64,000 nt of DNA from Microbacterium sp. LWO13-1.2. GTDB taxonomy: Bacteria; Actinomycetota; Actinomycetes; Actinomycetales; Microbacteriaceae. Below are positions 1-64,000 of this stretch, one piece after another; position 1 is the first letter of the stretch; each line of letters opens with the position of its first letter. Under the pieces are notes generated by a model that searched no databases, had not been told where the DNA came from, and was given only the letters and a program-made list of their open reading frames with translations. The DNA lies in contig NZ_CP151634.1 in NCBI RefSeq assembly GCF_038397725.1, positions 1,736,001 to 1,800,000 of the forward strand, in the 5' to 3' direction. The position numbers and the translations under genes are program-made.

Positions 1-34
1 CGAGCACCGGATCAAATCTTGATCCCGAACGGCG

Positions 35-64
35 AAGCCCCCGACCGTGATGCAGTCGGGGCTT
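35..64. terminator. Rho-independent terminator-like hairpin
   Basis: The arms AAGCCCC and GGGGCTT plus an inner GAC/GTC pair form a stem of ten base pairs with a one-base bulge. A short T run follows in the plus direction. It may end a plus-strand gene left of the window or back up the minus-strand toxin operon that ends at 101. Confidence 0.6.
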
Positions 65-100
65 TGTGCTTCGAGAACGTCGGTCGCCGTGCGAATGTCG

Positions 101-1114
101 TCACCGCGACGGTCCGGTCTGCCCAGGGCCACCCGGCACCATGATCGGTGTCGATGTATACATAGAGTCCTCGGGCTGCAACGAGCGACGCAACGACGCA
201 AGACGCGCAGAAACCTTCTGCTCCATCACGGTTGCAAATGTCCCGCCCGCGGGCACGAGCAGTTCCGGGATCACCTCGTCGATCGCAATGGCGTGCAGCT
301 CGACGAGCGACTGCGTCACACCGCGCGGCAGGTCGCTTCTTGATGTCGCGAAGTCGGTGACATGGTGCAACTCACTTAGCCATTGAGTCGCGCCGAATCG
401 ACCCAGGCGTGCCGATTGTGCAATCGACAGGGCCGCACTTGCGCCAGCGAAAGCATCCATTGCCCCCGCGCGCTGCGCGTCGAAGACTGCCTGACCGTCG
501 CGTCCCAGCACTGTGAGTCGATCCACGGGTGCCGACTCTTCTGCGACGGCAACGAGCGAATGTGTACCAGTGAACCCGCGATCATGCGCAGCCAGGCTTG
601 TGTACTGCGCAGGGGCGCCCGCATGCACCTCGCGCAAGTATTGCGACACAACGGACATCAAGCTTTCCGCGCGTCGCGAGGCGACAACGACGACGCGCGT
701 ACCGAACCCTTTGGTAGCGAACCGTGCCGCGGTGGCCATGGCGACCGAAGGATCTTGGAATGTGCCTTCAAGGAGCAGCGAGCGATGGTTCTCCCGGGCG
801 AATCGAACGCAGCCGCGCACCCATTCAGCGGTGGCACGAGATAGGACCGCGGATGCTTCAGGGGAGCGAGCATCAGCGAGCTCGAGCAAGCGCGGATGGA
901 ACGCCCGAAGATCGTTCGCGTTCAGTGCGGCGAGGTCGGCGCCGTGTTCTGCGATAAGTTGGCCCGTTGGCCGAGACCTACCGGCTCCGGGCTGACCGAT
1001 CAGCAAGACAAGCGTCGGATCATCGCTCGAGACTGCGCGCGGGAAGTAGAGCGGCAGGATGTCGCGCCGCAGAATTTCCTGATGGCTCTCGTCGCTGAGC
1101 TCCCAGTCGCTCAC
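101..1114 (-). CDS. Zeta-toxin-family kinase-like protein with altered P-loop
   Basis: This 337-residue protein matches the zeta toxin fold. It has a P-loop region near residues 39-47 (IGQPGAGRS), then the family block NANDLRAFHP with the Asp used as catalytic base in zeta kinases. Zeta toxins phosphorylate UDP-N-acetylglucosamine-type sugars and are blocked by a small antitoxin. The start is GTG at 1114, which overlaps the TGA of the upstream small gene (GTGA); the open frame further upstream would run through that gene. The P-loop Lys expected at residue 46 is Arg (codon AGG), so ATP binding may be impaired. Family assignment is firm from the motifs; activity is doubtful. Confidence 0.82.
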   Translation of the reverse strand: MSDWELSDESHQEILRRDILPLYFPRAVSSDDPTLVLLIGQPGAGRSRPTGQLIAEHGADLAALNANDLRAFHPRLLELADARSPEASAVLSRATAEWVRGCVRFARENHRSLLLEGTFQDPSVAMATAARFATKGFGTRVVVVASRRAESLMSVVSQYLREVHAGAPAQYTSLAAHDRGFTGTHSLVAVAEESAPVDRLTVLGRDGQAVFDAQRAGAMDAFAGASAALSIAQSARLGRFGATQWLSELHHVTDFATSRSDLPRGVTQSLVELHAIAIDEVIPELLVPAGGTFATVMEQKVSARLASLRRSLQPEDSMYTSTPIMVPGGPGQTGPSR

Positions 1115-1365
1115 GATGTCTCCCCATCGAGTTCGTGGGAGCGGGTGTCGATCCGTGCTGCAAGTTCTGCGACGGCGGCGCGGTCGTACGCGTCGACGGT
1201 GAGGACAGCGTCCCACCAGGCCGCAACCTCGGGCCGAATGCGATCAATCGCTCGCGGGTCAACTTCGACTGATCGGAGCAACCGTGCGGTTAATGCCGTC
1301 GCCGAGTTCCGCATCACGTCGTACGTGACCACGTCGTCCGTTCGCCATACCGACATCCGAGCCAA
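1111..1365 (-). CDS. Small putative antitoxin paired with zeta toxin
   Basis: An 84-residue, probably helical protein directly upstream of the zeta-type gene with a four-base stop/start overlap, the usual layout of antitoxin then toxin. It has no motif I recognise. The start chosen is TTG at 1365 because GGAGG lies five bases upstream; an ATG at 1356 is the alternative but would sit too far from that site. Its role is inferred from position and size only. Confidence 0.6.
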   Translation of the reverse strand: MARMSVWRTDDVVTYDVMRNSATALTARLLRSVEVDPRAIDRIRPEVAAWWDAVLTVDAYDRAAVAELAARIDTRSHELDGETS

Positions 1366-1859
1366 TCTTGCCTCCGAGGGCCAGATTACAGTGCGAGGTG
1401 TCGTGCCTCCGGTGACAGATCAGCCGCGATCTCGCGGCCACGCCGTGGCAACAACTGAATCAAATCGACTCGGATCGACCTGATCGAGTTTGAGGTTCAA
1501 TCCGCGTGATTCCAGGTGAAGCGAAGCGCTGCCAAGGCGGTTAAGGATGTGAGTGACTGCCGCGCGCGAGACGCGTGTCAGCTCCCAGCTTTCGTGTCGA
1601 TGTCCGATGCGGTTCGCGCCGATAGCCCGGATAACTGGTCTTGTCGTGGCCATCGGGCCAGACCTTGAAGTGTGACGGGGCCTGAGTTGGTGAGCAGTTC
1701 TCGAGCGGGATCACGAGGGTGTGCGCTTCTCAAAGTAGCGAGTGGCACCAGCGGCGGAGCCGGATGGGGCAGCGGATCCCGCATGCTGTCCCACCTTCGT
1801 GCCAGAATCGCAATGACTGGGAGCCGCGTGCGCTTCGTCCTGCACGATGGAGGTTCGTT
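1366..1859. other. Intergenic interval, no convincing gene
   Basis: About 490 bases lie between the toxin-antitoxin pair and the plus-strand coiled-coil operon. A minus-strand open frame of 77 codons (1420-1653) ends in plausible protein-like sequence but has no good ribosome site or recognisable match. The interval should hold the two divergent promoters; I could not place them. Confidence 0.4.
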
Positions 1860-2270
1860 GTGGAAGAAGATACTGAGGATCCGACCGTGTTGATCGCGCG
1901 ACTTCGCGATCAAGTCGCGCAGGTGCGGAAGAGCCGGATGGGCGCGCAGCGTACAGTCGCGACGTCGACCGTCCTAGAGGTCGCCCTCGAACGCACTTCC
2001 CGCGACCGGTCTAGCGGTGCGACGAACGAGACTGATGCGCTGCGCGAGGAGATCGAAGAGCTCCGCGATCAGATCTTGCACGAGGTGCGTCAGGTAGATC
2101 GCGTGCGCACGCTGTTTGCTCGCGCGGATGCGGAGTACCCCGGTGTCGCCAGGCGTTCTCGTGTGATCGTGGAGCTCAACCGCGAGGCTGACTGGCGCAC
2201 GGACCTGCGTTCGCGGGAGCAATGGCAGCGGACACGCATCGAGATCCCCGAACCAGCGACGGTCGACTGA
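1860..2270 (+). CDS. Small coiled-coil protein, unknown function
   Basis: A 136-residue, charged protein with long heptad-like stretches (residues about 10-25 and 55-85) that predict coiled coil. The start is GTG at 1860 because GGAGG sits seven bases upstream; the reading frame is open further left but without a ribosome site. Its TGA overlaps the ATG of the next gene (TGATG), so the two are almost surely co-translated. I do not recognise the family. Confidence 0.65.
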   Translation: MEEDTEDPTVLIARLRDQVAQVRKSRMGAQRTVATSTVLEVALERTSRDRSSGATNETDALREEIEELRDQILHEVRQVDRVRTLFARADAEYPGVARRSRVIVELNREADWRTDLRSREQWQRTRIEIPEPATVD

Positions 2271-4285
2271 TGGCGCGGGGAAAGCACAAGGCGCGGAGTG
2301 CTGGCCGGCGCAGTGTGGTCCAGGAGGCGACCATCGCCCAGCTCGAGAGCGAACTGCAGTCCGAGCTTGCGGCGTTGGCTGACGCCGAGACAGCGCTGGC
2401 TCGAGTCGAAAGATTGAAGGAGGATCTAAAGGACGAGCAGTCCTCTCTCACGAGCGAAGCGGCCGGGTACGCGACCGCTTTGAGGGCTGAAAGGGACTTC
2501 CTGCGCGCCGTGTACGCCGACGCCAGCGCACACCACGCTCGAGTACACGAGGGATGGGACCACTTCGCTGATGCAGCGATGGACCTGGCCGCGGGTGGTA
2601 CGCGCGTGGAGAAGATCGAGTCGTTCAGTCGCGCCTTGGGAGTGAACGCGTGGATTGCCAACGGGTCGAAGAGCCTGAGCGCGGAGCAGGTCACGCGTAT
2701 CCAACGGGCCCGCGGTGAACGTCGAGGCGCGTCGGAGACTTCTCACGAGGCTAAGAGGCTGTCGAATCTCGTGATATTGCTCGACATGGGAGAACTTGGT
2801 CCGTCGATTATCCCGATCACGTACCGAGATGAGCTCGTGGCTCGTGGTGTTGTTCGGCGAGACTACGCCGGCGCGCACGCGATTGTGGACCGGTCATCAC
2901 CTGGCGCGGAGCAACGAGTGATCCTCGACGAAGCTGTTGCTTTCGCAGATCGCGTCTGGGAATCGCGTGCGGGCGACCTCGATGCGGCCGCCGTGCACGT
3001 ATGGGGATCCGGTGGCATCGTCAATGATCGTGCCGATGCGCAGGCGCCGAGGATCGCTCTAGGTCACGTTGTGGATTCGGTGAGGACCGCGCAGGTATCG
3101 GCGGAGATCACTACCGTCGGCCTTCCGCTGCCAAGCACGTCGCCGTCAGCGCGGAATCTGTACGTCGGGTATGGGCCGACAAAGATGCTGTCGTCCTGGC
3201 GAGACGTCTTCGAGTCGCGAAGCCGGATCGCCAAGAAGCTGGGGCTGGCGTGCCATCCGTTCGCGCTCGTCAGTCCCCACCCGCAGCCTGGACAGGCCCT
3301 CGCCAGCCAGAACATGTACGCCCTCGCCGGTTTCTCTCGCTGGCTCGGAGCAGATAGCAGCTCCGTCCGAGGTCAGCTCGCGATCGGGCTAACCGCGGCG
3401 GCGGCGTACTGGCTGCCTGCGGGTCAAACGGCGGCGTTCGCGGATTCGGAGCCGATGAACGAGTCGGACCGCAAAGAGATGATCATGCCCTACCCGCAAG
3501 TCTTCCTCGCCTTCGCGGAACCTCCGCACCTCGAACCCACCTCGCCGCCGCCGACGGAGGCCGGTGCCGAGCAGTGGAAGCGACTCTCCGCCGTCGCGCA
3601 TGACTCCCTGAGAGGTGACGTCACGGTCGGTCAGTTCATCTCGGACCGTGACATCAGTCGCGGCAACGATGATTGGTTGTCCGCTGACATCGATGCTGCG
3701 ATAGAGCAGATCGGGGCGCACATCGAAGGCATCCTCTTGCTGGCGGACGACGACGGCCAACCTGCCGACCTCTTCGCCTGGTGCCTGGCACTCCCGGGCG
3801 CCTATGGAGCACCCCTGGGGCGATTCGTCGTTCCCGCCTCCAGATCGACCACCCGATACCGCGATGTCGTGGACAACCTCACAGCGGTCGTGGCGTGGGC
3901 CCACTGGCATGAGCCTGATGGCAGCACAGTCGTGCCACTCGGGATACCGCTCGCGGAGGTCGATTCACAGATCTCGACGACGGACTTCCAGCGAGACGCC
4001 AAGCGTTCGGGCGCGGGTATCCGAGTGATCGACGTCGGCTCGACGCACAGAGGCTGGAGATCAACACGACACGTCGGAGACGAGCAGCCGGCCACCCCTG
4101 TGTCCCCGCACTTCCGACGCGGGCATTGGCGCAGGCAGCGGTTTGGCCGGGGACTCGAGGAAAGCAAACGGATCCGCATCGCGCCCGTACTGGTGAACGC
4201 GCATCGTGGAGGGATTGTCCACAGGGTGTATCGACTGCATCCTGATAGCGAGTCGTGCTCTGACAGGGCGAGGCCGTCGACCTAG
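2270..4285 (+). CDS. Large hypothetical protein with N-terminal coiled coil and C-terminal RRGHWRR box
   Basis: A 671-residue protein of unknown function. Residues about 15-65 are heptad-rich coiled coil, matching its small coiled-coil partner upstream, with which it overlaps by one base. The middle has no motif I know. Near the C terminus is PHFRRGHWRRQ followed by a basic stretch and IRIAPVLVNA, a motif type seen in uncharacterised actinobacterial phage and conjugative-element proteins. There is no signal peptide or membrane segment. It could be a defence, phage-derived or DNA-handling protein; I cannot decide. Confidence 0.7.
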   Translation: MARGKHKARSAGRRSVVQEATIAQLESELQSELAALADAETALARVERLKEDLKDEQSSLTSEAAGYATALRAERDFLRAVYADASAHHARVHEGWDHFADAAMDLAAGGTRVEKIESFSRALGVNAWIANGSKSLSAEQVTRIQRARGERRGASETSHEAKRLSNLVILLDMGELGPSIIPITYRDELVARGVVRRDYAGAHAIVDRSSPGAEQRVILDEAVAFADRVWESRAGDLDAAAVHVWGSGGIVNDRADAQAPRIALGHVVDSVRTAQVSAEITTVGLPLPSTSPSARNLYVGYGPTKMLSSWRDVFESRSRIAKKLGLACHPFALVSPHPQPGQALASQNMYALAGFSRWLGADSSSVRGQLAIGLTAAAAYWLPAGQTAAFADSEPMNESDRKEMIMPYPQVFLAFAEPPHLEPTSPPPTEAGAEQWKRLSAVAHDSLRGDVTVGQFISDRDISRGNDDWLSADIDAAIEQIGAHIEGILLLADDDGQPADLFAWCLALPGAYGAPLGRFVVPASRSTTRYRDVVDNLTAVVAWAHWHEPDGSTVVPLGIPLAEVDSQISTTDFQRDAKRSGAGIRVIDVGSTHRGWRSTRHVGDEQPATPVSPHFRRGHWRRQRFGRGLEESKRIRIAPVLVNAHRGGIVHRVYRLHPDSESCSDRARPST

Positions 4286-4528
4286 CCCTAGAGGGGTGAG
4301 AAGCCGTGTAGGTCCGACGTTGCTCAGCGCCCATGGGGTCGGCATCGAGTTCGAGGTACCTGTCTCGGCGAGATCGCGGCTTAGCTTCTGTGCGGCCTGA
4401 GATGTCGGCACCCGCACAAGCGTCGCGCGCGGGGTCGCGGTGACGTCGAGGTCGAAGCTCACCAGAGCCTCACGGGGCGCCTATGCTACTCGGAGGGCGC
4501 CGAAGCGGGCTCGGCAAGCTGGTCGCTC

Positions 4529-4714
4529 TCATCCGGACGAATCGGCCGCGTCACGTTCGCAATTGCCGAATCGTCTACTGACCGTCTTCGCGATGAGTGC
4601 GCATTGCCAGTGGGCAGCCGCGTGGCTGTTGCCCCCCTCGCCCGCCGGCCTGTTGCTCATCTCAGTGAAGTACAGCCAGAGTCGCCCAGCGGGATTCGAA
4701 GCGTGGTCCTCCAT
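4529..4714 (-). CDS. Possible gene fragment in a mostly empty interval
   Basis: The interval 4286-4974 (about 690 bases) has no clear intact gene. A minus-strand frame of 61 codons starting with ATG at 4714 begins MEDHASNPAGRL, which resembles the N terminus of a common actinobacterial hypothetical family. The same frame resumes as protein-like sequence at 4462 after a stop. It may be a decayed gene; equally it may be chance. Confidence 0.25.
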   Translation of the reverse strand: MEDHASNPAGRLWLYFTEMSNRPAGEGGNSHAAAHWQCALIAKTVSRRFGNCERDAADSSG

Positions 4715-4974
4715 GCGCTCAGCGTAGGGGCCGACGAGGACACGCCGTCAAAGAAGGGGTCTTCGCTAAGAACGCCTATCGCGTCCTCAAAGTCCTCACT
4801 CGACGAAAGCCGGATCCGCCAGGGTCTGGCACCTTGTGACGCGGCACGGCGACGGTTACTCCGTACTAGAGACCGCGGTGAGCGCCCGCCAGAAGCGATC
4901 GTTTTGGAGCACACGCGGACGTGGGCGAGAGGCATCACCGTCGATCGTTCGGCCCCGCTACCCTGGAGCGACCA

Positions 4975-6354
4975 ATGAGGGGGTACACCGTGGGGAATGA
5001 AGAAGTTGAACCCGTCGAGATTCGACAGGTGTCCGAGCGACGGTTCAACGCTCACGTGGTCTGGGCGCGCGGCCCTGGTTGGTTGCCACCGGTCAAAGAG
5101 GTTGAGTGGCTGGAGATCGAGTCCGCACAAGTCTTCGGGACGGTCTTCGTCGACCTCACTGACAAGGACCTACACAGCACCGTCATGGCTCCGGACCTCG
5201 CTGGGAGATACCGCGGTGTGGACATCCTTCAGGACCACGCGAACATTCGTGAGGCCGTTGAGCGGACGGCGGCGAGCATGGCTCGCGTCCATATTGACTA
5301 CGACAAGGCACGAGCGCAGGGTGACGAGAAGGCTTCGGTGGACTTCTTCGCGAAGGTGGCGAAGGCGAGCAAGCTGCACACGCGCTTCAGGTACCTCCGT
5401 GACAGTACGACCGCCGTCGCCGCGAAGCGACTGATCGAGGTCGCGATGCGCTGGTACGAGAACCAGGACGGCTCGTACATCGAACAGTTCCAAACAACCG
5501 GCTTCGATGCGCGCGTCTGGGAACTCTACTTGTGGGCCGTGCTGAGGGAGGCGGGGCACCGAGTGGAGCAGCCGAAACCTGCTCCCGACTTCCTCGCTCG
5601 CGGAATCGTGGGTGACTTCTACGTAGAAGCCACCACCTCAAACCCTCCGCCTGCCAACCAGGTCGTTCCGCTCCCCACTACAGAGGAGGACATCTTTGAG
5701 TACGTGCACAACTACCTGCCGACTCGGTTCTCCGGCCCGCTGTGGGCGAAGCTGAACGACAAGGGCTACTGGACGCGCGATGGCTTGGACCTGACGATCC
5801 CTTTCGTCATCGCCATCCAAGACTTCCACCAAGATCTCTCGATGACTTGGAGCCAGTCAGCGCTTTTTGAGTACCTATACGGCGTGCGCGTCGAGGAAGT
5901 CGAGTCTGAAGGAAGGATGCAGAAAATCGAAGTGCCGGTCGCTCAACTTAAGTGGGGCCCGAAGGTGCTCCACTCCGGCTTCTTCAAGCTGCCGGACTCC
6001 GAGCACGTCAGCGGCGTGGTCCACAACGCGGCTGGGACGCTCTCAAAGTTCAACCGCATGGGCATCGCGGCGGGCATGGGGGATCCGAGTGTGACCGTGA
6101 AGCACGAGGGGCGACGCTTCTCGAAGGACAACACGGGTGTGGAGGAAGCGTTCTCGCAGACGGTGACGCCTGGGTACGAAGAGGACTGGATCGACGGTCT
6201 CGCTGTGTTCCACAACCCGAACGCCCTCAATCCGCTTCCCTTCGAAGCATTCCCTGGGGCGGCACACGTCTTTGAAGAAGACGGCCTGCACCGTCAGATC
6301 ACGCCCGCTGGTCATCTCGTTTCGAGCACCACGGAGATCGTTGCGCACTACTGA
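4975..6354 (+). CDS. PD-(D/E)XK nuclease-like hypothetical protein
   Basis: A 459-residue cytoplasmic protein. The central segment reads like a PD-(D/E)XK nuclease core: Glu183 in ARVWELYLW, Asp205 in PAPDF and Glu218 in DFYVEATT. The last motif is E-A-T rather than E-x-K, so the catalytic Lys is absent or elsewhere. ATG at 4975 is chosen for GGAG six bases upstream; GTG at 4990 with GAGGGGG is nearly as good. It stands alone between an unknown operon and a terminator, so it may be a solitary nuclease or defence gene. Fold assignment is by motif spacing only. Confidence 0.6.
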   Translation: MRGYTVGNEEVEPVEIRQVSERRFNAHVVWARGPGWLPPVKEVEWLEIESAQVFGTVFVDLTDKDLHSTVMAPDLAGRYRGVDILQDHANIREAVERTAASMARVHIDYDKARAQGDEKASVDFFAKVAKASKLHTRFRYLRDSTTAVAAKRLIEVAMRWYENQDGSYIEQFQTTGFDARVWELYLWAVLREAGHRVEQPKPAPDFLARGIVGDFYVEATTSNPPPANQVVPLPTTEEDIFEYVHNYLPTRFSGPLWAKLNDKGYWTRDGLDLTIPFVIAIQDFHQDLSMTWSQSALFEYLYGVRVEEVESEGRMQKIEVPVAQLKWGPKVLHSGFFKLPDSEHVSGVVHNAAGTLSKFNRMGIAAGMGDPSVTVKHEGRRFSKDNTGVEEAFSQTVTPGYEEDWIDGLAVFHNPNALNPLPFEAFPGAAHVFEEDGLHRQITPAGHLVSSTTEIVAHY

Positions 6355-6393
6355 AGCCCTTTGTGTGCACCGTTTCGACAAGAAACAACTAGG

Positions 6394-6425
6394 CCCCCAC
6401 CACCGACGGAGCAGTGTGGGGGTTT
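6394..6425 (+). terminator. Rho-independent terminator
   Basis: CCCCCAC at 6394-6400 pairs perfectly with GTGGGGG at 6416-6422 and is followed by TTT. It lies 40 bases after the stop of the nuclease-like gene, which it probably ends. Confidence 0.75.
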
Positions 6426-7004
6426 CGCAAGTTTCCTTAGTCTTCCTCATTGGTCACTGAGTGCCCCTGCCGAAAACGATCGTTTACGGTGGGGCGGCCG
6501 CAGTGGATAACCAGGGTTGTGGAATTGATTGATCGGTGGCGGTGTTCTGTGATCACTGTGTGGCGTTAGCTGCCGACAAAGAGACTTTTTACCAATCAGA
6601 CGGTTCGATCTACCGATCCATCAAGCCCTGCGATGCTGTGGTGTCGGGGTGAGCCTCCGAGAAAATGCTCTGCTTGGAACATCGCGTCAGCTGCCAAGTG
6701 GTGCGCATGCGCATGCGCGTGCTCGTTCTAGAGACAAAAAAGTTTCGAGTGCCGTCTTAGCGGGTCGCTACTATTCGGGCCAAACGCAACTTAGCCAAGT
6801 GCTTGCCGCAGGCAACTATGGACGATCTCGGCCAGGTAGTTCACCGATGGTTTGCCCGCATCGTGCGGGTAGAAGGCTGGAATTTCCCAATACGCAGAGA
6901 TGGTTCGTAACGATCGTTCTCGGTGGACTTTGTGCTTTCGCCCTTCCGGGCCTCTGTCGGGGGTGGAGGAGTGTCCCGTGTGTGAACGGAACACCCCTCG
7001 ACAC
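6426..7004. other. Intergenic interval without a gene
   Basis: About 580 bases between the terminator and the 3' end of the GH2 gene. No open frame here has coding character. It contains locally AT-richer DNA and an alternating GCGCATGCGCATGCGCG stretch near 6706. I see no tRNA-like fold. Confidence 0.5.
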
Positions 7005-9428
7005 TCAACGCGCCGTGAGATTCAGGTACTGCAGCGGCAAGCCCGTCGCTGCAGCACGCAGGGTGATCGTGCCTGGACCTGTGGGACGGATGATCGCTAG
7101 TGCCCGTCCGTCGTAAGTGGTTCGGGTCGCAGCTGCGAAGTCTTCGGTGGTGTCCGGCTGGGCGCTTCCAAACCCGGCGAGGATCCCGGGGCCCTCAATC
7201 TCCACCGAGACGGCAGCGGTGACGTCAGTCGCGATCGTTCCTGTCTCGTCGGCGAGCTCGACGCTGACGTATGCGAGATCCGTACCGTCTGCTCGCAGTT
7301 CGGTGCGATCCGCGCTGAGGGCAATTTGGATACGGTCGCTGCGCGTGCGCAGCGTGCTCCTCCCGATTTCCTTTCCGTCTCGGATGGCGATCGCAGTGAG
7401 CTCACCCGGACGGTATTCGATGTCGAACTTCGCGATGCATGCCTTCTGGGCTCCAACCTGAGCATGGCCGATGGTTGAGCCGTCGAGGCGGAGCTCGACC
7501 TCGTCGGAATCGCTGTAGACGTCGACCTTGATCGGCGACCCGGGCGGTACTTTCCAGCTCCAGCTGCTCACGACGTCATCCCACGACCAGCCACCCACGA
7601 ACACTTCGCGTCCATGATGCTCGGGTCGCTGGACGGCGATGAAAGGCTGGTTCCGCAGTCCCCAGATTGTTTCCTGCCAGAACGAGACCGGGCGACGATT
7701 TCCGAGAATGTCGATCGTGCCGGATTGAGCGAGCATCCACGGAAAAGGGGAGCTCGTGCCCCGCGGCGTATCGGCATCGTCTGGGTAGACGGGTCGTCCA
7801 ATGCTCGCTTCACCGATGTAGTCCCATGCAGTCCAGGCGAAGTCGCCGATCACGGTCGGGTGCTGCTCGACGAGTGGCCAGATCCGATCGAGTGCTCGCG
7901 GGAAGGTCTCGGATCCCACAAGGATGCGGTTCGGGTGTTTCTCGGCGTCGATCGCGTAGCGAGCCTCGGCGTAGTTGACACCGCAGACGTCGAGCTGCGA
8001 CTGGGATTCTTCGATTCGTTCGGAGACCAGGCCCGTCGAGCCAAGGGTGTTCATCATGTCTTCCATCGATCCCATGAGCGCGTTGATGTTCAAGGGCTCA
8101 TCGCCCGAAGACATCTGTGCCGCGAAGACGTCCATGGTGGCGACCATGCCGTTGATGGCGTTGGTAATGAGGCGGGTGTTGTCGAGCGAACGCACTTTCT
8201 CCGCAAGGGCGCGGCCCCAGGTAGATCCGATTGAGCTACCGGTTTCGAAGATCTCGTTGCCGGTGGAGTACATGATGACGCTCGGGTGATTGAAGTCCTT
8301 GGCGACCATCGATTCGACGTCGCGCTCCCACCACTCGGGAAAATCCAGGGAGTAATCGAACGCGGTCTTGCTCTTCGTCCACACATCGGACACCTCATCC
8401 CAGACCAGGAGTCCGTGGCGATCGCAGGCGTCGAGGAACGCGCGGCTGATGTTGTTGTGGGAACTGCGGACGGCGTTGTAGCCGGCCTCCTTGAGCAGCA
8501 CGACGCGACGCTCCTCAGCGCGTGGGTGAGCGGCGCTGCCGAGCGGGCCGTTGTCGTGGTGAATGCAGCCTCCCCGGAGCTTCACCGAGCTCCCATTGAT
8601 TCGCAGACCATGTACCGGATCGACGGTCACGGATCGTACGCCGAAAACGGATTCGTCCTCATCGAGGAGGGTGTCGCCCTCCTGTAGGCGAGTGTGCGCA
8701 GTATGCAGACGAGGGTCGTCGACGTCCCACAGCGCGGGCGCCAAGAGATAGTGACGCAGGTGCACTCGCCCCGTCGTGCCAGGAAGGAGTGTGATCGGCG
8801 CGGTTTGCAGACTGAGCACCGTATCGGCATCGTCGCGGATCTCTGTCTCGACCCGGACGGTGCGCGTGTGTCGAGTCTCATTGGCGACCTCGACGCTGGT
8901 GGTCACGAATGCGAGGTCGGCCTCGATGACGGGGGTCGCGATGCGCACACCGTCAAGCGGGATGTGCACAGGCTCAGTGGCTACGAGCCACACGTTCCGG
9001 TAGAGGCCGGCGCCGGTGTACCACCGGCTATCTTCATGGGTGCGGACCTCCACGCTGATGGTGTTTGCCTCGCCGAACCGGAGAAACGGATCCAGGGCGA
9101 CGCTGAACCCGACGTACCCGTTCGGGCGCTGAGCCGCGAAGTCGCCGTTGACGTATACGACAGCGTCACGGTAGGCGCCTTCGATGTCGAGGACCACACT
9201 CTTTTCACGCCACTCCGTGGGCACGTCGATGGTCTTGGTGTACTCGAGGTGCGCGCTCGGGTAGTAGCCGGTGTGACTGCCGTTGGGGCTGTCGGCGGAG
9301 CGCGGCAGGTCGCGGAGGCCGTCGTGGGGCAGGGGGACGGGCGTCCTTGCTGTTCCACCGCTGAAGGCGTCGAAGGGCGAGCCTTTGGGACCGACGCTCC
9401 AGTCACTGTTGAAGGGTTGACGGATCAT
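7005..9428 (-). CDS. Glycoside hydrolase family 2 enzyme (beta-galactosidase/beta-glycosidase type)
   Basis: An 807-residue GH2 protein: N-terminal sugar-binding jelly roll (about 10-170), immunoglobulin-like domain (about 170-270), TIM barrel with acid/base Glu392 in STGNEIFE and nucleophile Glu507 in VGSETFP, then C-terminal beta domains. GH2 enzymes cleave terminal beta-galactosides, glucuronides or mannosides; I cannot fix the substrate. No signal peptide, so it is intracellular. The start is ATG at 9428, preceded by GAGAGG. It lies 52 bases after the MFS transporter, so transport and hydrolysis are coupled, probably under the divergent LacI regulator. Confidence 0.9.
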   Translation of the reverse strand: MIRQPFNSDWSVGPKGSPFDAFSGGTARTPVPLPHDGLRDLPRSADSPNGSHTGYYPSAHLEYTKTIDVPTEWREKSVVLDIEGAYRDAVVYVNGDFAAQRPNGYVGFSVALDPFLRFGEANTISVEVRTHEDSRWYTGAGLYRNVWLVATEPVHIPLDGVRIATPVIEADLAFVTTSVEVANETRHTRTVRVETEIRDDADTVLSLQTAPITLLPGTTGRVHLRHYLLAPALWDVDDPRLHTAHTRLQEGDTLLDEDESVFGVRSVTVDPVHGLRINGSSVKLRGGCIHHDNGPLGSAAHPRAEERRVVLLKEAGYNAVRSSHNNISRAFLDACDRHGLLVWDEVSDVWTKSKTAFDYSLDFPEWWERDVESMVAKDFNHPSVIMYSTGNEIFETGSSIGSTWGRALAEKVRSLDNTRLITNAINGMVATMDVFAAQMSSGDEPLNINALMGSMEDMMNTLGSTGLVSERIEESQSQLDVCGVNYAEARYAIDAEKHPNRILVGSETFPRALDRIWPLVEQHPTVIGDFAWTAWDYIGEASIGRPVYPDDADTPRGTSSPFPWMLAQSGTIDILGNRRPVSFWQETIWGLRNQPFIAVQRPEHHGREVFVGGWSWDDVVSSWSWKVPPGSPIKVDVYSDSDEVELRLDGSTIGHAQVGAQKACIAKFDIEYRPGELTAIAIRDGKEIGRSTLRTRSDRIQIALSADRTELRADGTDLAYVSVELADETGTIATDVTAAVSVEIEGPGILAGFGSAQPDTTEDFAAATRTTYDGRALAIIRPTGPGTITLRAAATGLPLQYLNLTAR

Positions 9429-9480
9429 GCGAGTGCCTCTCTGACGATGTGCGATAGGTGGGTGGATGAGCGATCGGTCA

Positions 9481-10803
9481 TTACCGAACGCTCTTGATGA
9501 ATCGGACACTGATGGCACCGAGGATGACGGCGATTATGGTCACGATGAAAAGAGGCTGATAGAGACCGGTCGCCGCGACGAGGGCGCCGGCCAGTGCGGG
9601 CGCAATCACCTGTGGTCCGGCATTCGCGACATTCATCACGCCGAGATCCCTCGCGGCGTTGTCCATGTTCGGCAGAACTCGGGTGATCAACGATTGATCG
9701 ACGGCGAGGTAGACACCGAAGGCAACACCCAGGATGCCGCTCCCAATGAAGGCGCCGGTGAGAGTGGGCACCAAGAAGTAGACGAGCGCACCAGGAGCGA
9801 AGAGGAGGCTCGACAGGGCCACAAACACACGAACTCGTCCGAATTTGTCCGACAGCCATCCGCCGATGATCGAGAAGATGAGGAGCGCCAGAGTGCTCAC
9901 ACCCTGAACAGCGACGAAGATGGCGGCTGCTTCAGTGACCGTACCGACACCGATGTAGTCAGCAAGGATGTACAGCTGCATGCCAGACATGAAGTTGTAG
10001 CCGAAGATGATGAGGAACCGGCCGGCGAACGTCCACCAGAAATCCGGGGCGCTGCGGAAGCTCGGAAAGCGGGCCGCCGCCCGACGCTCGGCCGTGGAGG
10101 CGCGAACCGTCGCCCTGTCCGGCACGTAGTCCTTCGTCGTCAACGCGAAGATTGTCCCCATGACGAGCATGATCGCAGCGATACCCAAGTACCCTACGAA
10201 GAGGTTCGTCGTGAGGCCAGCGATCGTGATTCCCCCGAAGCCGCCCACGATCGACGAAGCGCCCACCAGCCCGGACATGGTCCCTCGGTTACGGATCGGG
10301 ACGCGCTCAGGGAGAACGGCGGTCAGAGCAGCCTGCAGACCACTCAGCGGCCACATCGCGATCGCCCAGGTGATGGCGAGTACGAGGGGACTCGGGCTAC
10401 TGGCGGTGACCAGCAGGGCGATGGTTGCCGTGACGGCGGACCCCAGGATCCAAATGTTACGGCGGCCAAGGAAGCGGCTGCTCGTCTTGTCCGAGAGGAA
10501 TCCGAGTAGCGGCTGCGCTACCAAGCTTGAGATCGCCCCGGCGCTGATCACGAGGCCCAGCATGCCGGCCGCCCCGGTCGTGTTGCCGAGCATCTCCGCG
10601 ACCTGCCTGCCGAGCATCACCTGAAGCACACCGCCCCACACGACGTTGACACTGATCATCGCCAGGGGGTAGACGACCCAGAGCCATCGGCTCATGTGCT
10701 GAGGACCCGTCGATGTCTCGAGAACGGAATTGGGTGCAACTGCTGAACCGGGAACGGCCGCTTGATACGGGCCGGTTTCGGGTTGAACGTTATTGATCGA
10801 CAT
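9481..10803 (-). CDS. MFS sugar transporter
   Basis: A 440-residue protein with about twelve hydrophobic helices after a 30-residue polar N terminus. Helix 1 starts near WLWVVYPLAMISVNVVWG, and the inter-helix FLSDKTSSRFLGRR block is the MFS loop 2-3 signature region. It is first in the operon with the GH2 enzyme, so it likely imports the glycoside that the enzyme cleaves. Start ATG at 10803 (MSINN) is chosen; an ATG-like frame four codons upstream is less likely. The promoter region carries repeats that may bind LacI. Confidence 0.85.
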   Translation of the reverse strand: MSINNVQPETGPYQAAVPGSAVAPNSVLETSTGPQHMSRWLWVVYPLAMISVNVVWGGVLQVMLGRQVAEMLGNTTGAAGMLGLVISAGAISSLVAQPLLGFLSDKTSSRFLGRRNIWILGSAVTATIALLVTASSPSPLVLAITWAIAMWPLSGLQAALTAVLPERVPIRNRGTMSGLVGASSIVGGFGGITIAGLTTNLFVGYLGIAAIMLVMGTIFALTTKDYVPDRATVRASTAERRAAARFPSFRSAPDFWWTFAGRFLIIFGYNFMSGMQLYILADYIGVGTVTEAAAIFVAVQGVSTLALLIFSIIGGWLSDKFGRVRVFVALSSLLFAPGALVYFLVPTLTGAFIGSGILGVAFGVYLAVDQSLITRVLPNMDNAARDLGVMNVANAGPQVIAPALAGALVAATGLYQPLFIVTIIAVILGAISVRFIKSVR

Positions 10804-10833
10804 GGGTCTCCACAACTCTGTGAGGGTGAACGC

Positions 10834-10879
10834 TTACGCGCGTTATCGGTTGATCTAACACCAAAGTGATTACGCGCGT
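10834..10879. promoter_or_regulatory. Paired direct repeats, candidate LacI-family operator
   Basis: TTACGCGCGT occurs at 10834-10843 and again at 10870-10879, 36 bases apart, within the 115-base gap between the divergent MFS and LacI genes. Spacing and place suit cooperative repression of both promoters. Binding is inferred. Confidence 0.5.
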
Positions 10880-10918
10880 CAACTAGGCTGGTTGCAGAGA
10901 CCGAGAAGGGATAGGCAC

Positions 10919-11869
10919 ATGACAGTCACCAGCGATGACGTTGCACGCGCTGCGGGGGTGTCTCGGCCCGCTGTCAGTCAGATCCTGAACGGGCGAGGGC
11001 GCTTCGCCCCAGAAACCATTCGACGAGTGGAGGAGATGGCCGCGGCGATGAACTACCGCCCGTCAGCGGCCGCTCGAACTCTTGCTACCGGAACGAGCGA
11101 CCTCGTCGTCGCCCTCGTGCCCAACACAACGTTCGGCACGAACCTGCAAGACGTCATCGACGTTCTCACCGCAGAACTCGCTCAAGTCGGCCTGACCCTC
11201 GTTCTGCATTTCTCGAGTTCTCCCGTAGAACTGCTTGAACACTTCATCACGACAATTCGGCCGCGCGCGGTGATCGCGCCCTTCGTCGCCGCCACGAATG
11301 CGGAGCGCAAATCCATAGAAGCAAGCGGCGTCACCCTGATCGATCTGGCGGCGGGGCAAGATGTGAACTATCGCATCGGTCAGCTTCAGGGTGAGTACCT
11401 AGCAGCGAAGGGGCACCAGAACCTCGTCTACGCACACCTGCACGACGCCCGCCTCGACGTCTACGGCGACACCCGAGAACAAGGACTAGCGGACTACTGC
11501 CGAGAGCACGGCATGGCAGCGCCGAATTCGATCCGACTATCTGTCGACCTTCTCGACGCGATATCCGTCTTGCGCCGCCTTCCCTACGGAGTGGCCATCG
11601 CCTGCTACAACGATGACGTCGCGGTCGCTCTCCTCGCCGCAGCCCGAGAAATCGAACGTCGCGTTCCTGAAGATGTAGCTCTGGTAGGCGTGGACGCGAC
11701 TCGGATAGGCGCACTAATGGCGCCCCGTCTTACCACCATCGCGGTCGATACAACAATCGCCGTACACGTGATGGTCCACCACATCGTGAGCCGGCTGTCC
11801 GGCTCCGTTCCCGCCGCCCCCCTCACCGACCTTCATCTGCTCAAAGTCGTACAGGGCGGCTCCGCGTAG
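10919..11869 (+). CDS. LacI-family transcriptional regulator
   Basis: A 316-residue LacI protein. The N-terminal helix-turn-helix is clear (TSDDVARAAGVSRPAVSQILNG) followed by the hinge region AAARTLATG and a periplasmic-binding-like sensor domain. The start ATG at 10919 has GAGAAGGG upstream; an in-frame extension to the left lacks a site. It diverges from the MFS-GH2 operon, which it most likely represses until a sugar ligand binds. Confidence 0.9.
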   Translation: MTVTSDDVARAAGVSRPAVSQILNGRGRFAPETIRRVEEMAAAMNYRPSAAARTLATGTSDLVVALVPNTTFGTNLQDVIDVLTAELAQVGLTLVLHFSSSPVELLEHFITTIRPRAVIAPFVAATNAERKSIEASGVTLIDLAAGQDVNYRIGQLQGEYLAAKGHQNLVYAHLHDARLDVYGDTREQGLADYCREHGMAAPNSIRLSVDLLDAISVLRRLPYGVAIACYNDDVAVALLAAAREIERRVPEDVALVGVDATRIGALMAPRLTTIAVDTTIAVHVMVHHIVSRLSGSVPAAPLTDLHLLKVVQGGSA

Positions 11870-12105
11870 AGCGGCGAGCCGCGTGATGACGAGAAGCTCA
11901 GCCGCTGTCGCCGGGAACTGTCCAGACGACATCGCTGAGACCGAAGGGGCCGTCTCATTCGGAGGCTCTACGTCGGTTCGGCAGCGAATAACGAGTTGCC
12001 CGAGAATCGTGAGGTCTACCCCAATCACCCCGACCCGCGAGCTCATACTGCAAGGTTGCGTGAACACACCGATGGCGCATGGTGTGCCGCGCCGTTCGCG
12101 AGGGG

Positions 12106-12726
12106 TTACGGCGTCGAGTCTCGGTCGAGCAGCGGTCCGGCGTCTCGCCAGAGCTCGAACAGATCAAGGTGCGGCTCTCGCAACCAGCTGATCTGTAGCC
12201 CATCAAGGATGGCGATCACCTCAATTGCAAACTCCTCCGGGCGCGGATGCCAGGAGCCGATTGCGGCAGCAATGGCTCTTCGGGCGGTCAGGGCGCGTTC
12301 CAAAAAGTAGCCGTGGGCCGGGTGATCCGGATTGAGCGACTCGGCACCGAGCACGGTGTAGAGCCGCACGATCTCGCGCTGGGAAGCGTTGCGACGCACG
12401 GTCTCGTCCAGGGCGCGCCAGGCGCTTTCTCGATCCAGAGCCGCCCCCATCTCCCCTAGACCAAGAACGGCGACGTCTACTTCGTCGCGGTGACGCAGAA
12501 CGGCGATCAGAATTTCTTCACGTGACGTGAAGTAGTGATCGAGTCCACGTCGGGTCATCCCGCACGCCTCAGCAAGACCGAGCAGCGTGAAGGCACTAAA
12601 CCCACGTTCGGAGATCAACGTCGTGGCCTGCTCGATGATCATGGCGCGGCGAACATCGGGCGCAAGACGGATCCGCGATTGCCGCCCTGTCGCAGGCTCG
12701 CTCGTCGTCTCCCCTTGCGCAGTCAC
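12106..12726 (-). CDS. TetR-family transcriptional regulator
   Basis: A 206-residue TetR protein. The helix-turn-helix lies at about 30-75 (ISERGFSAFTLLGLAEACGMTRRGLDHYFTSREEIL), followed by a variable ligand-binding domain. The start is GTG at 12726. It is divergent from the GH3 gene and overlaps its control region, where a perfect 10-bp inverted repeat lies 21 bases upstream of its start. The 236 bases between it and the convergent LacI gene show no gene. Confidence 0.88.
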   Translation of the reverse strand: MTAQGETTSEPATGRQSRIRLAPDVRRAMIIEQATTLISERGFSAFTLLGLAEACGMTRRGLDHYFTSREEILIAVLRHRDEVDVAVLGLGEMGAALDRESAWRALDETVRRNASQREIVRLYTVLGAESLNPDHPAHGYFLERALTARRAIAAAIGSWHPRPEEFAIEVIAILDGLQISWLREPHLDLFELWRDAGPLLDRDSTP

Positions 12727-12746
12727 GGTTATATGTTTACCATCTT

Positions 12747-12770
12747 CTTACCCGCACTGATGCGGGTAAG
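12747..12770. promoter_or_regulatory. Perfect inverted repeat, candidate TetR operator
   Basis: CTTACCCGCA (12747-12756), four-base spacer, TGCGGGTAAG (12761-12770). The arms match perfectly. It lies between the TetR start (12726) and the GH3 start (12835), as expected for an autoregulatory operator covering both promoters. Confidence 0.65.
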
Positions 12771-12834
12771 GGTTTCGATCCTAGAGACATCTCCGCAGCA
12801 CTTGAGCTGAGGAGGTTGAAGATAAGGAAAGTCG

Positions 12835-15003
12835 ATGACGACCACTCACACCTTGTTCGATGACGCTGTTCAGCGCGTTCGTGCTGGTACCACCGCGCAG
12901 TCTGAAGCCATCAGCCTCCTCGCGCAATTGACCGCGGAGGAAAAGCTGGGCCTGCTCGACGGTGATCAGGACTTCTGGTCAGGCATGGCGGAGATGACCC
13001 AGGGATATAACCGAACCCCCATCGTTATGGGCTGCGTCGACAGGGTCGGCCTCCCGGGTCTCCGCTTCAGTGACGGACCGCGTGGTGTTGTCATGGGCGC
13101 CTCGACTGCCTTCCCGGTTTCCATGGCTCGCGGGGCCACCTGGGATCTCGCTCTCGAGGAGCGGATCGGGATTGCGATCGGCGCTGAGGTTCGCGCGCAA
13201 GGCGGGAATTTCTTCGGTGGCGTCTGCATCAACCTTCCTCGGCACCCTGCGTGGGGGCGCGCACAAGAGACGTATGGCGAGGACAGCTATGCGCTCGGTG
13301 AGTTCGGTGGCGCGCTCACTCGCGGTGTCCGCCACCATGCCATGGCCGTGTCGAAGCACTTCGCGTTGAACTCGATGGAGAACGGCCGCTTCGTCGTCAA
13401 CGTCACCGCCGACGACGCCACACTTCACGAGGTCTACCTGCCGCACTTTCGGCGCACCGTTGAAGCGGGCGTCGATGGGATCATGACCGCCTATAACAGC
13501 GTCAATGGGGAGTGGGCTGGACAGAATGAGATCCTCATGGAGAGCATTCTGCGTGGCCAGTGGGACTTCCAAGGAGTTACCGTCTCGGACTTCCTCCTCG
13601 GACTTCGCGACGCCGGCAAGTCCCTCCACGCCGGCCTGGATGTCGAGGAACCTTTCCAGCAGCAGCGCGCCCAGCACCTTGAGGCTGACCTCGACGCGGG
13701 ACGAGCATCCTGGGCCGATGTCGATCGCGCCGGTCGACGCATCCTCGCCACCCAAATCGCGTTCTACGCGCGCGAACTCGACGATGCGCCCTCGATCGAT
13801 GTGGTCTTCTCTTACGAGCACCGCGCGCTGGCTCGAGAGGCTGCCGCAACCGCGGCGGTACTCCTGAAGAACGACGACGTGAACGGTCAGCCTCTTCTTC
13901 CCCTCGATGCGTCATCGCTGCGACAGGTTGCGGTAATCGGTCGCCTCGCAGGATTGGCCAACACCGGCGACGAGGGCTCCTCGAACGTCCATACGCCGCA
14001 TGTCACAACTCCCCTAGAGGGCATCCGCACCGCCTTGCCAGGCGCGAGCGTCGACTTCGTAGAAGCCGATGACCCAAGCGCCGCCGCGACCAGCGCGGCC
14101 AGCGCGGACGTTGCGATCGTTGTCGTCGGTTACACCTCTGCTGATGAGGGCGAGTACCTCGGCAACATCATGACTTCTCACCCCAATCTCCTGTCTCTGT
14201 TCCCTCCTGCGCCGGAGGGCGTGGATCTGGGCGCGCTGATGGACGCGGCCAGCGATGGCGGCATGGTGATGGGAAGCGCGATCGGTGGCGACCGCCGATC
14301 CCTGCGCTTGCGCCCCATCGACGCAGACATCATCCGCGCCACCGTCGCCGCCAACCCGCGCACAGTCGTGGTCATTGTCACCGCAGGCGCAGTCATCACC
14401 GAGGAGTGGCGCGACGAAGTTCCCGCTGTTCTTATTGGCTGGTACAACGGCTCCGAGGGCGGAACCGCCCTCGCGGACGTCCTCCTCGGCCACCATGACA
14501 CCACCGGCAGACTGCCCTACTCCATACCCCTGGACGAAAGCCACCTCCCTTTCCTCGACATCGACGCCACCGAAATCACCTACGACCGGTGGCACGGACA
14601 ACGACTCCTCGACCGCGACGGAAACGCCGCCGCATTCCCGCTCGGTTTCGGACTGTCGTACACGACATTCAGCATCGACCAGGTCACCGTCTCGCCCGTC
14701 GTCGACGAGCACTTCGATGCCACGGTCTCTGTATCGAACACCGGAGATCGGCCCGGCCGACACGTCGTGCAGCTCTACGCCGTCATCGACGCGAACGACT
14801 TCCCCCGCCGCGTCCTCGTCGGTTTCACTCCCGTGTGGCTCGAGGCCGGCGAAACCAAGACCGTCACAGTCGAAGGATCGACCCGCCCCACCAACCGGTG
14901 GACTGACGACGGTTTCGTCCCCGCCTCCCCCTCGGTGGTCATCGAAGCCGCAGCATTCTCCGGCGACAAGGAGGCAGCGACGGCAACCCTGGACCTACTG
15001 TGA
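12835..15003 (+). CDS. Glycoside hydrolase family 3 beta-glycosidase
   Basis: A 722-residue GH3 enzyme: N-terminal TIM barrel with nucleophile Asp252 in VTVSDF, an alpha/beta sandwich (about 345-570) and a C-terminal fibronectin-III-like domain (about 620-720). The KHFALNSMENGR block is the typical GH3 substrate-binding segment. No signal peptide, so it hydrolyses imported beta-glucosides or beta-xylosides inside the cell. Ribosome site AGGAAAG precedes ATG at 12835. Control is probably by the divergent TetR protein. It completes a glycoside-use locus with the GH2/MFS/LacI genes. Confidence 0.9.
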   Translation: MTTTHTLFDDAVQRVRAGTTAQSEAISLLAQLTAEEKLGLLDGDQDFWSGMAEMTQGYNRTPIVMGCVDRVGLPGLRFSDGPRGVVMGASTAFPVSMARGATWDLALEERIGIAIGAEVRAQGGNFFGGVCINLPRHPAWGRAQETYGEDSYALGEFGGALTRGVRHHAMAVSKHFALNSMENGRFVVNVTADDATLHEVYLPHFRRTVEAGVDGIMTAYNSVNGEWAGQNEILMESILRGQWDFQGVTVSDFLLGLRDAGKSLHAGLDVEEPFQQQRAQHLEADLDAGRASWADVDRAGRRILATQIAFYARELDDAPSIDVVFSYEHRALAREAAATAAVLLKNDDVNGQPLLPLDASSLRQVAVIGRLAGLANTGDEGSSNVHTPHVTTPLEGIRTALPGASVDFVEADDPSAAATSAASADVAIVVVGYTSADEGEYLGNIMTSHPNLLSLFPPAPEGVDLGALMDAASDGGMVMGSAIGGDRRSLRLRPIDADIIRATVAANPRTVVVIVTAGAVITEEWRDEVPAVLIGWYNGSEGGTALADVLLGHHDTTGRLPYSIPLDESHLPFLDIDATEITYDRWHGQRLLDRDGNAAAFPLGFGLSYTTFSIDQVTVSPVVDEHFDATVSVSNTGDRPGRHVVQLYAVIDANDFPRRVLVGFTPVWLEAGETKTVTVEGSTRPTNRWTDDGFVPASPSVVIEAAAFSGDKEAATATLDLL

Positions 15004-15122
15004 GAAGCACCCACGCGACGGCGGGGCGCCCACAGCAGGCATCTTGAAAAGCAATAGCATTTCGAGACATCGAGTTCGTGCGAGAACGGCGCGGTCAGCG
15101 GCGCGGCATTTCGCGGCGGGTT

Positions 15123-15159
15123 CTGTCTTAGAAAGGCGTCTTACCGCAAACTGTCTCAG
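15123..15159. repeat. Direct repeats near possible left transposon end
   Basis: CTGTCTTAG at 15123-15131 and CTGTCTCAG at 15151-15159 lie 28 bases apart, just before the resolvase gene. Transposons of the TniA group carry several short transposase sites at each end. The inverted partner on the right side was not seen. Confidence 0.35.
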
Positions 15160-15199
15160 TCTCGTGACCGGCAGGGGTTTCTGAGTCAGAATTGGGCGC

Positions 15200-15796
15200 G
15201 TGAAACTTCTTGGGTACACGCGGGTGAGTACGTCGAGTCAGGACGCGCAGCTGCAGCTCGATGCTCTCGTCGTCGCCCGCGTTCAAAAGCGAGACGTGTT
15301 CGCCGACGTCACCTCCGGGAGCAAGACCGCGATCGAGCGTCGAGGGATGAAGAAGCTCCTCGAGCACACGGAGTCCGGTGACACGGTTGTCGTGTGGCGA
15401 GTCGATCGCCTCGGCCGCTCCCTGATCGACGTCCTCAACACCGTGAACCTGCTGCGCGTCCGCGGCATTCACGTGCGGTCGATATCCGATGGAATCGATC
15501 CGGCGACATCGACAGGTCGGCTGATGCTCAACATGTTGGCCACGCTCGCCGAGTACGAACGCGAACTGATCGTCGAGCGAGTCAACGCCGGAATCGCTGC
15601 AGCCAGGCAGAGCGGCACTCGCTTTGGCCGACCTCTGTCTGACCCTGCAGTGATCGCGGACAAGCTGGCGATCGCGGCCGATGCTCGAGCGAAGGGGCGC
15701 ACGGCCGAAGAAGCTGCTCGGCTTGTCGGCTGGAGTCGAGCTACTCTCTACCGTCACCAGCAAGCCGTCGCCGGCCCCGAGAACACCGCCGTGTAG
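15200..15796 (+). CDS. Serine recombinase (resolvase/invertase type)
   Basis: A 198-residue protein of normal resolvase length. The catalytic Ser lies in GYTRVSTSSQD (about residues 5-15), arginines in WRVDRLGRSL follow, then the E-helix segment and a C-terminal helix-turn-helix with GRTAEEAARLVGWSRATLYRH. It probably resolved cointegrates of the neighbouring transposon. Eight bases separate it from the transposase start. It looks intact, unlike the other three genes of the element. Confidence 0.88.
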   Translation: MKLLGYTRVSTSSQDAQLQLDALVVARVQKRDVFADVTSGSKTAIERRGMKKLLEHTESGDTVVVWRVDRLGRSLIDVLNTVNLLRVRGIHVRSISDGIDPATSTGRLMLNMLATLAEYERELIVERVNAGIAAARQSGTRFGRPLSDPAVIADKLAIAADARAKGRTAEEAARLVGWSRATLYRHQQAVAGPENTAV

Positions 15797-15803
15797 CGAT
15801 GCC

Positions 15804-17218
15804 ATGAACGGTGACGAGCGATGGCGCATCCTCCGACTCCACGTCGAAGACCAGGTACCCCTCGCCGTCCTCGCCCGAGATACCGGAGTCGCCCTGCGCA
15901 CCCTGCAGCGCTGGCACCAGCTGTACCGGGACCGCGGCGGCGCCGCTTTCGATTCCCGCCCTTGAGCAGACGCCGGCACGCGCCGGACTGCGCCGGACTG
16001 CGCCGGACTGCGCCGGACTGCGTCCGAGACAGTGAAGTTCATCGAAAAGCTCGCGCTGACCAGGCCGCGCCCTGCCCTCGCGACGCTGCATCGCGTCGCC
16101 GTCAATAAAGTCGAACGGGCAGACAAGCCAGCTCCGAGCTATGCCACCGTCAGACAGATCGTCAGGGCGCTGGATCCAGCGCTAGTCACGCTCGCTCTGG
16201 AGGGACCCACCTCATATCGGGACAAGCATGAGCTCGTGTTACGTCGCCGAGCAGAACGCCCGAATCAAACCTGGCAAGCGGACCACACAGAACTCGATCT
16301 CCTCGTCACCGGCATCAGCGGAAAACCAGACCGGCCCTGGCTGACGATTGTCATGGATGACTACTCGCGGGCGATCTGCGAATACACCGTGTTCACCGGC
16401 GCACCCTCCGCACTCAACACAGCCCTCGCCCTGCGCCAAGCGATCTGGCGAAAAACCGACCCCGCATGGGCGATGTGCGGCATCCCTGACATCCTGCACG
16501 TCGACCATGGATCCGACTTCACCAGCCACCACCTTGTGCGCACAGCTATCGAGCTGCGGATCCGCATCATCCACTCAACAGTCGGGCGCCCCAGGGCCGA
16601 GGCAAAATCGAGCGCTTCTTCCGAACGATCAACACCGAACTCCTCGCCACCCTCCCAGGACACATCGGCCCAGGCAGTAGAAAACCTCAGCCTGGCCTGG
16701 ACCTCCCGCACTCGACCAGGCCGTCGCTGCTTTCATCTCGACGTACAACGAACGCACCCACCGCGAGCTTGGCCTCTCACCTCGCGACGACTGGGTCGCC
16801 GAAGGCTGGCTCCCTCGAATGCCTGACAGTCTCGAAGAACTCGACGGGCTACTGCTCACCGTCCCTAAAAGCCGCGTCGTGCAACGAGACGGCATCCACT
16901 TCCAAAGTCAGCGCTACCTCGCACCGACGCTTGCCCCGTTCGTTGGGCACACCATCACCGTCCGCTACGACCCGCACGACATCTCCGAGATCCGCGTCTA
17001 CGACCGCGACACCTTCATCTGTATTGCCGTCGATGAAGCCCACCCCAATCTCCGAATGAGTCTCCGCCACATCGAAACCGTCCGCCGAGCCCGCCGCAAA
17101 CAACTCCGGCACACGATCAACGACCGTATCCCCACCGTTACCCACCGCGAAGAGCCGCGCGATGTCGCGCCCGCTCCACACCGGCGCCGCCTACGCTCAT
17201 ATGAAAGAGGACGAGTAA
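15804..17218 (+). pseudogene. Broken DDE transposase (TniA-like, Mu transposase C-terminal domain)
   Basis: Reading through three frames gives an N-terminal HTH (residues from ATG 15804), an integrase core with QTWQADHTELDLL, DDYSRAICEY and VDHGSDFTS (the DDE region), and a Mu-type C-terminal beta domain. Lesions: an in-frame TGA at 15963-15965; an apparent one-base loss near 16590; a second frame change near 16700-16710; and an extra A near 17204-17206. Correcting the last restores a TAA at 17216 that overlaps the ATPase ATG. The 10-bp repeats at 15981-16020 stay in frame. Confidence 0.8.
15981..16020 (+). repeat. 10-bp tandem repeat, four copies
   Basis: CGCCGGACTG is repeated four times exactly inside the transposase pseudogene, with a degenerate fifth unit after it. 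Three extra units would add 30 bases, which keeps the frame; the ancestral copy number is inferred to be one. Confidence 0.9.
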
Positions 17219-18046
17219 TGAACCAGACATTCATCGTGACCAAAGAACATCGCCGCTTCACCGAATTCGCCAATGCCGTCCGGAAAGGCCAATGCCGTCC
17301 GGAAAGAACGCACCATCGGCATCTGCCATGGCGATGCCGGCGTCGGTAAGATCAACTCTGCCCGCCGCTACGCCAACTGGGACGCTCTCGAGCCCTACAT
17401 CAACGAATGGGGGCCGCGCGGCGACCACGACGCCAAGCACTACGCCCTCGCTAACCGATCCCGCACCGTGTTCTACAGACCCGAAGTCCTCTGCCGACCC
17501 AAGGACCTCATGAGGGACATCGACTACTGGCAGGTCAAAGTCGGCATCTGCGCCGACGAACACCTCCGCTCAACTGAGACCGAGCCCCGCAGCAAACCAG
17601 GCAATTTTTCACATCTGGTCGAACTCCTCATCATCGACGAAGCCGAACGACTCACGCCCGCAGGGCTTGAGCTGCTCCGCGACCGGCACGACCGTGAACA
17701 CCTCTCAATGGTCCTTATCGGGATGCCGGGAATCGATCAACGATTCCGCCACTACCCGCAGCTCTATAGCCGCCTAGGGTTCTCCCACCACTACCGAACC
17801 CTCGGCCGCGACGAACTCCTCTTCGTCCTCGACCGCCACTGGAAACGCCTCGGCCGAACCCTCGATCCCCACGACTTCACCGACGCACAAGCCATCGCCG
17901 CCATCGAACGCATCACCCGCGGCAACTTCCGCCTCCTCGAACGACTCTTCCCCCAGATAGCCCGAGTCCTCAAAATCAACGAACTCGAAACCATCACCGA
18001 CGACGTCATCGAAGCCGCAGCCAGCATCCTCGTCATCGGCAACTAG
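17218..18046 (+). pseudogene. Broken AAA ATPase (TniB-like)
   Basis: The ATG at 17218 overlaps the restored transposase stop. The frame is open for 17 codons and is then shifted by a 19-bp tandem duplication at 17269-17306; without it the protein would read NAVRKERTIGICHGDAGVGK onward. The remaining frame keeps an ATPase core with Walker B-like LLIIDEAERL. The P-loop reads GDAGVGKI, with Ile where Thr or Ser is expected after Lys. Such ATPases select the target DNA for the partner transposase. Confidence 0.78.
17269..17306 (+). repeat. 19-bp perfect tandem duplication
   Basis: GCCAATGCCGTCCGGAAAG occurs twice back to back. Nineteen is not a multiple of three, so the duplication itself breaks the ATPase reading frame. 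Confidence 0.92.
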
Positions 18047-18190
18047 CTGTAGCGCCACACAACGATCACGGAACACCGCCACCGAGCGATCAACTCCACA
18101 AACCAGGGTAGCGACACGCCGAGAATCAGTCCGTCGGAACCCCCTGCCGAAACCTAAACGCGCCGGAACTTCGGCAGTACCGTTTTCGGA

Positions 18191-18750
18191 ATGGCCCACG
18201 AAGTTGGATACGCCCGAGACTCGAAGCGGGAACAGAACCCCGAGGCACAGGCGGCCGAGCTGCACGCTGCCGGCTGCGAACGGGTGTTCGTCGACCACGG
18301 CGAGTCCAGCCGCATCACCGACCGGCCGCAATGGCTCGCATGCCTCGACTACCTCCAACCGGGAAGACACTCTCAAAGTCCGCCGCCTCGATCCGCTCGC
18401 GGGCAGTGAGCGCATCCTGATGGAAACGCTCCAGGACCTCGATGCTCGCCAGTTCAACATCGTCAGCCTCACCGAACCGATGATCGACACGACGACCCCG
18501 ATGGGCCGAGCGCTCTACGGCATCGCCGCGGTGTTCGCGCAGCTCCGCGTCGACACCATTCAGAGAGAATAGCAGCGTGCCTCAATTACGCCGGCAGCCA
18601 GGGCCGCGTTGGAGGGCGACCGAGCGTGATGACGCGTGAGCGGATAGCCGCCACCAGGCGCATGCGGCTGGAGAACAGCTGTTGGGAAAGCATCAGGCGT
18701 GTGCTCGGCGTAGGAGCCTCGAGCGTTCGCCTATCGCTAGACCACAGCCA
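18191..18750 (+). pseudogene. Broken second serine resolvase
   Basis: Sequence in three frames makes one resolvase: VGYARDSKREQNPEAQ at the start, LKVRRLDPLAGSERIL and TPMGRALYGIAAVFAQLR in the middle, and GRVGGRPSVMTRERIA with a C-terminal HTH at the end. A one-base insertion in the GGGAAGAC stretch near 18362 and a further lesion between 18570 and 18620 break it. The catalytic Ser motif reads GYARDSK. The preceding 100 bases hold dyads such as CCGAA/TTCGG that may be an old res site. Confidence 0.75.
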
Positions 18751-18797
18751 GGCGTACCCCAGCTACGCCACCGATTCCTCTGCTGGAACAGCGGCGA

Positions 18798-20417
18798 TCA
18801 AATGTCGTCAACGGTTCCACTAGGTTCTGCAGTCTCTAGCTCTACTCGTTCGCGGACGTTATAGGCCCAGGACCGCCCCGCAATGTCCAGTCGCACGGGC
18901 CTGGGCTCCCGGGAGAGGTCAACACTAACGACATGCGACGCGCCCGGCTCGAGGTCGGGCAGGCGCAGTTCGCTAACCCAGGTTCCGTCGCAGGCGTCCA
19001 ACGCTGCCGTAGGTTGAAGAGGATTGCGTTGCCATTCTGGCCAAGCGCTCACTTTCACCTCGCTGATGGTGTAGCCCGGATTCGTGATGGTGATGTGCGC
19101 CTGATCGGCGACGTAGTTGACGTCGAGGCTCAGAAGTGATTCCAACCGGTTCAGCGGGCGCGCCTGTACAGCCTCGGCAAGCCCCGCCCGAGCCCCCTTC
19201 TGCACGACGACGATGCGGCCGGGAGATGCCGTAAGAGCGATCCCTGCTGTGTAGAGCAGAGCATCTCGGAACGTCGGCAGTGGGGATCCGTCGATGACCA
19301 TCCTGTGAGTTGGCCACCCCGGGTCGACGATTCCCACCGTGCGAGTCGGATTAGTGTTCATCCAGTTTCGGATGATTGTATTCACGTGTTCATCGCCGAA
19401 GGAGTATCCGACTACGAGAAGATGAGACGCTCGGCGCATCGAGTCTTCGAAAGCACGGATCAGCTCGAGAGTCGGCCCTTCCGTCTCCAATTTCTCGCGA
19501 TCTCCGATGACGATCAGAGGCTGCATCGGTTCATCGGCCGACGGATGAGGCTTGGGAACCACCCCGGTGCGATATCGATATCGCATCAGCGGGTGTCCTT
19601 CGAGCCGATGGCTGTTCGATGAACTCACACGGGCCCAGTCGATGGAGCCGTGCGGTTTGATTAGATTCAGACGCCGGTCGGTGGACTCAAACGTCAGCGG
19701 GGAACCTGGAATCCAGCGACCCAGCCCGGTGTCAACTTCGACGCCACGAGCTTGCGCCGCAATTTCCACCGTCAGGTCATAGTTGAGCGTCGTGATGTCC
19801 AGGCCGCCTGGCTGCTCGAGAGCCAAGTCGACGAGCGGGTCGAGGTACGACACATCTACGGGCTTGGCGAGGAGCACACAGATTCTCCGAAGAACCTGAT
19901 CTTCGAGAGCGCGAAACACTGATCCGTCCCCTGGAGCCGAGATTGATCGAGCTATGTCGGCTACCTTGCTCGCTAGACCGTCGAGCCGGAAATCGAAGTT
20001 GGAGTCGAGCGTGAAGTGCTTCCGCAAGTCTGAGTCGGTAATGGCGAGGGGATGGGCATCGACGTTCTCGAGAGAAGGACGCCACGACGTGATGAACGGC
20101 GCAGCCTCGTGGGTTCGACGATCTCGAAGGAGGCGAATGGCAGAGACGAGACGCTCGACATTCACGGCGGATAAAGGACTGCCACCCTGTTCTGTGGCGT
20201 GCGAGATCATCGCCGCATAGATGACTTCCAGTGCGCGGACCACAGGTTGCTGCCGTTGTCTCATGTAGTCGTTCATCGTCGAGAGTTCATCGTCGAACGA
20301 CTTCAAGAGGTTCAAGGCCAGTTCCTGCGTAAGCGGCAACCCGGCGTCTCGGGAGGCGCCAGCACCGAGGAGCACTGCGGTTCTTTCCTCCACGCGCACC
20401 ACCTCTGTTCTCGACAT
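18798..20417 (-). CDS. SIR2-like NADase candidate (defence-type sirtuin)
   Basis: A 539-residue protein. SIR2-type NAD-binding motifs are clear: LLGAGASRDAGLPLT at 16-30, TLNYDLT with Asn212 and Asp214, IKPHGSIDW with His256, and a late VGYSFGDEHVN near 335-345. This matches SIR2_2-type proteins that destroy NAD+ in anti-phage systems rather than classical deacetylases. Residues about 430-530 look like an added beta-sandwich (NYVADQAHITITNPGYTISEV). The start ATG at 20417 is chosen as it lies just before the fold. It follows a membrane-anchored gene on the same strand. Defence role is inferred. Confidence 0.78.
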   Translation of the reverse strand: MSRTEVVRVEERTAVLLGAGASRDAGLPLTQELALNLLKSFDDELSTMNDYMRQRQQPVVRALEVIYAAMISHATEQGGSPLSAVNVERLVSAIRLLRDRRTHEAAPFITSWRPSLENVDAHPLAITDSDLRKHFTLDSNFDFRLDGLASKVADIARSISAPGDGSVFRALEDQVLRRICVLLAKPVDVSYLDPLVDLALEQPGGLDITTLNYDLTVEIAAQARGVEVDTGLGRWIPGSPLTFESTDRRLNLIKPHGSIDWARVSSSNSHRLEGHPLMRYRYRTGVVPKPHPSADEPMQPLIVIGDREKLETEGPTLELIRAFEDSMRRASHLLVVGYSFGDEHVNTIIRNWMNTNPTRTVGIVDPGWPTHRMVIDGSPLPTFRDALLYTAGIALTASPGRIVVVQKGARAGLAEAVQARPLNRLESLLSLDVNYVADQAHITITNPGYTISEVKVSAWPEWQRNPLQPTAALDACDGTWVSELRLPDLEPGASHVVSVDLSREPRPVRLDIAGRSWAYNVRERVELETAEPSGTVDDI

Positions 20418-20510
20418 GGTCCCACACCGGCCAGCCGGAGTCACCGGTAGCACCGCCACCGGCTTCGGCTAACCCCGGGCCGGCATCCCAAACCTCAGAC
20501 TATGGCGGGC

Positions 20511-21242
20511 TCATTGAAGCTCTGCGATGATGTCGTCGACCGCCTTCATAGCGGGGGCACACTCGCTTAGTTCTACAGGTGCTGTGTCGCAGCGCTGGAC
20601 TTGATTGAAGACGTAGAACAGGCCACTGAGGCTGCGGTCGGCGTTGAGATCCCGGGTCGTGTCGATGGGGGTGCCTGTGAAGCCGACAGATGTAGAAGGC
20701 AGCAACTCAGTCATCAACTGTGCAATTCTTCGGGCGCGCTCGCTTCCGACGAGTTCAAGATTTTGCCACGCGCCGGCGTACTCGTAGCGGGCGCTTTGGT
20801 AGACATCCTGGATGGGAGAGCATGGTGCTTCCTCATCCAGCGGCGCATCTTCGTTTGGTTGGCACGACTCGAACCGGGACTGCGCGGCCACGGCATACGC
20901 GTTGGCGGCGTCGGAGTACGCCTGATACTTTTCGACACGGTCTTGACGCAACAGCTCCGCCGCCTCTTGGGCGTTTTGATAGGTCGCGACGGCGAAGCTT
21001 CCGCCGAACGCAACCAGGCCACCGATGAGCACTCCTAGAAGCGGGAACAGTGCGTCACGGAAGCCTCGTCGACGCTCAGCACGGTCGAGCTTCTGTTCAA
21101 GACGCTGATACCACGCGGGCGGCTCGGGCTGCATCTCTTCTTCGGATTCTCGAATGGTGAGAAGGGCAGCTGAATCGTCCGGGGCCAGCAGGGACTCTTC
21201 AGCGACTGCTTTCTGCTCTGAGCGCTGCTCATCGTCTCTCAT
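20511..21242 (-). CDS. Membrane-anchored coiled-coil protein upstream of SIR2 gene
   Basis: About 243 residues. An acidic N terminus (to about 50) leads into a charged helix (WYQRLEQKLDRAERRRG), one clear membrane segment (LFPLLGVLIGGLVAFGGSFAVATY, about 63-86), then a helical domain that begins as coiled coil and contains two or three Cys. Topology is probably N-in with a C-terminal domain outside, or a hairpin sensor. The start ATG at 21242 is preferred to TTG nine codons upstream; neither has a strong ribosome site. It lies 93 bases before the SIR2 gene and may be its partner. I do not recognise the family. Confidence 0.65.
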   Translation of the reverse strand: MRDDEQRSEQKAVAEESLLAPDDSAALLTIRESEEEMQPEPPAWYQRLEQKLDRAERRRGFRDALFPLLGVLIGGLVAFGGSFAVATYQNAQEAAELLRQDRVEKYQAYSDAANAYAVAAQSRFESCQPNEDAPLDEEAPCSPIQDVYQSARYEYAGAWQNLELVGSERARRIAQLMTELLPSTSVGFTGTPIDTTRDLNADRSLSGLFYVFNQVQRCDTAPVELSECAPAMKAVDDIIAELQ

Positions 21243-21386
21243 GATCACGTCATATTCGTATGTTGGCAAGTAAGGCCGCTGAAGCGTTCCCGCGTGCGGC
21301 GAAGACTTCGATTCCCGGGCTAAAGAGGCCGCAAGTTTGTACGTGGGACGCGGCGGCGGCGGAGTCGCGGTCTGGCGCCGGTCGTG

Positions 21387-21587
21387 CTACTGCCCCACGC
21401 CGACCATGATCCCGTTGTTCATCGTGGCGGCCAAATCGCAGAGCGCTTCAGCTTGTGCGAGGGCGACAAAGTCGCGTTGTGTGCCCGAGAGTGGACCCGT
21501 CTCGGGCAACTTCTTGCGAAGTGCGGCGAGTTCATCACGCAGAGCGATGAACCTCTTTACGTCCTGTGACTGTGTCATGGCAATCAT
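21387..21587 (-). CDS. Small hypothetical protein
   Basis: A 66-residue frame with protein-like composition (TQSQDVKRFIALRDELAALRKK is an amphipathic helix). ATG at 21587 or 21578 could start it; neither has a good ribosome site. It sits between the SIR2 pair and the relaxase and may be a small accessory of either. Function unknown. Confidence 0.4.
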   Translation of the reverse strand: MIAMTQSQDVKRFIALRDELAALRKKLPETGPLSGTQRDFVALAQAEALCDLAATMNNGIMVGVGQ

Positions 21588-21617
21588 GATCGCATGGCAG
21601 CCATGGGGAGCGTCAGC

Positions 21618-21693
21618 GCAACTCCCTTATGCAACTCCCTAATGCAATTCACGAATGCACGCAGGCACTTTCTGTGGAACTCGTTTCGAGTTC
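21618..21693. repeat. 13-bp tandem repeats plus hairpin, candidate oriT
   Basis: Three tandem 13-bp units start at 21618 (GCAACTCCCTTAT), 21631 (GCAACTCCCTAAT) and 21644 (GCAATTCACGAAT). They are followed by a perfect inverted repeat GAACTCG-TTT-CGAGTTC at 21677-21693, ending 25 bases before the relaxase start. Iterated sites beside a small hairpin directly upstream of the relaxase is the layout of many MobF origins of transfer. The nic site is not identified. Confidence 0.55.
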
Positions 21694-21718
21694 AGCAAGA
21701 TGAGCGTAGTCTTGATGC

Positions 21719-24700
21719 GTGCGAGGAGGTCTCGAGCGCTGGAAACGAGGTGTCGGATCGCAGGGCGTTCGACAGGCGCTCGGGTACGCGCTCAAGGGCT
21801 CGTGTGACTCCCACCTCCGGGAGACAACGGGAGCCGATGCGCTCGCCGGCTACAGCGCCGCCGCATCGGCAGGCGTCACCCGATTCACGGTCCAAGCCGG
21901 AATCATCACGACCGACGCGCTTGACGAAACTCGGCTGCGCCGCTGGGTCGACGGGCGCGATCCGAATACGGGCGAGCGCCGCGGCCGCGACCTGAGCTCC
22001 CCGGACGCGGATCTGATCCTCGACGGGACCATCAACGCTCCGAAGTCGTACAGCATCGCCGCACTGATCAACGAAGACCTCGCGCGAGAGCTCGAACTCC
22101 TACAGGACCGCCTCCGGGATCGGATCATCACAATCTGGCAGCGAGAACTGAATGCGCGGCGCGGCGCCGGTGGGCGCATCCGTGAGTCCCTCCACCGCAT
22201 CGAGGTCGTCGAACTACAGCATCGACGTTCACGGGCGTTGGACCCGCACATCCACCGGCACCTGTGGCTGAACGTCAAGGTACAGGGCGACGACGGCCAA
22301 TGGTCTAACGTCGACTCTCGCGTGGCGATGAGGTTGCATACCGTCATCAACGCCGAAGGCGAACTCGCTGCACGCACCGATCCGGAATGGATGGCCGCAC
22401 TCGCCCGCCACGGGTACTCGCTCAACTCCGAGGGCGAGATCGCAGCACTCGCCCATGCGGTGCGCCCGCTGTCGCGCCGGTCGACGCAGATCGAATCGAA
22501 CCGGTCCATGCTGCTCGTGGCCTGGCGGCGGGAGTATCCGGGACAGGAGCCGAGTCCTGACCAGGTGCACCGGATCGACCGGCTCGCGTGGGCGAGAGCC
22601 CGACCGAACAAGCCCGGCGACCTGGACGAGACGGCATGGGAGAAACTCATCGCCGGTGAGCTTGGCGCGATAGATTCTGACCTGTTGCGCGCCCGTCGCA
22701 AGGTACCATTTCGCGCGGTCTCTGTCGAAGGTCTGGATCTTGACTTGCTAGCAGCGCAAGCGATCGTCGAGGCGGATGCGCGGTCAGCGTGTTGCGGAGG
22801 AAGGTTCAGCCTGTTCGACGTCAGAGCTGGCGCGACGCGTGCGCTCGCGGGTTGCGGCGTCGTCGCCCCGCGCGATCACCTGCAACGAGTGATCGACGAT
22901 GTCATCGACCGCGCCCTCAGATTGGCCACCGACTTATTGAAAGATGAGGCAGAGCGCCCAGCGCACGTGAAGGCATACATGGCGTCCACGACCGCTCGGC
23001 TGAAAGTCGAGCTGGGCGCACGGTTCGACGCGCTGAGCCGTGCGGGCGAGGCCATCGGCAGTGACGTGATCGTTCGGATCGCCGCTCAGGTCCTCGACGA
23101 GTACGTCGTGCTCGATGAGCGACAGGTGCAGGCCGCGGCGGCGATTGCGGGGACCGATCGACTGGTATCGGTGACGGGGCCGGCTGGCGCGGGGAAGACA
23201 ACGATGCTGCGGGTCGCGAAAGTAGCAATCGCGCGGCAGGGGTATCGGATGCTGGTGGTCGCGCCGACCAAGAAAGCGGCATCCGTCGCCGAGCGTGAGA
23301 TCGGTACTTCCGCGTCGAGCCTGCACGCGCTCCTCGCCGATCACGGGTTCCGCTGGGGGCGAGACCAGGCGGGAGCCGAAGCGTGGAGTCGCCTCGCTGT
23401 AGGCGACGTCGATCCCGCGACGGGGATCGAGTTCGCCGGACCTCGACGGTTCCTGCTGGCTGGAGGTGATCGGGTGGTGGTGGACGAGGCGGGCATGGTC
23501 GACCTGCAGACTGCGACGGCGCTGGCGACCGTCGCGGACGAGACGGGAGCCGGCGTCGCGATGGTCGGAGATCATCTCCAAGCACGTCCGGTTGGGCATT
23601 CCGGGGCAATGGCTTCGATGACGCGTCGGGCGACCGCGGTCGTGGAGCTGACGGCGGTGCATCGATTCACGGATCCGGACTACGCGGCGCTGACGCTGCG
23701 GATGCGGGAGCCGGCATCCAAGGACGTGGCTCTCGCCGTCGCCGCCGAACTCGACGGGCGTGGTTTGATTCGTCGCGTCTCCGATCACGACCAGGCGCGA
23801 GAGGAAATGATCGATGCCTACTTCCGATGGGCTGCCAACAACGGTCGCGTGGCGTTGGTCACCAGCAGCAACGAGGAAGCCGATGCGATCAACGAGAGGA
23901 TCCAGCAGCGTCGCCTCGACCGCGGACAGTTGGGTGACACGCGCATCGTCGTCGGGCAGCGGGAGCAGCGACTTCTGGAGGGCGACATTGTCCAGACTCG
24001 TCGCAACGATCGACGGACGGGCGTCGAGAATCGAGCAGTCTGGGTCATCCGCAACATCGGGCCACGGGGAGTGGAGCTCGTGAGCCTCGGCGACAGCGGC
24101 GATACCTGCACGGTCGCGCATGAGTACACCGCCGAGCATGTGCACCTCGCATACGCGTCGACGGTGCGCGGCATTCAAGGGGAGACGACGGATGCCGCGA
24201 TCGTCGGGCCTGGCGTCGACGCAGCGGGCCTCTACGTCGGGATGACTCGCGGTCGGGCACACAACGTGGCGATCACTGTTGCGCGCACGGATGCGGAAGC
24301 GCTGGATCAGACTGCCGACAGCATGATGCGCGGTATTCCAGAGGTGAGTATCGAGGACTCGATTCGGGCGGCGCGGATCGAACTCGGGCGGGCGGCGCGA
24401 GTGGGTGATCCCGTGAGGGGTCCGGTGCCCGGATTGGGTGACCGGCTCGTGCGTCAGGATATTTCGATCCGTGCCGCAATGGCGAAGCTTCTCGAGACGG
24501 ATGCCCGTATCGCGGCGAAGGATTCGTCGGCGCATGGCCGCAAGAGTGGTGCAGAAGTCGATTCGTTGACGAACGCGCGTGCGGAGCTCGTTGCGCAGTA
24601 CGAAGCGCGAGCCGACGAGTACTCGGAGCTTACTCGCCAGTACGGCGGCCGCCTACACGTCGATGGCGGTCGCTCTGGCCAGAGCCTGATGGGTCAGTCG

Positions 24701-24769
24701 GCGCACGATCACTCTGGGGTTTCCGACACTCGAGTTCCGTTGGCCGACGGTTTGTCCCTGGAACGATGA
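21719..24769 (+). CDS. MobF relaxase/helicase (TrwC-TraA type)
   Basis: A 1,016-residue conjugative relaxase. The N-terminal domain has the metal-binding His cluster in DPHIHRHLW (about 177-185). The C-terminal half is a RecD/TraI-like helicase with Walker A GPAGAGKTT (about 488-496), Walker B VVVDEAGM and later helicase motifs YASTVRGIQGET and YVGMTRGR. The protein nicks oriT and unwinds the transferred strand. Homologues start with MxGG-like sequence, so GTG at 21719 (VRGGLERW) is kept. The usual N-terminal Tyr-Tyr pair is not evident; Tyr23 and Tyr45 are the nearest candidates. Confidence 0.85.
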   Translation: MRGGLERWKRGVGSQGVRQALGYALKGSCDSHLRETTGADALAGYSAAASAGVTRFTVQAGIITTDALDETRLRRWVDGRDPNTGERRGRDLSSPDADLILDGTINAPKSYSIAALINEDLARELELLQDRLRDRIITIWQRELNARRGAGGRIRESLHRIEVVELQHRRSRALDPHIHRHLWLNVKVQGDDGQWSNVDSRVAMRLHTVINAEGELAARTDPEWMAALARHGYSLNSEGEIAALAHAVRPLSRRSTQIESNRSMLLVAWRREYPGQEPSPDQVHRIDRLAWARARPNKPGDLDETAWEKLIAGELGAIDSDLLRARRKVPFRAVSVEGLDLDLLAAQAIVEADARSACCGGRFSLFDVRAGATRALAGCGVVAPRDHLQRVIDDVIDRALRLATDLLKDEAERPAHVKAYMASTTARLKVELGARFDALSRAGEAIGSDVIVRIAAQVLDEYVVLDERQVQAAAAIAGTDRLVSVTGPAGAGKTTMLRVAKVAIARQGYRMLVVAPTKKAASVAEREIGTSASSLHALLADHGFRWGRDQAGAEAWSRLAVGDVDPATGIEFAGPRRFLLAGGDRVVVDEAGMVDLQTATALATVADETGAGVAMVGDHLQARPVGHSGAMASMTRRATAVVELTAVHRFTDPDYAALTLRMREPASKDVALAVAAELDGRGLIRRVSDHDQAREEMIDAYFRWAANNGRVALVTSSNEEADAINERIQQRRLDRGQLGDTRIVVGQREQRLLEGDIVQTRRNDRRTGVENRAVWVIRNIGPRGVELVSLGDSGDTCTVAHEYTAEHVHLAYASTVRGIQGETTDAAIVGPGVDAAGLYVGMTRGRAHNVAITVARTDAEALDQTADSMMRGIPEVSIEDSIRAARIELGRAARVGDPVRGPVPGLGDRLVRQDISIRAAMAKLLETDARIAAKDSSAHGRKSGAEVDSLTNARAELVAQYEARADEYSELTRQYGGRLHVDGGRSGQSLMGQSAHDHSGVSDTRVPLADGLSLER

Positions 24770-25046
24770 CGCGAACACTTGCTGGGACGCGGTATTCACG
24801 CGGGATTCCGTTCCGGCGCGGCTGGCGGTGTTGCGGACGTGCATGGGGAGAAACCCGATTCCGAGCAGTGGACTGCAACCTTTAGGTCCCTAGGAATCTC
24901 GGGACGTCATTGAGCCTCCCGCGGGGGAGATCAAGGGCGGCACGGGTGAAGCGCCCCCACCGCAGGCGGAAGTTGGCGGAGATTGGGATCGACTCGTTGC
25001 CGATCCTGTCTCATCTGAAGTGTCAAGACTGGCCACTCTGACGGGC
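24770..25046. other. Gap between relaxase and cargo, possible element remnant
   Basis: No intact gene. A plus-strand frame near 24943-25041 reads RVKRPHRRRKLAEIGIDS and then a tail ending CQDWPL; the DNA there (CTGTCTCATCTGAAGTGTC) resembles ends of insertion sequences. It may mark the left edge of the carbohydrate cargo. This is weak evidence. Confidence 0.25.
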
Positions 25047-26531
25047 TTACTCGTGAGATAGCAGGAGATCGGCGATCAGGCGGGCCATGTTTCCTGACAG
25101 CTGCGAGTGGTGATCAGTTACGTACACGACGCCGGAATGTGTGGAGGCTCGGAAGTCGAGGATGGCTTCGGCGAGCCACTGCACGGGAAGGCAGAGAACG
25201 CCATCTCGCCAGACCGCTTCCGCGAGCATCGCTGTGATGCGCCCATCGACCACGCAGCCGATGGCTCCACGGGCGAACTGTAGCGTGCGTCCGTCCTTAA
25301 GCGTGAGCTCCGCGACTCGCCCATCGTCGTCGTCAGCGAGTGTCGCGTCGAAGACCTCCGCGAGCAGATCGATCGGCGCGAACACGTAGCTGCCGCGGGA
25401 CAGCGTCGATCCGCCCCGGCCGTGGTATTGGACCGAGTCCCAGACGAAGGCCGGGGTCGACATCGGCACTCTCCGACCCGACACCCACGCCTTGGCGCGC
25501 CCCGCCGCGACGGCGAGAGCAAATGGATCCCCGGTGCGCGGCAGCAACGACTCGTCGCGGACGATCGACCCGTCCGCGTCGCGGCGAACCCCGGAGAACA
25601 AGTGGTCCCAGACCAGCTCGGCGTCGTCGAAGGTCTGGCCGTGGTCGCGGTTGTGCACGTCACGGAACACCACGTCGGCATGCGCACCGCGATAGAAGGC
25701 GAAGTTGTCCGTACCCCTCACCGCGATCACGGGCGGATCGGTCACGCCGTTCAGGCGCAGCCAATAGTTGCGATTGGCGACGACCACCGAGGGGATGTCG
25801 TCCGAGTAGTACGTGCCCGCCAGATCGAGATCCAGGCGCGACTCCCACACGGCCAGGGGGCCCGCTTCATTGATGATCTCGCCGTCGGCGTCGAACAGCA
25901 TCGCGGGGTCGGTGGGACCCCCCGACCCCGCGACACCCGCCAGGACACCACCCAAATGTCGCGCGAACTGCGAGGCCATGATGTTTCCCGCCGACATGCC
26001 ATGCACGAAGATCCGCTCGCGATCGATGTCGTACTCTTGAGCCATCCGCTCGATGAGCGCGCGCACGAACTGCAGGTCATGATTGGCCTCGACGGATGCC
26101 GCGGGTGCGGGCAAGTAGAGGCCTTCCGGGTTGGGCCTGGTCATTCTGGCGACATGCTCCGCCGCGACATCGATCGCCCACATCCGTCGCTCGTGCGCGT
26201 CGGGAAAGACCACAACGAAGCCCTCGCGCTCGGCGACCGCCGTCCACGACGAGTAGACGGCCTGCCCCCAGCCGGTCATGAGGCCGCCGTGCAGCGAGAT
26301 CACGAGCGGCAGGGCAACACCCGGCCGACAGCCGCTCGGCACGAAGGTGTACCAGGTGTCCTCGACGCCGTCGACGAGAACCTCCCGATGCTCGGTCAGC
26401 CCTGCGGGATACGGCTGCGAGTTGTTGCCGTTCTCGTTGACGACGATGTCCGAGTGCTTGAGCGACTCCGGGAGGTAGTCGCGATTGGCGTCGTCCGGCG
26501 TCCCGGGCAGAAGACGGATGGCGGAGTTCAT
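25047..26531 (-). CDS. Esterase (PHB-depolymerase/feruloyl-esterase-like) with C-terminal copper-amine-oxidase-N-like domain
   Basis: A 494-residue protein without a signal peptide. Residues about 50-330 form an alpha/beta hydrolase with oxyanion segment ISLHGG, nucleophile motif HGMSAGN and late His in NRDHGQTF. Residues about 385-480 have two repeats (VFAPIDLLAEVFDA and LCLPVQWLAEAILD) typical of copper-amine-oxidase N-terminal-like domains, which usually bind cell-wall material, so a cytoplasmic copy is odd. ATG at 26531 is chosen; it follows the upstream esterase gene by ten bases. It probably removes acyl groups from carbohydrate substrates. Confidence 0.78.
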   Translation of the reverse strand: MNSAIRLLPGTPDDANRDYLPESLKHSDIVVNENGNNSQPYPAGLTEHREVLVDGVEDTWYTFVPSGCRPGVALPLVISLHGGLMTGWGQAVYSSWTAVAEREGFVVVFPDAHERRMWAIDVAAEHVARMTRPNPEGLYLPAPAASVEANHDLQFVRALIERMAQEYDIDRERIFVHGMSAGNIMASQFARHLGGVLAGVAGSGGPTDPAMLFDADGEIINEAGPLAVWESRLDLDLAGTYYSDDIPSVVVANRNYWLRLNGVTDPPVIAVRGTDNFAFYRGAHADVVFRDVHNRDHGQTFDDAELVWDHLFSGVRRDADGSIVRDESLLPRTGDPFALAVAAGRAKAWVSGRRVPMSTPAFVWDSVQYHGRGGSTLSRGSYVFAPIDLLAEVFDATLADDDDGRVAELTLKDGRTLQFARGAIGCVVDGRITAMLAEAVWRDGVLCLPVQWLAEAILDFRASTHSGVVYVTDHHSQLSGNMARLIADLLLSHE

Positions 26532-26541
26532 GCCGACTCGC

Positions 26542-27375
26542 TCAGACCGCGTCGTGGTCGATGTCGCGCAGCCCGAAGAACTCGAACGCGTCGCGCACCG
26601 CCACATCCCAGAAGTCCCATTCGTGCGCGTAGCCGTCGCGGACGAGGAACTCGGCGTCGAGGCCTATCTGCTCGGCGTGAGCGCGGAACGGACGCAGGTC
26701 ATCCATGACGTAGTCGTCGTCGGCCCCGCACGCGAAGAGCAGGCGCGGCAGCTCCCCGGATGCGGCGCGCTCGTCGATGACGCGCCAGGTGTTGTCCGGC
26801 GAAGCGAGGAACGCGTCCAACCCGCCGGCGTTTTCGATCGACCGCGAGAAGCGCTCGGCGACAGGGCCGTCCGACGCCAGGTACTCCGGCGTGAGCGTGG
26901 CAAAATCGCGCGGCGAAGCGGACAGCGCTGCCGCCGCAGCGAAGCGCTCCGGATTGTTGACCGCGTACGTGATGGTTCCCCGGCCGCCCATGGACAGTCC
27001 GGCGATGAAGTTGTCTTTACGTCGACTCGAGACCGGGAACCAGTTGTGCACCAATGGCATCAACTCGTCGAGCAGGTAGTCGTACATGTTATAGCCGAGC
27101 ATCGCGCGGCTCCAGTTGGCGTAGCTGGTGTTCATCGCGCTCGGCATGACCACCGCGACCCGCTTTTCGGTGGCGTACCGCTCGACGTTCGTCTTGCGCA
27201 CCCAATCGGTGTGGTCACCGTAGGTGCCGTGCAGCAGCCAGACGACGGGCAGATCGGTGGTCGCACCATAGAACTCCGCCGGCTCTCCCTCCCTCGGCAT
27301 GTCGGGCAGGATCACGCTGAACTCCTGATTCACGCGCAGGTGCTTGCTCGCCATGTTCATCGTCAGCAGTGCCAT
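26542..27375 (-). CDS. Esterase D / tributyrin-esterase-like acyl hydrolase
   Basis: A 277-residue alpha/beta hydrolase of the esterase D (S-formylglutathione hydrolase-like) group, similar to CE1 carbohydrate esterases. It has LLHGTYGDHTDW after the first strands, nucleophile Ser in GLSMGG (about 145), and late DGYAHEWDFW with the catalytic His. No signal peptide. GAGGAGG lies seven bases before ATG at 27375. It is first in a two-gene operon with the next esterase; the pair likely deacetylates imported oligosaccharides for the neighbouring GH13 phosphorylase. Confidence 0.82.
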   Translation of the reverse strand: MALLTMNMASKHLRVNQEFSVILPDMPREGEPAEFYGATTDLPVVWLLHGTYGDHTDWVRKTNVERYATEKRVAVVMPSAMNTSYANWSRAMLGYNMYDYLLDELMPLVHNWFPVSSRRKDNFIAGLSMGGRGTITYAVNNPERFAAAAALSASPRDFATLTPEYLASDGPVAERFSRSIENAGGLDAFLASPDNTWRVIDERAASGELPRLLFACGADDDYVMDDLRPFRAHAEQIGLDAEFLVRDGYAHEWDFWDVAVRDAFEFFGLRDIDHDAV

Positions 27376-27563
27376 CTGTCCTCCTCGAGCTGGTGCGGCC
27401 GGCTCGGGTGCGATGCCGTCGTGGCCGTAAGAACACTATGCCCAGTGACTCTCGGCCGTGTCAGCCGCCGGGTGGCGGATTCTACGACCGCGATTGCGGT
27501 CGAGGGGCGGCTCAGCGGCACCCGCAGTGCGCATCAGGATGGCTTGGGGGAGCGCTGAACACC

Positions 27564-28826
27564 ATGGCGCCCAGGGAGGCTGAACGTGCGAGGTATGTCG
27601 TGATGACGCGCGCCGGTGGCTCGCCCCGCATCTGGACGGGGCCTTTCGTCGCGCTTTTCGCGATCAATCTCGTCATCACCTTCGCGCAGTTCATGACCAT
27701 TTCCCTGATTCCCAAACTCGCCGTGTCGCTCGGCGCCACGTCGATCACGGTCGGCGTCGTCACAGGGATCTTCGCCGTGACCGCCCTCGCGGTGCGGCCG
27801 GCGGTGGGATGGGCCACGCTGAAGGTGCGGCACTCGTACCTTCTGATGGGCACGCTCGCCCTGATCATCGTCGCCTTCGTGCTCTACGGAATCTCCGACA
27901 GTATCCCGGTGCTGATCGCCGCCCGCCTTCTCCACGGCGCAGCCATGGGCTTCCTCGCACCGGTGACGCTGGCCCTGGCCAGCAACGCCCTGCCCGCGTC
28001 GCGGATGGCGCAGGGCATCGGCGTCTTCTCGCTGGGCCAGGCTGTCAGCACCGCCGTGGGGCCGTCGGTCGGCCTGTGGCTGCTGGAGACGTTCGGGTCC
28101 CTCCCGTCCTTCCTCCTGGGCGCGGTCCTGCTGCTGGGCGCCGCGGTCGCGGCCGGGTTCATCCGCTCGCCGAGGCCCGGGCCGGCTGCCGAGCAGCGTT
28201 TCGGCTGGCGATCCTTCATTGCGGTCGAGGCGATCGTCCCGGCGACGGTGATGCTCTGCCTCGCCGGAGCCTTCTCGGGTGTGAACGCGTTCATCGTGCT
28301 GTACGGCGAAGCGCGCGGCGTCGCTCAGATCGGGCTGTTCTTCGCCGCGTACGCGGTGTTCATCCTGCTGTCGCGGCCGCTGGCGGGGCGTCTTGCCGAC
28401 ACCTACGGTCTCACGGTGGTCATCGTGCCCGGACTGCTCATGTTCGCGGTGTCCTTCATCGTGATCAGTCAGGTGACGACTCTCACGGGCTTCCTGATCG
28501 CCGGCGCGATCTCGGCGCTCGGTTACGGGATCTGCCAGCCGGCCATCCAAACCCTGTCGCTCATGTCTGTCAGCCCGGAACGGCGAGGCGTAGCCAGCAA
28601 CACGAACTACATCGGAATCGACCTCGGCTATCTTCTGCTACCTGTCGCGGCGGGCTGGATCGTGACGGCGAGCATGGATGCCGGCGCCGCGACCTCGGAC
28701 GCGTATTCGATGATGTATCTCGTCCTGATCGTGCCGATCGGAATCGGCCTGCTGGTCTTCCTGCTCTTCGGACGCGGCTCCCGGGGCCCCGGCCACGCCG
28801 AACCTCTCGTCGAACTCGACGAGTGA
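27564..28826 (+). CDS. MFS transporter
   Basis: About 420 residues with twelve predicted membrane helices, from LFAINLVITFAQFMTISLI to the last helix LIVPIGIGLLVFLLFG. The loop 8-9 LSRPLAGRLADTYG matches the MFS conserved block. ATG at 27564 is preferred, with GGGGGAG upstream; ATG at 27603 is possible. It is divergent from the esterases and lies 28 bases before the GH13 gene, so it probably carries a related sugar or acts as an exporter. Substrate unknown. Confidence 0.8.
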   Translation: MAPREAERARYVVMTRAGGSPRIWTGPFVALFAINLVITFAQFMTISLIPKLAVSLGATSITVGVVTGIFAVTALAVRPAVGWATLKVRHSYLLMGTLALIIVAFVLYGISDSIPVLIAARLLHGAAMGFLAPVTLALASNALPASRMAQGIGVFSLGQAVSTAVGPSVGLWLLETFGSLPSFLLGAVLLLGAAVAAGFIRSPRPGPAAEQRFGWRSFIAVEAIVPATVMLCLAGAFSGVNAFIVLYGEARGVAQIGLFFAAYAVFILLSRPLAGRLADTYGLTVVIVPGLLMFAVSFIVISQVTTLTGFLIAGAISALGYGICQPAIQTLSLMSVSPERRGVASNTNYIGIDLGYLLLPVAAGWIVTASMDAGAATSDAYSMMYLVLIVPIGIGLLVFLLFGRGSRGPGHAEPLVELDE

Positions 28827-28854
28827 CCCCTACCCACCCGGATCGGAACCCACC

Positions 28855-30321
28855 ATGCTGCCCGTCGTGAACCAAGCGATGCTCATCACCTACGCCGACA
28901 GTCTCGGAGGTGACCTCAAGGCGTTGGCCCGCACCCTGCGCACACACTTCGCCGGCGCCTTCGGAGGTGTGCACATCCTGCCGTTCTTCCCATCGTCGGG
29001 GGACCGGGGATTCGCGGTTGTCGAGTACGACATCGTCGACCCCGCCTTCGGCGACTGGTCCGACATCGACGACATCGGACGCGACCACTATCTGATGGCC
29101 GACTTCATGATCAACCACGCGTCGATCCGCTCTCGCGAATTCGTCGACTACATGCGCCGAGGCGACGAGTCGCCCTTCCGGAAGATGTTCATCCACTGGG
29201 ACGAGTTCTGGCCCGATGGCGATGCGACGGAAGACGAGATGGCGGCGCTGTATCGGCGCAAGCCGAATGGCCCGTTCTTGGAATTCACCCGCGACGACGG
29301 CCGCGTCGTCCGCCTCTGGAACACGTTCTTCGCCGAGCAGATCGACATCGATCCGTGGCAGCCGGTCACGCAGGAGTACTTCGCACGCAACCTCGGCATG
29401 CTCGCCGAGCGCGTCGCGATCGTTCGCTTCGACGCGTTCGCGTATGCCTCCAAGCGGCCCGGAACCAGTTGCTTCTTCGTGGAACCCGAAGTGTGGGAAG
29501 TGCTCGAGATCGGCATGGAGCCGTTGCGCGCCCGCGGGACGGAGATGCTGCCCGAGATCCATGAGAACTACGGGATTCAGTTGAAGATGGCCGAGAAGGG
29601 TCACTGGGTCTACGACTTCGCCCTGCCGATGCTGACGCTGCACGCGTTGTTCACCGGTCGGTCCGACCGACTTCTGCATTGGCTCGAGATCTGTCCGCGC
29701 AAGCAGTTCACGACGCTCGACACCCATGACGGAATCGGCGTCGTCGACGTGGTGGGACTGCTCACCGAAGACGAGATCGAGTTGGTCTCGGATCGCGTCA
29801 ACTCCGAGACGGCCGTGCTGCGCGAGGTCGTGCCGCTGCCCGCGTCCGTGATCCGCAAGGGGGCTGCTGGCGCGCAGAAGTACCAATTGATGTCGTCGTA
29901 CTACTCCGCGGTGGGCGAGGACGACACGGCATACCTCCTCGCGCGGGTGTTTCAGCTGTTCGTTCCCGGCATCCCGCAGGTCTATTACGTCGGTGCGCTG
30001 TTCGGTGTGAACGACCTCGAGGCGCTGGAGGCCGCGCGCGATCCGCGCAGCGCCAACCGCCATGACTACACGCTGGACGAGATCGCCGAGCGGGTCGGCA
30101 AGCCGCAGATCCAGAAGTTCTTGGAGGTGCTGCGGTTCCGCAACACGTTCCCGGCCTTCGGCGGCGCGTTCACGGTCATCGAGGAGGGCGCCGGCGTTCT
30201 GCGATTGACATGGTCGGATGCCTCATGCTCCGTCGCGCTGGTCGCCGACTTCCCCGGTCTTGCTTTTCGCATCACGACTCGTCGCGGGGATGCTCAGGAG
30301 GAGCTGGTCTTCTCGTCCTGA
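28855..30321 (+). CDS. GH13 sucrose-phosphorylase-like enzyme
   Basis: A 488-residue GH13 subfamily 18-type protein, near the usual length of sucrose phosphorylase (about 490-505). The nucleophile Asp193 is in VRFDAFAYASK, acid/base Glu234 in LPEIHENYG, and Asp292 in LDTHDGIG. The protein starts without a signal peptide and ends in the family's small beta domain. It splits sucrose or a similar alpha-glucoside with phosphate to give glucose-1-phosphate. The acceptor is uncertain: sucrose, sucrose-6-phosphate, glucosylglycerate and glucosylglycerol phosphorylases share these motifs. It follows an MFS gene and ends 11 bases from the convergent regulator. Confidence 0.85.
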   Translation: MLPVVNQAMLITYADSLGGDLKALARTLRTHFAGAFGGVHILPFFPSSGDRGFAVVEYDIVDPAFGDWSDIDDIGRDHYLMADFMINHASIRSREFVDYMRRGDESPFRKMFIHWDEFWPDGDATEDEMAALYRRKPNGPFLEFTRDDGRVVRLWNTFFAEQIDIDPWQPVTQEYFARNLGMLAERVAIVRFDAFAYASKRPGTSCFFVEPEVWEVLEIGMEPLRARGTEMLPEIHENYGIQLKMAEKGHWVYDFALPMLTLHALFTGRSDRLLHWLEICPRKQFTTLDTHDGIGVVDVVGLLTEDEIELVSDRVNSETAVLREVVPLPASVIRKGAAGAQKYQLMSSYYSAVGEDDTAYLLARVFQLFVPGIPQVYYVGALFGVNDLEALEAARDPRSANRHDYTLDEIAERVGKPQIQKFLEVLRFRNTFPAFGGAFTVIEEGAGVLRLTWSDASCSVALVADFPGLAFRITTRRGDAQEELVFSS

Positions 30322-30332
30322 GTGCATCCGTC

Positions 30333-31424
30333 TCAGGCGTCCGGTGGGACGTCGAAGGGTCGCGGAGCCAGGCGCACCTCGGTGGCCATGTTCTCAGGCG
30401 TGCCGAAGGAGGCGAACCGGTACGCGGCGCAGGCGAGCCACAGGTGATACACGTGCCGCGAGTTGGCGAGGTTGAGGTTGAAGTGGTGCTGCAGCTTGTC
30501 GATGCGCTTCTGCACCGTGGAGTGATGCAGCCCCAGCAGGTCGGCAGCGCCGCGGACGGAACCGGTCTGGGTGACCGCGGTGACGGTCTCATCGAGCCAG
30601 GGCATGTTCTCCGAGTCGATCGCATTGACGATCGGCTCGGCGAGCAACTCATCGGTCTTGGCGCGCAGGAACAGTGGCGCCAGGACGCCGAGCTTGTCCC
30701 AGGGCAGGGCCTCCCCCTGACGCGCGAGGCGAAGCACGACGACAGCGCGTCGCCACGAATCGAGCAGGTCCACGACGTCGACAGCCGGGCCGATGCCGTA
30801 GCGTGCACGCTCGCCGACCTCGTACTCCATCTCGAACGGCGCCGGGCGGATCGTCGCGCCGACCTGCACGCCCTGCACGGTCGTGTAGGCGTGAAGTCCG
30901 TCCGTGCGCGCGGGGGGCACTTGGGCGACGACCTGATAGCGGCGCGCGGTATCCAAGCGAAGCGCCGCGAACAGTTGATGGCGCCGCTCGCCGGGCACGG
31001 GATCGTTCAACAAGACCGACCACGCCTGAGCCGGTTCGGGAGTGAGCGCCTCCATGCGGCCCGTCCATCGGTTCACGCCCTGTTCGACGCGCTCCAGGAT
31101 GAGCTCATGGAAAGTGCTGCGCTCGTGCGTCTCGACCCAGACTCGGTTGCTCGAGGACGATGCAAGCGTGCGCTGGAGCCACTCTTCGGAGGGTTCGAAG
31201 CTGCGGTCGGCGCGCAGTCGCTCACCGTTCGGGGCGATCCGGAGTGTCAGACGCCGCTCGTTGAGCACCATGCCGACCGCGGACGCGCTCAACGCCGCTG
31301 CGCCGCGCAGGTAAGTCTCGGGGCCACCGGCCCGGTCGTCGAGTGCGTCGAAGTAGTCAAGTACTCTCAGCGCGGCGGAGGCGTCTTCATCGTTCTGCGC
31401 CAGTCGCGCCAGCAGATCTCTCAT
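30333..31424 (-). CDS. PucR-type transcriptional regulator
   Basis: A 363-residue protein with a long N-terminal sensor region and a C-terminal PucR-type helix-turn-helix (TGSVRGAADLLGLHHSTVQKRIDKLQHHFNLNL, about 290-325). The start ATG at 31424 has GGAGG eight bases upstream; further upstream starts lack a site. The gene is last in the minus-strand ABC operon and its start overlaps the end of the hydrolase gene by 38 bases, so it is probably co-expressed and may control this operon. The effector is unknown. Confidence 0.8.
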   Translation of the reverse strand: MRDLLARLAQNDEDASAALRVLDYFDALDDRAGGPETYLRGAAALSASAVGMVLNERRLTLRIAPNGERLRADRSFEPSEEWLQRTLASSSSNRVWVETHERSTFHELILERVEQGVNRWTGRMEALTPEPAQAWSVLLNDPVPGERRHQLFAALRLDTARRYQVVAQVPPARTDGLHAYTTVQGVQVGATIRPAPFEMEYEVGERARYGIGPAVDVVDLLDSWRRAVVVLRLARQGEALPWDKLGVLAPLFLRAKTDELLAEPIVNAIDSENMPWLDETVTAVTQTGSVRGAADLLGLHHSTVQKRIDKLQHHFNLNLANSRHVYHLWLACAAYRFASFGTPENMATEVRLAPRPFDVPPDA

Positions 31425-32409
31425 GCTGCGTCGCCTCCTGCGGTCCATATCCGAACAGCCGGCCCAGCCAGTTGCGCCGTGACTCGATCGCCGCCTGGGT
31501 CACCGCCGCGTGGGGGTAGCTCTGAAAACCGTGGAACCCCCCGCTCCACACGTGCAACTCGGCATCCCCGCCGACCTGCCAGATGCGACCAGCATAATCG
31601 ATGACCTCCGTGCGGAAGATCTCGGCCGAACCGACCTCGAGCAGCGCCGGGGGCAGGTCACCCAGCCGCGGGACACGGCCGGGCGCGTTGCATCCGACCT
31701 CGTTCTCGGGGACCCCGTCGAGCACCATCTTCCACGCAGCAGAATTCTCTTCACGGTTCCAGGGCCCGGAGGGCTGCTGGCGCATCGAGTCACCGTCGCT
31801 GTCAGGGTCGAGCATCGGGGCCATAAGCAGCTGCCCGCGCAGCGCTGGTCCGCCGCGGTCCCGTGCGAGCACGGCCGTGCCCGCGGCAAGCCCGCCCCCG
31901 GCGCTCATACCCGCTACGACGATCGCCGCGGGATCAATGCCCCACTCGGCGGCGCTGGCATGCACGTGACGCAACGCCGCGTAGCAGTCCTCGACGAGCG
32001 TGGGCGCCTTGGCGGTCGGGGCCAGGCGATAGTCGACGGTCACGACGCTCACGCCGAAGTCGGCGATCCACCTCGGGAAGTCCGTGACGCCGTCCCAGGG
32101 CGTCCCCATGATCATCCCGCCCCCGTGGATGTAGATGATGCATGGGCGTGGCGAGCTCGAGGACGGCGAGAACACGTGATGCAGCGGGACGCGGTAACCG
32201 TCGTGGGCCAACGCATGATGGTCGAGGACCACCAGACCCAGTGCCTCGAGCTCGCCGCGTGACACGTCTGATGTCGCGCGGACGTTGGCCTGAATTTTCT
32301 GGAGGAGGTCGATATCGTCGAAGTCCAGGACATACGGCCCGCCGGCTGCCCGGAGTGAACTGGCGAGCTCGGCATCATAGGCGGGGCGGACGGGAACGTC
32401 GCTGGTCAC
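31387..32409 (-). CDS. Alpha/beta hydrolase of the hormone-sensitive-lipase family
   Basis: A 340-residue hydrolase with the HSL signature YIHGGGMIMG (oxyanion hole), nucleophile Ser in GMSAGGG and C-terminal GGFHGFQ with the His. The start is GTG at 32409, chosen because GAGGAGG lies five bases upstream; an ATG at 32430 overlaps the permease stop (ATGA) but lacks a spaced ribosome site. The gene sits between the ABC permeases and the PucR gene, so it likely removes ester groups from the imported sugar. No signal peptide. Confidence 0.82.
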   Translation of the reverse strand: MTSDVPVRPAYDAELASSLRAAGGPYVLDFDDIDLLQKIQANVRATSDVSRGELEALGLVVLDHHALAHDGYRVPLHHVFSPSSSSPRPCIIYIHGGGMIMGTPWDGVTDFPRWIADFGVSVVTVDYRLAPTAKAPTLVEDCYAALRHVHASAAEWGIDPAAIVVAGMSAGGGLAAGTAVLARDRGGPALRGQLLMAPMLDPDSDGDSMRQQPSGPWNREENSAAWKMVLDGVPENEVGCNAPGRVPRLGDLPPALLEVGSAEIFRTEVIDYAGRIWQVGGDAELHVWSGGFHGFQSYPHAAVTQAAIESRRNWLGRLFGYGPQEATQHERSAGATGAER

Positions 32410-32426
32410 GGTTGCCTCCTCGAGGG

Positions 32427-33251
32427 TCATCCTTTCACCGAGCCTTGCAGAAGAGCCGCCGTGAACTGCCGTTGGAACACGATGAACACGAGCAGAGTCG
32501 GAACCATCATCAGCAATGCGGCCGCGCACAGCATGACGACGTCCGTGGCCTGCGCGCCCTGGAACCCGGCGAGCGCACCGCCCACCGTGCGCCTGGCGGG
32601 ATCGTCGATCATCACCAGCGTGAGGATGAAGTGGTTCCACGTCCACAGGAAGCTGAGGATGACCATCGTCGAGATGGCCGGACGGGCGAGCGGCAGCTGC
32701 ACCTGGAAGAACGTACGGATGGGGCCGGCGCCATCGAGTTGAGCGGCTTCTTCCAGCTCGGCAGGCATGCCGAGGAAGTGGGCGCGCATCCAGAAGATTC
32801 CGAAGGGAATCTGGATCGCCGCGAGCGGCAGCGCGACGCTCCACACCGTGTTGGTCAGGTTCAGTTCACGCATCGTCAGGTACAGCGGCGTGATGAGACT
32901 CTCGAAGGGGATCGTCAATCCGAGCAGGAACACGATGAAGAGAACTCCCGCGAACGGCACGCGCAGCCACGTCAGCGAGTAGGCCGCCATGGTCGCACAC
33001 AACACGACCAACGGGACGACGATCAACACCAGCGTCGCACTGGAGACCATAAGGGTCGGGAATTGCGACAATTCGAAGGCCGTCGCGAAGTTCTCCCAGT
33101 GCAACTCGCGCAGGAACGAGATCCCCGAGGGGAGCGTGTTCGGCGGCGAGAGGGCGACCGACAGGAGGGCGACGAAGGGGAGGAGGGTGAAGAGCACCAG
33201 GGCGACGAGGACGACGGCGCTGAACACACGTTCGGTACGGGAGATGCGCAC
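32427..33251 (-). CDS. ABC sugar transporter permease (MalG type)
   Basis: A 274-residue CUT1-type permease with six membrane helices. The cytoplasmic ATPase-contact (EAA) loop is EEAAQLDGAGPIRTFFQVQLPLARPA. Start GTG at 33251 lies three bases after the stop of the partner permease. It works with the MalF-type permease and the lipoprotein; no ATPase gene is in this operon, so a shared ATPase encoded elsewhere (MsiK style) is expected. Confidence 0.9.
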   Translation of the reverse strand: MRISRTERVFSAVVLVALVLFTLLPFVALLSVALSPPNTLPSGISFLRELHWENFATAFELSQFPTLMVSSATLVLIVVPLVVLCATMAAYSLTWLRVPFAGVLFIVFLLGLTIPFESLITPLYLTMRELNLTNTVWSVALPLAAIQIPFGIFWMRAHFLGMPAELEEAAQLDGAGPIRTFFQVQLPLARPAISTMVILSFLWTWNHFILTLVMIDDPARRTVGGALAGFQGAQATDVVMLCAAALLMMVPTLLVFIVFQRQFTAALLQGSVKG

Positions 33252-33254
33252 GGG

Positions 33255-34154
33255 TCAGTCCTTTGCTGCGAGACGCTGGAGCGGCAGGATGACCACGAGC
33301 ACGACGGCCATCAGCACGATGCCCATGGCTGCCGCGCCGCCGACCTTCTGTTCACCGAAGGCCATGAAGAAGATGTCGATACCGGGCACTGTCGTCGCCC
33401 GTTCCGGACCGCCCTGCGTTGTGATGTAGATGATGTCGAATGCCGCGAGTGCCGCGATGACAGTGAGGGTCGCGCTCACCACGAGCTCACGGCGCAGTCC
33501 GGGAAGGGTCACGGCGAAGAGCTCCTGAAACGGGTTCGCCCCATCGATGCGGACCGCCTCGTACAGGGCGGGATCGATCTTGCTGATGCCAGCGGTCAGC
33601 AGCAACGTCACCAGGCCCAGCAGAGCCCAGGTGCCGATGAAGCCGACGGCGATGAGCGCGGTGGCGGGGTCGGCGAGCCAAGGCCGGGTGACCGCCCCCA
33701 GACCCGTCGCGGTGAGGATCTGGTTCACAGCCCCCTCTCGGGAGTAGATCCAGCTCCATCCGATGGCAGCCGCCACGATCGGGATCACCTGGGGCATGAA
33801 CAGGATGGCTCGGGTGACGCCCGATCCTCGCCGCTTGGCCGCACCGCGGGTGAGCACCGCGGCGAGAAGGCCGAGGGTCAGGGTCACCCCGGTGAAGAAC
33901 ACCATGAGCTCGAATGCATGCAGCAACGAGATGAGGCGAGCCGGGGAGGAGAATACGTCGACATAGTTCTGCAGCCCCACGAAGGTGGCGGTGCCGATGC
34001 CATTCCAGTCGTAGAGGGAGAACTGAGCGGCCTTCGCGAACGAGCCCAGCACGAGCCAGCCGTAGAGCGCGGCCGCGGGCGCGATGAAGAGCAAGCTCAT
34101 CAGAGTGCGCCGTCTGTTGATCCCCCGTTGCAGGAGTCCTCCCCGGCTGCTCAT
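33255..34154 (-). CDS. ABC sugar transporter permease (MalF type)
   Basis: A 299-residue permease with about six helices, an N-terminal LLFIAPAAALYGWLVLG helix and an EAA loop region YEAVRIDGANPFQELFAVTLPGLRRE. Start ATG at 34154 overlaps the stop of the binding protein by one base, so translation is coupled. It forms the membrane pore with the MalG-type permease. Confidence 0.9.
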   Translation of the reverse strand: MSSRGGLLQRGINRRRTLMSLLFIAPAAALYGWLVLGSFAKAAQFSLYDWNGIGTATFVGLQNYVDVFSSPARLISLLHAFELMVFFTGVTLTLGLLAAVLTRGAAKRRGSGVTRAILFMPQVIPIVAAAIGWSWIYSREGAVNQILTATGLGAVTRPWLADPATALIAVGFIGTWALLGLVTLLLTAGISKIDPALYEAVRIDGANPFQELFAVTLPGLRRELVVSATLTVIAALAAFDIIYITTQGGPERATTVPGIDIFFMAFGEQKVGGAAAMGIVLMAVVLVVILPLQRLAAKD

Positions 34155-35521
34155 CAGTTCATCAACTCCGACTCATAGGCGGCCTGCACCGAGTCGACGA
34201 AGTCTTGCGGCGTCTTCGAGCCGAGCATCATCGACTGCATCAGTCCGTTGAGGGTGGACAGCGTGAATGCCTGGCTGACGTTCGTGAACGAGTCCACGGC
34301 GCCGTCCTCGCGAAGCACCTGCTCGAATGCTGCCGAGGTCTCTTGGATCAGTGGCACGTCGGTCACGGGTGCGGGCAGGTCGGTCGGCCCGGCCGGCGAG
34401 CTGCCGATCGTATCCACGATCAATTGCCGTCCGACCTCGTCGGTTCCCAGCCAGTTGAGGAAGTACGCGGCGACATCCTTGTTCTTCGCGCCGGCGGGGA
34501 TGGCGTGGTTCGAGGGGAACGCCATCGCGTACTGCTTGGCGTCCGCGTCTTGGTTGGGCATGAGGAAGAACCCCACGTTGTCCCCCATGGCCGCGACCAG
34601 GCGCTGCGCCTCCCAGTCGCCCACGGCGACGAACAACGATTTGCCGGCCTGGAAGTCGCCCATCATGGTCGGATAGTCGACCGACACGGCATCCTTCGAA
34701 ATAACGCCTTTGCCCTTCCACTCCTGCAGCTTTGCCGCCGCATCGACCATTGCGGGCTGGTCGAACGTGGCCCCGGGCTCCTGAGCGCTCCAAGCACTGA
34801 TCTCGGGAGCATTGCCGAACGAGTTCTGCACCTGCTGCAGCAGCAGGGGCGTGCCGGCATCCTTGGCAGCGACCGAGAATCCGAGGTATCCGGCCGCAAC
34901 GGCCTCTTCAGCGGCGGCTTCCATATCGTCGAACGTCTTCGGCGGCTCGGTCATGCCCACCTGCTCGGCGATCTCTTTGTTGTAGAAGACGCCGGTGACG
35001 TTGTTGCCGATCCCGACCGCGTAGAGCGGACCGGAACCGCGCTGTCCGTCGGGGCCGACGCGGTTGATGTCGAGCAGGCCCTGCGACCAGGTGTCCCACC
35101 CGTAGGCGTCGAAGTAGGGATCGAGGTTCGTCAGCAGGCCGTCCTTCGCGGGCTGCGCGATGGTGGGAATGAAGATGACGTCGGGCGGGGTATCGCGGGT
35201 GAGGATCCGAGACAGATTCGTCGCGACGTTCGCGTTGGCCTCAGCGACCACATCGAACGTGACGTTCGGGTGCTGCTCCGTGAACGCCTCGCCGATCGTC
35301 TTCAGAGCTTCACCCATCTCGGTGTTGGACAGGATCTGCAGGGTGACCTCCTCGCTGGTCAGCTGGGTCGAGACAGGACCGGCAGGATCCGATGCGGCGG
35401 GTGCGGATGAACCGGGAGGAGCGCACGCGGCCAGCGCGACTCCGACGACCGCAACGGAGGCGAGCGCGAGCACGGCACGACGCGAACGGCGCGGCCGGGC
35501 GGGTCGATGGATTCGGGACAT
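34154..35521 (-). CDS. ABC sugar-binding lipoprotein
   Basis: A 455-residue extracellular binding protein of the CUT1 type. A 30-residue signal peptide with arginines ends at the lipobox LAAC, so it is anchored to the membrane by lipid. The rest has the two-lobe layout with FNVDVVAEANANVATNL-like and FYNKEIAEQVG segments. Ribosome site AAGGAG lies five bases before ATG at 35521. It is first in the operon; the control region is in 35522-35939. Specificity is unknown, probably an oligosaccharide. Confidence 0.9.
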   Translation of the reverse strand: MSRIHRPARPRRSRRAVLALASVAVVGVALAACAPPGSSAPAASDPAGPVSTQLTSEEVTLQILSNTEMGEALKTIGEAFTEQHPNVTFDVVAEANANVATNLSRILTRDTPPDVIFIPTIAQPAKDGLLTNLDPYFDAYGWDTWSQGLLDINRVGPDGQRGSGPLYAVGIGNNVTGVFYNKEIAEQVGMTEPPKTFDDMEAAAEEAVAAGYLGFSVAAKDAGTPLLLQQVQNSFGNAPEISAWSAQEPGATFDQPAMVDAAAKLQEWKGKGVISKDAVSVDYPTMMGDFQAGKSLFVAVGDWEAQRLVAAMGDNVGFFLMPNQDADAKQYAMAFPSNHAIPAGAKNKDVAAYFLNWLGTDEVGRQLIVDTIGSSPAGPTDLPAPVTDVPLIQETSAAFEQVLREDGAVDSFTNVSQAFTLSTLNGLMQSMMLGSKTPQDFVDSVQAAYESELMN

Positions 35522-35939
35522 GAGGTTCTCCTTGGCGTCGACTGTGACGAGCGGTAACGACTCATGATCCCGCGTGGGGAACTACGGAGAAGCCGCAGAT
35601 CGTGCGCGGTAACGCTAGCCGAAGCCGCCGCGCGGCGGTGTCGGGTGGGCGTACCCCGTGGAGTGGGGCCGCCAACGGTCCCGGAGCGAAAGAACCCTTA
35701 TGCGCCGAGGGGTGAGCGATGGGCGGATAGTCGGTTCCTCGGAATCCGCAGGTCGGCCCGCACCGGCACCACCGATCTACAACTCGGGTGAGAACCCGCG
35801 ACTCCGTTGAGGCTTTCCTCAGGTAGGTGAGTTTACCCAGAGCCGGTGACGTAGGTCGACACGCACATCGACGACAAACGGCCCCAATGAGGAGCGGGAC
35901 GAGAGTACGCTGACTCTCGTCCCGCTCTCTTGATTCAGG
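35522..35939. other. Intergenic control region with terminator at its left end of SSB operon
   Basis: About 420 bases with no gene. It should hold the promoter of the sugar ABC operon (minus strand), not placed. Its right part has the strong hairpin at 35892-35927. It also marks the border between the cargo and the transfer operon. Confidence 0.5.
35892..35927 (-). terminator. Strong 15-bp hairpin ending the transfer operon
   Basis: GAGCGGGACGAGAGT (35892-35906) and ACTCTCGTCCCGCTC (35913-35927) match perfectly with a six-base loop. It lies 12 bases past the SSB stop. There is no clean T run, so it may act as a stabiliser or as a bidirectional terminator. Confidence 0.7.
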
Positions 35940-36386
35940 TCAGCGGACAACCCCCGCTCCGGCGTACGAGGCCGGTGCTGCTGTCGGGCCCGTAGCGTCT
36001 GCTGCGGGCCTTTCAGCTTTTGGGGCGCGATCCACGGTGACGCTGGCGAATTTCAGCGAGGCGCCGACGTTGTCGGCGACGACGTCGCGGGTTTCGCGGG
36101 TCTGGCCAGTCTCCTTGTCGGTGTAGGTGCCGAACCGGAGGTCGCCGGCGACGATCACGCTGTCGCCCTTGTGGAGCGAGTCTGCGATGTGCCGCGACTG
36201 CTGGTTGAACGCGACGACGCGGTGGAACACCGTGCCGGCGTCTTCCCAGCGGTTGGTCGTCTCGTTGAGGCGGCGGTCGTTGACGGCGACGGTGAATCGG
36301 GCGTACTCGTTACCCGACTCTCCTGTGCCGTGCTCGGGGTCACCGGTGAGGTTGCCCTCGATGGTGACGGGGATCCTCGTAGTCAT
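35940..36386 (-). CDS. ssb: Single-stranded DNA-binding protein
   Basis: A 148-residue OB-fold protein with the SSB pattern VTIEGNLTGDPE, FTVAVNDR and FHRVVAFNQQSRHIADSLHKGDSVIVAGDLR. It lacks the usual acidic DDDIPF-type C-terminal tail; the end is PAASYAG-type and short. ATG at 36386 has GGAAGAG upstream. It is last in the transfer operon, so it probably protects the transferred strand in the recipient or donor. Confidence 0.88.
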   Translation of the reverse strand: MTTRIPVTIEGNLTGDPEHGTGESGNEYARFTVAVNDRRLNETTNRWEDAGTVFHRVVAFNQQSRHIADSLHKGDSVIVAGDLRFGTYTDKETGQTRETRDVVADNVGASLKFASVTVDRAPKAERPAADATGPTAAPASYAGAGVVR

Positions 36387-36901
36387 CTCTCTTCCTTTCT
36401 GTTGTGCGACGCCTGGACAGGCGTCGCGATTGCGTGGGCCTGGCTGGTCCACGCAGTCCATTCCTGTTCGTCGATCACCCACGAGCGCGGCGTTGCGGCA
36501 TCATGCCCGCGTGCGCAGCCGCCGGAGTATGCACGGTTCATGCGGGGGATTGCGAGGCTGAGACGTTCGTGCCATCCGATCGGCCCGAACCCGGCATCGG
36601 ACGGATCAAACGCAGCGGTGTGCGCTATATGCAGTGCGGAGAGTTCCTCGACGAGTTGCCCGTGCTTGAACCAGCACGCTGGGACGACCGATTCGGAGAC
36701 CCGATAGCGAAGCGAGAACCACTCGACCCATGCCCGCAGCTCGTCCCATGCTTCGCGCGCATCGGCGTCGGTGAGGGTGCGCCAGTTCACGACGTGCGCG
36801 CCGAGCGGCACGGAGCTGGCGTGGCGGATGTCGGGTTCGAAGTCGCTCAGCTCGGCAGCGAGGAGGTCGTCGAGGTCGGGCGGTTCTTCGTAGCGGGTCA
36901 T
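36383..36901 (-). CDS. Hypothetical transfer-operon protein
   Basis: A 172-residue soluble protein, overlapping SSB and the HNH gene at both ends (four bases each). It contains W..L followed by LRAWVEWFSLRYRVSESVVPACWFKHGQLVEELSAL, a block that recurs in actinobacterial conjugative elements. No known catalytic motif. The start ATG at 36901 is chosen because the frame upstream is low-complexity arginine-rich shadow. Role unknown. Confidence 0.7.
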   Translation of the reverse strand: MTRYEEPPDLDDLLAAELSDFEPDIRHASSVPLGAHVVNWRTLTDADAREAWDELRAWVEWFSLRYRVSESVVPACWFKHGQLVEELSALHIAHTAAFDPSDAGFGPIGWHERLSLAIPRMNRAYSGGCARGHDAATPRSWVIDEQEWTAWTSQAHAIATPVQASHNRKEER

Positions 36902-37293
36902 GACGAGGCTCCTTCGGCGGGTTGCAGCTTGCGGCGGAGTCGTTCGAGCGCGAGGTCGGATGCTGCGCGGCGGGTGCGATTCCGGGAGAGGACGGCATCG
37001 CGGTCCAGGAGACGGTGGAGCAGATCGTGGCAGTACGGATGCATCGGCACGAGGTCTTCGTGCGTTTCGAGCGCCTGCCATCGCCCCTGATCGAGGACCA
37101 CGCCGACGTAGTCGAGGTGGTGCAGCTCGAGCTGCGCCTTGCTCGCAGCACGCCCGCAGCCCGCGCACGCCAGCACCCGACCGAACGACGCCTCTTCGGT
37201 GAACCAGCGGTCGCGCCTCGCGAACCAGACCGGTGAGTGCAGGAACTCAGACCGGTAGATGTTCAGCAGCCCGGGACGGCGACGATTGCTCAT
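36898..37293 (-). CDS. HNH-like zinc-binding protein
   Basis: A 131-residue protein with CAGCGRAASKAQLELHHLDY and later MHPYCHDLLHR, the Cys-x-x-Cys plus His-His plus Cys-His layout of small HNH proteins. Catalytic His is likely in LELHHLDY. It overlaps the coupling protein stop (ATGA). Possible roles are nicking, regulation, or a structural zinc finger in the transfer apparatus. Experimental role unknown. Confidence 0.65.
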   Translation of the reverse strand: MSNRRRPGLLNIYRSEFLHSPVWFARRDRWFTEEASFGRVLACAGCGRAASKAQLELHHLDYVGVVLDQGRWQALETHEDLVPMHPYCHDLLHRLLDRDAVLSRNRTRRAASDLALERLRRKLQPAEGASS

Positions 37294-39140
37294 TCGTCGT
37301 TCACCGCCTCGGCCGGAGCCGCCTCCGTCGAGGCAACGTCACGGGAGGATGGTTGTGCGGCGGGCTGAGTCGCGCGGGACGCGGCGTCGAACACGTCGCG
37401 CTGTTCGACCTCGGTCTGGCGTTTCCCGGATTGAATGCTCGCCGCGTCGCGACGTTCGTCCCAGCCGGCGAGGTCAAGGAGCACGCTGCGCCGGTTGCGG
37501 TACGCGAGCAGCCCCGTCGTTGGTGGGAGTCGGCGGATCTCGTCGACCGACATCAGCGGGCGGCGCTCGTGCTGCTCGCTCGCGGAGTGCCCGGCATCCC
37601 TGGTTGACCACGAACGTTGTGTGCGCTGCGTGTCGCGCGTGCCCAGCAGTGACTCGATGTCGCGGAGGTGGCCGACGTGGCTGGCGCCGCCCAAGAGCAC
37701 TTTCGCGGTCGCCGCGGCCCAGATGGTGTCAGCCTCCGCCCGCGACCAGGAGGTCTCGGCTTGGGAGAGAGCCTGCAGGACGATGAAGGTGCAGATGCCA
37801 CGACCCCCGCCGTCGGCCATGATCCGGGGCAGGTTGCCCCACCGGAACATGTTCGCGATCTCGTCGAGGATCAGCCCGAGCGGGTGCGCAAGCCGGGACC
37901 CCGGGGAGGCGAGCGCGGTGGTGCGGGCGACCTCGACGATGTCGTCGAGCAGCGCCCCGAGCCATCCGCCCATCGCTGAGGCGCCTGACGAGGACCCGAT
38001 CAGGTAGAGGGTGTTCGCGGCATCCAGGAACTCCCGCGGGTCGAGCGTGGGATCACCCGGTCGGGGCATCAGGGCGTCGCGGATCTGCGGGACGGCGAGC
38101 GGTGCGACGGCGCCCTGTACTCCGAACCAGATCGAGGAGACGAGCTTTTCGTCGCCGTTGATGGTCGCGTCGAGGCTGTCGCCCCAACCTGGGGCGCCGT
38201 CGCGCTTGAGGATGTCGACGGCGTCGCGGGTGAGTGCAGGGCTGGATCCCCAGTCGTAGAGTTCGGCGATCGTCTTCCGGCCCACGGCTGCGGCGTGCAG
38301 GAGTCTGCCGAGTATGACACCGGATGCCTGCGCCCACTCCCCGTTGGTTGTCGACGCGCCGAGCGCGGTGCCGGTGATGATCGCGGTGCCGCGTTGCATC
38401 GCCACCAGCGGATCCTCGCAGCCTGCGATGGGGGAGACGCGGAGCGGATGCCGGATGCCGGAGAGCCCTTGCGGGTCGAACACGTGCACGTCGCCGCGAG
38501 CCTGCCGGGTCCGCATCGTCGCGGTCAGGTTGTCGTTGGTGGTCGAGGTGGTGATCAACGGACCGGACCAGTCGACGATCGCGGAGACCAAGACGCGATA
38601 CCCCTTGCCCGACCGCGGCGGCCCTTCGAGCGCCACGGAATCCTCGATCGAGACGTAGACATCCTGCTGGCGGGAGCGCCCAACGCGCCAGCCGACGTCG
38701 GTAGCGGTGGGCTTGGCGAGATCCGGCCGGAGTTGGCGTGCGCGGCGGAGGACGGCGCGGGCGGACAGGTGCTCGCGGATCTCGGAACTCGTCGCGAACC
38801 CCGGCCGGGTCCGCAAGTCGGTGATGAACGCGCGGTCCGACTCCCGGTACCGACCTACCGCGACCAGCACCCACACGGTCGCGCTGGCAATCAGCAGGAC
38901 AGCGGCGAGGTCGGCAATGCGGATCCCTGTGATGGGTAGGGCGCATCCGGCGGGCGCGGTGTAGCCAGCCGGGTCGCCGGTGATCGCAAGCCCGAGCCCT
39001 GCGAACAGGTTGCCAGCGGTAGGTCGTGCACCGCAGATAAGGCGGGTGACGGCCTCCGCGATGAACCCGAACACGAGCGCGAGGATGACCGCGGCGCCGA
39101 TGAGCACCGTGACTCCTTTCCCGAGCAGTCCCTGATTCAT
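37290..39140 (-). CDS. Type IV coupling protein (TraG/VirD4 type)
   Basis: A 616-residue ATPase with two N-terminal membrane helices (about 8-30 and 70-92), Walker A GPPRSGKGY (about 173-181), Walker B LILDEIANMF and the downstream arginine-rich region. It docks the relaxase complex to the secretion channel and drives export. It is the link between the relaxase at 21.7 kb and this operon, although the two are separated by 12 kb of cargo. Confidence 0.88.
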   Translation of the reverse strand: MNQGLLGKGVTVLIGAAVILALVFGFIAEAVTRLICGARPTAGNLFAGLGLAITGDPAGYTAPAGCALPITGIRIADLAAVLLIASATVWVLVAVGRYRESDRAFITDLRTRPGFATSSEIREHLSARAVLRRARQLRPDLAKPTATDVGWRVGRSRQQDVYVSIEDSVALEGPPRSGKGYRVLVSAIVDWSGPLITTSTTNDNLTATMRTRQARGDVHVFDPQGLSGIRHPLRVSPIAGCEDPLVAMQRGTAIITGTALGASTTNGEWAQASGVILGRLLHAAAVGRKTIAELYDWGSSPALTRDAVDILKRDGAPGWGDSLDATINGDEKLVSSIWFGVQGAVAPLAVPQIRDALMPRPGDPTLDPREFLDAANTLYLIGSSSGASAMGGWLGALLDDIVEVARTTALASPGSRLAHPLGLILDEIANMFRWGNLPRIMADGGGRGICTFIVLQALSQAETSWSRAEADTIWAAATAKVLLGGASHVGHLRDIESLLGTRDTQRTQRSWSTRDAGHSASEQHERRPLMSVDEIRRLPPTTGLLAYRNRRSVLLDLAGWDERRDAASIQSGKRQTEVEQRDVFDAASRATQPAAQPSSRDVASTEAAPAEAVNDE

Positions 39141-39152
39141 GACGCCGGCTCC

Positions 39153-40433
39153 TCAGAGCGCCCCGGCGACAGATGCGGCGGCGCTCAGCCAGGCGTCGCG
39201 GGTACGGCGGTGTAACGCATCGAACCGCAGCGGTCCGGCTTTCAGCGCGCGGTCGAAGGGGATGATCTCGACGGCGCGGACGAGCGGACGGAACCCCTCG
39301 GCGATGCGCCGTGCCGTCCGTTCCGCCGGCTCGGATTGGGTGACAATGACGACCGCCCGGTCGGCGAGGTCGGCGGAGCGTTCGTCGCGGCCGCGGAGCG
39401 CGTCCAGGAGCAGTGCGGCGGATTCGGCGGATTCCGGGGTGGCAAGGGTGGGGATCACGAGCTGGGAGGAGCTGTCGATCATCCGCAGCCACCGATCAGC
39501 GGATTCGTCGTTACCGGAGTCAAATACCACGAGGCGGAAATAGCGGGCGGCGACGCGCATCAGCAGGTTGAACTCGGAGGCGGCGATGCGCTGATCCGTG
39601 GCGAGAAGCTCCGGGTTCGAACGCAGCACGTCGTACCGGTCGGTCGCCTGGTGATGCACGAACCGCGTGATGTCCGACACCCCGGCGCTCAGCTCGAGTA
39701 GCCCGGGGGCAGCGGGCACCAGGTCGCGGAGGGTGGTGTCGTAGAGGCCTTGTTCGGTGCGCCAACCGAGGGTGCCGCGGGTGTCGTTGTTGTCCCAGGC
39801 GAGCACGTTCCCGCCGCCTTCACGGGCGTACACGGCGGCGAGCATCGCGCAGGTCATCGTCTTGCCTACGCCGCCTTTGCCGTTTGCGACGGCGATCGTG
39901 CGGCATCCGGCCCAGTGCATCGATACGGCCGCGACCCAGTCGGCCCGCCGACGGTCGGCATTCGACGGCCGGATGTTGATCCCGATGCCGGCGAGGGCAC
40001 CACGCCACCCGGTGGGTCGGGAGGCGGCCTCTGCAACGGGGGTGAGGAAGGTCGGACGGGGAGACTCCGCAGCCGACATGGCGTCAACGGCATCGGGCTG
40101 CGGGGTCGGTACCGTAAGCTCCTCTCCGCTCGTCGACGCGTCCGCGATGTCGGGGACGGGACCGGTTGGGGAAGCTGTCGCGTCCGGCGTGATCGCCGTG
40201 AATGTGCCATCGGTGCCGACGAGGAGGTGGTGGGAGCCGCGGTCGCCGGCGGTGATGAGTTCGACCGGGGTGCCGGTGCGGCGGGCCTCTTCGGTGGCGC
40301 GGCGGACGACCGCGTGGCGGATGTCCTCCTCACCGGTCGGTGTGACGGGTTCGGTGCTGCCCTCGAGGGTGATGAAGGTCGCCTGCGGCCCGGTGACGGT
40401 CGCGTAGGTGCGGGGATGGGTGACGATGCTCAT
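39153..40433 (-). CDS. MinD/ParA-like ATPase
   Basis: A 426-residue protein with a variable acidic 170-residue N-terminal region, then a deviant Walker A GKGGVGKTM (about 185-193), and VVFDSGNDES in the position of Walker B. The P-loop is the ParA/MinD signature. In conjugative operons such proteins may position the transfer complex or help partition. No ParB is visible here. ATG at 40433 is used; the gene starts 11 bases after the VirB4-like stop. Confidence 0.82.
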   Translation of the reverse strand: MSIVTHPRTYATVTGPQATFITLEGSTEPVTPTGEEDIRHAVVRRATEEARRTGTPVELITAGDRGSHHLLVGTDGTFTAITPDATASPTGPVPDIADASTSGEELTVPTPQPDAVDAMSAAESPRPTFLTPVAEAASRPTGWRGALAGIGINIRPSNADRRRADWVAAVSMHWAGCRTIAVANGKGGVGKTMTCAMLAAVYAREGGGNVLAWDNNDTRGTLGWRTEQGLYDTTLRDLVPAAPGLLELSAGVSDITRFVHHQATDRYDVLRSNPELLATDQRIAASEFNLLMRVAARYFRLVVFDSGNDESADRWLRMIDSSSQLVIPTLATPESAESAALLLDALRGRDERSADLADRAVVIVTQSEPAERTARRIAEGFRPLVRAVEIIPFDRALKAGPLRFDALHRRTRDAWLSAAASVAGAL

Positions 40434-40444
40434 GGTCAGTGCTC

Positions 40445-42046
40445 CTAGGTGAGATCGAGTGTGAGATCGCGGGATTCGGGGATGACCCAGCCGCCGAGGC
40501 TGGTGTCAGGGCCACTGGGCCAGTAGGCGTCGAGGGCCTCGGCGTCCAGGATTCGGAGGGCGTCGTCGTGGTCGGCGGCGGAGACGGCGTCGTCGGTGGC
40601 GAACAGTTCGTATTCCCAGTCGGTGCTGGTGGCGAAACAGTCGACGAGGTAGGAGAACTGGCCCACGTAGGCGAGGAACTCGCCCTTCCGCAGTTGCCTA
40701 GCCATCTCCACGTGCGGAGCTGGAAGGTTCAACCGCTGGCGGAGGGCAGTCTGCTCTTGGTGGTTGACGCGGAAGATGAACTTGTTCTCGATGTCGCCGA
40801 CGATCGAGTAGGCGAGGGAGCGTTCCATCGAGTCGGCGTCGCCGACAGCATCCAGGTCGCCCATCTTGTGCAGGATCACGATGTTGCTGATCCCGTAATG
40901 GCGGGACAGCTTGAGCCACTGCTGGAACATCTGCAACGACGCCAGCGAGGTCATGTCGCGCCATCCTTCCTCGCGGACCACGTAGCGGGTGCGGTGCGCG
41001 GCCCGGTCGCTGATCACCGCCTGGATCCACGCCGTCGAGCACACCTGCGTGAGCTGGGCGGCGAGGTCACCGCGGGCGAACAGCTCACTGGTGTCGGTGA
41101 CGACGATCGGCGCGTCCTGGTCGAACTCGACCGTGGACTCGTCTTCGAAGAGCCCGGACAGGTCGCCGTCAACGAATCGGCGCAGCACGAACAGAGGCTG
41201 AATGGCGCCGTCGGACGCACGGAACGCGGCATCGGACTCTTCAGCGATGGTGCCGAGCTCCTGGTAGACACCGCGGAGCGTCGGCCGGTCATCGGTGTGC
41301 GCGATGCACCGCTCCAGTGCGTCGAGGATCGCGGCGTGCTCGACCGCGGTAAGGCGGTTGCCGAGCGTCAACTCGATCAGCGAGATCAGGGTGCCGATGC
41401 GACGTTGCTTGACCATCTGCTCGTGCTGCTCATCCGTCGTGTCGGTGCGACGCGGGCCGCGGTCGAGCGGATTGAGGCGGGTGCCGGTGCCGCCGCCGAG
41501 GCGGATCACCTGCCCGCTCGGGATCGCCTCCGCGACCGCGACCCACTCGCCCTTGGGGTCCGAGGGAACGACAACCTGGTGCCCGAACGCGATCGACCGC
41601 GTGACGAGGGTCTTCACCGTCGCGGACTTCCCGCCCCGGTATGCCCCGAGTACGAGGATGTTCGTGGAGAACGTGCCGCGCTCGGTGTCGTCGACGTACG
41701 CCTCCCACGGGGAGAAGTGCCACAGCGCGTCGGCGTTCAGGTCGACGCCCAGGATGGGGCCGCGGTGTCCGAGCCCGGAGTCGGCGACGAACGGGTAGAT
41801 CCCGGCGATGTGCTGCGAGGTCGCCTGATGCGCCGGGACCACCGCCTTCGCCAGATTCCAGTACCCGCCCTGAACGAAGCCGGGGCCGAACGGCCCGCGC
41901 ACCGGTGCCTCGGGAAGAGAACGGTCATGACGTGTCGTGCGAGCGGGCGTCGCCTCTCGCTGCTCTTGCGCGACCTGACGTCGCAGCTCGCGCTTCTGCC
42001 GTCGGGTGAGGCCGGTCGGGGTGAAGGTGGCGGCGTGGCGGGTCAT
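40445..42046 (-). CDS. VirB4-like conjugative ATPase
   Basis: A 533-residue protein with Walker A LGAYRGGKSATVK and IVVTDTSELF and VVREEGWRDM further on as the Walker B-like region. Its size is close to the C-terminal half of VirB4; the N-terminal domain is missing, and is supplied by the SCO6880-like protein upstream. ATG at 42046 overlaps the stop of that gene by one base. It powers assembly of the transfer channel. The ATPase domain is FtsK/VirB4 like. Confidence 0.85.
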   Translation of the reverse strand: MTRHAATFTPTGLTRRQKRELRRQVAQEQREATPARTTRHDRSLPEAPVRGPFGPGFVQGGYWNLAKAVVPAHQATSQHIAGIYPFVADSGLGHRGPILGVDLNADALWHFSPWEAYVDDTERGTFSTNILVLGAYRGGKSATVKTLVTRSIAFGHQVVVPSDPKGEWVAVAEAIPSGQVIRLGGGTGTRLNPLDRGPRRTDTTDEQHEQMVKQRRIGTLISLIELTLGNRLTAVEHAAILDALERCIAHTDDRPTLRGVYQELGTIAEESDAAFRASDGAIQPLFVLRRFVDGDLSGLFEDESTVEFDQDAPIVVTDTSELFARGDLAAQLTQVCSTAWIQAVISDRAAHRTRYVVREEGWRDMTSLASLQMFQQWLKLSRHYGISNIVILHKMGDLDAVGDADSMERSLAYSIVGDIENKFIFRVNHQEQTALRQRLNLPAPHVEMARQLRKGEFLAYVGQFSYLVDCFATSTDWEYELFATDDAVSAADHDDALRILDAEALDAYWPSGPDTSLGGWVIPESRDLTLDLT

Positions 42047-43539
42047 CACTTCATCCCCAATCCGACCGGGATCGCGTTCACCATCAGCGCCTCGGCCTGC
42101 TGGCAGTACAGGATCTGCGCCTCCATTCCGGCGCGGGACAGGGCGTTGCGCATCCCCGCTACGGCCTGGTCGAGGCGCTCCTCGTCGGATGCGGTGATGG
42201 TGAGGTAAGCGCCGTACTGGAACTCGCCGTGCCCGTTCGCAATTTCCTGTTCCTGCTGCTCCAGGGCACGCCAATCCGCAGCATCCGCCGCCGATCCGTC
42301 CGCCCCGCGCTTCGCGCGGAGCGACTCGTTGCCACGCCACACCTTCTTCTCGTCACGGATCCGCTTCAACGCTTTGGACACCGGAACCGGGGTCAGCACG
42401 ATGGAGAGGATGTGCGTGATCGCCTCACCCGTGTTCGGATGCCGGGCGAACACGACGGGGGAAAGGAACCCGACGGGAGAATCGGAGCGCGGCCACTCGT
42501 GCACCCACATGGTCGTGTGCACGCCGGAGTCGGTAACGACGATCCCGTTGCGTCCCTTCGGCTCATCGAGGAACATCGGGCCGATCGCGACCGGATCGAC
42601 CCCGGCGAGCTGATCGGGACGGTTCTGCACGATCGGCGCGAACTCCGGATCGAACGCCAGCCGGCCGAGGGCTGCGACATCACGAACTGTCAACCAGCGG
42701 CGGACGGTGATCTTCGCGGCGGTCAGCGCGTCGGCGAGGTTGCCGGATTCGATCTGCGCGAGAGCGAGGATCGCGTCCTTCCCGCCGCCGAGCGCCTTCA
42801 ACTGCGACCCGAGCGCGACCAGGTCGAGGGTGAGGATGACGTAGTTGCGATGCGCGACCTCGAACCGCTCCGACTGATCCATCACCTCCTGGTAATTGCG
42901 GGCGACCGGCGAATCTGCGGCGATGTTCCTGACTCGGCGGACGGTGTCGTAGTGGTCGCGGGCGGCGCGGATCGTGGTCGGCAGGGTGCGCTCTTGCAGG
43001 GTCACCCGCTTCATTCCGGGGCGCTGGGTGAATGGTCCGAGGACCCGGTCGAACTGCTCCGCGAGGTCGAACCGTTCGGGGAGGTCGTGCATCAGGAAGC
43101 CCTGCACTTCGAGTTCCGCGACGACCGACACGGACCGGTCGTGCGGGTTGTAGACGGCAGCGAGACCGTTCACATCCCACAGCTGCAGCGACGCACGGAT
43201 GCCGGGAAGGTTCAGCGTGCCAGCAAGTTCGGGGCGCTCGGGGCGGAACGTGTGCGTCGTCGCCCCGGTACGGCTACGGAGCTTCTTCATCATCCACAAT
43301 GCCGCCATCCGAGGGGTGGAGACCCCACGGAGGCTCGTCAGCGCGGTCACCCCGAACCCCAGATACAGCGGTGCGCCGTACAGCAGCCCGAGCGGCCCGA
43401 ATCGGTTCACGAAGAGCAGCAGAACGAGCGCCGCGATGGCGAGGAAAGTCAGCTGCCAGGGATCCATCCCCATCACGACGCCCTGCCTCGACCGACGCGG
43501 CAACCGCACCGGACGTGCGTAGTCGCTGTTGATGGTCAT
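42046..43539 (-). CDS. SCO6880-family membrane protein of actinobacterial conjugation
   Basis: A 497-residue protein with two N-terminal membrane helices (about 26-62) and a long cytoplasmic part. It matches the family named for SCO6880, which pairs with a VirB4-like ATPase in actinobacterial transfer systems and looks like a PrgI plus VirB4-N fusion. It overlaps both neighbours by one and four bases. It probably anchors the ATPase to the channel. Confidence 0.82.
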   Translation of the reverse strand: MTINSDYARPVRLPRRSRQGVVMGMDPWQLTFLAIAALVLLLFVNRFGPLGLLYGAPLYLGFGVTALTSLRGVSTPRMAALWMMKKLRSRTGATTHTFRPERPELAGTLNLPGIRASLQLWDVNGLAAVYNPHDRSVSVVAELEVQGFLMHDLPERFDLAEQFDRVLGPFTQRPGMKRVTLQERTLPTTIRAARDHYDTVRRVRNIAADSPVARNYQEVMDQSERFEVAHRNYVILTLDLVALGSQLKALGGGKDAILALAQIESGNLADALTAAKITVRRWLTVRDVAALGRLAFDPEFAPIVQNRPDQLAGVDPVAIGPMFLDEPKGRNGIVVTDSGVHTTMWVHEWPRSDSPVGFLSPVVFARHPNTGEAITHILSIVLTPVPVSKALKRIRDEKKVWRGNESLRAKRGADGSAADAADWRALEQQEQEIANGHGEFQYGAYLTITASDEERLDQAVAGMRNALSRAGMEAQILYCQQAEALMVNAIPVGLGMK

Positions 43540-45011
43540 GATGGGCTCCCCTCAGCCTGCGGTTTCTGAGCTTGCGGTGATGCTTTCGGCGGTGCCTGCG
43601 GCGAAGCTTGCGGCGAGGGACGCGGTGTTGATGCGGTGGGACCGCCGGAGTGGGATCCGCCGGACGTCGTGGCCGTGCGATTCCGAGTCGGTGTGGATGC
43701 ACGGCGGAGCGCACCCGACCTGGCGCCGGTCTTCGACATCGGGCCGGTGCTCTTGGGACCGCCACCCGGCGAGTGGATACCGGAGGGGAGACCGCCGAGC
43801 CGAGTCGGGATACGCGCGGCCGTGCGCCCTGCGTTCCCGGCCATGCGCCCGCCGTGAGATCCGAGGCGAGAGCCGACGCCGTCGGCGGCAACCGCGCCGA
43901 CGAAGCTGAACAGCCCGAAGATCGCGAAAGGTGCGAATGCGACGAGGACGAGTCCGACCAGCAGCGGCCAGGACTGCGGATTCCAGATCGTCTTCACGCT
44001 CGCGAGCCCGTTGATGATAAGCGTGACGAACCCGATCGTGAGGGGACCGGTCAGCAACAGGACCATCACAGCCGAGGAGTAGCGGACGACCCATTGCGGA
44101 CCGACACCGCGCACCGGGAACAGCATCCACGCCACCGGTCCGACCATGATGAGCGCGGCGAGCACGATGTTGCGGAACGTGAACACGAGCATCAGCAGCA
44201 GCATCCCGAGCATGAGGAGACCGTGGATCAGGAAGGCGAAGAAGTAATTCGCCTGCCCGCCGGCCCACATCACCGACTGCAGCGTCGAGAACAGCGCAAG
44301 CGGACCGTCGCGGTTCATGATGTACCAGGTCATGTCGTCGATCGCGTTCAACAGGTGGCCCGTCAGCCACAGCGTGATCGGCACCGCGGGGACCGCGATG
44401 AACGACCGCACCAGAGCGCCCACGAGCTCCTCGCGATCACCGGAGACGACGGCAGCGGCGACGGCCCAGACCATCGCGCCGAAGGTGATGATCAGGATCG
44501 CCCACTGCCAGAACGACCACTCGCCGACCGCCGCGGCCCACAGCAAAGTGCTGGTGTCGAAGCGCATGGCATCCGCGACGAGGAACATGATCGCCGTCGC
44601 CGCGATCGCCATGCCACGACCCGCGTTCTCAAACGTGAGGCAGACGGCATCCCCGAGGCTGCAGCCGTACTTCACCAGCAGGGGAGTGCCGCCGTCGGCC
44701 TGAATGGCCTTGACGTGTCCTTCGTAGGTCGTGCAGACCATGGCGCGCTCACCGCCGAACGAGACCCCGACGAAACACTGCTGGGCCGTGACCTGCTGTG
44801 TGTCATTCGGGGTGCAGTTGACCTGCCCGCTCGAGCTCTGGCAATCGACATCGAACGCGGGAGCGGACCAGGGTTCGCCACCGACGGATGCCGACATGGG
44901 CGGGGTATTGGCGGCATCCGCAGGGGTGCTGGCCTGGGCCGCGCTGCCCGAGGCGAGCACCAGCGCGATCCCGACGGTGACGCCGAACCGGAGCACGCGC
45001 AGCATGTTCAT
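43536..45011 (-). CDS. VirB6/TrbL-like polytopic membrane protein
   Basis: A 491-residue protein: signal peptide (1-28), a periplasm-side Cys-rich segment with about six Cys (DCQSSS to CLTF), then five to seven membrane helices from about 125 to 400, and a long Pro/Ser/Thr-rich tail. This is the layout of VirB6/TrbL-like channel proteins. It overlaps the pilin-like gene by one base. It likely forms the inner-membrane pore. Confidence 0.82.
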   Translation of the reverse strand: MNMLRVLRFGVTVGIALVLASGSAAQASTPADAANTPPMSASVGGEPWSAPAFDVDCQSSSGQVNCTPNDTQQVTAQQCFVGVSFGGERAMVCTTYEGHVKAIQADGGTPLLVKYGCSLGDAVCLTFENAGRGMAIAATAIMFLVADAMRFDTSTLLWAAAVGEWSFWQWAILIITFGAMVWAVAAAVVSGDREELVGALVRSFIAVPAVPITLWLTGHLLNAIDDMTWYIMNRDGPLALFSTLQSVMWAGGQANYFFAFLIHGLLMLGMLLLMLVFTFRNIVLAALIMVGPVAWMLFPVRGVGPQWVVRYSSAVMVLLLTGPLTIGFVTLIINGLASVKTIWNPQSWPLLVGLVLVAFAPFAIFGLFSFVGAVAADGVGSRLGSHGGRMAGNAGRTAARIPTRLGGLPSGIHSPGGGPKSTGPMSKTGARSGALRRASTPTRNRTATTSGGSHSGGPTASTPRPSPQASPQAPPKASPQAQKPQAEGSPS

Positions 45012-45307
45012 CAGAACCCGAAGTCGAAATTCACGAACCAGGCGAACAGGCCGGATGCCGCACCGAGGACGGCGGCGGCGATGAAGATCCAGAGGATGTT
45101 CTCGCCCGCCCAGGTGCGCACGCGATCGGAGGCAAGGCCGCGGAAGGCGAGGGCAGCGCCGGCGATGATCAGCATGATCAGGACGACGAGCATCGCGCCC
45201 GCGAGGATGTACGACGCGATGACTTGGAACCCTTGGAAGAACGGGGCAGAGAAGTCCGGTTGGATATCGGGGACGTCGACCTCGCCAGGGATGGTGTTCG
45301 TGAACAT
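45011..45307 (-). CDS. VirB2-like small membrane protein
   Basis: A 98-residue protein with a polar N terminus and two membrane helices (about 30-54 and 70-94) joined by the RGLASDRVRTW loop. Size and topology match VirB2/TrbC-like pilin or channel proteins that lie next to VirB6 genes. No signal peptide. It may be the pore or pilus subunit of this transfer system. Confidence 0.7.
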   Translation of the reverse strand: MFTNTIPGEVDVPDIQPDFSAPFFQGFQVIASYILAGAMLVVLIMLIIAGAALAFRGLASDRVRTWAGENILWIFIAAAVLGAASGLFAWFVNFDFGF

Positions 45308-45344
45308 GGGGATCTGCTCCTTGCGGTGGGGGCCTGCGCGGGCC

Positions 45345-45953
45345 CTATTTCAGGGGAAGGCCGAGAGCGGCCATGAACGGCTCCGGATCTACCGGAGTTC
45401 CGGACTTCTGAACTTCGAAATGCAGATGGCATCCGAACGACGCGCCGGTGTCGCCTTCCGCACCCAGAGGTGTGCCTGCCGTGATCTGCTGCCCTTCGAC
45501 AACACGGATCGATTCCCATTGCATGTGGCCGTACAGCGTGACCAGCGAGTCGCCGTGATCGATGCGGACGGTGTTTCCCCAGCCGTAGTACGACCCCGCC
45601 GTGATCACTTCCCCGGGCCCAGCGGCGAAGATCGTCGAGCCGCAGCCCTGAGCCATGTCATAGCCCTTGTGGTTCGTGGAGCAGTAGCTGCATCCGTCCA
45701 CCGGGTCGTATCCGAACCCGCGGCCCTTGGTGTATTCGCCAGCGAGCGGGTACCCCCAGTCGCCGCTCGCTGCCGGAGGATTGGCGCCGGGTTCAACGAT
45801 GCCCGCGGCGCTCCCTGCGACAGCGAACGGGATCGCGATCAGCGGAGTCAGCGCGAATGCCACAGCGAGCAGGATGACCAGGATCGCTCCGCCAAGGATC
45901 CGCCGGCCAGTCCTCGTATTGAGGGCTGCGGCGGCGACGGCGGGGACACCCAT
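45345..45953 (-). CDS. M23-family peptidoglycan peptidase
   Basis: A 202-residue protein with one N-terminal membrane helix (about 18-45) and a C-terminal LytM/M23 metallopeptidase. Zinc-ligand motifs are NHKGYDMA (His and Asp) and FGCHLHFE (His-x-His). It cuts peptidoglycan cross-links and makes room for the conjugation channel. It starts at ATG 45953, one base after the VirB8-like gene stop. Two Cys in GCSYCSTNHKG lie next to the active site. Confidence 0.88.
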   Translation of the reverse strand: MGVPAVAAAALNTRTGRRILGGAILVILLAVAFALTPLIAIPFAVAGSAAGIVEPGANPPAASGDWGYPLAGEYTKGRGFGYDPVDGCSYCSTNHKGYDMAQGCGSTIFAAGPGEVITAGSYYGWGNTVRIDHGDSLVTLYGHMQWESIRVVEGQQITAGTPLGAEGDTGASFGCHLHFEVQKSGTPVDPEPFMAALGLPLK

Positions 45954-45954
45954 G

Positions 45955-46686
45955 TCAGGGCTCCAACGGCTCCGTGAAGTAACGCACCACCTTGCAGTCC
46001 CCAGACTGCTGCGCACTATCGGGCGTCGGTACGGATCCGGCGCCGCACAGCACCTGGACACTCACCCGCACCTGCTCGTCATAAGACGTCTCGCTGCCGT
46101 CGCCATCTGACCGCGTGAAGGACAGCGTCACGTCCGCGGTCCCGATCGACATGTCGCCAGACGCGTCATCACTGACCGGCACGAAGGCGATATCGCCAGT
46201 CGTGGCGGCAACGACCCGGCCGTCTTCGTTCGCGAGCGAGTCCCAGTCCTGCTGGGGGAGCACGACGCCTTGACGCATCAATCCTTGCGAATCCGTCATC
46301 GCGGCCTGCTGATCGGCTTCGGAGTTGAAGCGGGTGTCGGGCGTGAACCAGGTGTCGAGGTAGTCGAGCCACGCTTCTCGCTCGCCCTTCGTCGTGTCGA
46401 AGGAGGATGCGGCTTCGAGCGCGGCGCGAATATACGTTGCGGCGTCCGTCGTGATCGGTTCGGGTCGCCAGCCGCGGTCGGCGACGGAGGGGTCGACGAC
46501 CTCGTCATCACCCGGGGTCGTCTGTGGAGTGGGCTGCGTTGTCGGCTCCCCGGTCGGATCTGTGGGCGTCGGCGTCCGCTGTGTCAGCAAGGAGCCGATG
46601 ATGATCGCCACGATGCCAGCGACCAAGACGAGGCCGCCGGTGATGGCCCACGTCAGTCCGCGCCGTCCGGAGTTTGCGCTCGTCAC
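45955..46686 (-). CDS. VirB8/TcpC-like transfer protein
   Basis: A 243-residue protein with one membrane helix (about 10-32), a Thr/Pro-rich linker, and a C-terminal domain with mixed helix and sheet (residues about 80-240). The size and layout fit VirB8/TcpC-like bitopic transfer proteins in Gram-positive elements. GTG at 46686 is the start because it overlaps the previous TAG by one base. No sequence signature makes this certain. Confidence 0.6.
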   Translation of the reverse strand: MTSANSGRRGLTWAITGGLVLVAGIVAIIIGSLLTQRTPTPTDPTGEPTTQPTPQTTPGDDEVVDPSVADRGWRPEPITTDAATYIRAALEAASSFDTTKGEREAWLDYLDTWFTPDTRFNSEADQQAAMTDSQGLMRQGVVLPQQDWDSLANEDGRVVAATTGDIAFVPVSDDASGDMSIGTADVTLSFTRSDGDGSETSYDEQVRVSVQVLCGAGSVPTPDSAQQSGDCKVVRYFTEPLEP

Positions 46687-46979
46687 TATCGCCGACCCCC
46701 CTGATGATCCGGGATGGCGACCGTGCACGGACGGTACGGCTCGCGCGACGGTTGCCGTGCGGGCATTCTACGCACGAGGTAGGCCGTCATGTAGCGACTT
46801 TTGGCCAGATTGTGGATAACTCGGATGCCGTCGGCCTTTGTGGATCCCGCAGCCTTGGGCCTTCTGGCGGTGGGGGATTCGAGCTGTTCTGCCCGGATAT
46901 CGGGGGCTATCTCGTCAGTGGGCCCACGGAACTGGAGGGGCTTCGAGGCCACCATCTGGATCGTGCGAGCCGTGGACAT
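46686..46979 (-). CDS. Small transfer-operon leader gene, unknown function
   Basis: A 97-residue protein whose stop overlaps the next GTG start by one base. The ATG at 46979 is directly preceded by the palindrome and by a TATACA -10 box eight bases upstream, so the mRNA could be leaderless. The protein is polar without motif or membrane segment. It is the first gene of the 13-gene operon. Alternative ATG at 46955 has no ribosome site either. Confidence 0.6.
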   Translation of the reverse strand: MSTARTIQMVASKPLQFRGPTDEIAPDIRAEQLESPTARRPKAAGSTKADGIRVIHNLAKSRYMTAYLVRRMPARQPSREPYRPCTVAIPDHQGGRR

Positions 46980-46980
46980 G

Positions 46981-47003
46981 CCCACACTGTATAGCAGTGT
47001 GGG
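46981..47003. promoter_or_regulatory. Perfect palindrome at the head of the transfer operon
   Basis: CCCACACTG (46981-46989), spacer TATAG, CAGTGTGGG (46995-47003). On the minus strand it contains the likely -10 sequence TATACA of the transfer operon. It lies between the operon and the divergent ArsR-like gene and is the likely binding site of that regulator. Confidence 0.7.
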
Positions 47004-47071
47004 CGTGAAGTACAGGTCTAAATCGGATGGTTCGCTGGACCGGTAGCCAGGCAGTGCGAGAGAATCGGAAC

Positions 47072-47395
47072 ATGCCACGACTAGCTCAGCCGGCGGGATC
47101 CGAAGACGCCCAAGACCCGATCGCGCTCCTCGGGAACCTCGTCAAGGCCGCGATTCTACGGTTCCTCCGCAGCAACCCCGACGTCACTGTCGGCCCGATC
47201 TGTGATGCTCTCGTGCTCGGGCCGACGACGATCCAGCCGCGACTTAACGAGCTCGAGGCGGCAGGGCTGGTGATCGCCGATCCGCCGAGTCTAGAGGGAG
47301 GATCCCGCAAGGGTGTCTGGGTCAAGTATCGGGTGAACAACGAGGCTGTGACTGACCTCTACCTTCGCTTGGGACTAGCGATCGGGGAGTTCTAA
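47072..47395 (+). CDS. ArsR-like winged-helix regulator of transfer operon
   Basis: A 107-residue protein with a winged helix: LGNLVKAAILRFLRSNPDVTVGPICDALVLGPTTIQPRLNELEAAGLV, then the wing segment KGVWVKYRV. The start ATG at 47072 is at the natural N terminus. No metal-binding Cys is visible, so it is probably not a metal sensor. It diverges from the 13-gene transfer operon over the perfect 9-bp palindrome and most likely represses it. Confidence 0.8.
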   Translation: MPRLAQPAGSEDAQDPIALLGNLVKAAILRFLRSNPDVTVGPICDALVLGPTTIQPRLNELEAAGLVIADPPSLEGGSRKGVWVKYRVNNEAVTDLYLRLGLAIGEF

Positions 47396-47397
47396 GA

Positions 47398-47514
47398 GTG
47401 GGCCAGTTCAGCCCGTTGATTGCGGCGGTCGACCAGATCAGGATCCTCGCGAGATCATTGCGAGAGCGTCGGCTTAGGGATGGGCAGTTTTCGCCCGCTC
47501 GTGAGGCACAGTGA
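47398..47514 (+). CDS. Possible 38-residue small protein
   Basis: A GTG at 47398 two bases after the regulator stop, preceded by GGGGAG, opens a 38-codon frame (VGQFSPLIAAVDQIRILARS at its start). Coupled position and the ribosome site favour it. Its internal repeat GQFSP is notable. Function unknown. Confidence 0.35.
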   Translation: MGQFSPLIAAVDQIRILARSLRERRLRDGQFSPAREAQ

Positions 47515-47534
47515 TCTGGACATGCAGTTCGCCG

Positions 47535-47558
47535 AGCCCGCCCGCTACCGGGCGGGCT
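47535..47558 (+). terminator. Rho-independent terminator after ArsR-like gene
   Basis: AGCCCGCCCG (47535-47544) and CGGGCGGGCT (47549-47558) form a perfect 10-bp stem with loop CTAC. It follows the regulator and the possible 38-codon gene. The 200 bases beyond, up to the permease gene, show no convincing gene. Confidence 0.78.
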
Positions 47559-47759
47559 CTTCCAGGAGAGGTCGCACACGAGGCCAGAGCCATCGTCCGC
47601 AACGCCGAGCGCGCCTTCGTCGATCAGGGCGAATCCAGGCGGGTGGGGATCTAGTGGGATTGCGATGGTCTGAATCTGCTGATCGGCATTCGCGACGATG
47701 GCGATCCGACATCATGACCTGCGCCTTGTGTACAGGGGAAGACCATCGCGCGGTGGCGA

Positions 47760-48575
47760 CTAGCTCGCTTCGCTCGTCTTCCGGCGCGCACGGAGGTGTT
47801 TGACGATCAACTGTGTCGTCACTGCGACGATCAGCACGGAGAAGGCGATGTTCGACGCGAGGGGAGTGATGTTCGTTGCGGTCAACAGGCCGAGCGGAGA
47901 AGCGATGCACGCGGTGATGCCCACGGTCGCGGCAACGCGCATATCGAAGTTCTTCCGACGCACGTTTCCGATCGTGCCGGATAGGGAGCCGGGGATCATC
48001 ATCAGCAGCGAGGTGCCCTTGGCGTTGAGGTCGCCCGCTCCGAACAGCAGCATCAATGCCGGCACGACGATGATCCCGCCTCCCACGCCGAGAATCCCGG
48101 AGAGGATTCCGGTGAGCACACCGAGAGCAGCGAGTCCGGCGACGGCCCAGCCGTCGATGCTGATGGTGTCGCCGCGGTCGGGGATGACGATCCACAGGCT
48201 GATGACGACGCCCGCCATGAACACGATGAAGATCCAGAACAGCACCGACCTGGGAAGCCGCGACAGCAGGTAACTACCGATCTGCGCTCCTCCGATGATC
48301 CCCGCTGCCAGGATCGCGCCAGCGACCCAGTCGACGTGACCAGCGATGCCATAGCTGGTGGCGCCGACAATGGCAGTGGGAAGGATTGCAGCGACCGAGC
48401 TTCCTGCGGCCCGCCGTTGATCGATGCCCAGGAGCACCAACGCGGGCACGACGATGATGCCGCCGCCGACGCCGAAGAGGCCAGAGAGATACCCGGCCGT
48501 CAAGCCCAGGACCATCAGGCCCCAGAGGGGGATCGGGCCCTTGGCTGTTGCTTTCGTCGCGTTACCAGATGCCAT
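47760..48575 (-). CDS. TauE/SafE-family (TSUP) permease
   Basis: A 271-residue protein with about eight membrane helices and two internal repeats that both contain [15 protein letters not shown] or [15 protein letters not shown], the TSUP signature. This family exports sulfite or related anions. GGAGGG lies nine bases before ATG at 48575. Its start overlaps the end of the PEPCK-fusion gene by 14 bases, so it may be co-transcribed with it, though a functional link is not evident. Confidence 0.85.
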
Positions 48576-51054
48576 CAATTGTTCCCTCCGTGGTGCGAGG
48601 CCGCGAGCGTGGTGACGTGATCGCGGAACACGATGTCCACGAGTGCGGATCTGATGGCAAGATCACGCCGGAGGCACTGGGGTAGTCACCCGGCTCTTGC
48701 CTCGCGCGGTTGGGGTGAGCGTGCGGTCGTACGGATCCCGATTCTGAGTTCTCAACGATCTCCGTTGCCTCCGCGATGCAAAGCGTTGAGGCACCCGCGC
48801 GAACGCGGTTGACGACCCGGGCGCGAATCACGACCGATGCATCCATGAAATAAGGCTCGCCGGTGGATAGTAGAGACCATTTCCCGGTATCGCCGAAACG
48901 ATCTGCGCCGCTCAGGGTGCCGAGCCTTGCCAGCCAGGAGGAGTCTGTGTCGGGCATGTGCACGACGACGGATTCTGTCTCGAGGATGACGGGTGCGTTC
49001 GAGGAGAGATCGGGTACCGAGAACACAAGCAACGGCGGTTCGGCGCTGAGCGAGGACAGGGAGCTGACAGTGAGAGCGATGTGCTGCCCGTTCTCGGTCG
49101 CGGTGACTAAGGCAAAGCCTGCGGGGTGATTGCGGAAGGCGCTCTTGAACTGGTCAGGGGAAACGGTCTCAACGGTTTGGAACACGCGGCCCTCATGCTC
49201 CTCCGGAGTTCTCGGGTTCCGTCCGGCGGCGATGGTGAGCCTGCTACGCAGCGATGCGAGCTCGGCGCGGAGAGCTGCCGGCAGCTTGTCGCCGAAGGTG
49301 TCGAAGAACTCCTCGGTCAGGTCGGCCTCGGCGAGCCAGGCGGCGGAGTCGATCGAGAACAGCTCCTCGAGATCGGCGTCGGCGATGTCGAGTCCGTCCA
49401 GATTGAGGTCCTCGACGCGCGGCAGGCGGCCGATGGGGCTGTCCACGGCGGGCACTTCACCGGCGACGCGGCGGATGATCCAGTCGATGACGCGCGAGTT
49501 GTCGCCGAATCCGGGCCACAGGAACCGGCCGTCGGAGCCGCGGCGGAACCAGTTGACCTGGAAGATCCGCGGCGCCCGGTCGAAGCGCAGGCTGCGGCCG
49601 ACCTTGAGCCAGTGCGCGAAGTAGTCGCCCATGTTGTAGCCGCAGAACGGCAGCATCGCGAAGGGATCGCGGCGCAGCTCGCCGAGCGTGCCCTCGGCCG
49701 CGGCCGTGCGCTCGGAGGAGATGGTGGATCCGAGGAAGACACCATGCGTCCAGTCGGTCGCCTCGACCACCAGCGGGACGTTGGTCGCACGACGCCCCCC
49801 GAACAGGATCACATCGAGCGGAACCGCCTGCTCCCAGTCCTCGGCGATCTGCGGGCACTGGGCGGCCGAGACCGTGAACCGGGAGTTCGGATGCGCCGCC
49901 GGACGACCGGAATCGGGCGTCCAGGGGTTGCCCTCCCAGTCGATGAGCTCGGCCGGTGCCTCGTCGGTGAGGCCCTCCCACCAGACGTCGCCGTCGGGGC
50001 GGAGTGCGACGTTGGTGAAGATGGTGTTTCCCCACAGCGTCTCGACGGCGGTGACGTTCGTGGACTCGCCGGTGCCCGGCGCGACGCCGAAGAAACCGGC
50101 CTCCGGGTTGATCGCCCACATCCGTCCGTCGTCGCCGGGGCGGATCCAGGCGATGTCGTCGCCGAGCGTCTCGACCTTCCAGCCCGGGATCGTCGGGCGC
50201 AGCATCGCGAGGTTCGTCTTACCACAGGCAGAGGGGAACGCCGCCGCGACGTGGTACGCCTTGCCCTGCGGGTCGATCACCCGGATGAGCAGCATGTGCT
50301 CGGCGAGCCAGCCCTCATCACGCGCGATCACCGACGCGATGCGGAGGGCGAAGCACTTCTTCGCAAGGATCGCGTTGCCGCCGTATCCGGAGCCGAAGGA
50401 GTAGACCTCGAGCGAGTCCGGGAAGTGCACGATGTACTTCTCGTCGTTGCACGGCCACTCCACGTCCGCCTCACCTGCAGCGAGCGGGTCGCCGACCGTG
50501 TGCACCGTCTTCACCCAGGGCGCGCCCTCGGCGATCCGGCGGGTGACGGCGTCGCCGACCCTGGTCATGATGCCGATGGATGCCACAGCGTAGGCGCTGT
50601 CGGTGATCTGGACGCCGATGTGCGAGAGCGGGCCGCCGACCGGGCCCATCGAGAACGGGACGACGTACATCGTGCGACCGCGCATCGAGCCCTCGAAGAG
50701 GCCGGTCATCTTCTGGCGCATCTCGGCCGGATCCGCCCAGTTGTTCGTGGGTCCGGCATCCTCTTCACGCTCGGAGGCGATGAAGGTGCGCCCCTCGGTG
50801 CGGGCGACGTCGCCGGGGTGCGAGCGGGCGAGGTAGGAACCGGGGCGCCACTCGGGGTTGAGCTTGATGATCTTGCCCTCGTCGACGAGCCCGCGCAGCA
50901 GCCAGTCGTTCTCGGCCCGTGAGCCGTCGACCCAGTGCACGTTCGCGGGCTGAGTGAGGGTGCGGATCTCCTCGACCCAGGCGGCCAGCTCGGCCATCGC
51001 GGGCGTGTCATAGCGCGGCGCAGAGGGCGAGACGTTCAAACCTGAACTCTTCAC
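48562..51054 (-). CDS. GTP-type phosphoenolpyruvate carboxykinase fused to flavin-reductase-like domain
   Basis: An 830-residue protein. Residues 1 to about 606 are a full GTP-dependent PEPCK (kinase loop [30 protein letters not shown], and [14 protein letters not shown]). PEPCK usually ends at about 605-620. Here the frame continues through [15 protein letters not shown] into a flavin-reductase-like domain (about 623-770) with [13 protein letters not shown] and [25 protein letters not shown]. Start GTG at 51054 has GGAAGGA upstream. The PEPCK makes phosphoenolpyruvate from oxaloacetate; the added domain may bind flavin. The tail after about 770 is poorly conserved and may follow a frame change. 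Confidence 0.85.
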
Positions 51055-51379
51055 GACGGTTCCTTCCCAAGAATCCTCGAGACCAGTTCCCACCCCACAG
51101 TGCCCCTTGATCAAAAGTGAGGGAGGGTGAGGCCACGAATCGTACGCTATCACTGAACGTCGGGCCGCGGTCAAGCATCACTTGAGTCATGACTGCGACG
51201 GCTGATTGTCACTCATCGCGCAGTTGCAAAGGATTGCATAGATGTTAAGCAAGGATTGACACTGTGAGCATGGTCCTGCGATGATTGGCCCGCTAGGCGC
51301 GTCGAACCCATTGCGGTCCCGGCCGCAATGGGCTTTGTCGGCGAGCAGGCAGCTCGCCGGCCCGACATACGAAGGCGAG

Positions 51380-52159
51380 ATGATGGCGCAACTGGGTAAC
51401 CTGCTGAATTCCCTCTCAAACGGTGACGTGACGATCATCGATCTGACGAACAAGCTGACCGAGAACACGCCCAGCCTGACGCTTCCCAAGCCGTTCCCGA
51501 GCCCGCTTCCGTTCTCGCTGGACGAGATCGCGGCCTACGACGAGCGTGGGCCGATGTGGGCGGCGAACGACATTCACATCGGCGAGCACACTGGCACTCA
51601 CCTGGACGTGCCCATCCACTGGCTGACCGGACGCGAGGGCACAGACGTCTCGGAGACTCCCCTGACACGACTGGTCGGACCAGCGGTCGTCATCGACTTC
51701 ACGGCCGAGGCTGCGGCCGACCCGGACTTCCTGGTGACCGTCGACCACCTGAAGGCGTGGGTAGCGGAACATGGAGAGTTCCCCGACAACGCCTGGCTTC
51801 TGTTCAGGACGGGCTGGTCAGTCCACAGCCAGAATCCGGAGAGGTTCGTCAATGCCGACAGCACGGGCTCGCATACCCCAGGATTCACCGCGGAGTGCGC
51901 ACGCTGGCTGGCGGAGGAGACTCGCATCTCAGGCGTAGGGGTGGAGACCATGGGCCTGGATGCGGGACTCGGTCACGGTCTGGACCCCGAGATGCCGATG
52001 CACTACTACCTCCTCGGCAACGACAAGTACGGCGTCACCTCACTGCAGAACCTGGATCTGCTTCCGACGACGGGCGCAGTGATCGTGGTCGCCCCGCTCC
52101 CGATCGTGGGGGGCACGGGCAGTCCGGCTCGCGTCATCGCATTGGTGGAGCAGGCATGA
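51380..52159 (+). CDS. Cyclase-family hydrolase (kynurenine-formamidase-like)
   Basis: A 259-residue protein with the metal-binding signature HIGEHTGTHLDVPIHW (HxGTHxDxPxH), typical of the cyclase/KynB family. These enzymes hydrolyse amides or lactone-like bonds using divalent metal. A later HYYLLGNDKYG block is also typical. ATG at 51380 has GAAGG upstream; 51383 is equal in likelihood. Its stop overlaps the next ATG (ATGA). It may act on a metabolite imported by the nearby Liv systems. Confidence 0.85.
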   Translation: MMAQLGNLLNSLSNGDVTIIDLTNKLTENTPSLTLPKPFPSPLPFSLDEIAAYDERGPMWAANDIHIGEHTGTHLDVPIHWLTGREGTDVSETPLTRLVGPAVVIDFTAEAAADPDFLVTVDHLKAWVAEHGEFPDNAWLLFRTGWSVHSQNPERFVNADSTGSHTPGFTAECARWLAEETRISGVGVETMGLDAGLGHGLDPEMPMHYYLLGNDKYGVTSLQNLDLLPTTGAVIVVAPLPIVGGTGSPARVIALVEQA

Positions 52160-52917
52160 CTATCAGCATCGAACTGACGAAGTTCGGCCACGCGTGTGTG
52201 CGACTCGAGAAGAACGGTCGGCGGATCGTCATCGATCCCGGTGAGTACAGCGACCCGGCGCCGGCGCTCGAAGGCGCCGAGCACATCCTGATCACCCATC
52301 AGCATCCTGACCATCTGGAAGAGGGTGCGGTGCTGCGGCATCTCGCAGCGAACCCCGACGCCACGGTCCGCGCTCCCGAGGTCCCAGCGGCCCGTCTTCT
52401 CGCTCAGGCGGCGGGGGCCGGTGTGAAGGACAGCCAGATCATCGCCACTGGAGCGGGAGAGCAGTTCGACAGCGCAGGCTTCTCGCTCCGCACCGTCGGA
52501 GGTCAGCACGCGGTGATCCATGCCTTCATCCCGGTGGTGGCGAACACCGGGTACATCGTCGACGGCTTGGTGTATCACCCCGGCGACAGCTTCATCGTTC
52601 CGGCTGGGCCCGCCCCTGACACGCTGCTCGTGCCTTTGAGTGCACCCTGGAACAAGATGGCCGAGATGGTCGACTTCATCACTGCTGTGCGCCCGAGGCA
52701 GGCCGTCCCAGTGCACGACGCTCTGCTCAACGAGACCGTCGGGCGGCCGCTGTACATCAAGAGAGCGCGGATGTTCGCGGATCGTCACGGTGTGGAATTC
52801 ACCGATCTCGGGGTGGGGGAGACGATTGTGATCGAGGGGCCGGCGCCGACTGACGTGGATGCCGGCGCGGACGCCGTCTTCTCGGACAAGTTGGATCTCC
52901 GGCACTTCAACGGCTGA
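52156..52917 (+). CDS. Metallo-beta-lactamase-fold hydrolase (UlaG-like)
   Basis: A 253-residue protein with the metal motif THQHPDHL (HxHxDH), IDPGEYS at the strand before it, GGQHAVIH and YHPGDS further on. The group includes UlaG-type lactonases and uncharacterised Zn-dependent hydrolases. ATG at 52156 overlaps the cyclase stop by four bases, so the two are co-translated. Joint action on one ring-containing metabolite is a reasonable guess. Confidence 0.85.
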   Translation: MTISIELTKFGHACVRLEKNGRRIVIDPGEYSDPAPALEGAEHILITHQHPDHLEEGAVLRHLAANPDATVRAPEVPAARLLAQAAGAGVKDSQIIATGAGEQFDSAGFSLRTVGGQHAVIHAFIPVVANTGYIVDGLVYHPGDSFIVPAGPAPDTLLVPLSAPWNKMAEMVDFITAVRPRQAVPVHDALLNETVGRPLYIKRARMFADRHGVEFTDLGVGETIVIEGPAPTDVDAGADAVFSDKLDLRHFNG

Positions 52918-52961
52918 CAACGCCAGTAGTACGACAGCGACGCGTTCAGCGTCACAGCACG

Positions 52962-52989
52962 CACCCCGCCAGACCGCTGTGGCGGGGTG
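52962..52989 (+). terminator. Rho-independent terminator
   Basis: CACCCCGCC (52962-52970) and GGCGGGGTG (52981-52989) match perfectly and are followed by TTTT. It ends the cyclase/MBL operon 45 bases after its stop. Confidence 0.85.
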
Positions 52990-53320
52990 TTTTGCTGTCA
53001 AATCGGCCTTGGAGCGGATCTCCATCCGGAGAATCCACCCTTTGGAGTGTTAAGTATTGATTACGGCTTAACCGGTGACTTCAGTCGTGCTGTACGGTCG
53101 CGATCAGAGGACGCGAGCAATGAAGCTCAGATCCTGAGTCTGGTCGATGCCCACAAGGTGTCGAACGGGCTGACAAGTATCGAGCGATTGGTTCGAAGCC
53201 AGTCTCCTTCCGCAGCGTCCGAGAATCTCTCTGCTGCACACCCCGGTCCGTTCATTCACACATTCCGTGGGCGGGCGCCGGGGAGGGGCCCGAGCACCAT
53301 CACAGAAACAGGTAGCGGTC
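52990..53320. promoter_or_regulatory. Upstream region of first Liv operon with short inverted repeat
   Basis: No gene in about 330 bases. It includes the inverted repeat GTTAAG (53049-53054) and CTTAAC (53067-53072), which could be a regulator site. The promoter of the Liv operon should lie here but is not placed. Confidence 0.4.
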
Positions 53321-54544
53321 ATGACGCATCACAAATTCTCACAGGCAGCCAAGAACGTCGTATTGATCTCCTTGCTCGGCGGAAGCGTTGTCCTCGCGGG
53401 CTGCGCCGGACCTTCCGCTGACAGCAAGCCGGACTCTGCCGCCGGCGAGCTCTGCGCTGACGGCAAGATCACGATCGGCTCAGCGAAGGCGCTGAGTGGC
53501 TCCTTCTCGTTCTACGACACCGCAGGCTCCCACGCGGAAGAACTGGCTGTCGAACTCGTCAACGAGCAGGGCGGGATCAACGGTTGCAAGGTCGAGTTGG
53601 TCACGCAGGACATGAAGTCCGACCCTGCGGTCGGCCGGCAGGTGGCCCGTGAGCTGATCGCCGGCGGTGCGGAGGTCTTCCTGCCTCCGAACAACGAGGG
53701 CCTCGGCACCCCTGCTGCTCAGGCGGCCCAGAGCGAAGGGATCTTCAGCATGGCCGGTGCATCGGGCGACGACTATGCACCCGGCGTGGGATCCCTGTTC
53801 GCCACCGGCGGCAGCATGGCGAGCTTGAACGGCAGGGCGGCCGCTGCGTTCGCGAAGGAGCAGGGATATGACTCGGTCTACTACATCACCAACGATACGT
53901 TCGCGTACTTCGGCACTGTCGAGGACTACTTCCGCGAGGACGTCGGGAAGGACCTGAAGGAGCTCGGCAGCCAGGCGATCGAGTTCGGCCAGACCGACTT
54001 CGCCGCGGTGATCAGTGACATCAAGCGCACCGTGGATGGTGGTGAAAAGCCGATGATCCTCCTGGCGACGAACTACCCGGATGCACCGACCATGATCAAG
54101 CAGCTGCGCAAGGCCGGACTGGATACTCCTGTGGTAGGCAACGCGACATGGGCGACTAAGAACATGGTCGATGCCCTCGGTGGCTCGACGAACAACGTGT
54201 TCTACACGGCCGGTGCCTACACCGAGGGCGACGATGCCGATGAGGCGACCGTCGCGTACGTCAACCGCTACAAGGAGGCGTACGACACCTTCCCGGAGAA
54301 CCACCAGGCGGTGGAGTCCTACTGGACGATGTGGGCGTTGTTCGACGCGATCGAGAAGGCCGATTCGACGACCGGAACGGAGATCGAGAAGGCGCTGTTC
54401 GCTCAGAAGGATGTCGAGCTTCCGATGCGCACCGTCTTCGAGTGGAAGGACGGGCACATCCTCGGCAGCAACGTGGTGGTGGGGTTCACCGCCGACGGCG
54501 CCTTCGAGCAGGTCAGCTCGTACAACCTAAGCGGCGGGGAGTGA
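53321..54544 (+). CDS. Branched-chain-amino-acid-type ABC binding lipoprotein (LivK-like)
   Basis: A 407-residue lipoprotein. The signal peptide ends in the lipobox VLAGC. The mature part has the type I binding-protein (Peripla_BP_6) layout with KALSGSFSFYDTAGSHAEELAVELVNEQGGINGCKVELV. Start ATG at 53321. It is first in an operon of six genes with two ATPases, two permeases and an oxidoreductase. Substrate: branched-chain amino acids or other amides/aromatics, undecided; enzymes around it suggest a special substrate. Confidence 0.88.
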   Translation: MTHHKFSQAAKNVVLISLLGGSVVLAGCAGPSADSKPDSAAGELCADGKITIGSAKALSGSFSFYDTAGSHAEELAVELVNEQGGINGCKVELVTQDMKSDPAVGRQVARELIAGGAEVFLPPNNEGLGTPAAQAAQSEGIFSMAGASGDDYAPGVGSLFATGGSMASLNGRAAAAFAKEQGYDSVYYITNDTFAYFGTVEDYFREDVGKDLKELGSQAIEFGQTDFAAVISDIKRTVDGGEKPMILLATNYPDAPTMIKQLRKAGLDTPVVGNATWATKNMVDALGGSTNNVFYTAGAYTEGDDADEATVAYVNRYKEAYDTFPENHQAVESYWTMWALFDAIEKADSTTGTEIEKALFAQKDVELPMRTVFEWKDGHILGSNVVVGFTADGAFEQVSSYNLSGGE

Positions 54545-54550
54545 GGACCG

Positions 54551-55291
54551 TTGGAGGCGCACACGCAGCCGATCGTCTCCGTCCGCGGGGTCGGGATGTC
54601 GTTCGGCCAGTTGATGGCTCTGGCCGATGTGACACTCGACCTCGAGCAGGGCGTCTGCACCGGACTGATCGGGCCTAACGGCTCGGGGAAGAGCACTCTC
54701 GTCAACTGCCTGTCGGGACTGCTGAAGCCGACGACGGGATCGATCGCCTTCGGGGGCAAGGAACTCCATCATTCATCGATGCGCGCACGCGCGAAGGCGG
54801 GTCTCGCTCGGAACTTCCAGAACCTCAGGCTGTTCGATTCCCTGACTGTTCGCGAGAACATCGCCGTGTCCGCCGGCCTGGCCAGCGGCGAGCGGCGTGC
54901 TTCCGAAGAGATCGTCACGCAGACTGCGCGTCTGTTCGGTCTCGAAGACGATCTCGATGCTCGCGTCGGTGACCTTTCCTGGGGTCACCGGCGCAGGGTG
55001 GAACTCGCGCGGGTGATCAACGGCGTTCCTCGATACCTGCTCCTGGATGAGCCGGGAGCAGGACTGGACCTGTCCGAGCGTCAGAAGCTCCCCGGCATCA
55101 TCGGAGACCTCACGGCTCGCGGGGTGGGATCACTTCTCGTGGATCACGACATGTCGCTGATCTCGAGAGTGTGCACGCGGGTACTCGTGCTCCGCCAGGG
55201 GCAGCTGATATTCGACGGAACTCCGGCCAGCGCGTTCAAGGACCCGCAGGTTCTCGAGTGCTATTTGGGAGAGAGACATGACGCTGCTTGA
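54551..55291 (+). CDS. ABC transporter ATPase (LivG-like)
   Basis: A 246-residue ATPase with Walker A GPNGSGKST, LivG-type insertion RLFDSLTVRENIAVSAGLASG, signature region and Walker B LLLDEPGAGLDL, and His switch VDHD. TTG at 54551 has GAGGAC upstream. The LSGGQ-like signature is DLSWGHRRRVELAR, as in other LivG proteins. Overlaps LivF start by 14 bases. Confidence 0.88.
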   Translation: MEAHTQPIVSVRGVGMSFGQLMALADVTLDLEQGVCTGLIGPNGSGKSTLVNCLSGLLKPTTGSIAFGGKELHHSSMRARAKAGLARNFQNLRLFDSLTVRENIAVSAGLASGERRASEEIVTQTARLFGLEDDLDARVGDLSWGHRRRVELARVINGVPRYLLLDEPGAGLDLSERQKLPGIIGDLTARGVGSLLVDHDMSLISRVCTRVLVLRQGQLIFDGTPASAFKDPQVLECYLGERHDAA

Positions 55292-56000
55292 GGTATCGGA
55301 TCTCTTCGCGGGCTATGGCGCCGGTGACATGGTCCTCCATGGAGTGGACCTCAGCCTCGCCGCCGGACAGGTCACCGCTCTGACCGGAGTGAACGGTGCG
55401 GGCAAGACGACCCTCGCCTCGGCTCTTGCGGGGAGGGTGATCCCGACTGCGGGCCAGATCCTCTTCGACGGTGTGGAGGTGACCAAGACGTCGGTGCAGG
55501 ACAGGGTCCGTAAGGGCATCGTGCTGTGCCCGCAGGGGCGGGAGGTGTTCCCCGCTCTTTCGGTGGCGGAGAACATCCGTCTGGGCGCGATCAACCGTCC
55601 GGCATCGACCCGGAAGGGCGCCGTGGAGCAGATCTTCGATCTCATCCCACTGCTCACGCCCTTCCGCAACAGCCGCGCCGGCTCACTGTCGGGCGGACAG
55701 CAGCAGCTGGTCGCGATCGGTCGTGCGCTGGCCGCGCAGCCCGAGGTTCTCATCGTGGATGAGCCCTCCATGGGATTGGCGCCGACGACCGTCGACTCGG
55801 TCTACGAGATCCTGGGCGCGCTGACGTCGACCGGCGTGGCGCTTCTCGTGATCGAGGAGTCGCCGCTGCGGCTGGTCGACCTCGCCGATCACGTCGTCGT
55901 GATGCGCGGTGGAGAGATCGTGATCTCCGGAGGCGCATCACTTCTGCAGGACGAACGGGTACTCACCGAGGCCCTTCTGGGTGAGGGGACGGCACAATGA
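55278..56000 (+). CDS. ABC transporter ATPase (LivF-like)
   Basis: A 240-residue ATPase with Walker A GVNGAGKTT, signature SLSGGQQQLVAIGRAL and Walker B LIVDEPSMGLAP. ATG at 55278 overlaps the LivG-like stop. It pairs with the LivG-like ATPase as heterodimer. The stop overlaps the LivH-like ATG (ATGA). Confidence 0.9.
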   Translation: MTLLEVSDLFAGYGAGDMVLHGVDLSLAAGQVTALTGVNGAGKTTLASALAGRVIPTAGQILFDGVEVTKTSVQDRVRKGIVLCPQGREVFPALSVAENIRLGAINRPASTRKGAVEQIFDLIPLLTPFRNSRAGSLSGGQQQLVAIGRALAAQPEVLIVDEPSMGLAPTTVDSVYEILGALTSTGVALLVIEESPLRLVDLADHVVVMRGGEIVISGGASLLQDERVLTEALLGEGTAQ

Positions 56001-56881
56001 CTCAGCTTCTTCAAGCGCTCTTCGACGGCCTCTCGCAGGGCGGCGTCTACGCCGTGCTGGCGGTGGGTGTCGCACTGGTGAGCGCGGTGATGTCGTTCCC
56101 GAACTTCGCCCACGGCTGGCTCGTAATGTGGGCGGCGTCTCTGACCGTGTTCTTGACCGCCTTCGTTCCGCTTCTCGTGGCGGTCTCCATCGCGACGCTC
56201 GTCGCCGTGGTGATCACGGCTGTCGGCGGTCAGCTCACTTTCATGACGGGACATCGGGCACCCAGCGAAGTGATCATGCTCAAATCGCTGGCGCTCGGGC
56301 TGGTGTTGCAGTCCGCAGCGGTCCTCATCTTCGGCGACGCACCGCGGCTGTATGCGACCCCGGAGTGGTTCGGAGAGGTCGTGGTCGTCGGAGACCTGCG
56401 CATCGGAGTGTCCAGCCTGGTCAGCCTAGCGGTCGCGGTCGTGGCGCTCACCGCGCTGCTGGTGCTGCTTCGGGGCACGGACCTCGGTTTGATGATGCGG
56501 GCCACTGCCCAGAACCTGTCGACATCGGCGCTGGTCGGAATCCGCACCCGCCGAGTCGTCCTGACAGCACTCATCATCGCGGGTGTCCTGGCGGGCATTG
56601 CCTCCTTCCTCTGGTATGCGAAGGCCGGCAGCGTCACGCCTCGCTCGGGCCTCGAAGTCACCATGGTCGCGTTCGTCGCGCTCGTCCTGGGCGGTCTGCG
56701 CAACGTGGGTGGCGCGGTCGTGGGGGGACTTCTGCTCGGAATGGTCGATGCATTCATGGCCACCTACCTGCCCGGTGAAGTCCAGGGCTACACGCGGGCG
56801 TTCACATACATCCTGCTCATCGTGGTGCTGGTGCTGAGACCCGATGGAGTGCTGCAACGAAAGGTGGTGCTGACGAAATGA
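55997..56881 (+). CDS. ABC transporter permease (LivH-like)
   Basis: A 294-residue membrane protein with about eight helices and the LivH block ALVGIRTRRVVLTALIIAGVLAGIA near residue 180. It overlaps both neighbours by four bases. With the LivM-like protein it makes the pore. Confidence 0.9.
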   Translation: MTQLLQALFDGLSQGGVYAVLAVGVALVSAVMSFPNFAHGWLVMWAASLTVFLTAFVPLLVAVSIATLVAVVITAVGGQLTFMTGHRAPSEVIMLKSLALGLVLQSAAVLIFGDAPRLYATPEWFGEVVVVGDLRIGVSSLVSLAVAVVALTALLVLLRGTDLGLMMRATAQNLSTSALVGIRTRRVVLTALIIAGVLAGIASFLWYAKAGSVTPRSGLEVTMVAFVALVLGGLRNVGGAVVGGLLLGMVDAFMATYLPGEVQGYTRAFTYILLIVVLVLRPDGVLQRKVVLTK

Positions 56882-58020
56882 CACGCATCTTCACGATGTC
56901 CCAGGACCGAGTGCAGACGACGGGAGGATATCTCAGCGCTGTCTCAGGGCCGACGACACTCGCTGTCGTCGCCGTCGCGGTGGCATTGGCAGTTGACAGC
57001 ATCACCGGCGGGACGCTCGAAGCGATCCTGGTATCCGGGCTCGTCTTCCTCTGCCTGACGGTCTCGCTTCAGGCCCTCATGGGCAACACGGGACTGATCT
57101 TCTTCGGCCAGTTCGCGTTCGTCGCGGTCGGCGCATACGTCTCGGGGGTGCTCACCGTTCCGGTCGCTTCTCGCGGCGCGCTCCTGCCCGATCTCCCGCC
57201 GTGGTTGGAAGAGCTCGAGGTGAGTTTCGGTGTCAGCATCCTGGCCGGCGCTCTCGCTGGCGCTGTGGTCGCGGCCATCGCGAGCCCTGTGCTGGTCAGG
57301 GTGTCCGGTCTGGCTGCCGCAGTGGTGAGCCTCGGCCTTCTGTTCATCGTCGGCGACATCATCCGCGAGTCGCCCTCGATCACGAGGGGCGCGATGATGT
57401 TCCCCGGTGTGCCCTTCGACACCAACCTCGGTGTCGCCGGACTCACGGTCGTGGTCATGACGCTGGCCGCTTCGGCGTTCAAGTTCTCCCGGTGGGGGCT
57501 GCAGGCGCGAGCCGGTCGTGATGACGCGGTCGCCGCAGAGTCGTCCGGTCTTTCCCAGACGCGGGTGAGGATGCCCGCGCTGGTGCTCGGTGGACTCCTG
57601 TCCGGCGCCGCCGGCGCTGTCTGGGCTCACTATCTGACGTCGTTCTCTCCGGCGACCTTCGGCATCGACCCCGCGATCGTGGTCGTCATCATGGCGGTGA
57701 TCGGGGGACTCAACAGCGTCAGCGGAGCCATCGCCGGCGCATCGATCGTCGTCATCTGGCAAGAGCTGGCGAGGCAAGTAGAGGGTGGTCTGCTGCTGTT
57801 CGGGACACAGCTTCCTCGTCTGCCGGAGTTCGGCACATTGACGCTCGGCATCGGCCTCATCATCGTGCTCGCCGTTCGGCCGCACGGACTACTGGGCTCG
57901 CGGGAGCTCCAGTTCCTGCGTCCGTCGCTGAGCCGCTCGTCGGCGTCCTCCGGCTCTCAGCCCGGAGTGCAGGGCGCGACGGATGACTTGCAGAACCAGA
58001 GAGGAAAGGATCAGAAGTGA
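56878..58020 (+). CDS. ABC transporter permease (LivM-like)
   Basis: A 380-residue membrane protein with about nine helices. LivM features include the segment LQALMGNTGLIFFGQFAFVAVGAY and the loop near LQARAGRDDAVAAESSG. The C-terminal 40 residues are polar Ser/Gln-rich. ATG at 56878 overlaps the LivH-like stop. Its TGA overlaps the oxidoreductase start. Confidence 0.88.
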   Translation: MTRIFTMSQDRVQTTGGYLSAVSGPTTLAVVAVAVALAVDSITGGTLEAILVSGLVFLCLTVSLQALMGNTGLIFFGQFAFVAVGAYVSGVLTVPVASRGALLPDLPPWLEELEVSFGVSILAGALAGAVVAAIASPVLVRVSGLAAAVVSLGLLFIVGDIIRESPSITRGAMMFPGVPFDTNLGVAGLTVVVMTLAASAFKFSRWGLQARAGRDDAVAAESSGLSQTRVRMPALVLGGLLSGAAGAVWAHYLTSFSPATFGIDPAIVVVIMAVIGGLNSVSGAIAGASIVVIWQELARQVEGGLLLFGTQLPRLPEFGTLTLGIGLIIVLAVRPHGLLGSRELQFLRPSLSRSSASSGSQPGVQGATDDLQNQRGKDQK

Positions 58021-59027
58021 ACAGAATCCGAATCGGAGCGATCGGCCTCGGCATGGTGGGCTCCGCGCAGGTGAAGACGATCGCACGCTCGGTCGGCGCA
58101 GGAGAGCTGGTGGCCGTCGCCGACGTAGACCAGGACCGAGCGCAGACCATCGCCGAGTCGCTGCCGGGTGATGTGAGAGTGTTCGCCACGGCGGAGGAAC
58201 TGATCGCCTCCGACGCGGTCGATGCGGTGACGATCGCGTCCAACGCCGAATCTCATCTCTCGCTCGTCCTCGCCTGCATCGAACACCGCAAGCCGGTGTT
58301 CTGCGAGAAGCCTCTCGCCCTCACCGCAGCGGACTGCGAACTGATCGTCGACGCGGAGGTCCGCGCCGGACGGCGTTTCGTCCAGGTGGGGTTCATGCGC
58401 CGCTACGACGCGGCATTCGTCGATCTCAAGAACGCGGTCGACACCGGGGATCTCGGCGAGGTCGTGTCGTTGCAGTTCGTCCACCGGGCCGCAGACGTCC
58501 CGTCGAGCGTCGGTTCGTCCGCTCACACGACGGAGGCGGTCGTGCACGAGGCAGACAGCACTCGGTGGCTCCTGGACGACGACATCGTAGAGGTGCGGGT
58601 CACCGGCAACGGTGGGCGGTTCGGGCTCGACGAGTGGCTGGATCCGCAGTTCTTCTACTTCCGCACCGCACGCGGCGTCATGATCTACTCCGAGGTCTTC
58701 CTGCACGCGACCTACGGCTACGAGATCGGATGCGATGTCGTCGGTCGCTCGGGAGTGGCTCGTCTCACGAACTCGCCGCCCGTCGCGGTGAGCCTGGACT
58801 TCCGCACGGCGGGTGTGCGGGAGAAGGACTTCACCGTCCGGTTCGGTGACGCCTACCGGCGTGAGCTCGAGGTCTGGGCTGCAGACGCGGTCCAGGGCAT
58901 CGTGAGCGGACCCAACGCCTGGGACGGCTACTGCGCGGCTGCGGTGACCGATGCTTGCCTGGAATCCCTACGCAGCGGTACCCCGGTCCAGGTTCAGACA
59001 CGTACGCGCCCTCCGCTCTACGGATGA
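58017..59027 (+). CDS. Gfo/Idh/MocA-family oxidoreductase
   Basis: A 336-residue NAD(P)-dependent dehydrogenase. The N-terminal Rossmann fold has GAIGLGMVGSAQ (GxGxxG) and the later FCEKPLAL (EKP) motif. The C-terminal domain is the usual beta-sheet sandwich. GTG or ATG at 58017 overlaps LivM stop. It may act on a polyol, sugar or inositol-like moiety of the imported compound. Confidence 0.85.
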   Translation: MNRIRIGAIGLGMVGSAQVKTIARSVGAGELVAVADVDQDRAQTIAESLPGDVRVFATAEELIASDAVDAVTIASNAESHLSLVLACIEHRKPVFCEKPLALTAADCELIVDAEVRAGRRFVQVGFMRRYDAAFVDLKNAVDTGDLGEVVSLQFVHRAADVPSSVGSSAHTTEAVVHEADSTRWLLDDDIVEVRVTGNGGRFGLDEWLDPQFFYFRTARGVMIYSEVFLHATYGYEIGCDVVGRSGVARLTNSPPVAVSLDFRTAGVREKDFTVRFGDAYRRELEVWAADAVQGIVSGPNAWDGYCAAAVTDACLESLRSGTPVQVQTRTRPPLYG

Positions 59028-59084
59028 TCCGCAGCGCGGTCGGTCCTGTTCATCAAGTGCCGGAAGGCGGTCCAGATGGTGAGA

Positions 59085-60857
59085 TCAGCGGCCGGCCGCG
59101 TAGCCCTGCATGCCGCGAGCGTTCGCCGCGGCTACCAGCATCCCGTCCTCCCGGAATCCTGCCGCGCTGATCCTGCCGAGCGTCCACGGGGCCCCCACGA
59201 CGAGCTCGTGTCCGCGCGCGCGAAGGTCCGTCAGGACGTCGGCTCCCAGCGAAGCTTCGGCCACGAGCCCGAGGGGAGTGAAGCTTCGCGGGAAGAACGA
59301 AGACGGCATGTGCGTCGAGTGCCAGGTGGCGGCGTCGATGGCTTCTTGCAGGTTCATCTTGTGGACCAGCAGGTTCAGCAGGAAGGGAACAGTCCACTGG
59401 TCCTGCTGGTCTCCTCCCGGAGTGCCGAACGCGAGAAAAGGAGCACCATCGCGAAGGAGCATGCCGGGGCTCAGCGTCGTCCGAGGACGCTTCCCCGGAG
59501 CGATCGAGTTGGGCAGGCCGGATTCCAACCAGAACATCTGCGCTCTGGTCGGAAGCGAGAACCCCAGACCGGGGACCACCGGAGAGCTCTGCAGCCACCC
59601 ACCGCTGGGAGTGGCGGCGACGACGTTTCCCCAGCGGTCGACGACGTCGAGATGACACGTGTCTCCGCGAACCGTTCCCATGCTTCGCACCGTCGGTTCG
59701 CCTGTTCCGGCGCCGCCCTGGGCGCGCTCGCGGAAGATCTCGGGCGACAGGCGTGGGTGTCGACCGCCCGGAGAGCCGGGCCGCAACTCGCTGGAGGCGT
59801 GCGAGGTGACGAGCGCCGCACGTTCGCGGGCGTACGAGTCCGAGAGAAGATCATTCAGGGGAACATCGACGAAGTCAGGATCGCCGTAGAACGCCTCCCG
59901 GTCCGCGAAGGCGAGCTTCGCCGTCTCCGCGACGGTGTGCACCATCTGCGCCGAGCCGGGATCACCGATGTCTTGGTGCGCCAGCATGGCGAGCTGCTGC
60001 AGCAGAACAGGCCCCTGCCCCCACGGGCCGGTCTTCGCGACGGTGACACCGGCGAACTCGACTGTCGTCGGAGCCTCCCACGTGGGTTCCCAGCGCGCGA
60101 GGTCGTCGGCGGTGAGCAGACCGGCGTGGTCTTTACCTGTCACATCTCTGACCGGCTGTCGCATGAAGGCGTCGATCCGCTCGGCGACGAACCCGCGGTA
60201 GAAGACGTCGCGCGCACGGGCGATCACCGCCTCCCGAGTTCCCCCGCCTCGCGTCGCCTCAGCGACGATGCGTTCGAGGGTGTCCGCGAGCTGCGGATTG
60301 CGGAATCTGGCACCGGCGGCGACATGCCGATCAGAACCCAGATAGACCTCGGCAGACGACGTCCAGTGATCGGAGAACAAGTCGGACACCGACTCGATCG
60401 CCGCGACCGCGTCGGGAATCAGGGGGTAGCCATCCCGCGCGTATCCGATGGCGAATCGCGTGATGCGCTCGAGCGGAAGCGTGCCGTGACGTTCGAGCAT
60501 GCTCATCCACGCCCCGAACGAGCCCGGCACGACGGCGGCGAGGTGTCCGGTTCCGGGGATGACGTCGAGCCCCAGATCCGTGAACGCCGCGCTCGTCGCT
60601 GCCGCGGGGGCGGGCCCCTGTCCGCACAGAACCCAGGGCGTGCCGGACTTCGCATCGAAGCCGATGATCGGCGTGTCCCCGCCCAGCCCGTTCAAGTGCG
60701 GTTCGACCACGTGCATCAACAGTCCGGCGGCGGCGGCGGCGTCGAACGCGTTTCCCCCCTCTTCGAGCACCGCCATGCCTGCTGCCGATACGAGCCAGTG
60801 AGTCGAGGCAACCATGCCGAACGTGCCGACCAGTTCAGGACGAGTGGTGAAGCGCAT
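59085..60857 (-). CDS. Gamma-glutamyltranspeptidase family protein
   Basis: A 590-residue Ntn hydrolase. The large-subunit block GNAFDAAAAAGLLMHVVEPHLNGLGGD is typical. The nucleophile Thr400 (first residue of the small subunit after self-cleavage) is in RGDTCHLDVVD; most homologues have Thr-Thr-His there, this has Thr-Cys-His. FGTPGGDQQDQW near the end is also family-like. ATG at 60857 is preferred, with AAAGGGAT upstream. No signal peptide is seen, so it appears cytoplasmic. It may hydrolyse gamma-glutamyl conjugates imported by the Liv-type systems on both sides. Confidence 0.85.
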   Translation of the reverse strand: MRFTTRPELVGTFGMVASTHWLVSAAGMAVLEEGGNAFDAAAAAGLLMHVVEPHLNGLGGDTPIIGFDAKSGTPWVLCGQGPAPAAATSAAFTDLGLDVIPGTGHLAAVVPGSFGAWMSMLERHGTLPLERITRFAIGYARDGYPLIPDAVAAIESVSDLFSDHWTSSAEVYLGSDRHVAAGARFRNPQLADTLERIVAEATRGGGTREAVIARARDVFYRGFVAERIDAFMRQPVRDVTGKDHAGLLTADDLARWEPTWEAPTTVEFAGVTVAKTGPWGQGPVLLQQLAMLAHQDIGDPGSAQMVHTVAETAKLAFADREAFYGDPDFVDVPLNDLLSDSYARERAALVTSHASSELRPGSPGGRHPRLSPEIFRERAQGGAGTGEPTVRSMGTVRGDTCHLDVVDRWGNVVAATPSGGWLQSSPVVPGLGFSLPTRAQMFWLESGLPNSIAPGKRPRTTLSPGMLLRDGAPFLAFGTPGGDQQDQWTVPFLLNLLVHKMNLQEAIDAATWHSTHMPSSFFPRSFTPLGLVAEASLGADVLTDLRARGHELVVGAPWTLGRISAAGFREDGMLVAAANARGMQGYAAGR

Positions 60858-61306
60858 CGTGGTGATCCCTTTCTGACTCCGCGTCGTGTGGAGTTCCTTG
60901 CCCGGCCGTCGTGAACGGTAGGCGGTCGAACTTTTTTGATCGTATACGTAACGCTTCAGAATGCGCGAGAGGCGTTTGGTGTGCATTGCGCGAGAAGTCG
61001 GTAGTCCGGGCGGCTCTGGCGCCCCGCACTGATCTTCGTTGTTGCGCGGATGGCGAGTATTCTTTTGCTGCTGACCAGGCAAAAATGCGTGCAACTGTCA
61101 TGCGGCAATCTGCGAGGGACGCGGTCGATCGAATCGCGACCATAACGTGACAATTGCCCTCTTGTCCTCGGGGGCATGTTGCGGCTACCTTGGCGACACC
61201 GAGAAGTCGTATACGAACATGATTGTCGGCTTGCTCTCGGACAGGCGTCCCGGCCTGGCGTTTCCTGCTCAACTGCAATGCCCGACAGAAAGTGAGTAAG
61301 CGAACC
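60858..61306. promoter_or_regulatory. Divergent promoter region with two TCGTATACG boxes
   Basis: About 450 bases between the gamma-glutamyltranspeptidase and second LivK-like genes. TCGTATACG occurs at 60940-60948 and as the full palindrome TCGTATACGA at 61207-61216. GntR-family regulators often bind GTATAC-centred palindromes, so one regulator may control both genes. No regulator gene is in reach. Confidence 0.5.
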
Positions 61307-62515
61307 ATGAGATTTTCGACACGAACGATTGCGGCCGTCAGCGTCGCGGCGGTCTCCGCTCTAGCGCTGGCCGGGTGCGTCGCCAGCGCCGCCGCTCCGG
61401 GTGGCTCCGGTGACGGCGGCAACTCGAAGACCATCCTTCTCGGCGCGGCGGTGGCCGAGACCGGCTTCATGTCCGTCGTCGACCTGCCGGCGATCAACGC
61501 CCTGAAGATCGCCATCGATCAGCTCAACGAAGACGGCGGTATCGACGGAACACCCGTCGAGCTCCGCATCATCGACACCGGCTCGGACCTCGACAAGTAC
61601 GCACCGGCCAGCCAGCAGCTCGTCGACGCGGGTGCCAAGGCGATCATCCTCACCTGCGACTTCGACCTCTCCAGCCCGGGAGCCCTCGTCGCCGAGCAGG
61701 CGAACGTCCTCAGCATCTCTCCCTGCATCGGCGACGCACTGTTCGGCCCGGCGAGCGGCCTCAACCTCGCCTTCTCGATGGGCAACTCGACGATCGGCGA
61801 GGGCGTCGTTTTCGCTGAGTTCGCCGAGAGCAAGGGATGGAAGAATGCCGTCTTCCTCACCGATACGACGCTGAAGTACACGCAGAGCCAGTGTGAGATC
61901 GCACGCAAGCGATTCACGGAACTCGGTGGCACCGATGTGGGCAGCTTCGACTACGTGCAGGGCAGCAGCATCCCCGAGATCGTGTCGAAGATCTCGGGAG
62001 GCACGACTCCCGATGTGGTATTCAACTGCGGCTACAACCCCGGCGGAGCCCAGGTCGCCAAAGACCTGCGTGACGGCGGCATCGATGCTCCCATCGTCTC
62101 CGGCTTCGGCATGGACGGGACGTTCTGGCTCGACGCGATTCCCGGGCTGAGCGACTACTACGTGACCACGTACGTCTCGACGACGGGCGACGACCCCGAC
62201 CCCAAGGTCAACGAGTTCGCCAACTTGTACGAGAAGACGTACAACGAGCGGCCGGTCACCGGCAGCTTCGTCGCCGGTCCGTCGGTTCTCGAAGCGCTCG
62301 TCAAGGGTCATGAGATCGCAGGAAGCTGGGACGGCGACAAGCTGGCCGAAGCCTTCCAGACCTTCAAGGATGAGAAGTTCCTGGTCGGAGACACGACTTT
62401 CACCTCCGATCTGCACATCGGTGTCGACCGGCCGCAGAGCGTGTTGGTGGTCAAGGACGGGACGCTCGAGTTCCTCGAGCGCCGTGCCCCCGAGAAGATC
62501 GACGTCAATGGTTGA
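61307..62515 (+). CDS. Second branched-chain-amino-acid-type binding lipoprotein
   Basis: A 402-residue lipoprotein with signal peptide ending in the lipobox LALAGC. The mature part has the LivK-type layout (INALKIAIDQLNEDGGIDGTPVELR). It diverges from the gamma-glutamyltranspeptidase. Its stop lies inside the ATPase gene start (8-base overlap). It is distinct from the first LivK-like protein, so a different ligand is likely. Confidence 0.88.
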   Translation: MRFSTRTIAAVSVAAVSALALAGCVASAAAPGGSGDGGNSKTILLGAAVAETGFMSVVDLPAINALKIAIDQLNEDGGIDGTPVELRIIDTGSDLDKYAPASQQLVDAGAKAIILTCDFDLSSPGALVAEQANVLSISPCIGDALFGPASGLNLAFSMGNSTIGEGVVFAEFAESKGWKNAVFLTDTTLKYTQSQCEIARKRFTELGGTDVGSFDYVQGSSIPEIVSKISGGTTPDVVFNCGYNPGGAQVAKDLRDGGIDAPIVSGFGMDGTFWLDAIPGLSDYYVTTYVSTTGDDPDPKVNEFANLYEKTYNERPVTGSFVAGPSVLEALVKGHEIAGSWDGDKLAEAFQTFKDEKFLVGDTTFTSDLHIGVDRPQSVLVVKDGTLEFLERRAPEKIDVNG

Positions 62516-63299
62516 CATCCGCCCTGTTCCGGGAGTCGGGCACGAAGGCGCCCGGCTCCTGGGCCGCGGAATCACACGATCCTATAAAGGCGTGAAAGCG
62601 CTGAACGATGTCAACATCGAGATCCCTCGCGGCCGGGTCACCGGACTGATCGGTGCGAACGGCGCCGGAAAGTCGACGCTTGTCAACATCCTTAGCGGAT
62701 ATGACCGGCCGGACGACGGCGTCATCTCGATCGACAGCGAAGAGATCGCCCGCGAGTCGGCGCAGCGGAGGACTCGCCGAGGCATTGCGCGGACGTTCCA
62801 GCACGGACACCTCTTCCCCCGGCTCACCGTCATCGAGAATGTTGAGGTGACGGCGCTGGCGTGCGGACTGTCGCGCGCGAAAGCACGTTCCCTCGCCACC
62901 GACGTACTGACAGAGTTCCAGCTCGAGGAGTGGGCGCTGCACGAGGCGGATCACCTGCCTCACGGTGTCGAACGGCGTCTCGGGGTGGCGCGGGCTCTCG
63001 CGACTCGGCCTCGCTGGGTCTTGTTCGACGAGCCGGCTGCCGGCTTGAACGAAGGCGAGGCGCAGCACTTCCGCGAGACGATGCGCGCGCTCGCGGCAGG
63101 TGGTATCGGCGTTCTTCTGATCGATCACAACATGCCCTTGGTCTTCGGCAGCTGCGACCACATCTTCGTGCTGGGCGCGGGTCGCAACGTCGTCGACGGC
63201 ACGCCGGATGAGATCCGTCACGACGAGCGCTTGGCGACGTCGTACCTGGGCAACGCCGCCCGCCAGATCGCCGAAGGAGGAGCCGATGTCACAGCCTGA
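62508..63299 (+). CDS. ABC transporter ATPase (LivG-like), second system
   Basis: A 263-residue ATPase with Walker A GANGAGKST, Walker B VLFDEPAAGLNEGE and His switch IDHN. ATG at 62508 overlaps the binding-protein stop. The Q-loop and DHLPHGVERRLGVARAL signature are LivG-like. It is followed by the second ATPase, whose start overlaps its end. Confidence 0.88.
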   Translation: MVDIRPVPGVGHEGARLLGRGITRSYKGVKALNDVNIEIPRGRVTGLIGANGAGKSTLVNILSGYDRPDDGVISIDSEEIARESAQRRTRRGIARTFQHGHLFPRLTVIENVEVTALACGLSRAKARSLATDVLTEFQLEEWALHEADHLPHGVERRLGVARALATRPRWVLFDEPAAGLNEGEAQHFRETMRALAAGGIGVLLIDHNMPLVFGSCDHIFVLGAGRNVVDGTPDEIRHDERLATSYLGNAARQIAEGGADVTA

Positions 63300-64000
63300 C
63301 GCGGAACGAGTACTCACGGTATCGGGCCTGCGCGTCGCCTACGGGGGCGTTCCCGCCGTATCCGACGTGAGCCTGCATGTGAACGCCGGGGAACTGGTGG
63401 GAGTCATCGGGCCGAACGGAGCCGGCAAGTCGTCGACTCTGCTCGGAATCGTGAACGCGGTGCGATCCGAGTCCGAGGAGACCAGCCTGCGGGGCGTCGA
63501 CTTGCGGCGCATGGCCCCCGAGCGCGCCGCACGGTCCGGGCTGGCGCTGGTGACCGAGGGGCATCACATCTTCGGACGGCTGAGCGTCCGCGACAACCTG
63601 CGACTGGGAACCACCGCGCGCCGTGATCGCAAGGGGCTCAAGGACGACCTGGAGTGGGTACACGATCTCTTCCCGATCCTCGCGGAGTTCGCAGACCGCC
63701 CCGCCGGGCTCCTCTCCGGAGGACAACAGCAGCAGCTCGCGATCGGGCGGGCGCTGCTGGCTGCTCCGACTCTGCTCGCCCTCGACGAGCCCTCTCTGGG
63801 GCTTTCGCCGACCGCGGTCGACACCGTCTTCGCCGCCATCGAAAGCGTCTGCGCTCGCGGCACGGCCGTTCTTCTCGTTGAACAGCGCGCCCAGCAGACC
63901 GTGGCCACGGCGACCAGAACCTACGTGTTGAGCGAAGGACACATCACCATGACACTCTCCCCGACCGATGCGGATGACTCCGCGCTGCTCATGAAGGCGT
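63286..64000 (+). CDS. ABC transporter ATPase (LivF-like), second system, truncated by window edge
   Basis: The frame from ATG 63286 stays open to the last base, giving at least 238 residues. It has Walker A GPNGAGKSS, signature LLSGGQQQQLAIGRAL and Walker B LLALDEPSLGLSP. GGAGG lies upstream. Permease genes should follow to the right, outside the window. Confidence 0.9.
   Translation, partial: MSQPDAERVLTVSGLRVAYGGVPAVSDVSLHVNAGELVGVIGPNGAGKSSTLLGIVNAVRSESEETSLRGVDLRRMAPERAARSGLALVTEGHHIFGRLSVRDNLRLGTTARRDRKGLKDDLEWVHDLFPILAEFADRPAGLLSGGQQQQLAIGRALLAAPTLLALDEPSLGLSPTAVDTVFAAIESVCARGTAVLLVEQRAQQTVATATRTYVLSEGHITMTLSPTDADDSALLMKA

Follow-up and report, generated by a model that had tools for sequence, protein, structure and literature searches.

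Results

The window, that is, the whole 64-kb stretch of Microbacterium sp. LWO13-1.2 DNA analyzed here, carries an open reading frame in which a GTP-dependent phosphoenolpyruvate carboxykinase (PEPCK) runs directly into a flavin reductase (Table 1). No stop codon or frameshift was found anywhere within its 830 codons. A preliminary description had proposed a complete GTP-type PEPCK and a flavin reductase within one frame of this length, and the open reading frame, the Pfam matches and the alignment with Mycobacterium tuberculosis Pck (Mtb Pck, 4R43) bear this out. Of the ten proteins of the nearby conjugative-transfer-type block, six gave no Pfam match, including large ones of 485, 475 and 491 amino acids. 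Neither a tRNA nor an Rfam match was detected in the window. In comparisons of the window genome (G000; handles of this kind denote the genomes searched) with G075, G117 and G133 around the island edges, the left side was hardly conserved, and some long matches returned at 1.867–1.873 Mb.

Table 1 Features of the fused frame and its surroundings, in window positions
Feature	Position	Strand	Remark
Conjugative-transfer-type block near the pair	35940..46686	-	SSB, TraG/T4SS coupling protein, ParA-like ATPase, M23 peptidase
TauE/SafE family membrane protein	47760..48575	-	5' end overlaps the 3' end of the fused frame
Fused open reading frame	48562..51054	-	830 codons; GTG start at 51054
Degenerate reductase C-terminus and run-on tail	48562..48732	-	PLVYHNRTWH-type motif lost
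Flavin reductase part from internal GTG	48562..49185	-	Residues 624–830
Flavin_Reduct Pfam domain	48742..49134	-	Residues 641–771
Linker	49186..49236	-	Residues 607–623 (17 residues); former leader of the reductase gene
PEPCK (GTP) part	49237..51054	-	Residues 1–606
Ribosome-binding-like stretch GGGAAGGAA	51060–51068		Directly upstream of the GTG of the fused frame
Cyclase-family hydrolase	51380..52159	+	Divergent neighbor
Metal-dependent-hydrolase-like protein	52156..52917	+	NCBIfam match below cut-off

The PEPCK half matched PEPCK_N (residues 26–245, 306 bits) and PEPCK_GTP (residues 249–605, 540 bits), as well as the NCBIfam equivalog for GTP-dependent PEPCK, NF003253, at 933 bits against a cut-off of 504; both Pfam domains and the equivalog exceed their cut-offs, which places the protein among the GTP-dependent PEPCKs. 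Aligned against their families, the two halves of the frame thus gave PEPCK_N, PEPCK_GTP and Flavin_Reduct all in frame, in keeping with the preliminary description. Homology to Mtb Pck extends to residue 606, and the P-loop SACGKTN and ETLGDDIAW segments are identical in the two proteins. The nucleotide- and metal-site motifs, whose roles are in part described in PMC4370629, are present in the alignment with 4R43, where they were matched as motifs and not by the residue numbering of the paper. Like Mtb Pck and the proteins of NF003253, the window PEPCK covers the whole fold, but it differs from them in being a second copy with its own short N-terminus and without its own stop, so that it runs into the reductase. 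The opposite strand of the PEPCK gene contains a 598-codon open frame (window 49126–50922, +), a typical high-GC mirror frame.

An unfused PEPCK was located in the same genome, a single contig of 4,008,377 bases, at 3,783,846–3,785,645, 2 Mb from the fused gene. The two copies share 97% protein identity and 91.5% DNA identity over 1775 bases without a gap. The window PEPCK is therefore an extra copy and the cell retains its normal PEPCK. The N-terminus of the window PEPCK is unlike that of the housekeeping copy and 11 residues shorter. Against the gene of G075, dN was 0.0154 and dS 0.265, and this dN/dS of about 0.06 indicates that the window PEPCK is under constraint, although the low value may partly be inherited from time spent as a housekeeping gene in a donor. 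Separately, contig C3 of G117 (L049, 7637 bases) shows the gene order of the housekeeping PEPCK locus of G000; its PEPCK is 97–98% identical to that of the window, compared to 91–92% for the main copy of G117, and the contig probably stems from contamination or from a second strain in that assembly.

At the joint, residue 624 (GTG at 49185) aligns with the start methionine of unfused reductase relatives, the free-standing proteins beginning M-Y-Q-T, M-Q-Q-T or M-E-Q-T compared to V-F-Q-T in the window. With the reductase thus complete from its original start codon, the linker represents the former leader of that gene; the linker DNA contains GGAGGAG at 49198–49204 and GAGGG at 49190–49194. What is missing in the window, and likewise in G052 and G329 (see below), is the end of the PEPCK, namely its last one to three codons and the stop. 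The housekeeping PEPCK terminates LRYRLAKA-stop, and its last three residues and the stop are absent from the window copy. The linker had earlier been taken for the trimmed N-terminus of a reductase gene, left by a deletion between two adjacent genes. That the fusion arose from two neighboring genes is plausible, as the pair in G329 is adjacent, separate and in the same frame, but the reductase N-terminus was not trimmed: its start codon is retained, and it is the PEPCK end that is lost. A deletion cutting into the reductase N-terminus was rejected on the same grounds.

The reductase half matched Flavin_Reduct at 70.8 bits against a cut-off of 27, over profile positions 2–136 of 153. Matches to the NCBIfam models for RutF, HpaC and HsaB were weak (31.5 bits at best, compared to a cut-off of 254.75), and none of these named reductase equivalogs reached its cut-off, all falling far below. 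The protein shares the Flavin_Reduct domain with HpaC, HsaB and RutF, and the neighbors of its relative in G329 include HsaA-like oxygenases; it differs in its far lower scores and in lacking the C-terminal motif described below. By domain and neighborhood it resembles the FMN-reductase partner of two-component monooxygenases.

The C-terminal end of the window reductase is aberrant. Its last ~55 residues are collinear with normal reductase ends, the alignment involving RPLVYHNRTWHELG being gapless from RP onward, and the suspicion that the last 60 residues were frame-shifted was not borne out. A frameshift at the end of the frame was rejected, as the alignment is in frame as well as collinear. 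The reductase stop is also lost, and the frame goes on for about 34 codons beyond the normal end, reaching the beginning of the TauE/SafE family gene. A C-terminal motif of the P-LVYHNRxWH type is absent in the window and present in G052; its relaxed form is kept in 45 of 45 other reductase loci (44 by pattern and L004, with A for P, by eye), a count that includes several near-identical loci and sets aside 11 distant ones (L072–L081 and L083). A set of 48 near-invariant columns was defined by at least 95% conservation among 119 relatives from the database, a definition that favors those 119. The window reductase breaks 11 of these columns, of which 8 fall at reductase residues 155–169 and 3 outside the C-terminus; none of the other 119 reductases breaks more than 6, and 75 have every column intact. 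AlphaFold2 gave 76–97 pLDDT for ten-residue blocks of residues 631–770, a reductase domain predicted to fold with good confidence, and less than 50 pLDDT for the tail (residues 781–830), which is predicted to be unstructured. The model of the whole fusion reached an overall pLDDT of 42.5 on a shallow 33-row alignment and was uninformative for the PEPCK half, and it therefore supports no inter-domain conclusion. Judged by its sequence, the reductase half is probably weakened or dying after the loss of the motif.

The same observations raise the prospect that the whole window copy is a decaying relic on its way to a pseudogene, with a redundant PEPCK, a stop lost by drift and a broken reductase. 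The excess of broken columns, the run-on tail overlapping the next gene and its predicted lack of structure fit such decay, while the PEPCK is intact along its whole length with a low dN/dS against G075, just three broken reductase columns lie outside the C-terminus, and all 830 codons are free of stops and frameshifts. We regard this reading, which overlaps with the one preferred below, as possible without favoring it.

The same pair was found in two other genomes of the genus. When 149 genus genomes were searched with the whole fusion protein, G052 was retrieved; its PEPCK and reductase are fused in frame as a protein of 809 residues whose reductase end is intact. A joint of this kind, which the preliminary description had suggested looking for in sister genomes, thus exists in a relative. 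Among 366 genus genomes, reductases within an E value of 1e-40 occur at seven places in six genomes. A PEPCK lies directly upstream at three of these (G000, G052 and G329), and the other four (G106, G231, G304 and a second place in G329) have none upstream. In G329, the PEPCK has lost its own stop and is instead closed by another TGA some ten codons further on; after six more codons comes the reductase ATG, in frame with the PEPCK, leaving two separate genes. The reductase start codon is kept in all three genomes, and the in-frame fusion occurs only in G000 and G052 of the 366. The reductase proteins of G052, G329 and G106 are identical to records of Microbacterium sp. LWS13-1.2, LWH7-1.2 and LWH3-1.2, respectively.

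Wider searches returned no further case. Among 51 further loci (L063–L113, covering about 1.5 kb on each side, with 30 of 146 matching family genomes giving loci), a PEPCK was beside the reductase in the window's own copy only. When 398 family genomes were searched with the fusion at E 1e-250, no foreign PEPCK match among those listed continued stop-free through the reductase, the longest (G368) extending to residue 670 across two TAG stops. Fifty-five plasmid records gave matches, none covering 80% of the query, and the ten matches listed were all annotated as PEPCK. In a protein database search for long proteins carrying the reductase part, none of 3185 candidates scored. No fusion was present among the best 120 of 8000 scored PEPCK-like proteins, all 120 being 590–640 amino acids long, and the top-scoring PEPCK-like protein, P0122, is a PEPCK–PEPCK chimera. 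The window reductase has a database record of its own, 207 residues long from the internal GTG onward (P0002, on three contigs), as has that of G052 with 175 residues (P0005); the housekeeping PEPCK of the window genome is recorded as P0124, whereas no protein identical to the PEPCK half of the window was found among the same best 120 of 8000. A PEPCK–flavin reductase may be missing from the records because annotation pipelines divide such a frame and discard a PEPCK that lacks a stop; the records may also hold a differing sequence. Word searches of the literature found no paper on a PEPCK–flavin reductase fusion and no title on gene conversion among PEPCK paralogues.

The gene content around the pair is catabolic. 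The G329 cluster encodes HsaA-like flavin monooxygenases, an amidohydrolase, an amidase, RidA, a 2-hydroxy-3-oxopropionate-reductase-like dehydrogenase and an M24-like protein; each of these names comes from an NCBIfam match that did not reach its cut-off. Four HsaA-like oxygenases, a label taken from the NCBIfam name of the G329 query and likewise below cut-off, are located in G000 no farther than about 60 kb from the fused gene, compared to none in G075. By these gene names, the pair sits in islands with two-component monooxygenases. The same reductase subtype occurs without PEPCK at L047 (G329) and L048 (G106), adjoining an HsaA-like oxygenase that has a relative in G000 at 1807352; proteins that on reading resemble transposases lie a few kb from L047.

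The history of the PEPCK half was examined with a codon tree of 37 PEPCKs. The linked copy of G052 grouped with its own housekeeping gene, that of G329 with its own, and the window copy with the gene of G075 and then with its own. A single clade of the three island PEPCKs was rejected (p-AU 1.45e-7), as was a clade of G052 and G329 alone (8e-7), while grouping of the window PEPCK with its own housekeeping gene was not rejected (p-AU 0.07), the nearest gene being that of G075. Island and housekeeping copies are 99.9% identical in DNA over 1777 nt in G052 and 97.3% over 1767 nt in G329, and a concerted-evolution test likewise found these copies closer within each genome than to orthologues, the nearest for G000 again being G075. 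The blocks flanking the pair in G052 and G329 are in the same order and only 67–79% alike. In the two island copies, leaders and initial 13 codons are homologous (score 41, reached by 0 of 2000 plain shuffles), and the housekeeping N-termini of G052 and G329 differ from them, being some 26 and 19 residues longer. Because the match within each genome is high, the flanks are far less alike and the leaders are homologous, the sequences support well, for G052 and G329, a long-standing island PEPCK in which gene conversion from the resident gene later replaced the core.

For G000, gene conversion is weakly indicated. Unconverted flanks attest common ancestry for the G052 and G329 leaders and not for that of the window, whose score against these two was reached by 691 and 659 of 2000 shuffles, that is, no homology. 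In addition, about 60 kb separate the G000 pair from the counterpart of the G052/G329 site between RidA and amidase. The corresponding region, G000:C1:1842415-1851537 (L126), is syntenic with the G052 and G329 clusters at 68–78% DNA identity, and no PEPCK–reductase pair is present between its RidA and amidase. The pair in G000 either moved as a unit or formed again; given the non-homologous leader and the distant site, it is possibly an independent join.

Extended to every lineage, this idea becomes a reading without gene conversion, in which a copy of the local housekeeping PEPCK was inserted afresh ahead of the reductase each time. The tree alone would fit it equally well, as would the leader and location of the window pair, which are unlike those of G052 and G329. 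Three insertions near the same PEPCK end and in the same frame would be an unlikely coincidence, however, and in G052 and G329 the leaders and N-terminal codons are homologous to each other, unlike the housekeeping ones, at the same site between RidA and amidase. We therefore find independent recruitment doubtful.

Discussion

The explanation that we prefer, and consider reasonably probable, is the read-through join of a gene pair from a catabolic island, made up of an extra GTP-dependent PEPCK and the FMN-reductase of a two-component flavin monooxygenase. Because the PEPCK has lost its own stop at the joint, ribosomes would pass through the former leader into the reductase, and a co-transcribed pair would give a fusion of ~90 kDa by read-through. 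As the reductase start codon is kept, free reductase would perhaps also be made from the internal GTG beside the fusion. During growth on the island substrate, the PEPCK could drain oxaloacetate from island catabolism to PEP, the reductase could supply FMNH2 to the HsaA-like monooxygenases of the island, and the PEPCK half would tend to be overwritten by the housekeeping PEPCK of the host through gene conversion. On present comparisons, the locus seems better described as a gene pair that travels than as an established novel redox enzyme. A bolder version, in which a cassette moves in catabolic islands, its PEPCK half is rewritten by the host and one polypeptide ties PEP to the supply of FMNH2, seems to us unlikely.

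Nothing here points to the redox-linked gluconeogenic enzyme envisaged in the preliminary description: the reductase goes with the island monooxygenases, and its motif is broken. A bifunctional protein, a single polypeptide that couples flux through PEPCK with the reduction of flavin, could draw on the in-frame joint in two species, with linkers that by eye differ in length and sequence, and on the shared frame of all three pairs. Yet the two genes are separate in G329, the reductase retains its start codon, its C-terminal motif is broken in the window, and the fusion is confined to 2 of 366 genus genomes, with none among the matches listed for 398 family genomes. We also know of no biochemical link between PEPCK chemistry and FMN, which further counts against the bifunctional reading, and we judge it quite improbable. 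Redox control of PEPCK itself was reportedly described before, for M. tuberculosis, by Machova in 2014, a work cited in PMC4370629. An assembly or sequencing artefact at the joint is very improbable, for although the genome holds two similar PEPCK copies and its reductase and housekeeping PEPCK have identical database records while the PEPCK half has none among the best 120 matches, it is a single contig, the DNA identity of the copies is far from inviting assembler merging, the reductase protein is recorded from three contigs and G052 has the same kind of joint.

Returning to the island gene pair joined by read-through, its components have relatives among known systems. In Microbacterium sp. 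BR1, according to PMC5693940, a flavin reductase (SadC) and two monooxygenases lie in a cluster that its authors suggested to be mobile, a reductase–monooxygenase catabolic cluster in the same genus and, by analogy, a precedent for such clusters there. A reductase of BR1 (L066), which may or may not be SadC itself, matches the reductase family at 50%; in contrast to the window, no PEPCK is found within ~5 kb on each side of it. Concerted evolution of duplicated genes in prokaryotes, including tuf, tkt and others, is described in PMC6053082, and the present case shares the feature that paralogues within a genome are more alike than orthologues between species. It differs in that an island carries one of the copies, which in two of the three genomes forms half of a fusion; the main text of PMC6053082 does not use the word 'phosphoenolpyruvate'. 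A tandem pair turned into a fusion and the concerted evolution of an island-borne core gene are thus both of kinds known before.

If a single polypeptide is made, it would combine PEPCK with a domain in a pairing that we have not found described. Of greater interest than the fusion itself is that a gene of core metabolism travels as island cargo and is overwritten by the resident copy, a testable case of how duplicates of essential genes that arrive by transfer stay compatible with the host or are erased by it. As a separate observation, another genome of the genus carries a second PEPCK (G110:C1:1311869-1313656) that is only 60% identical.
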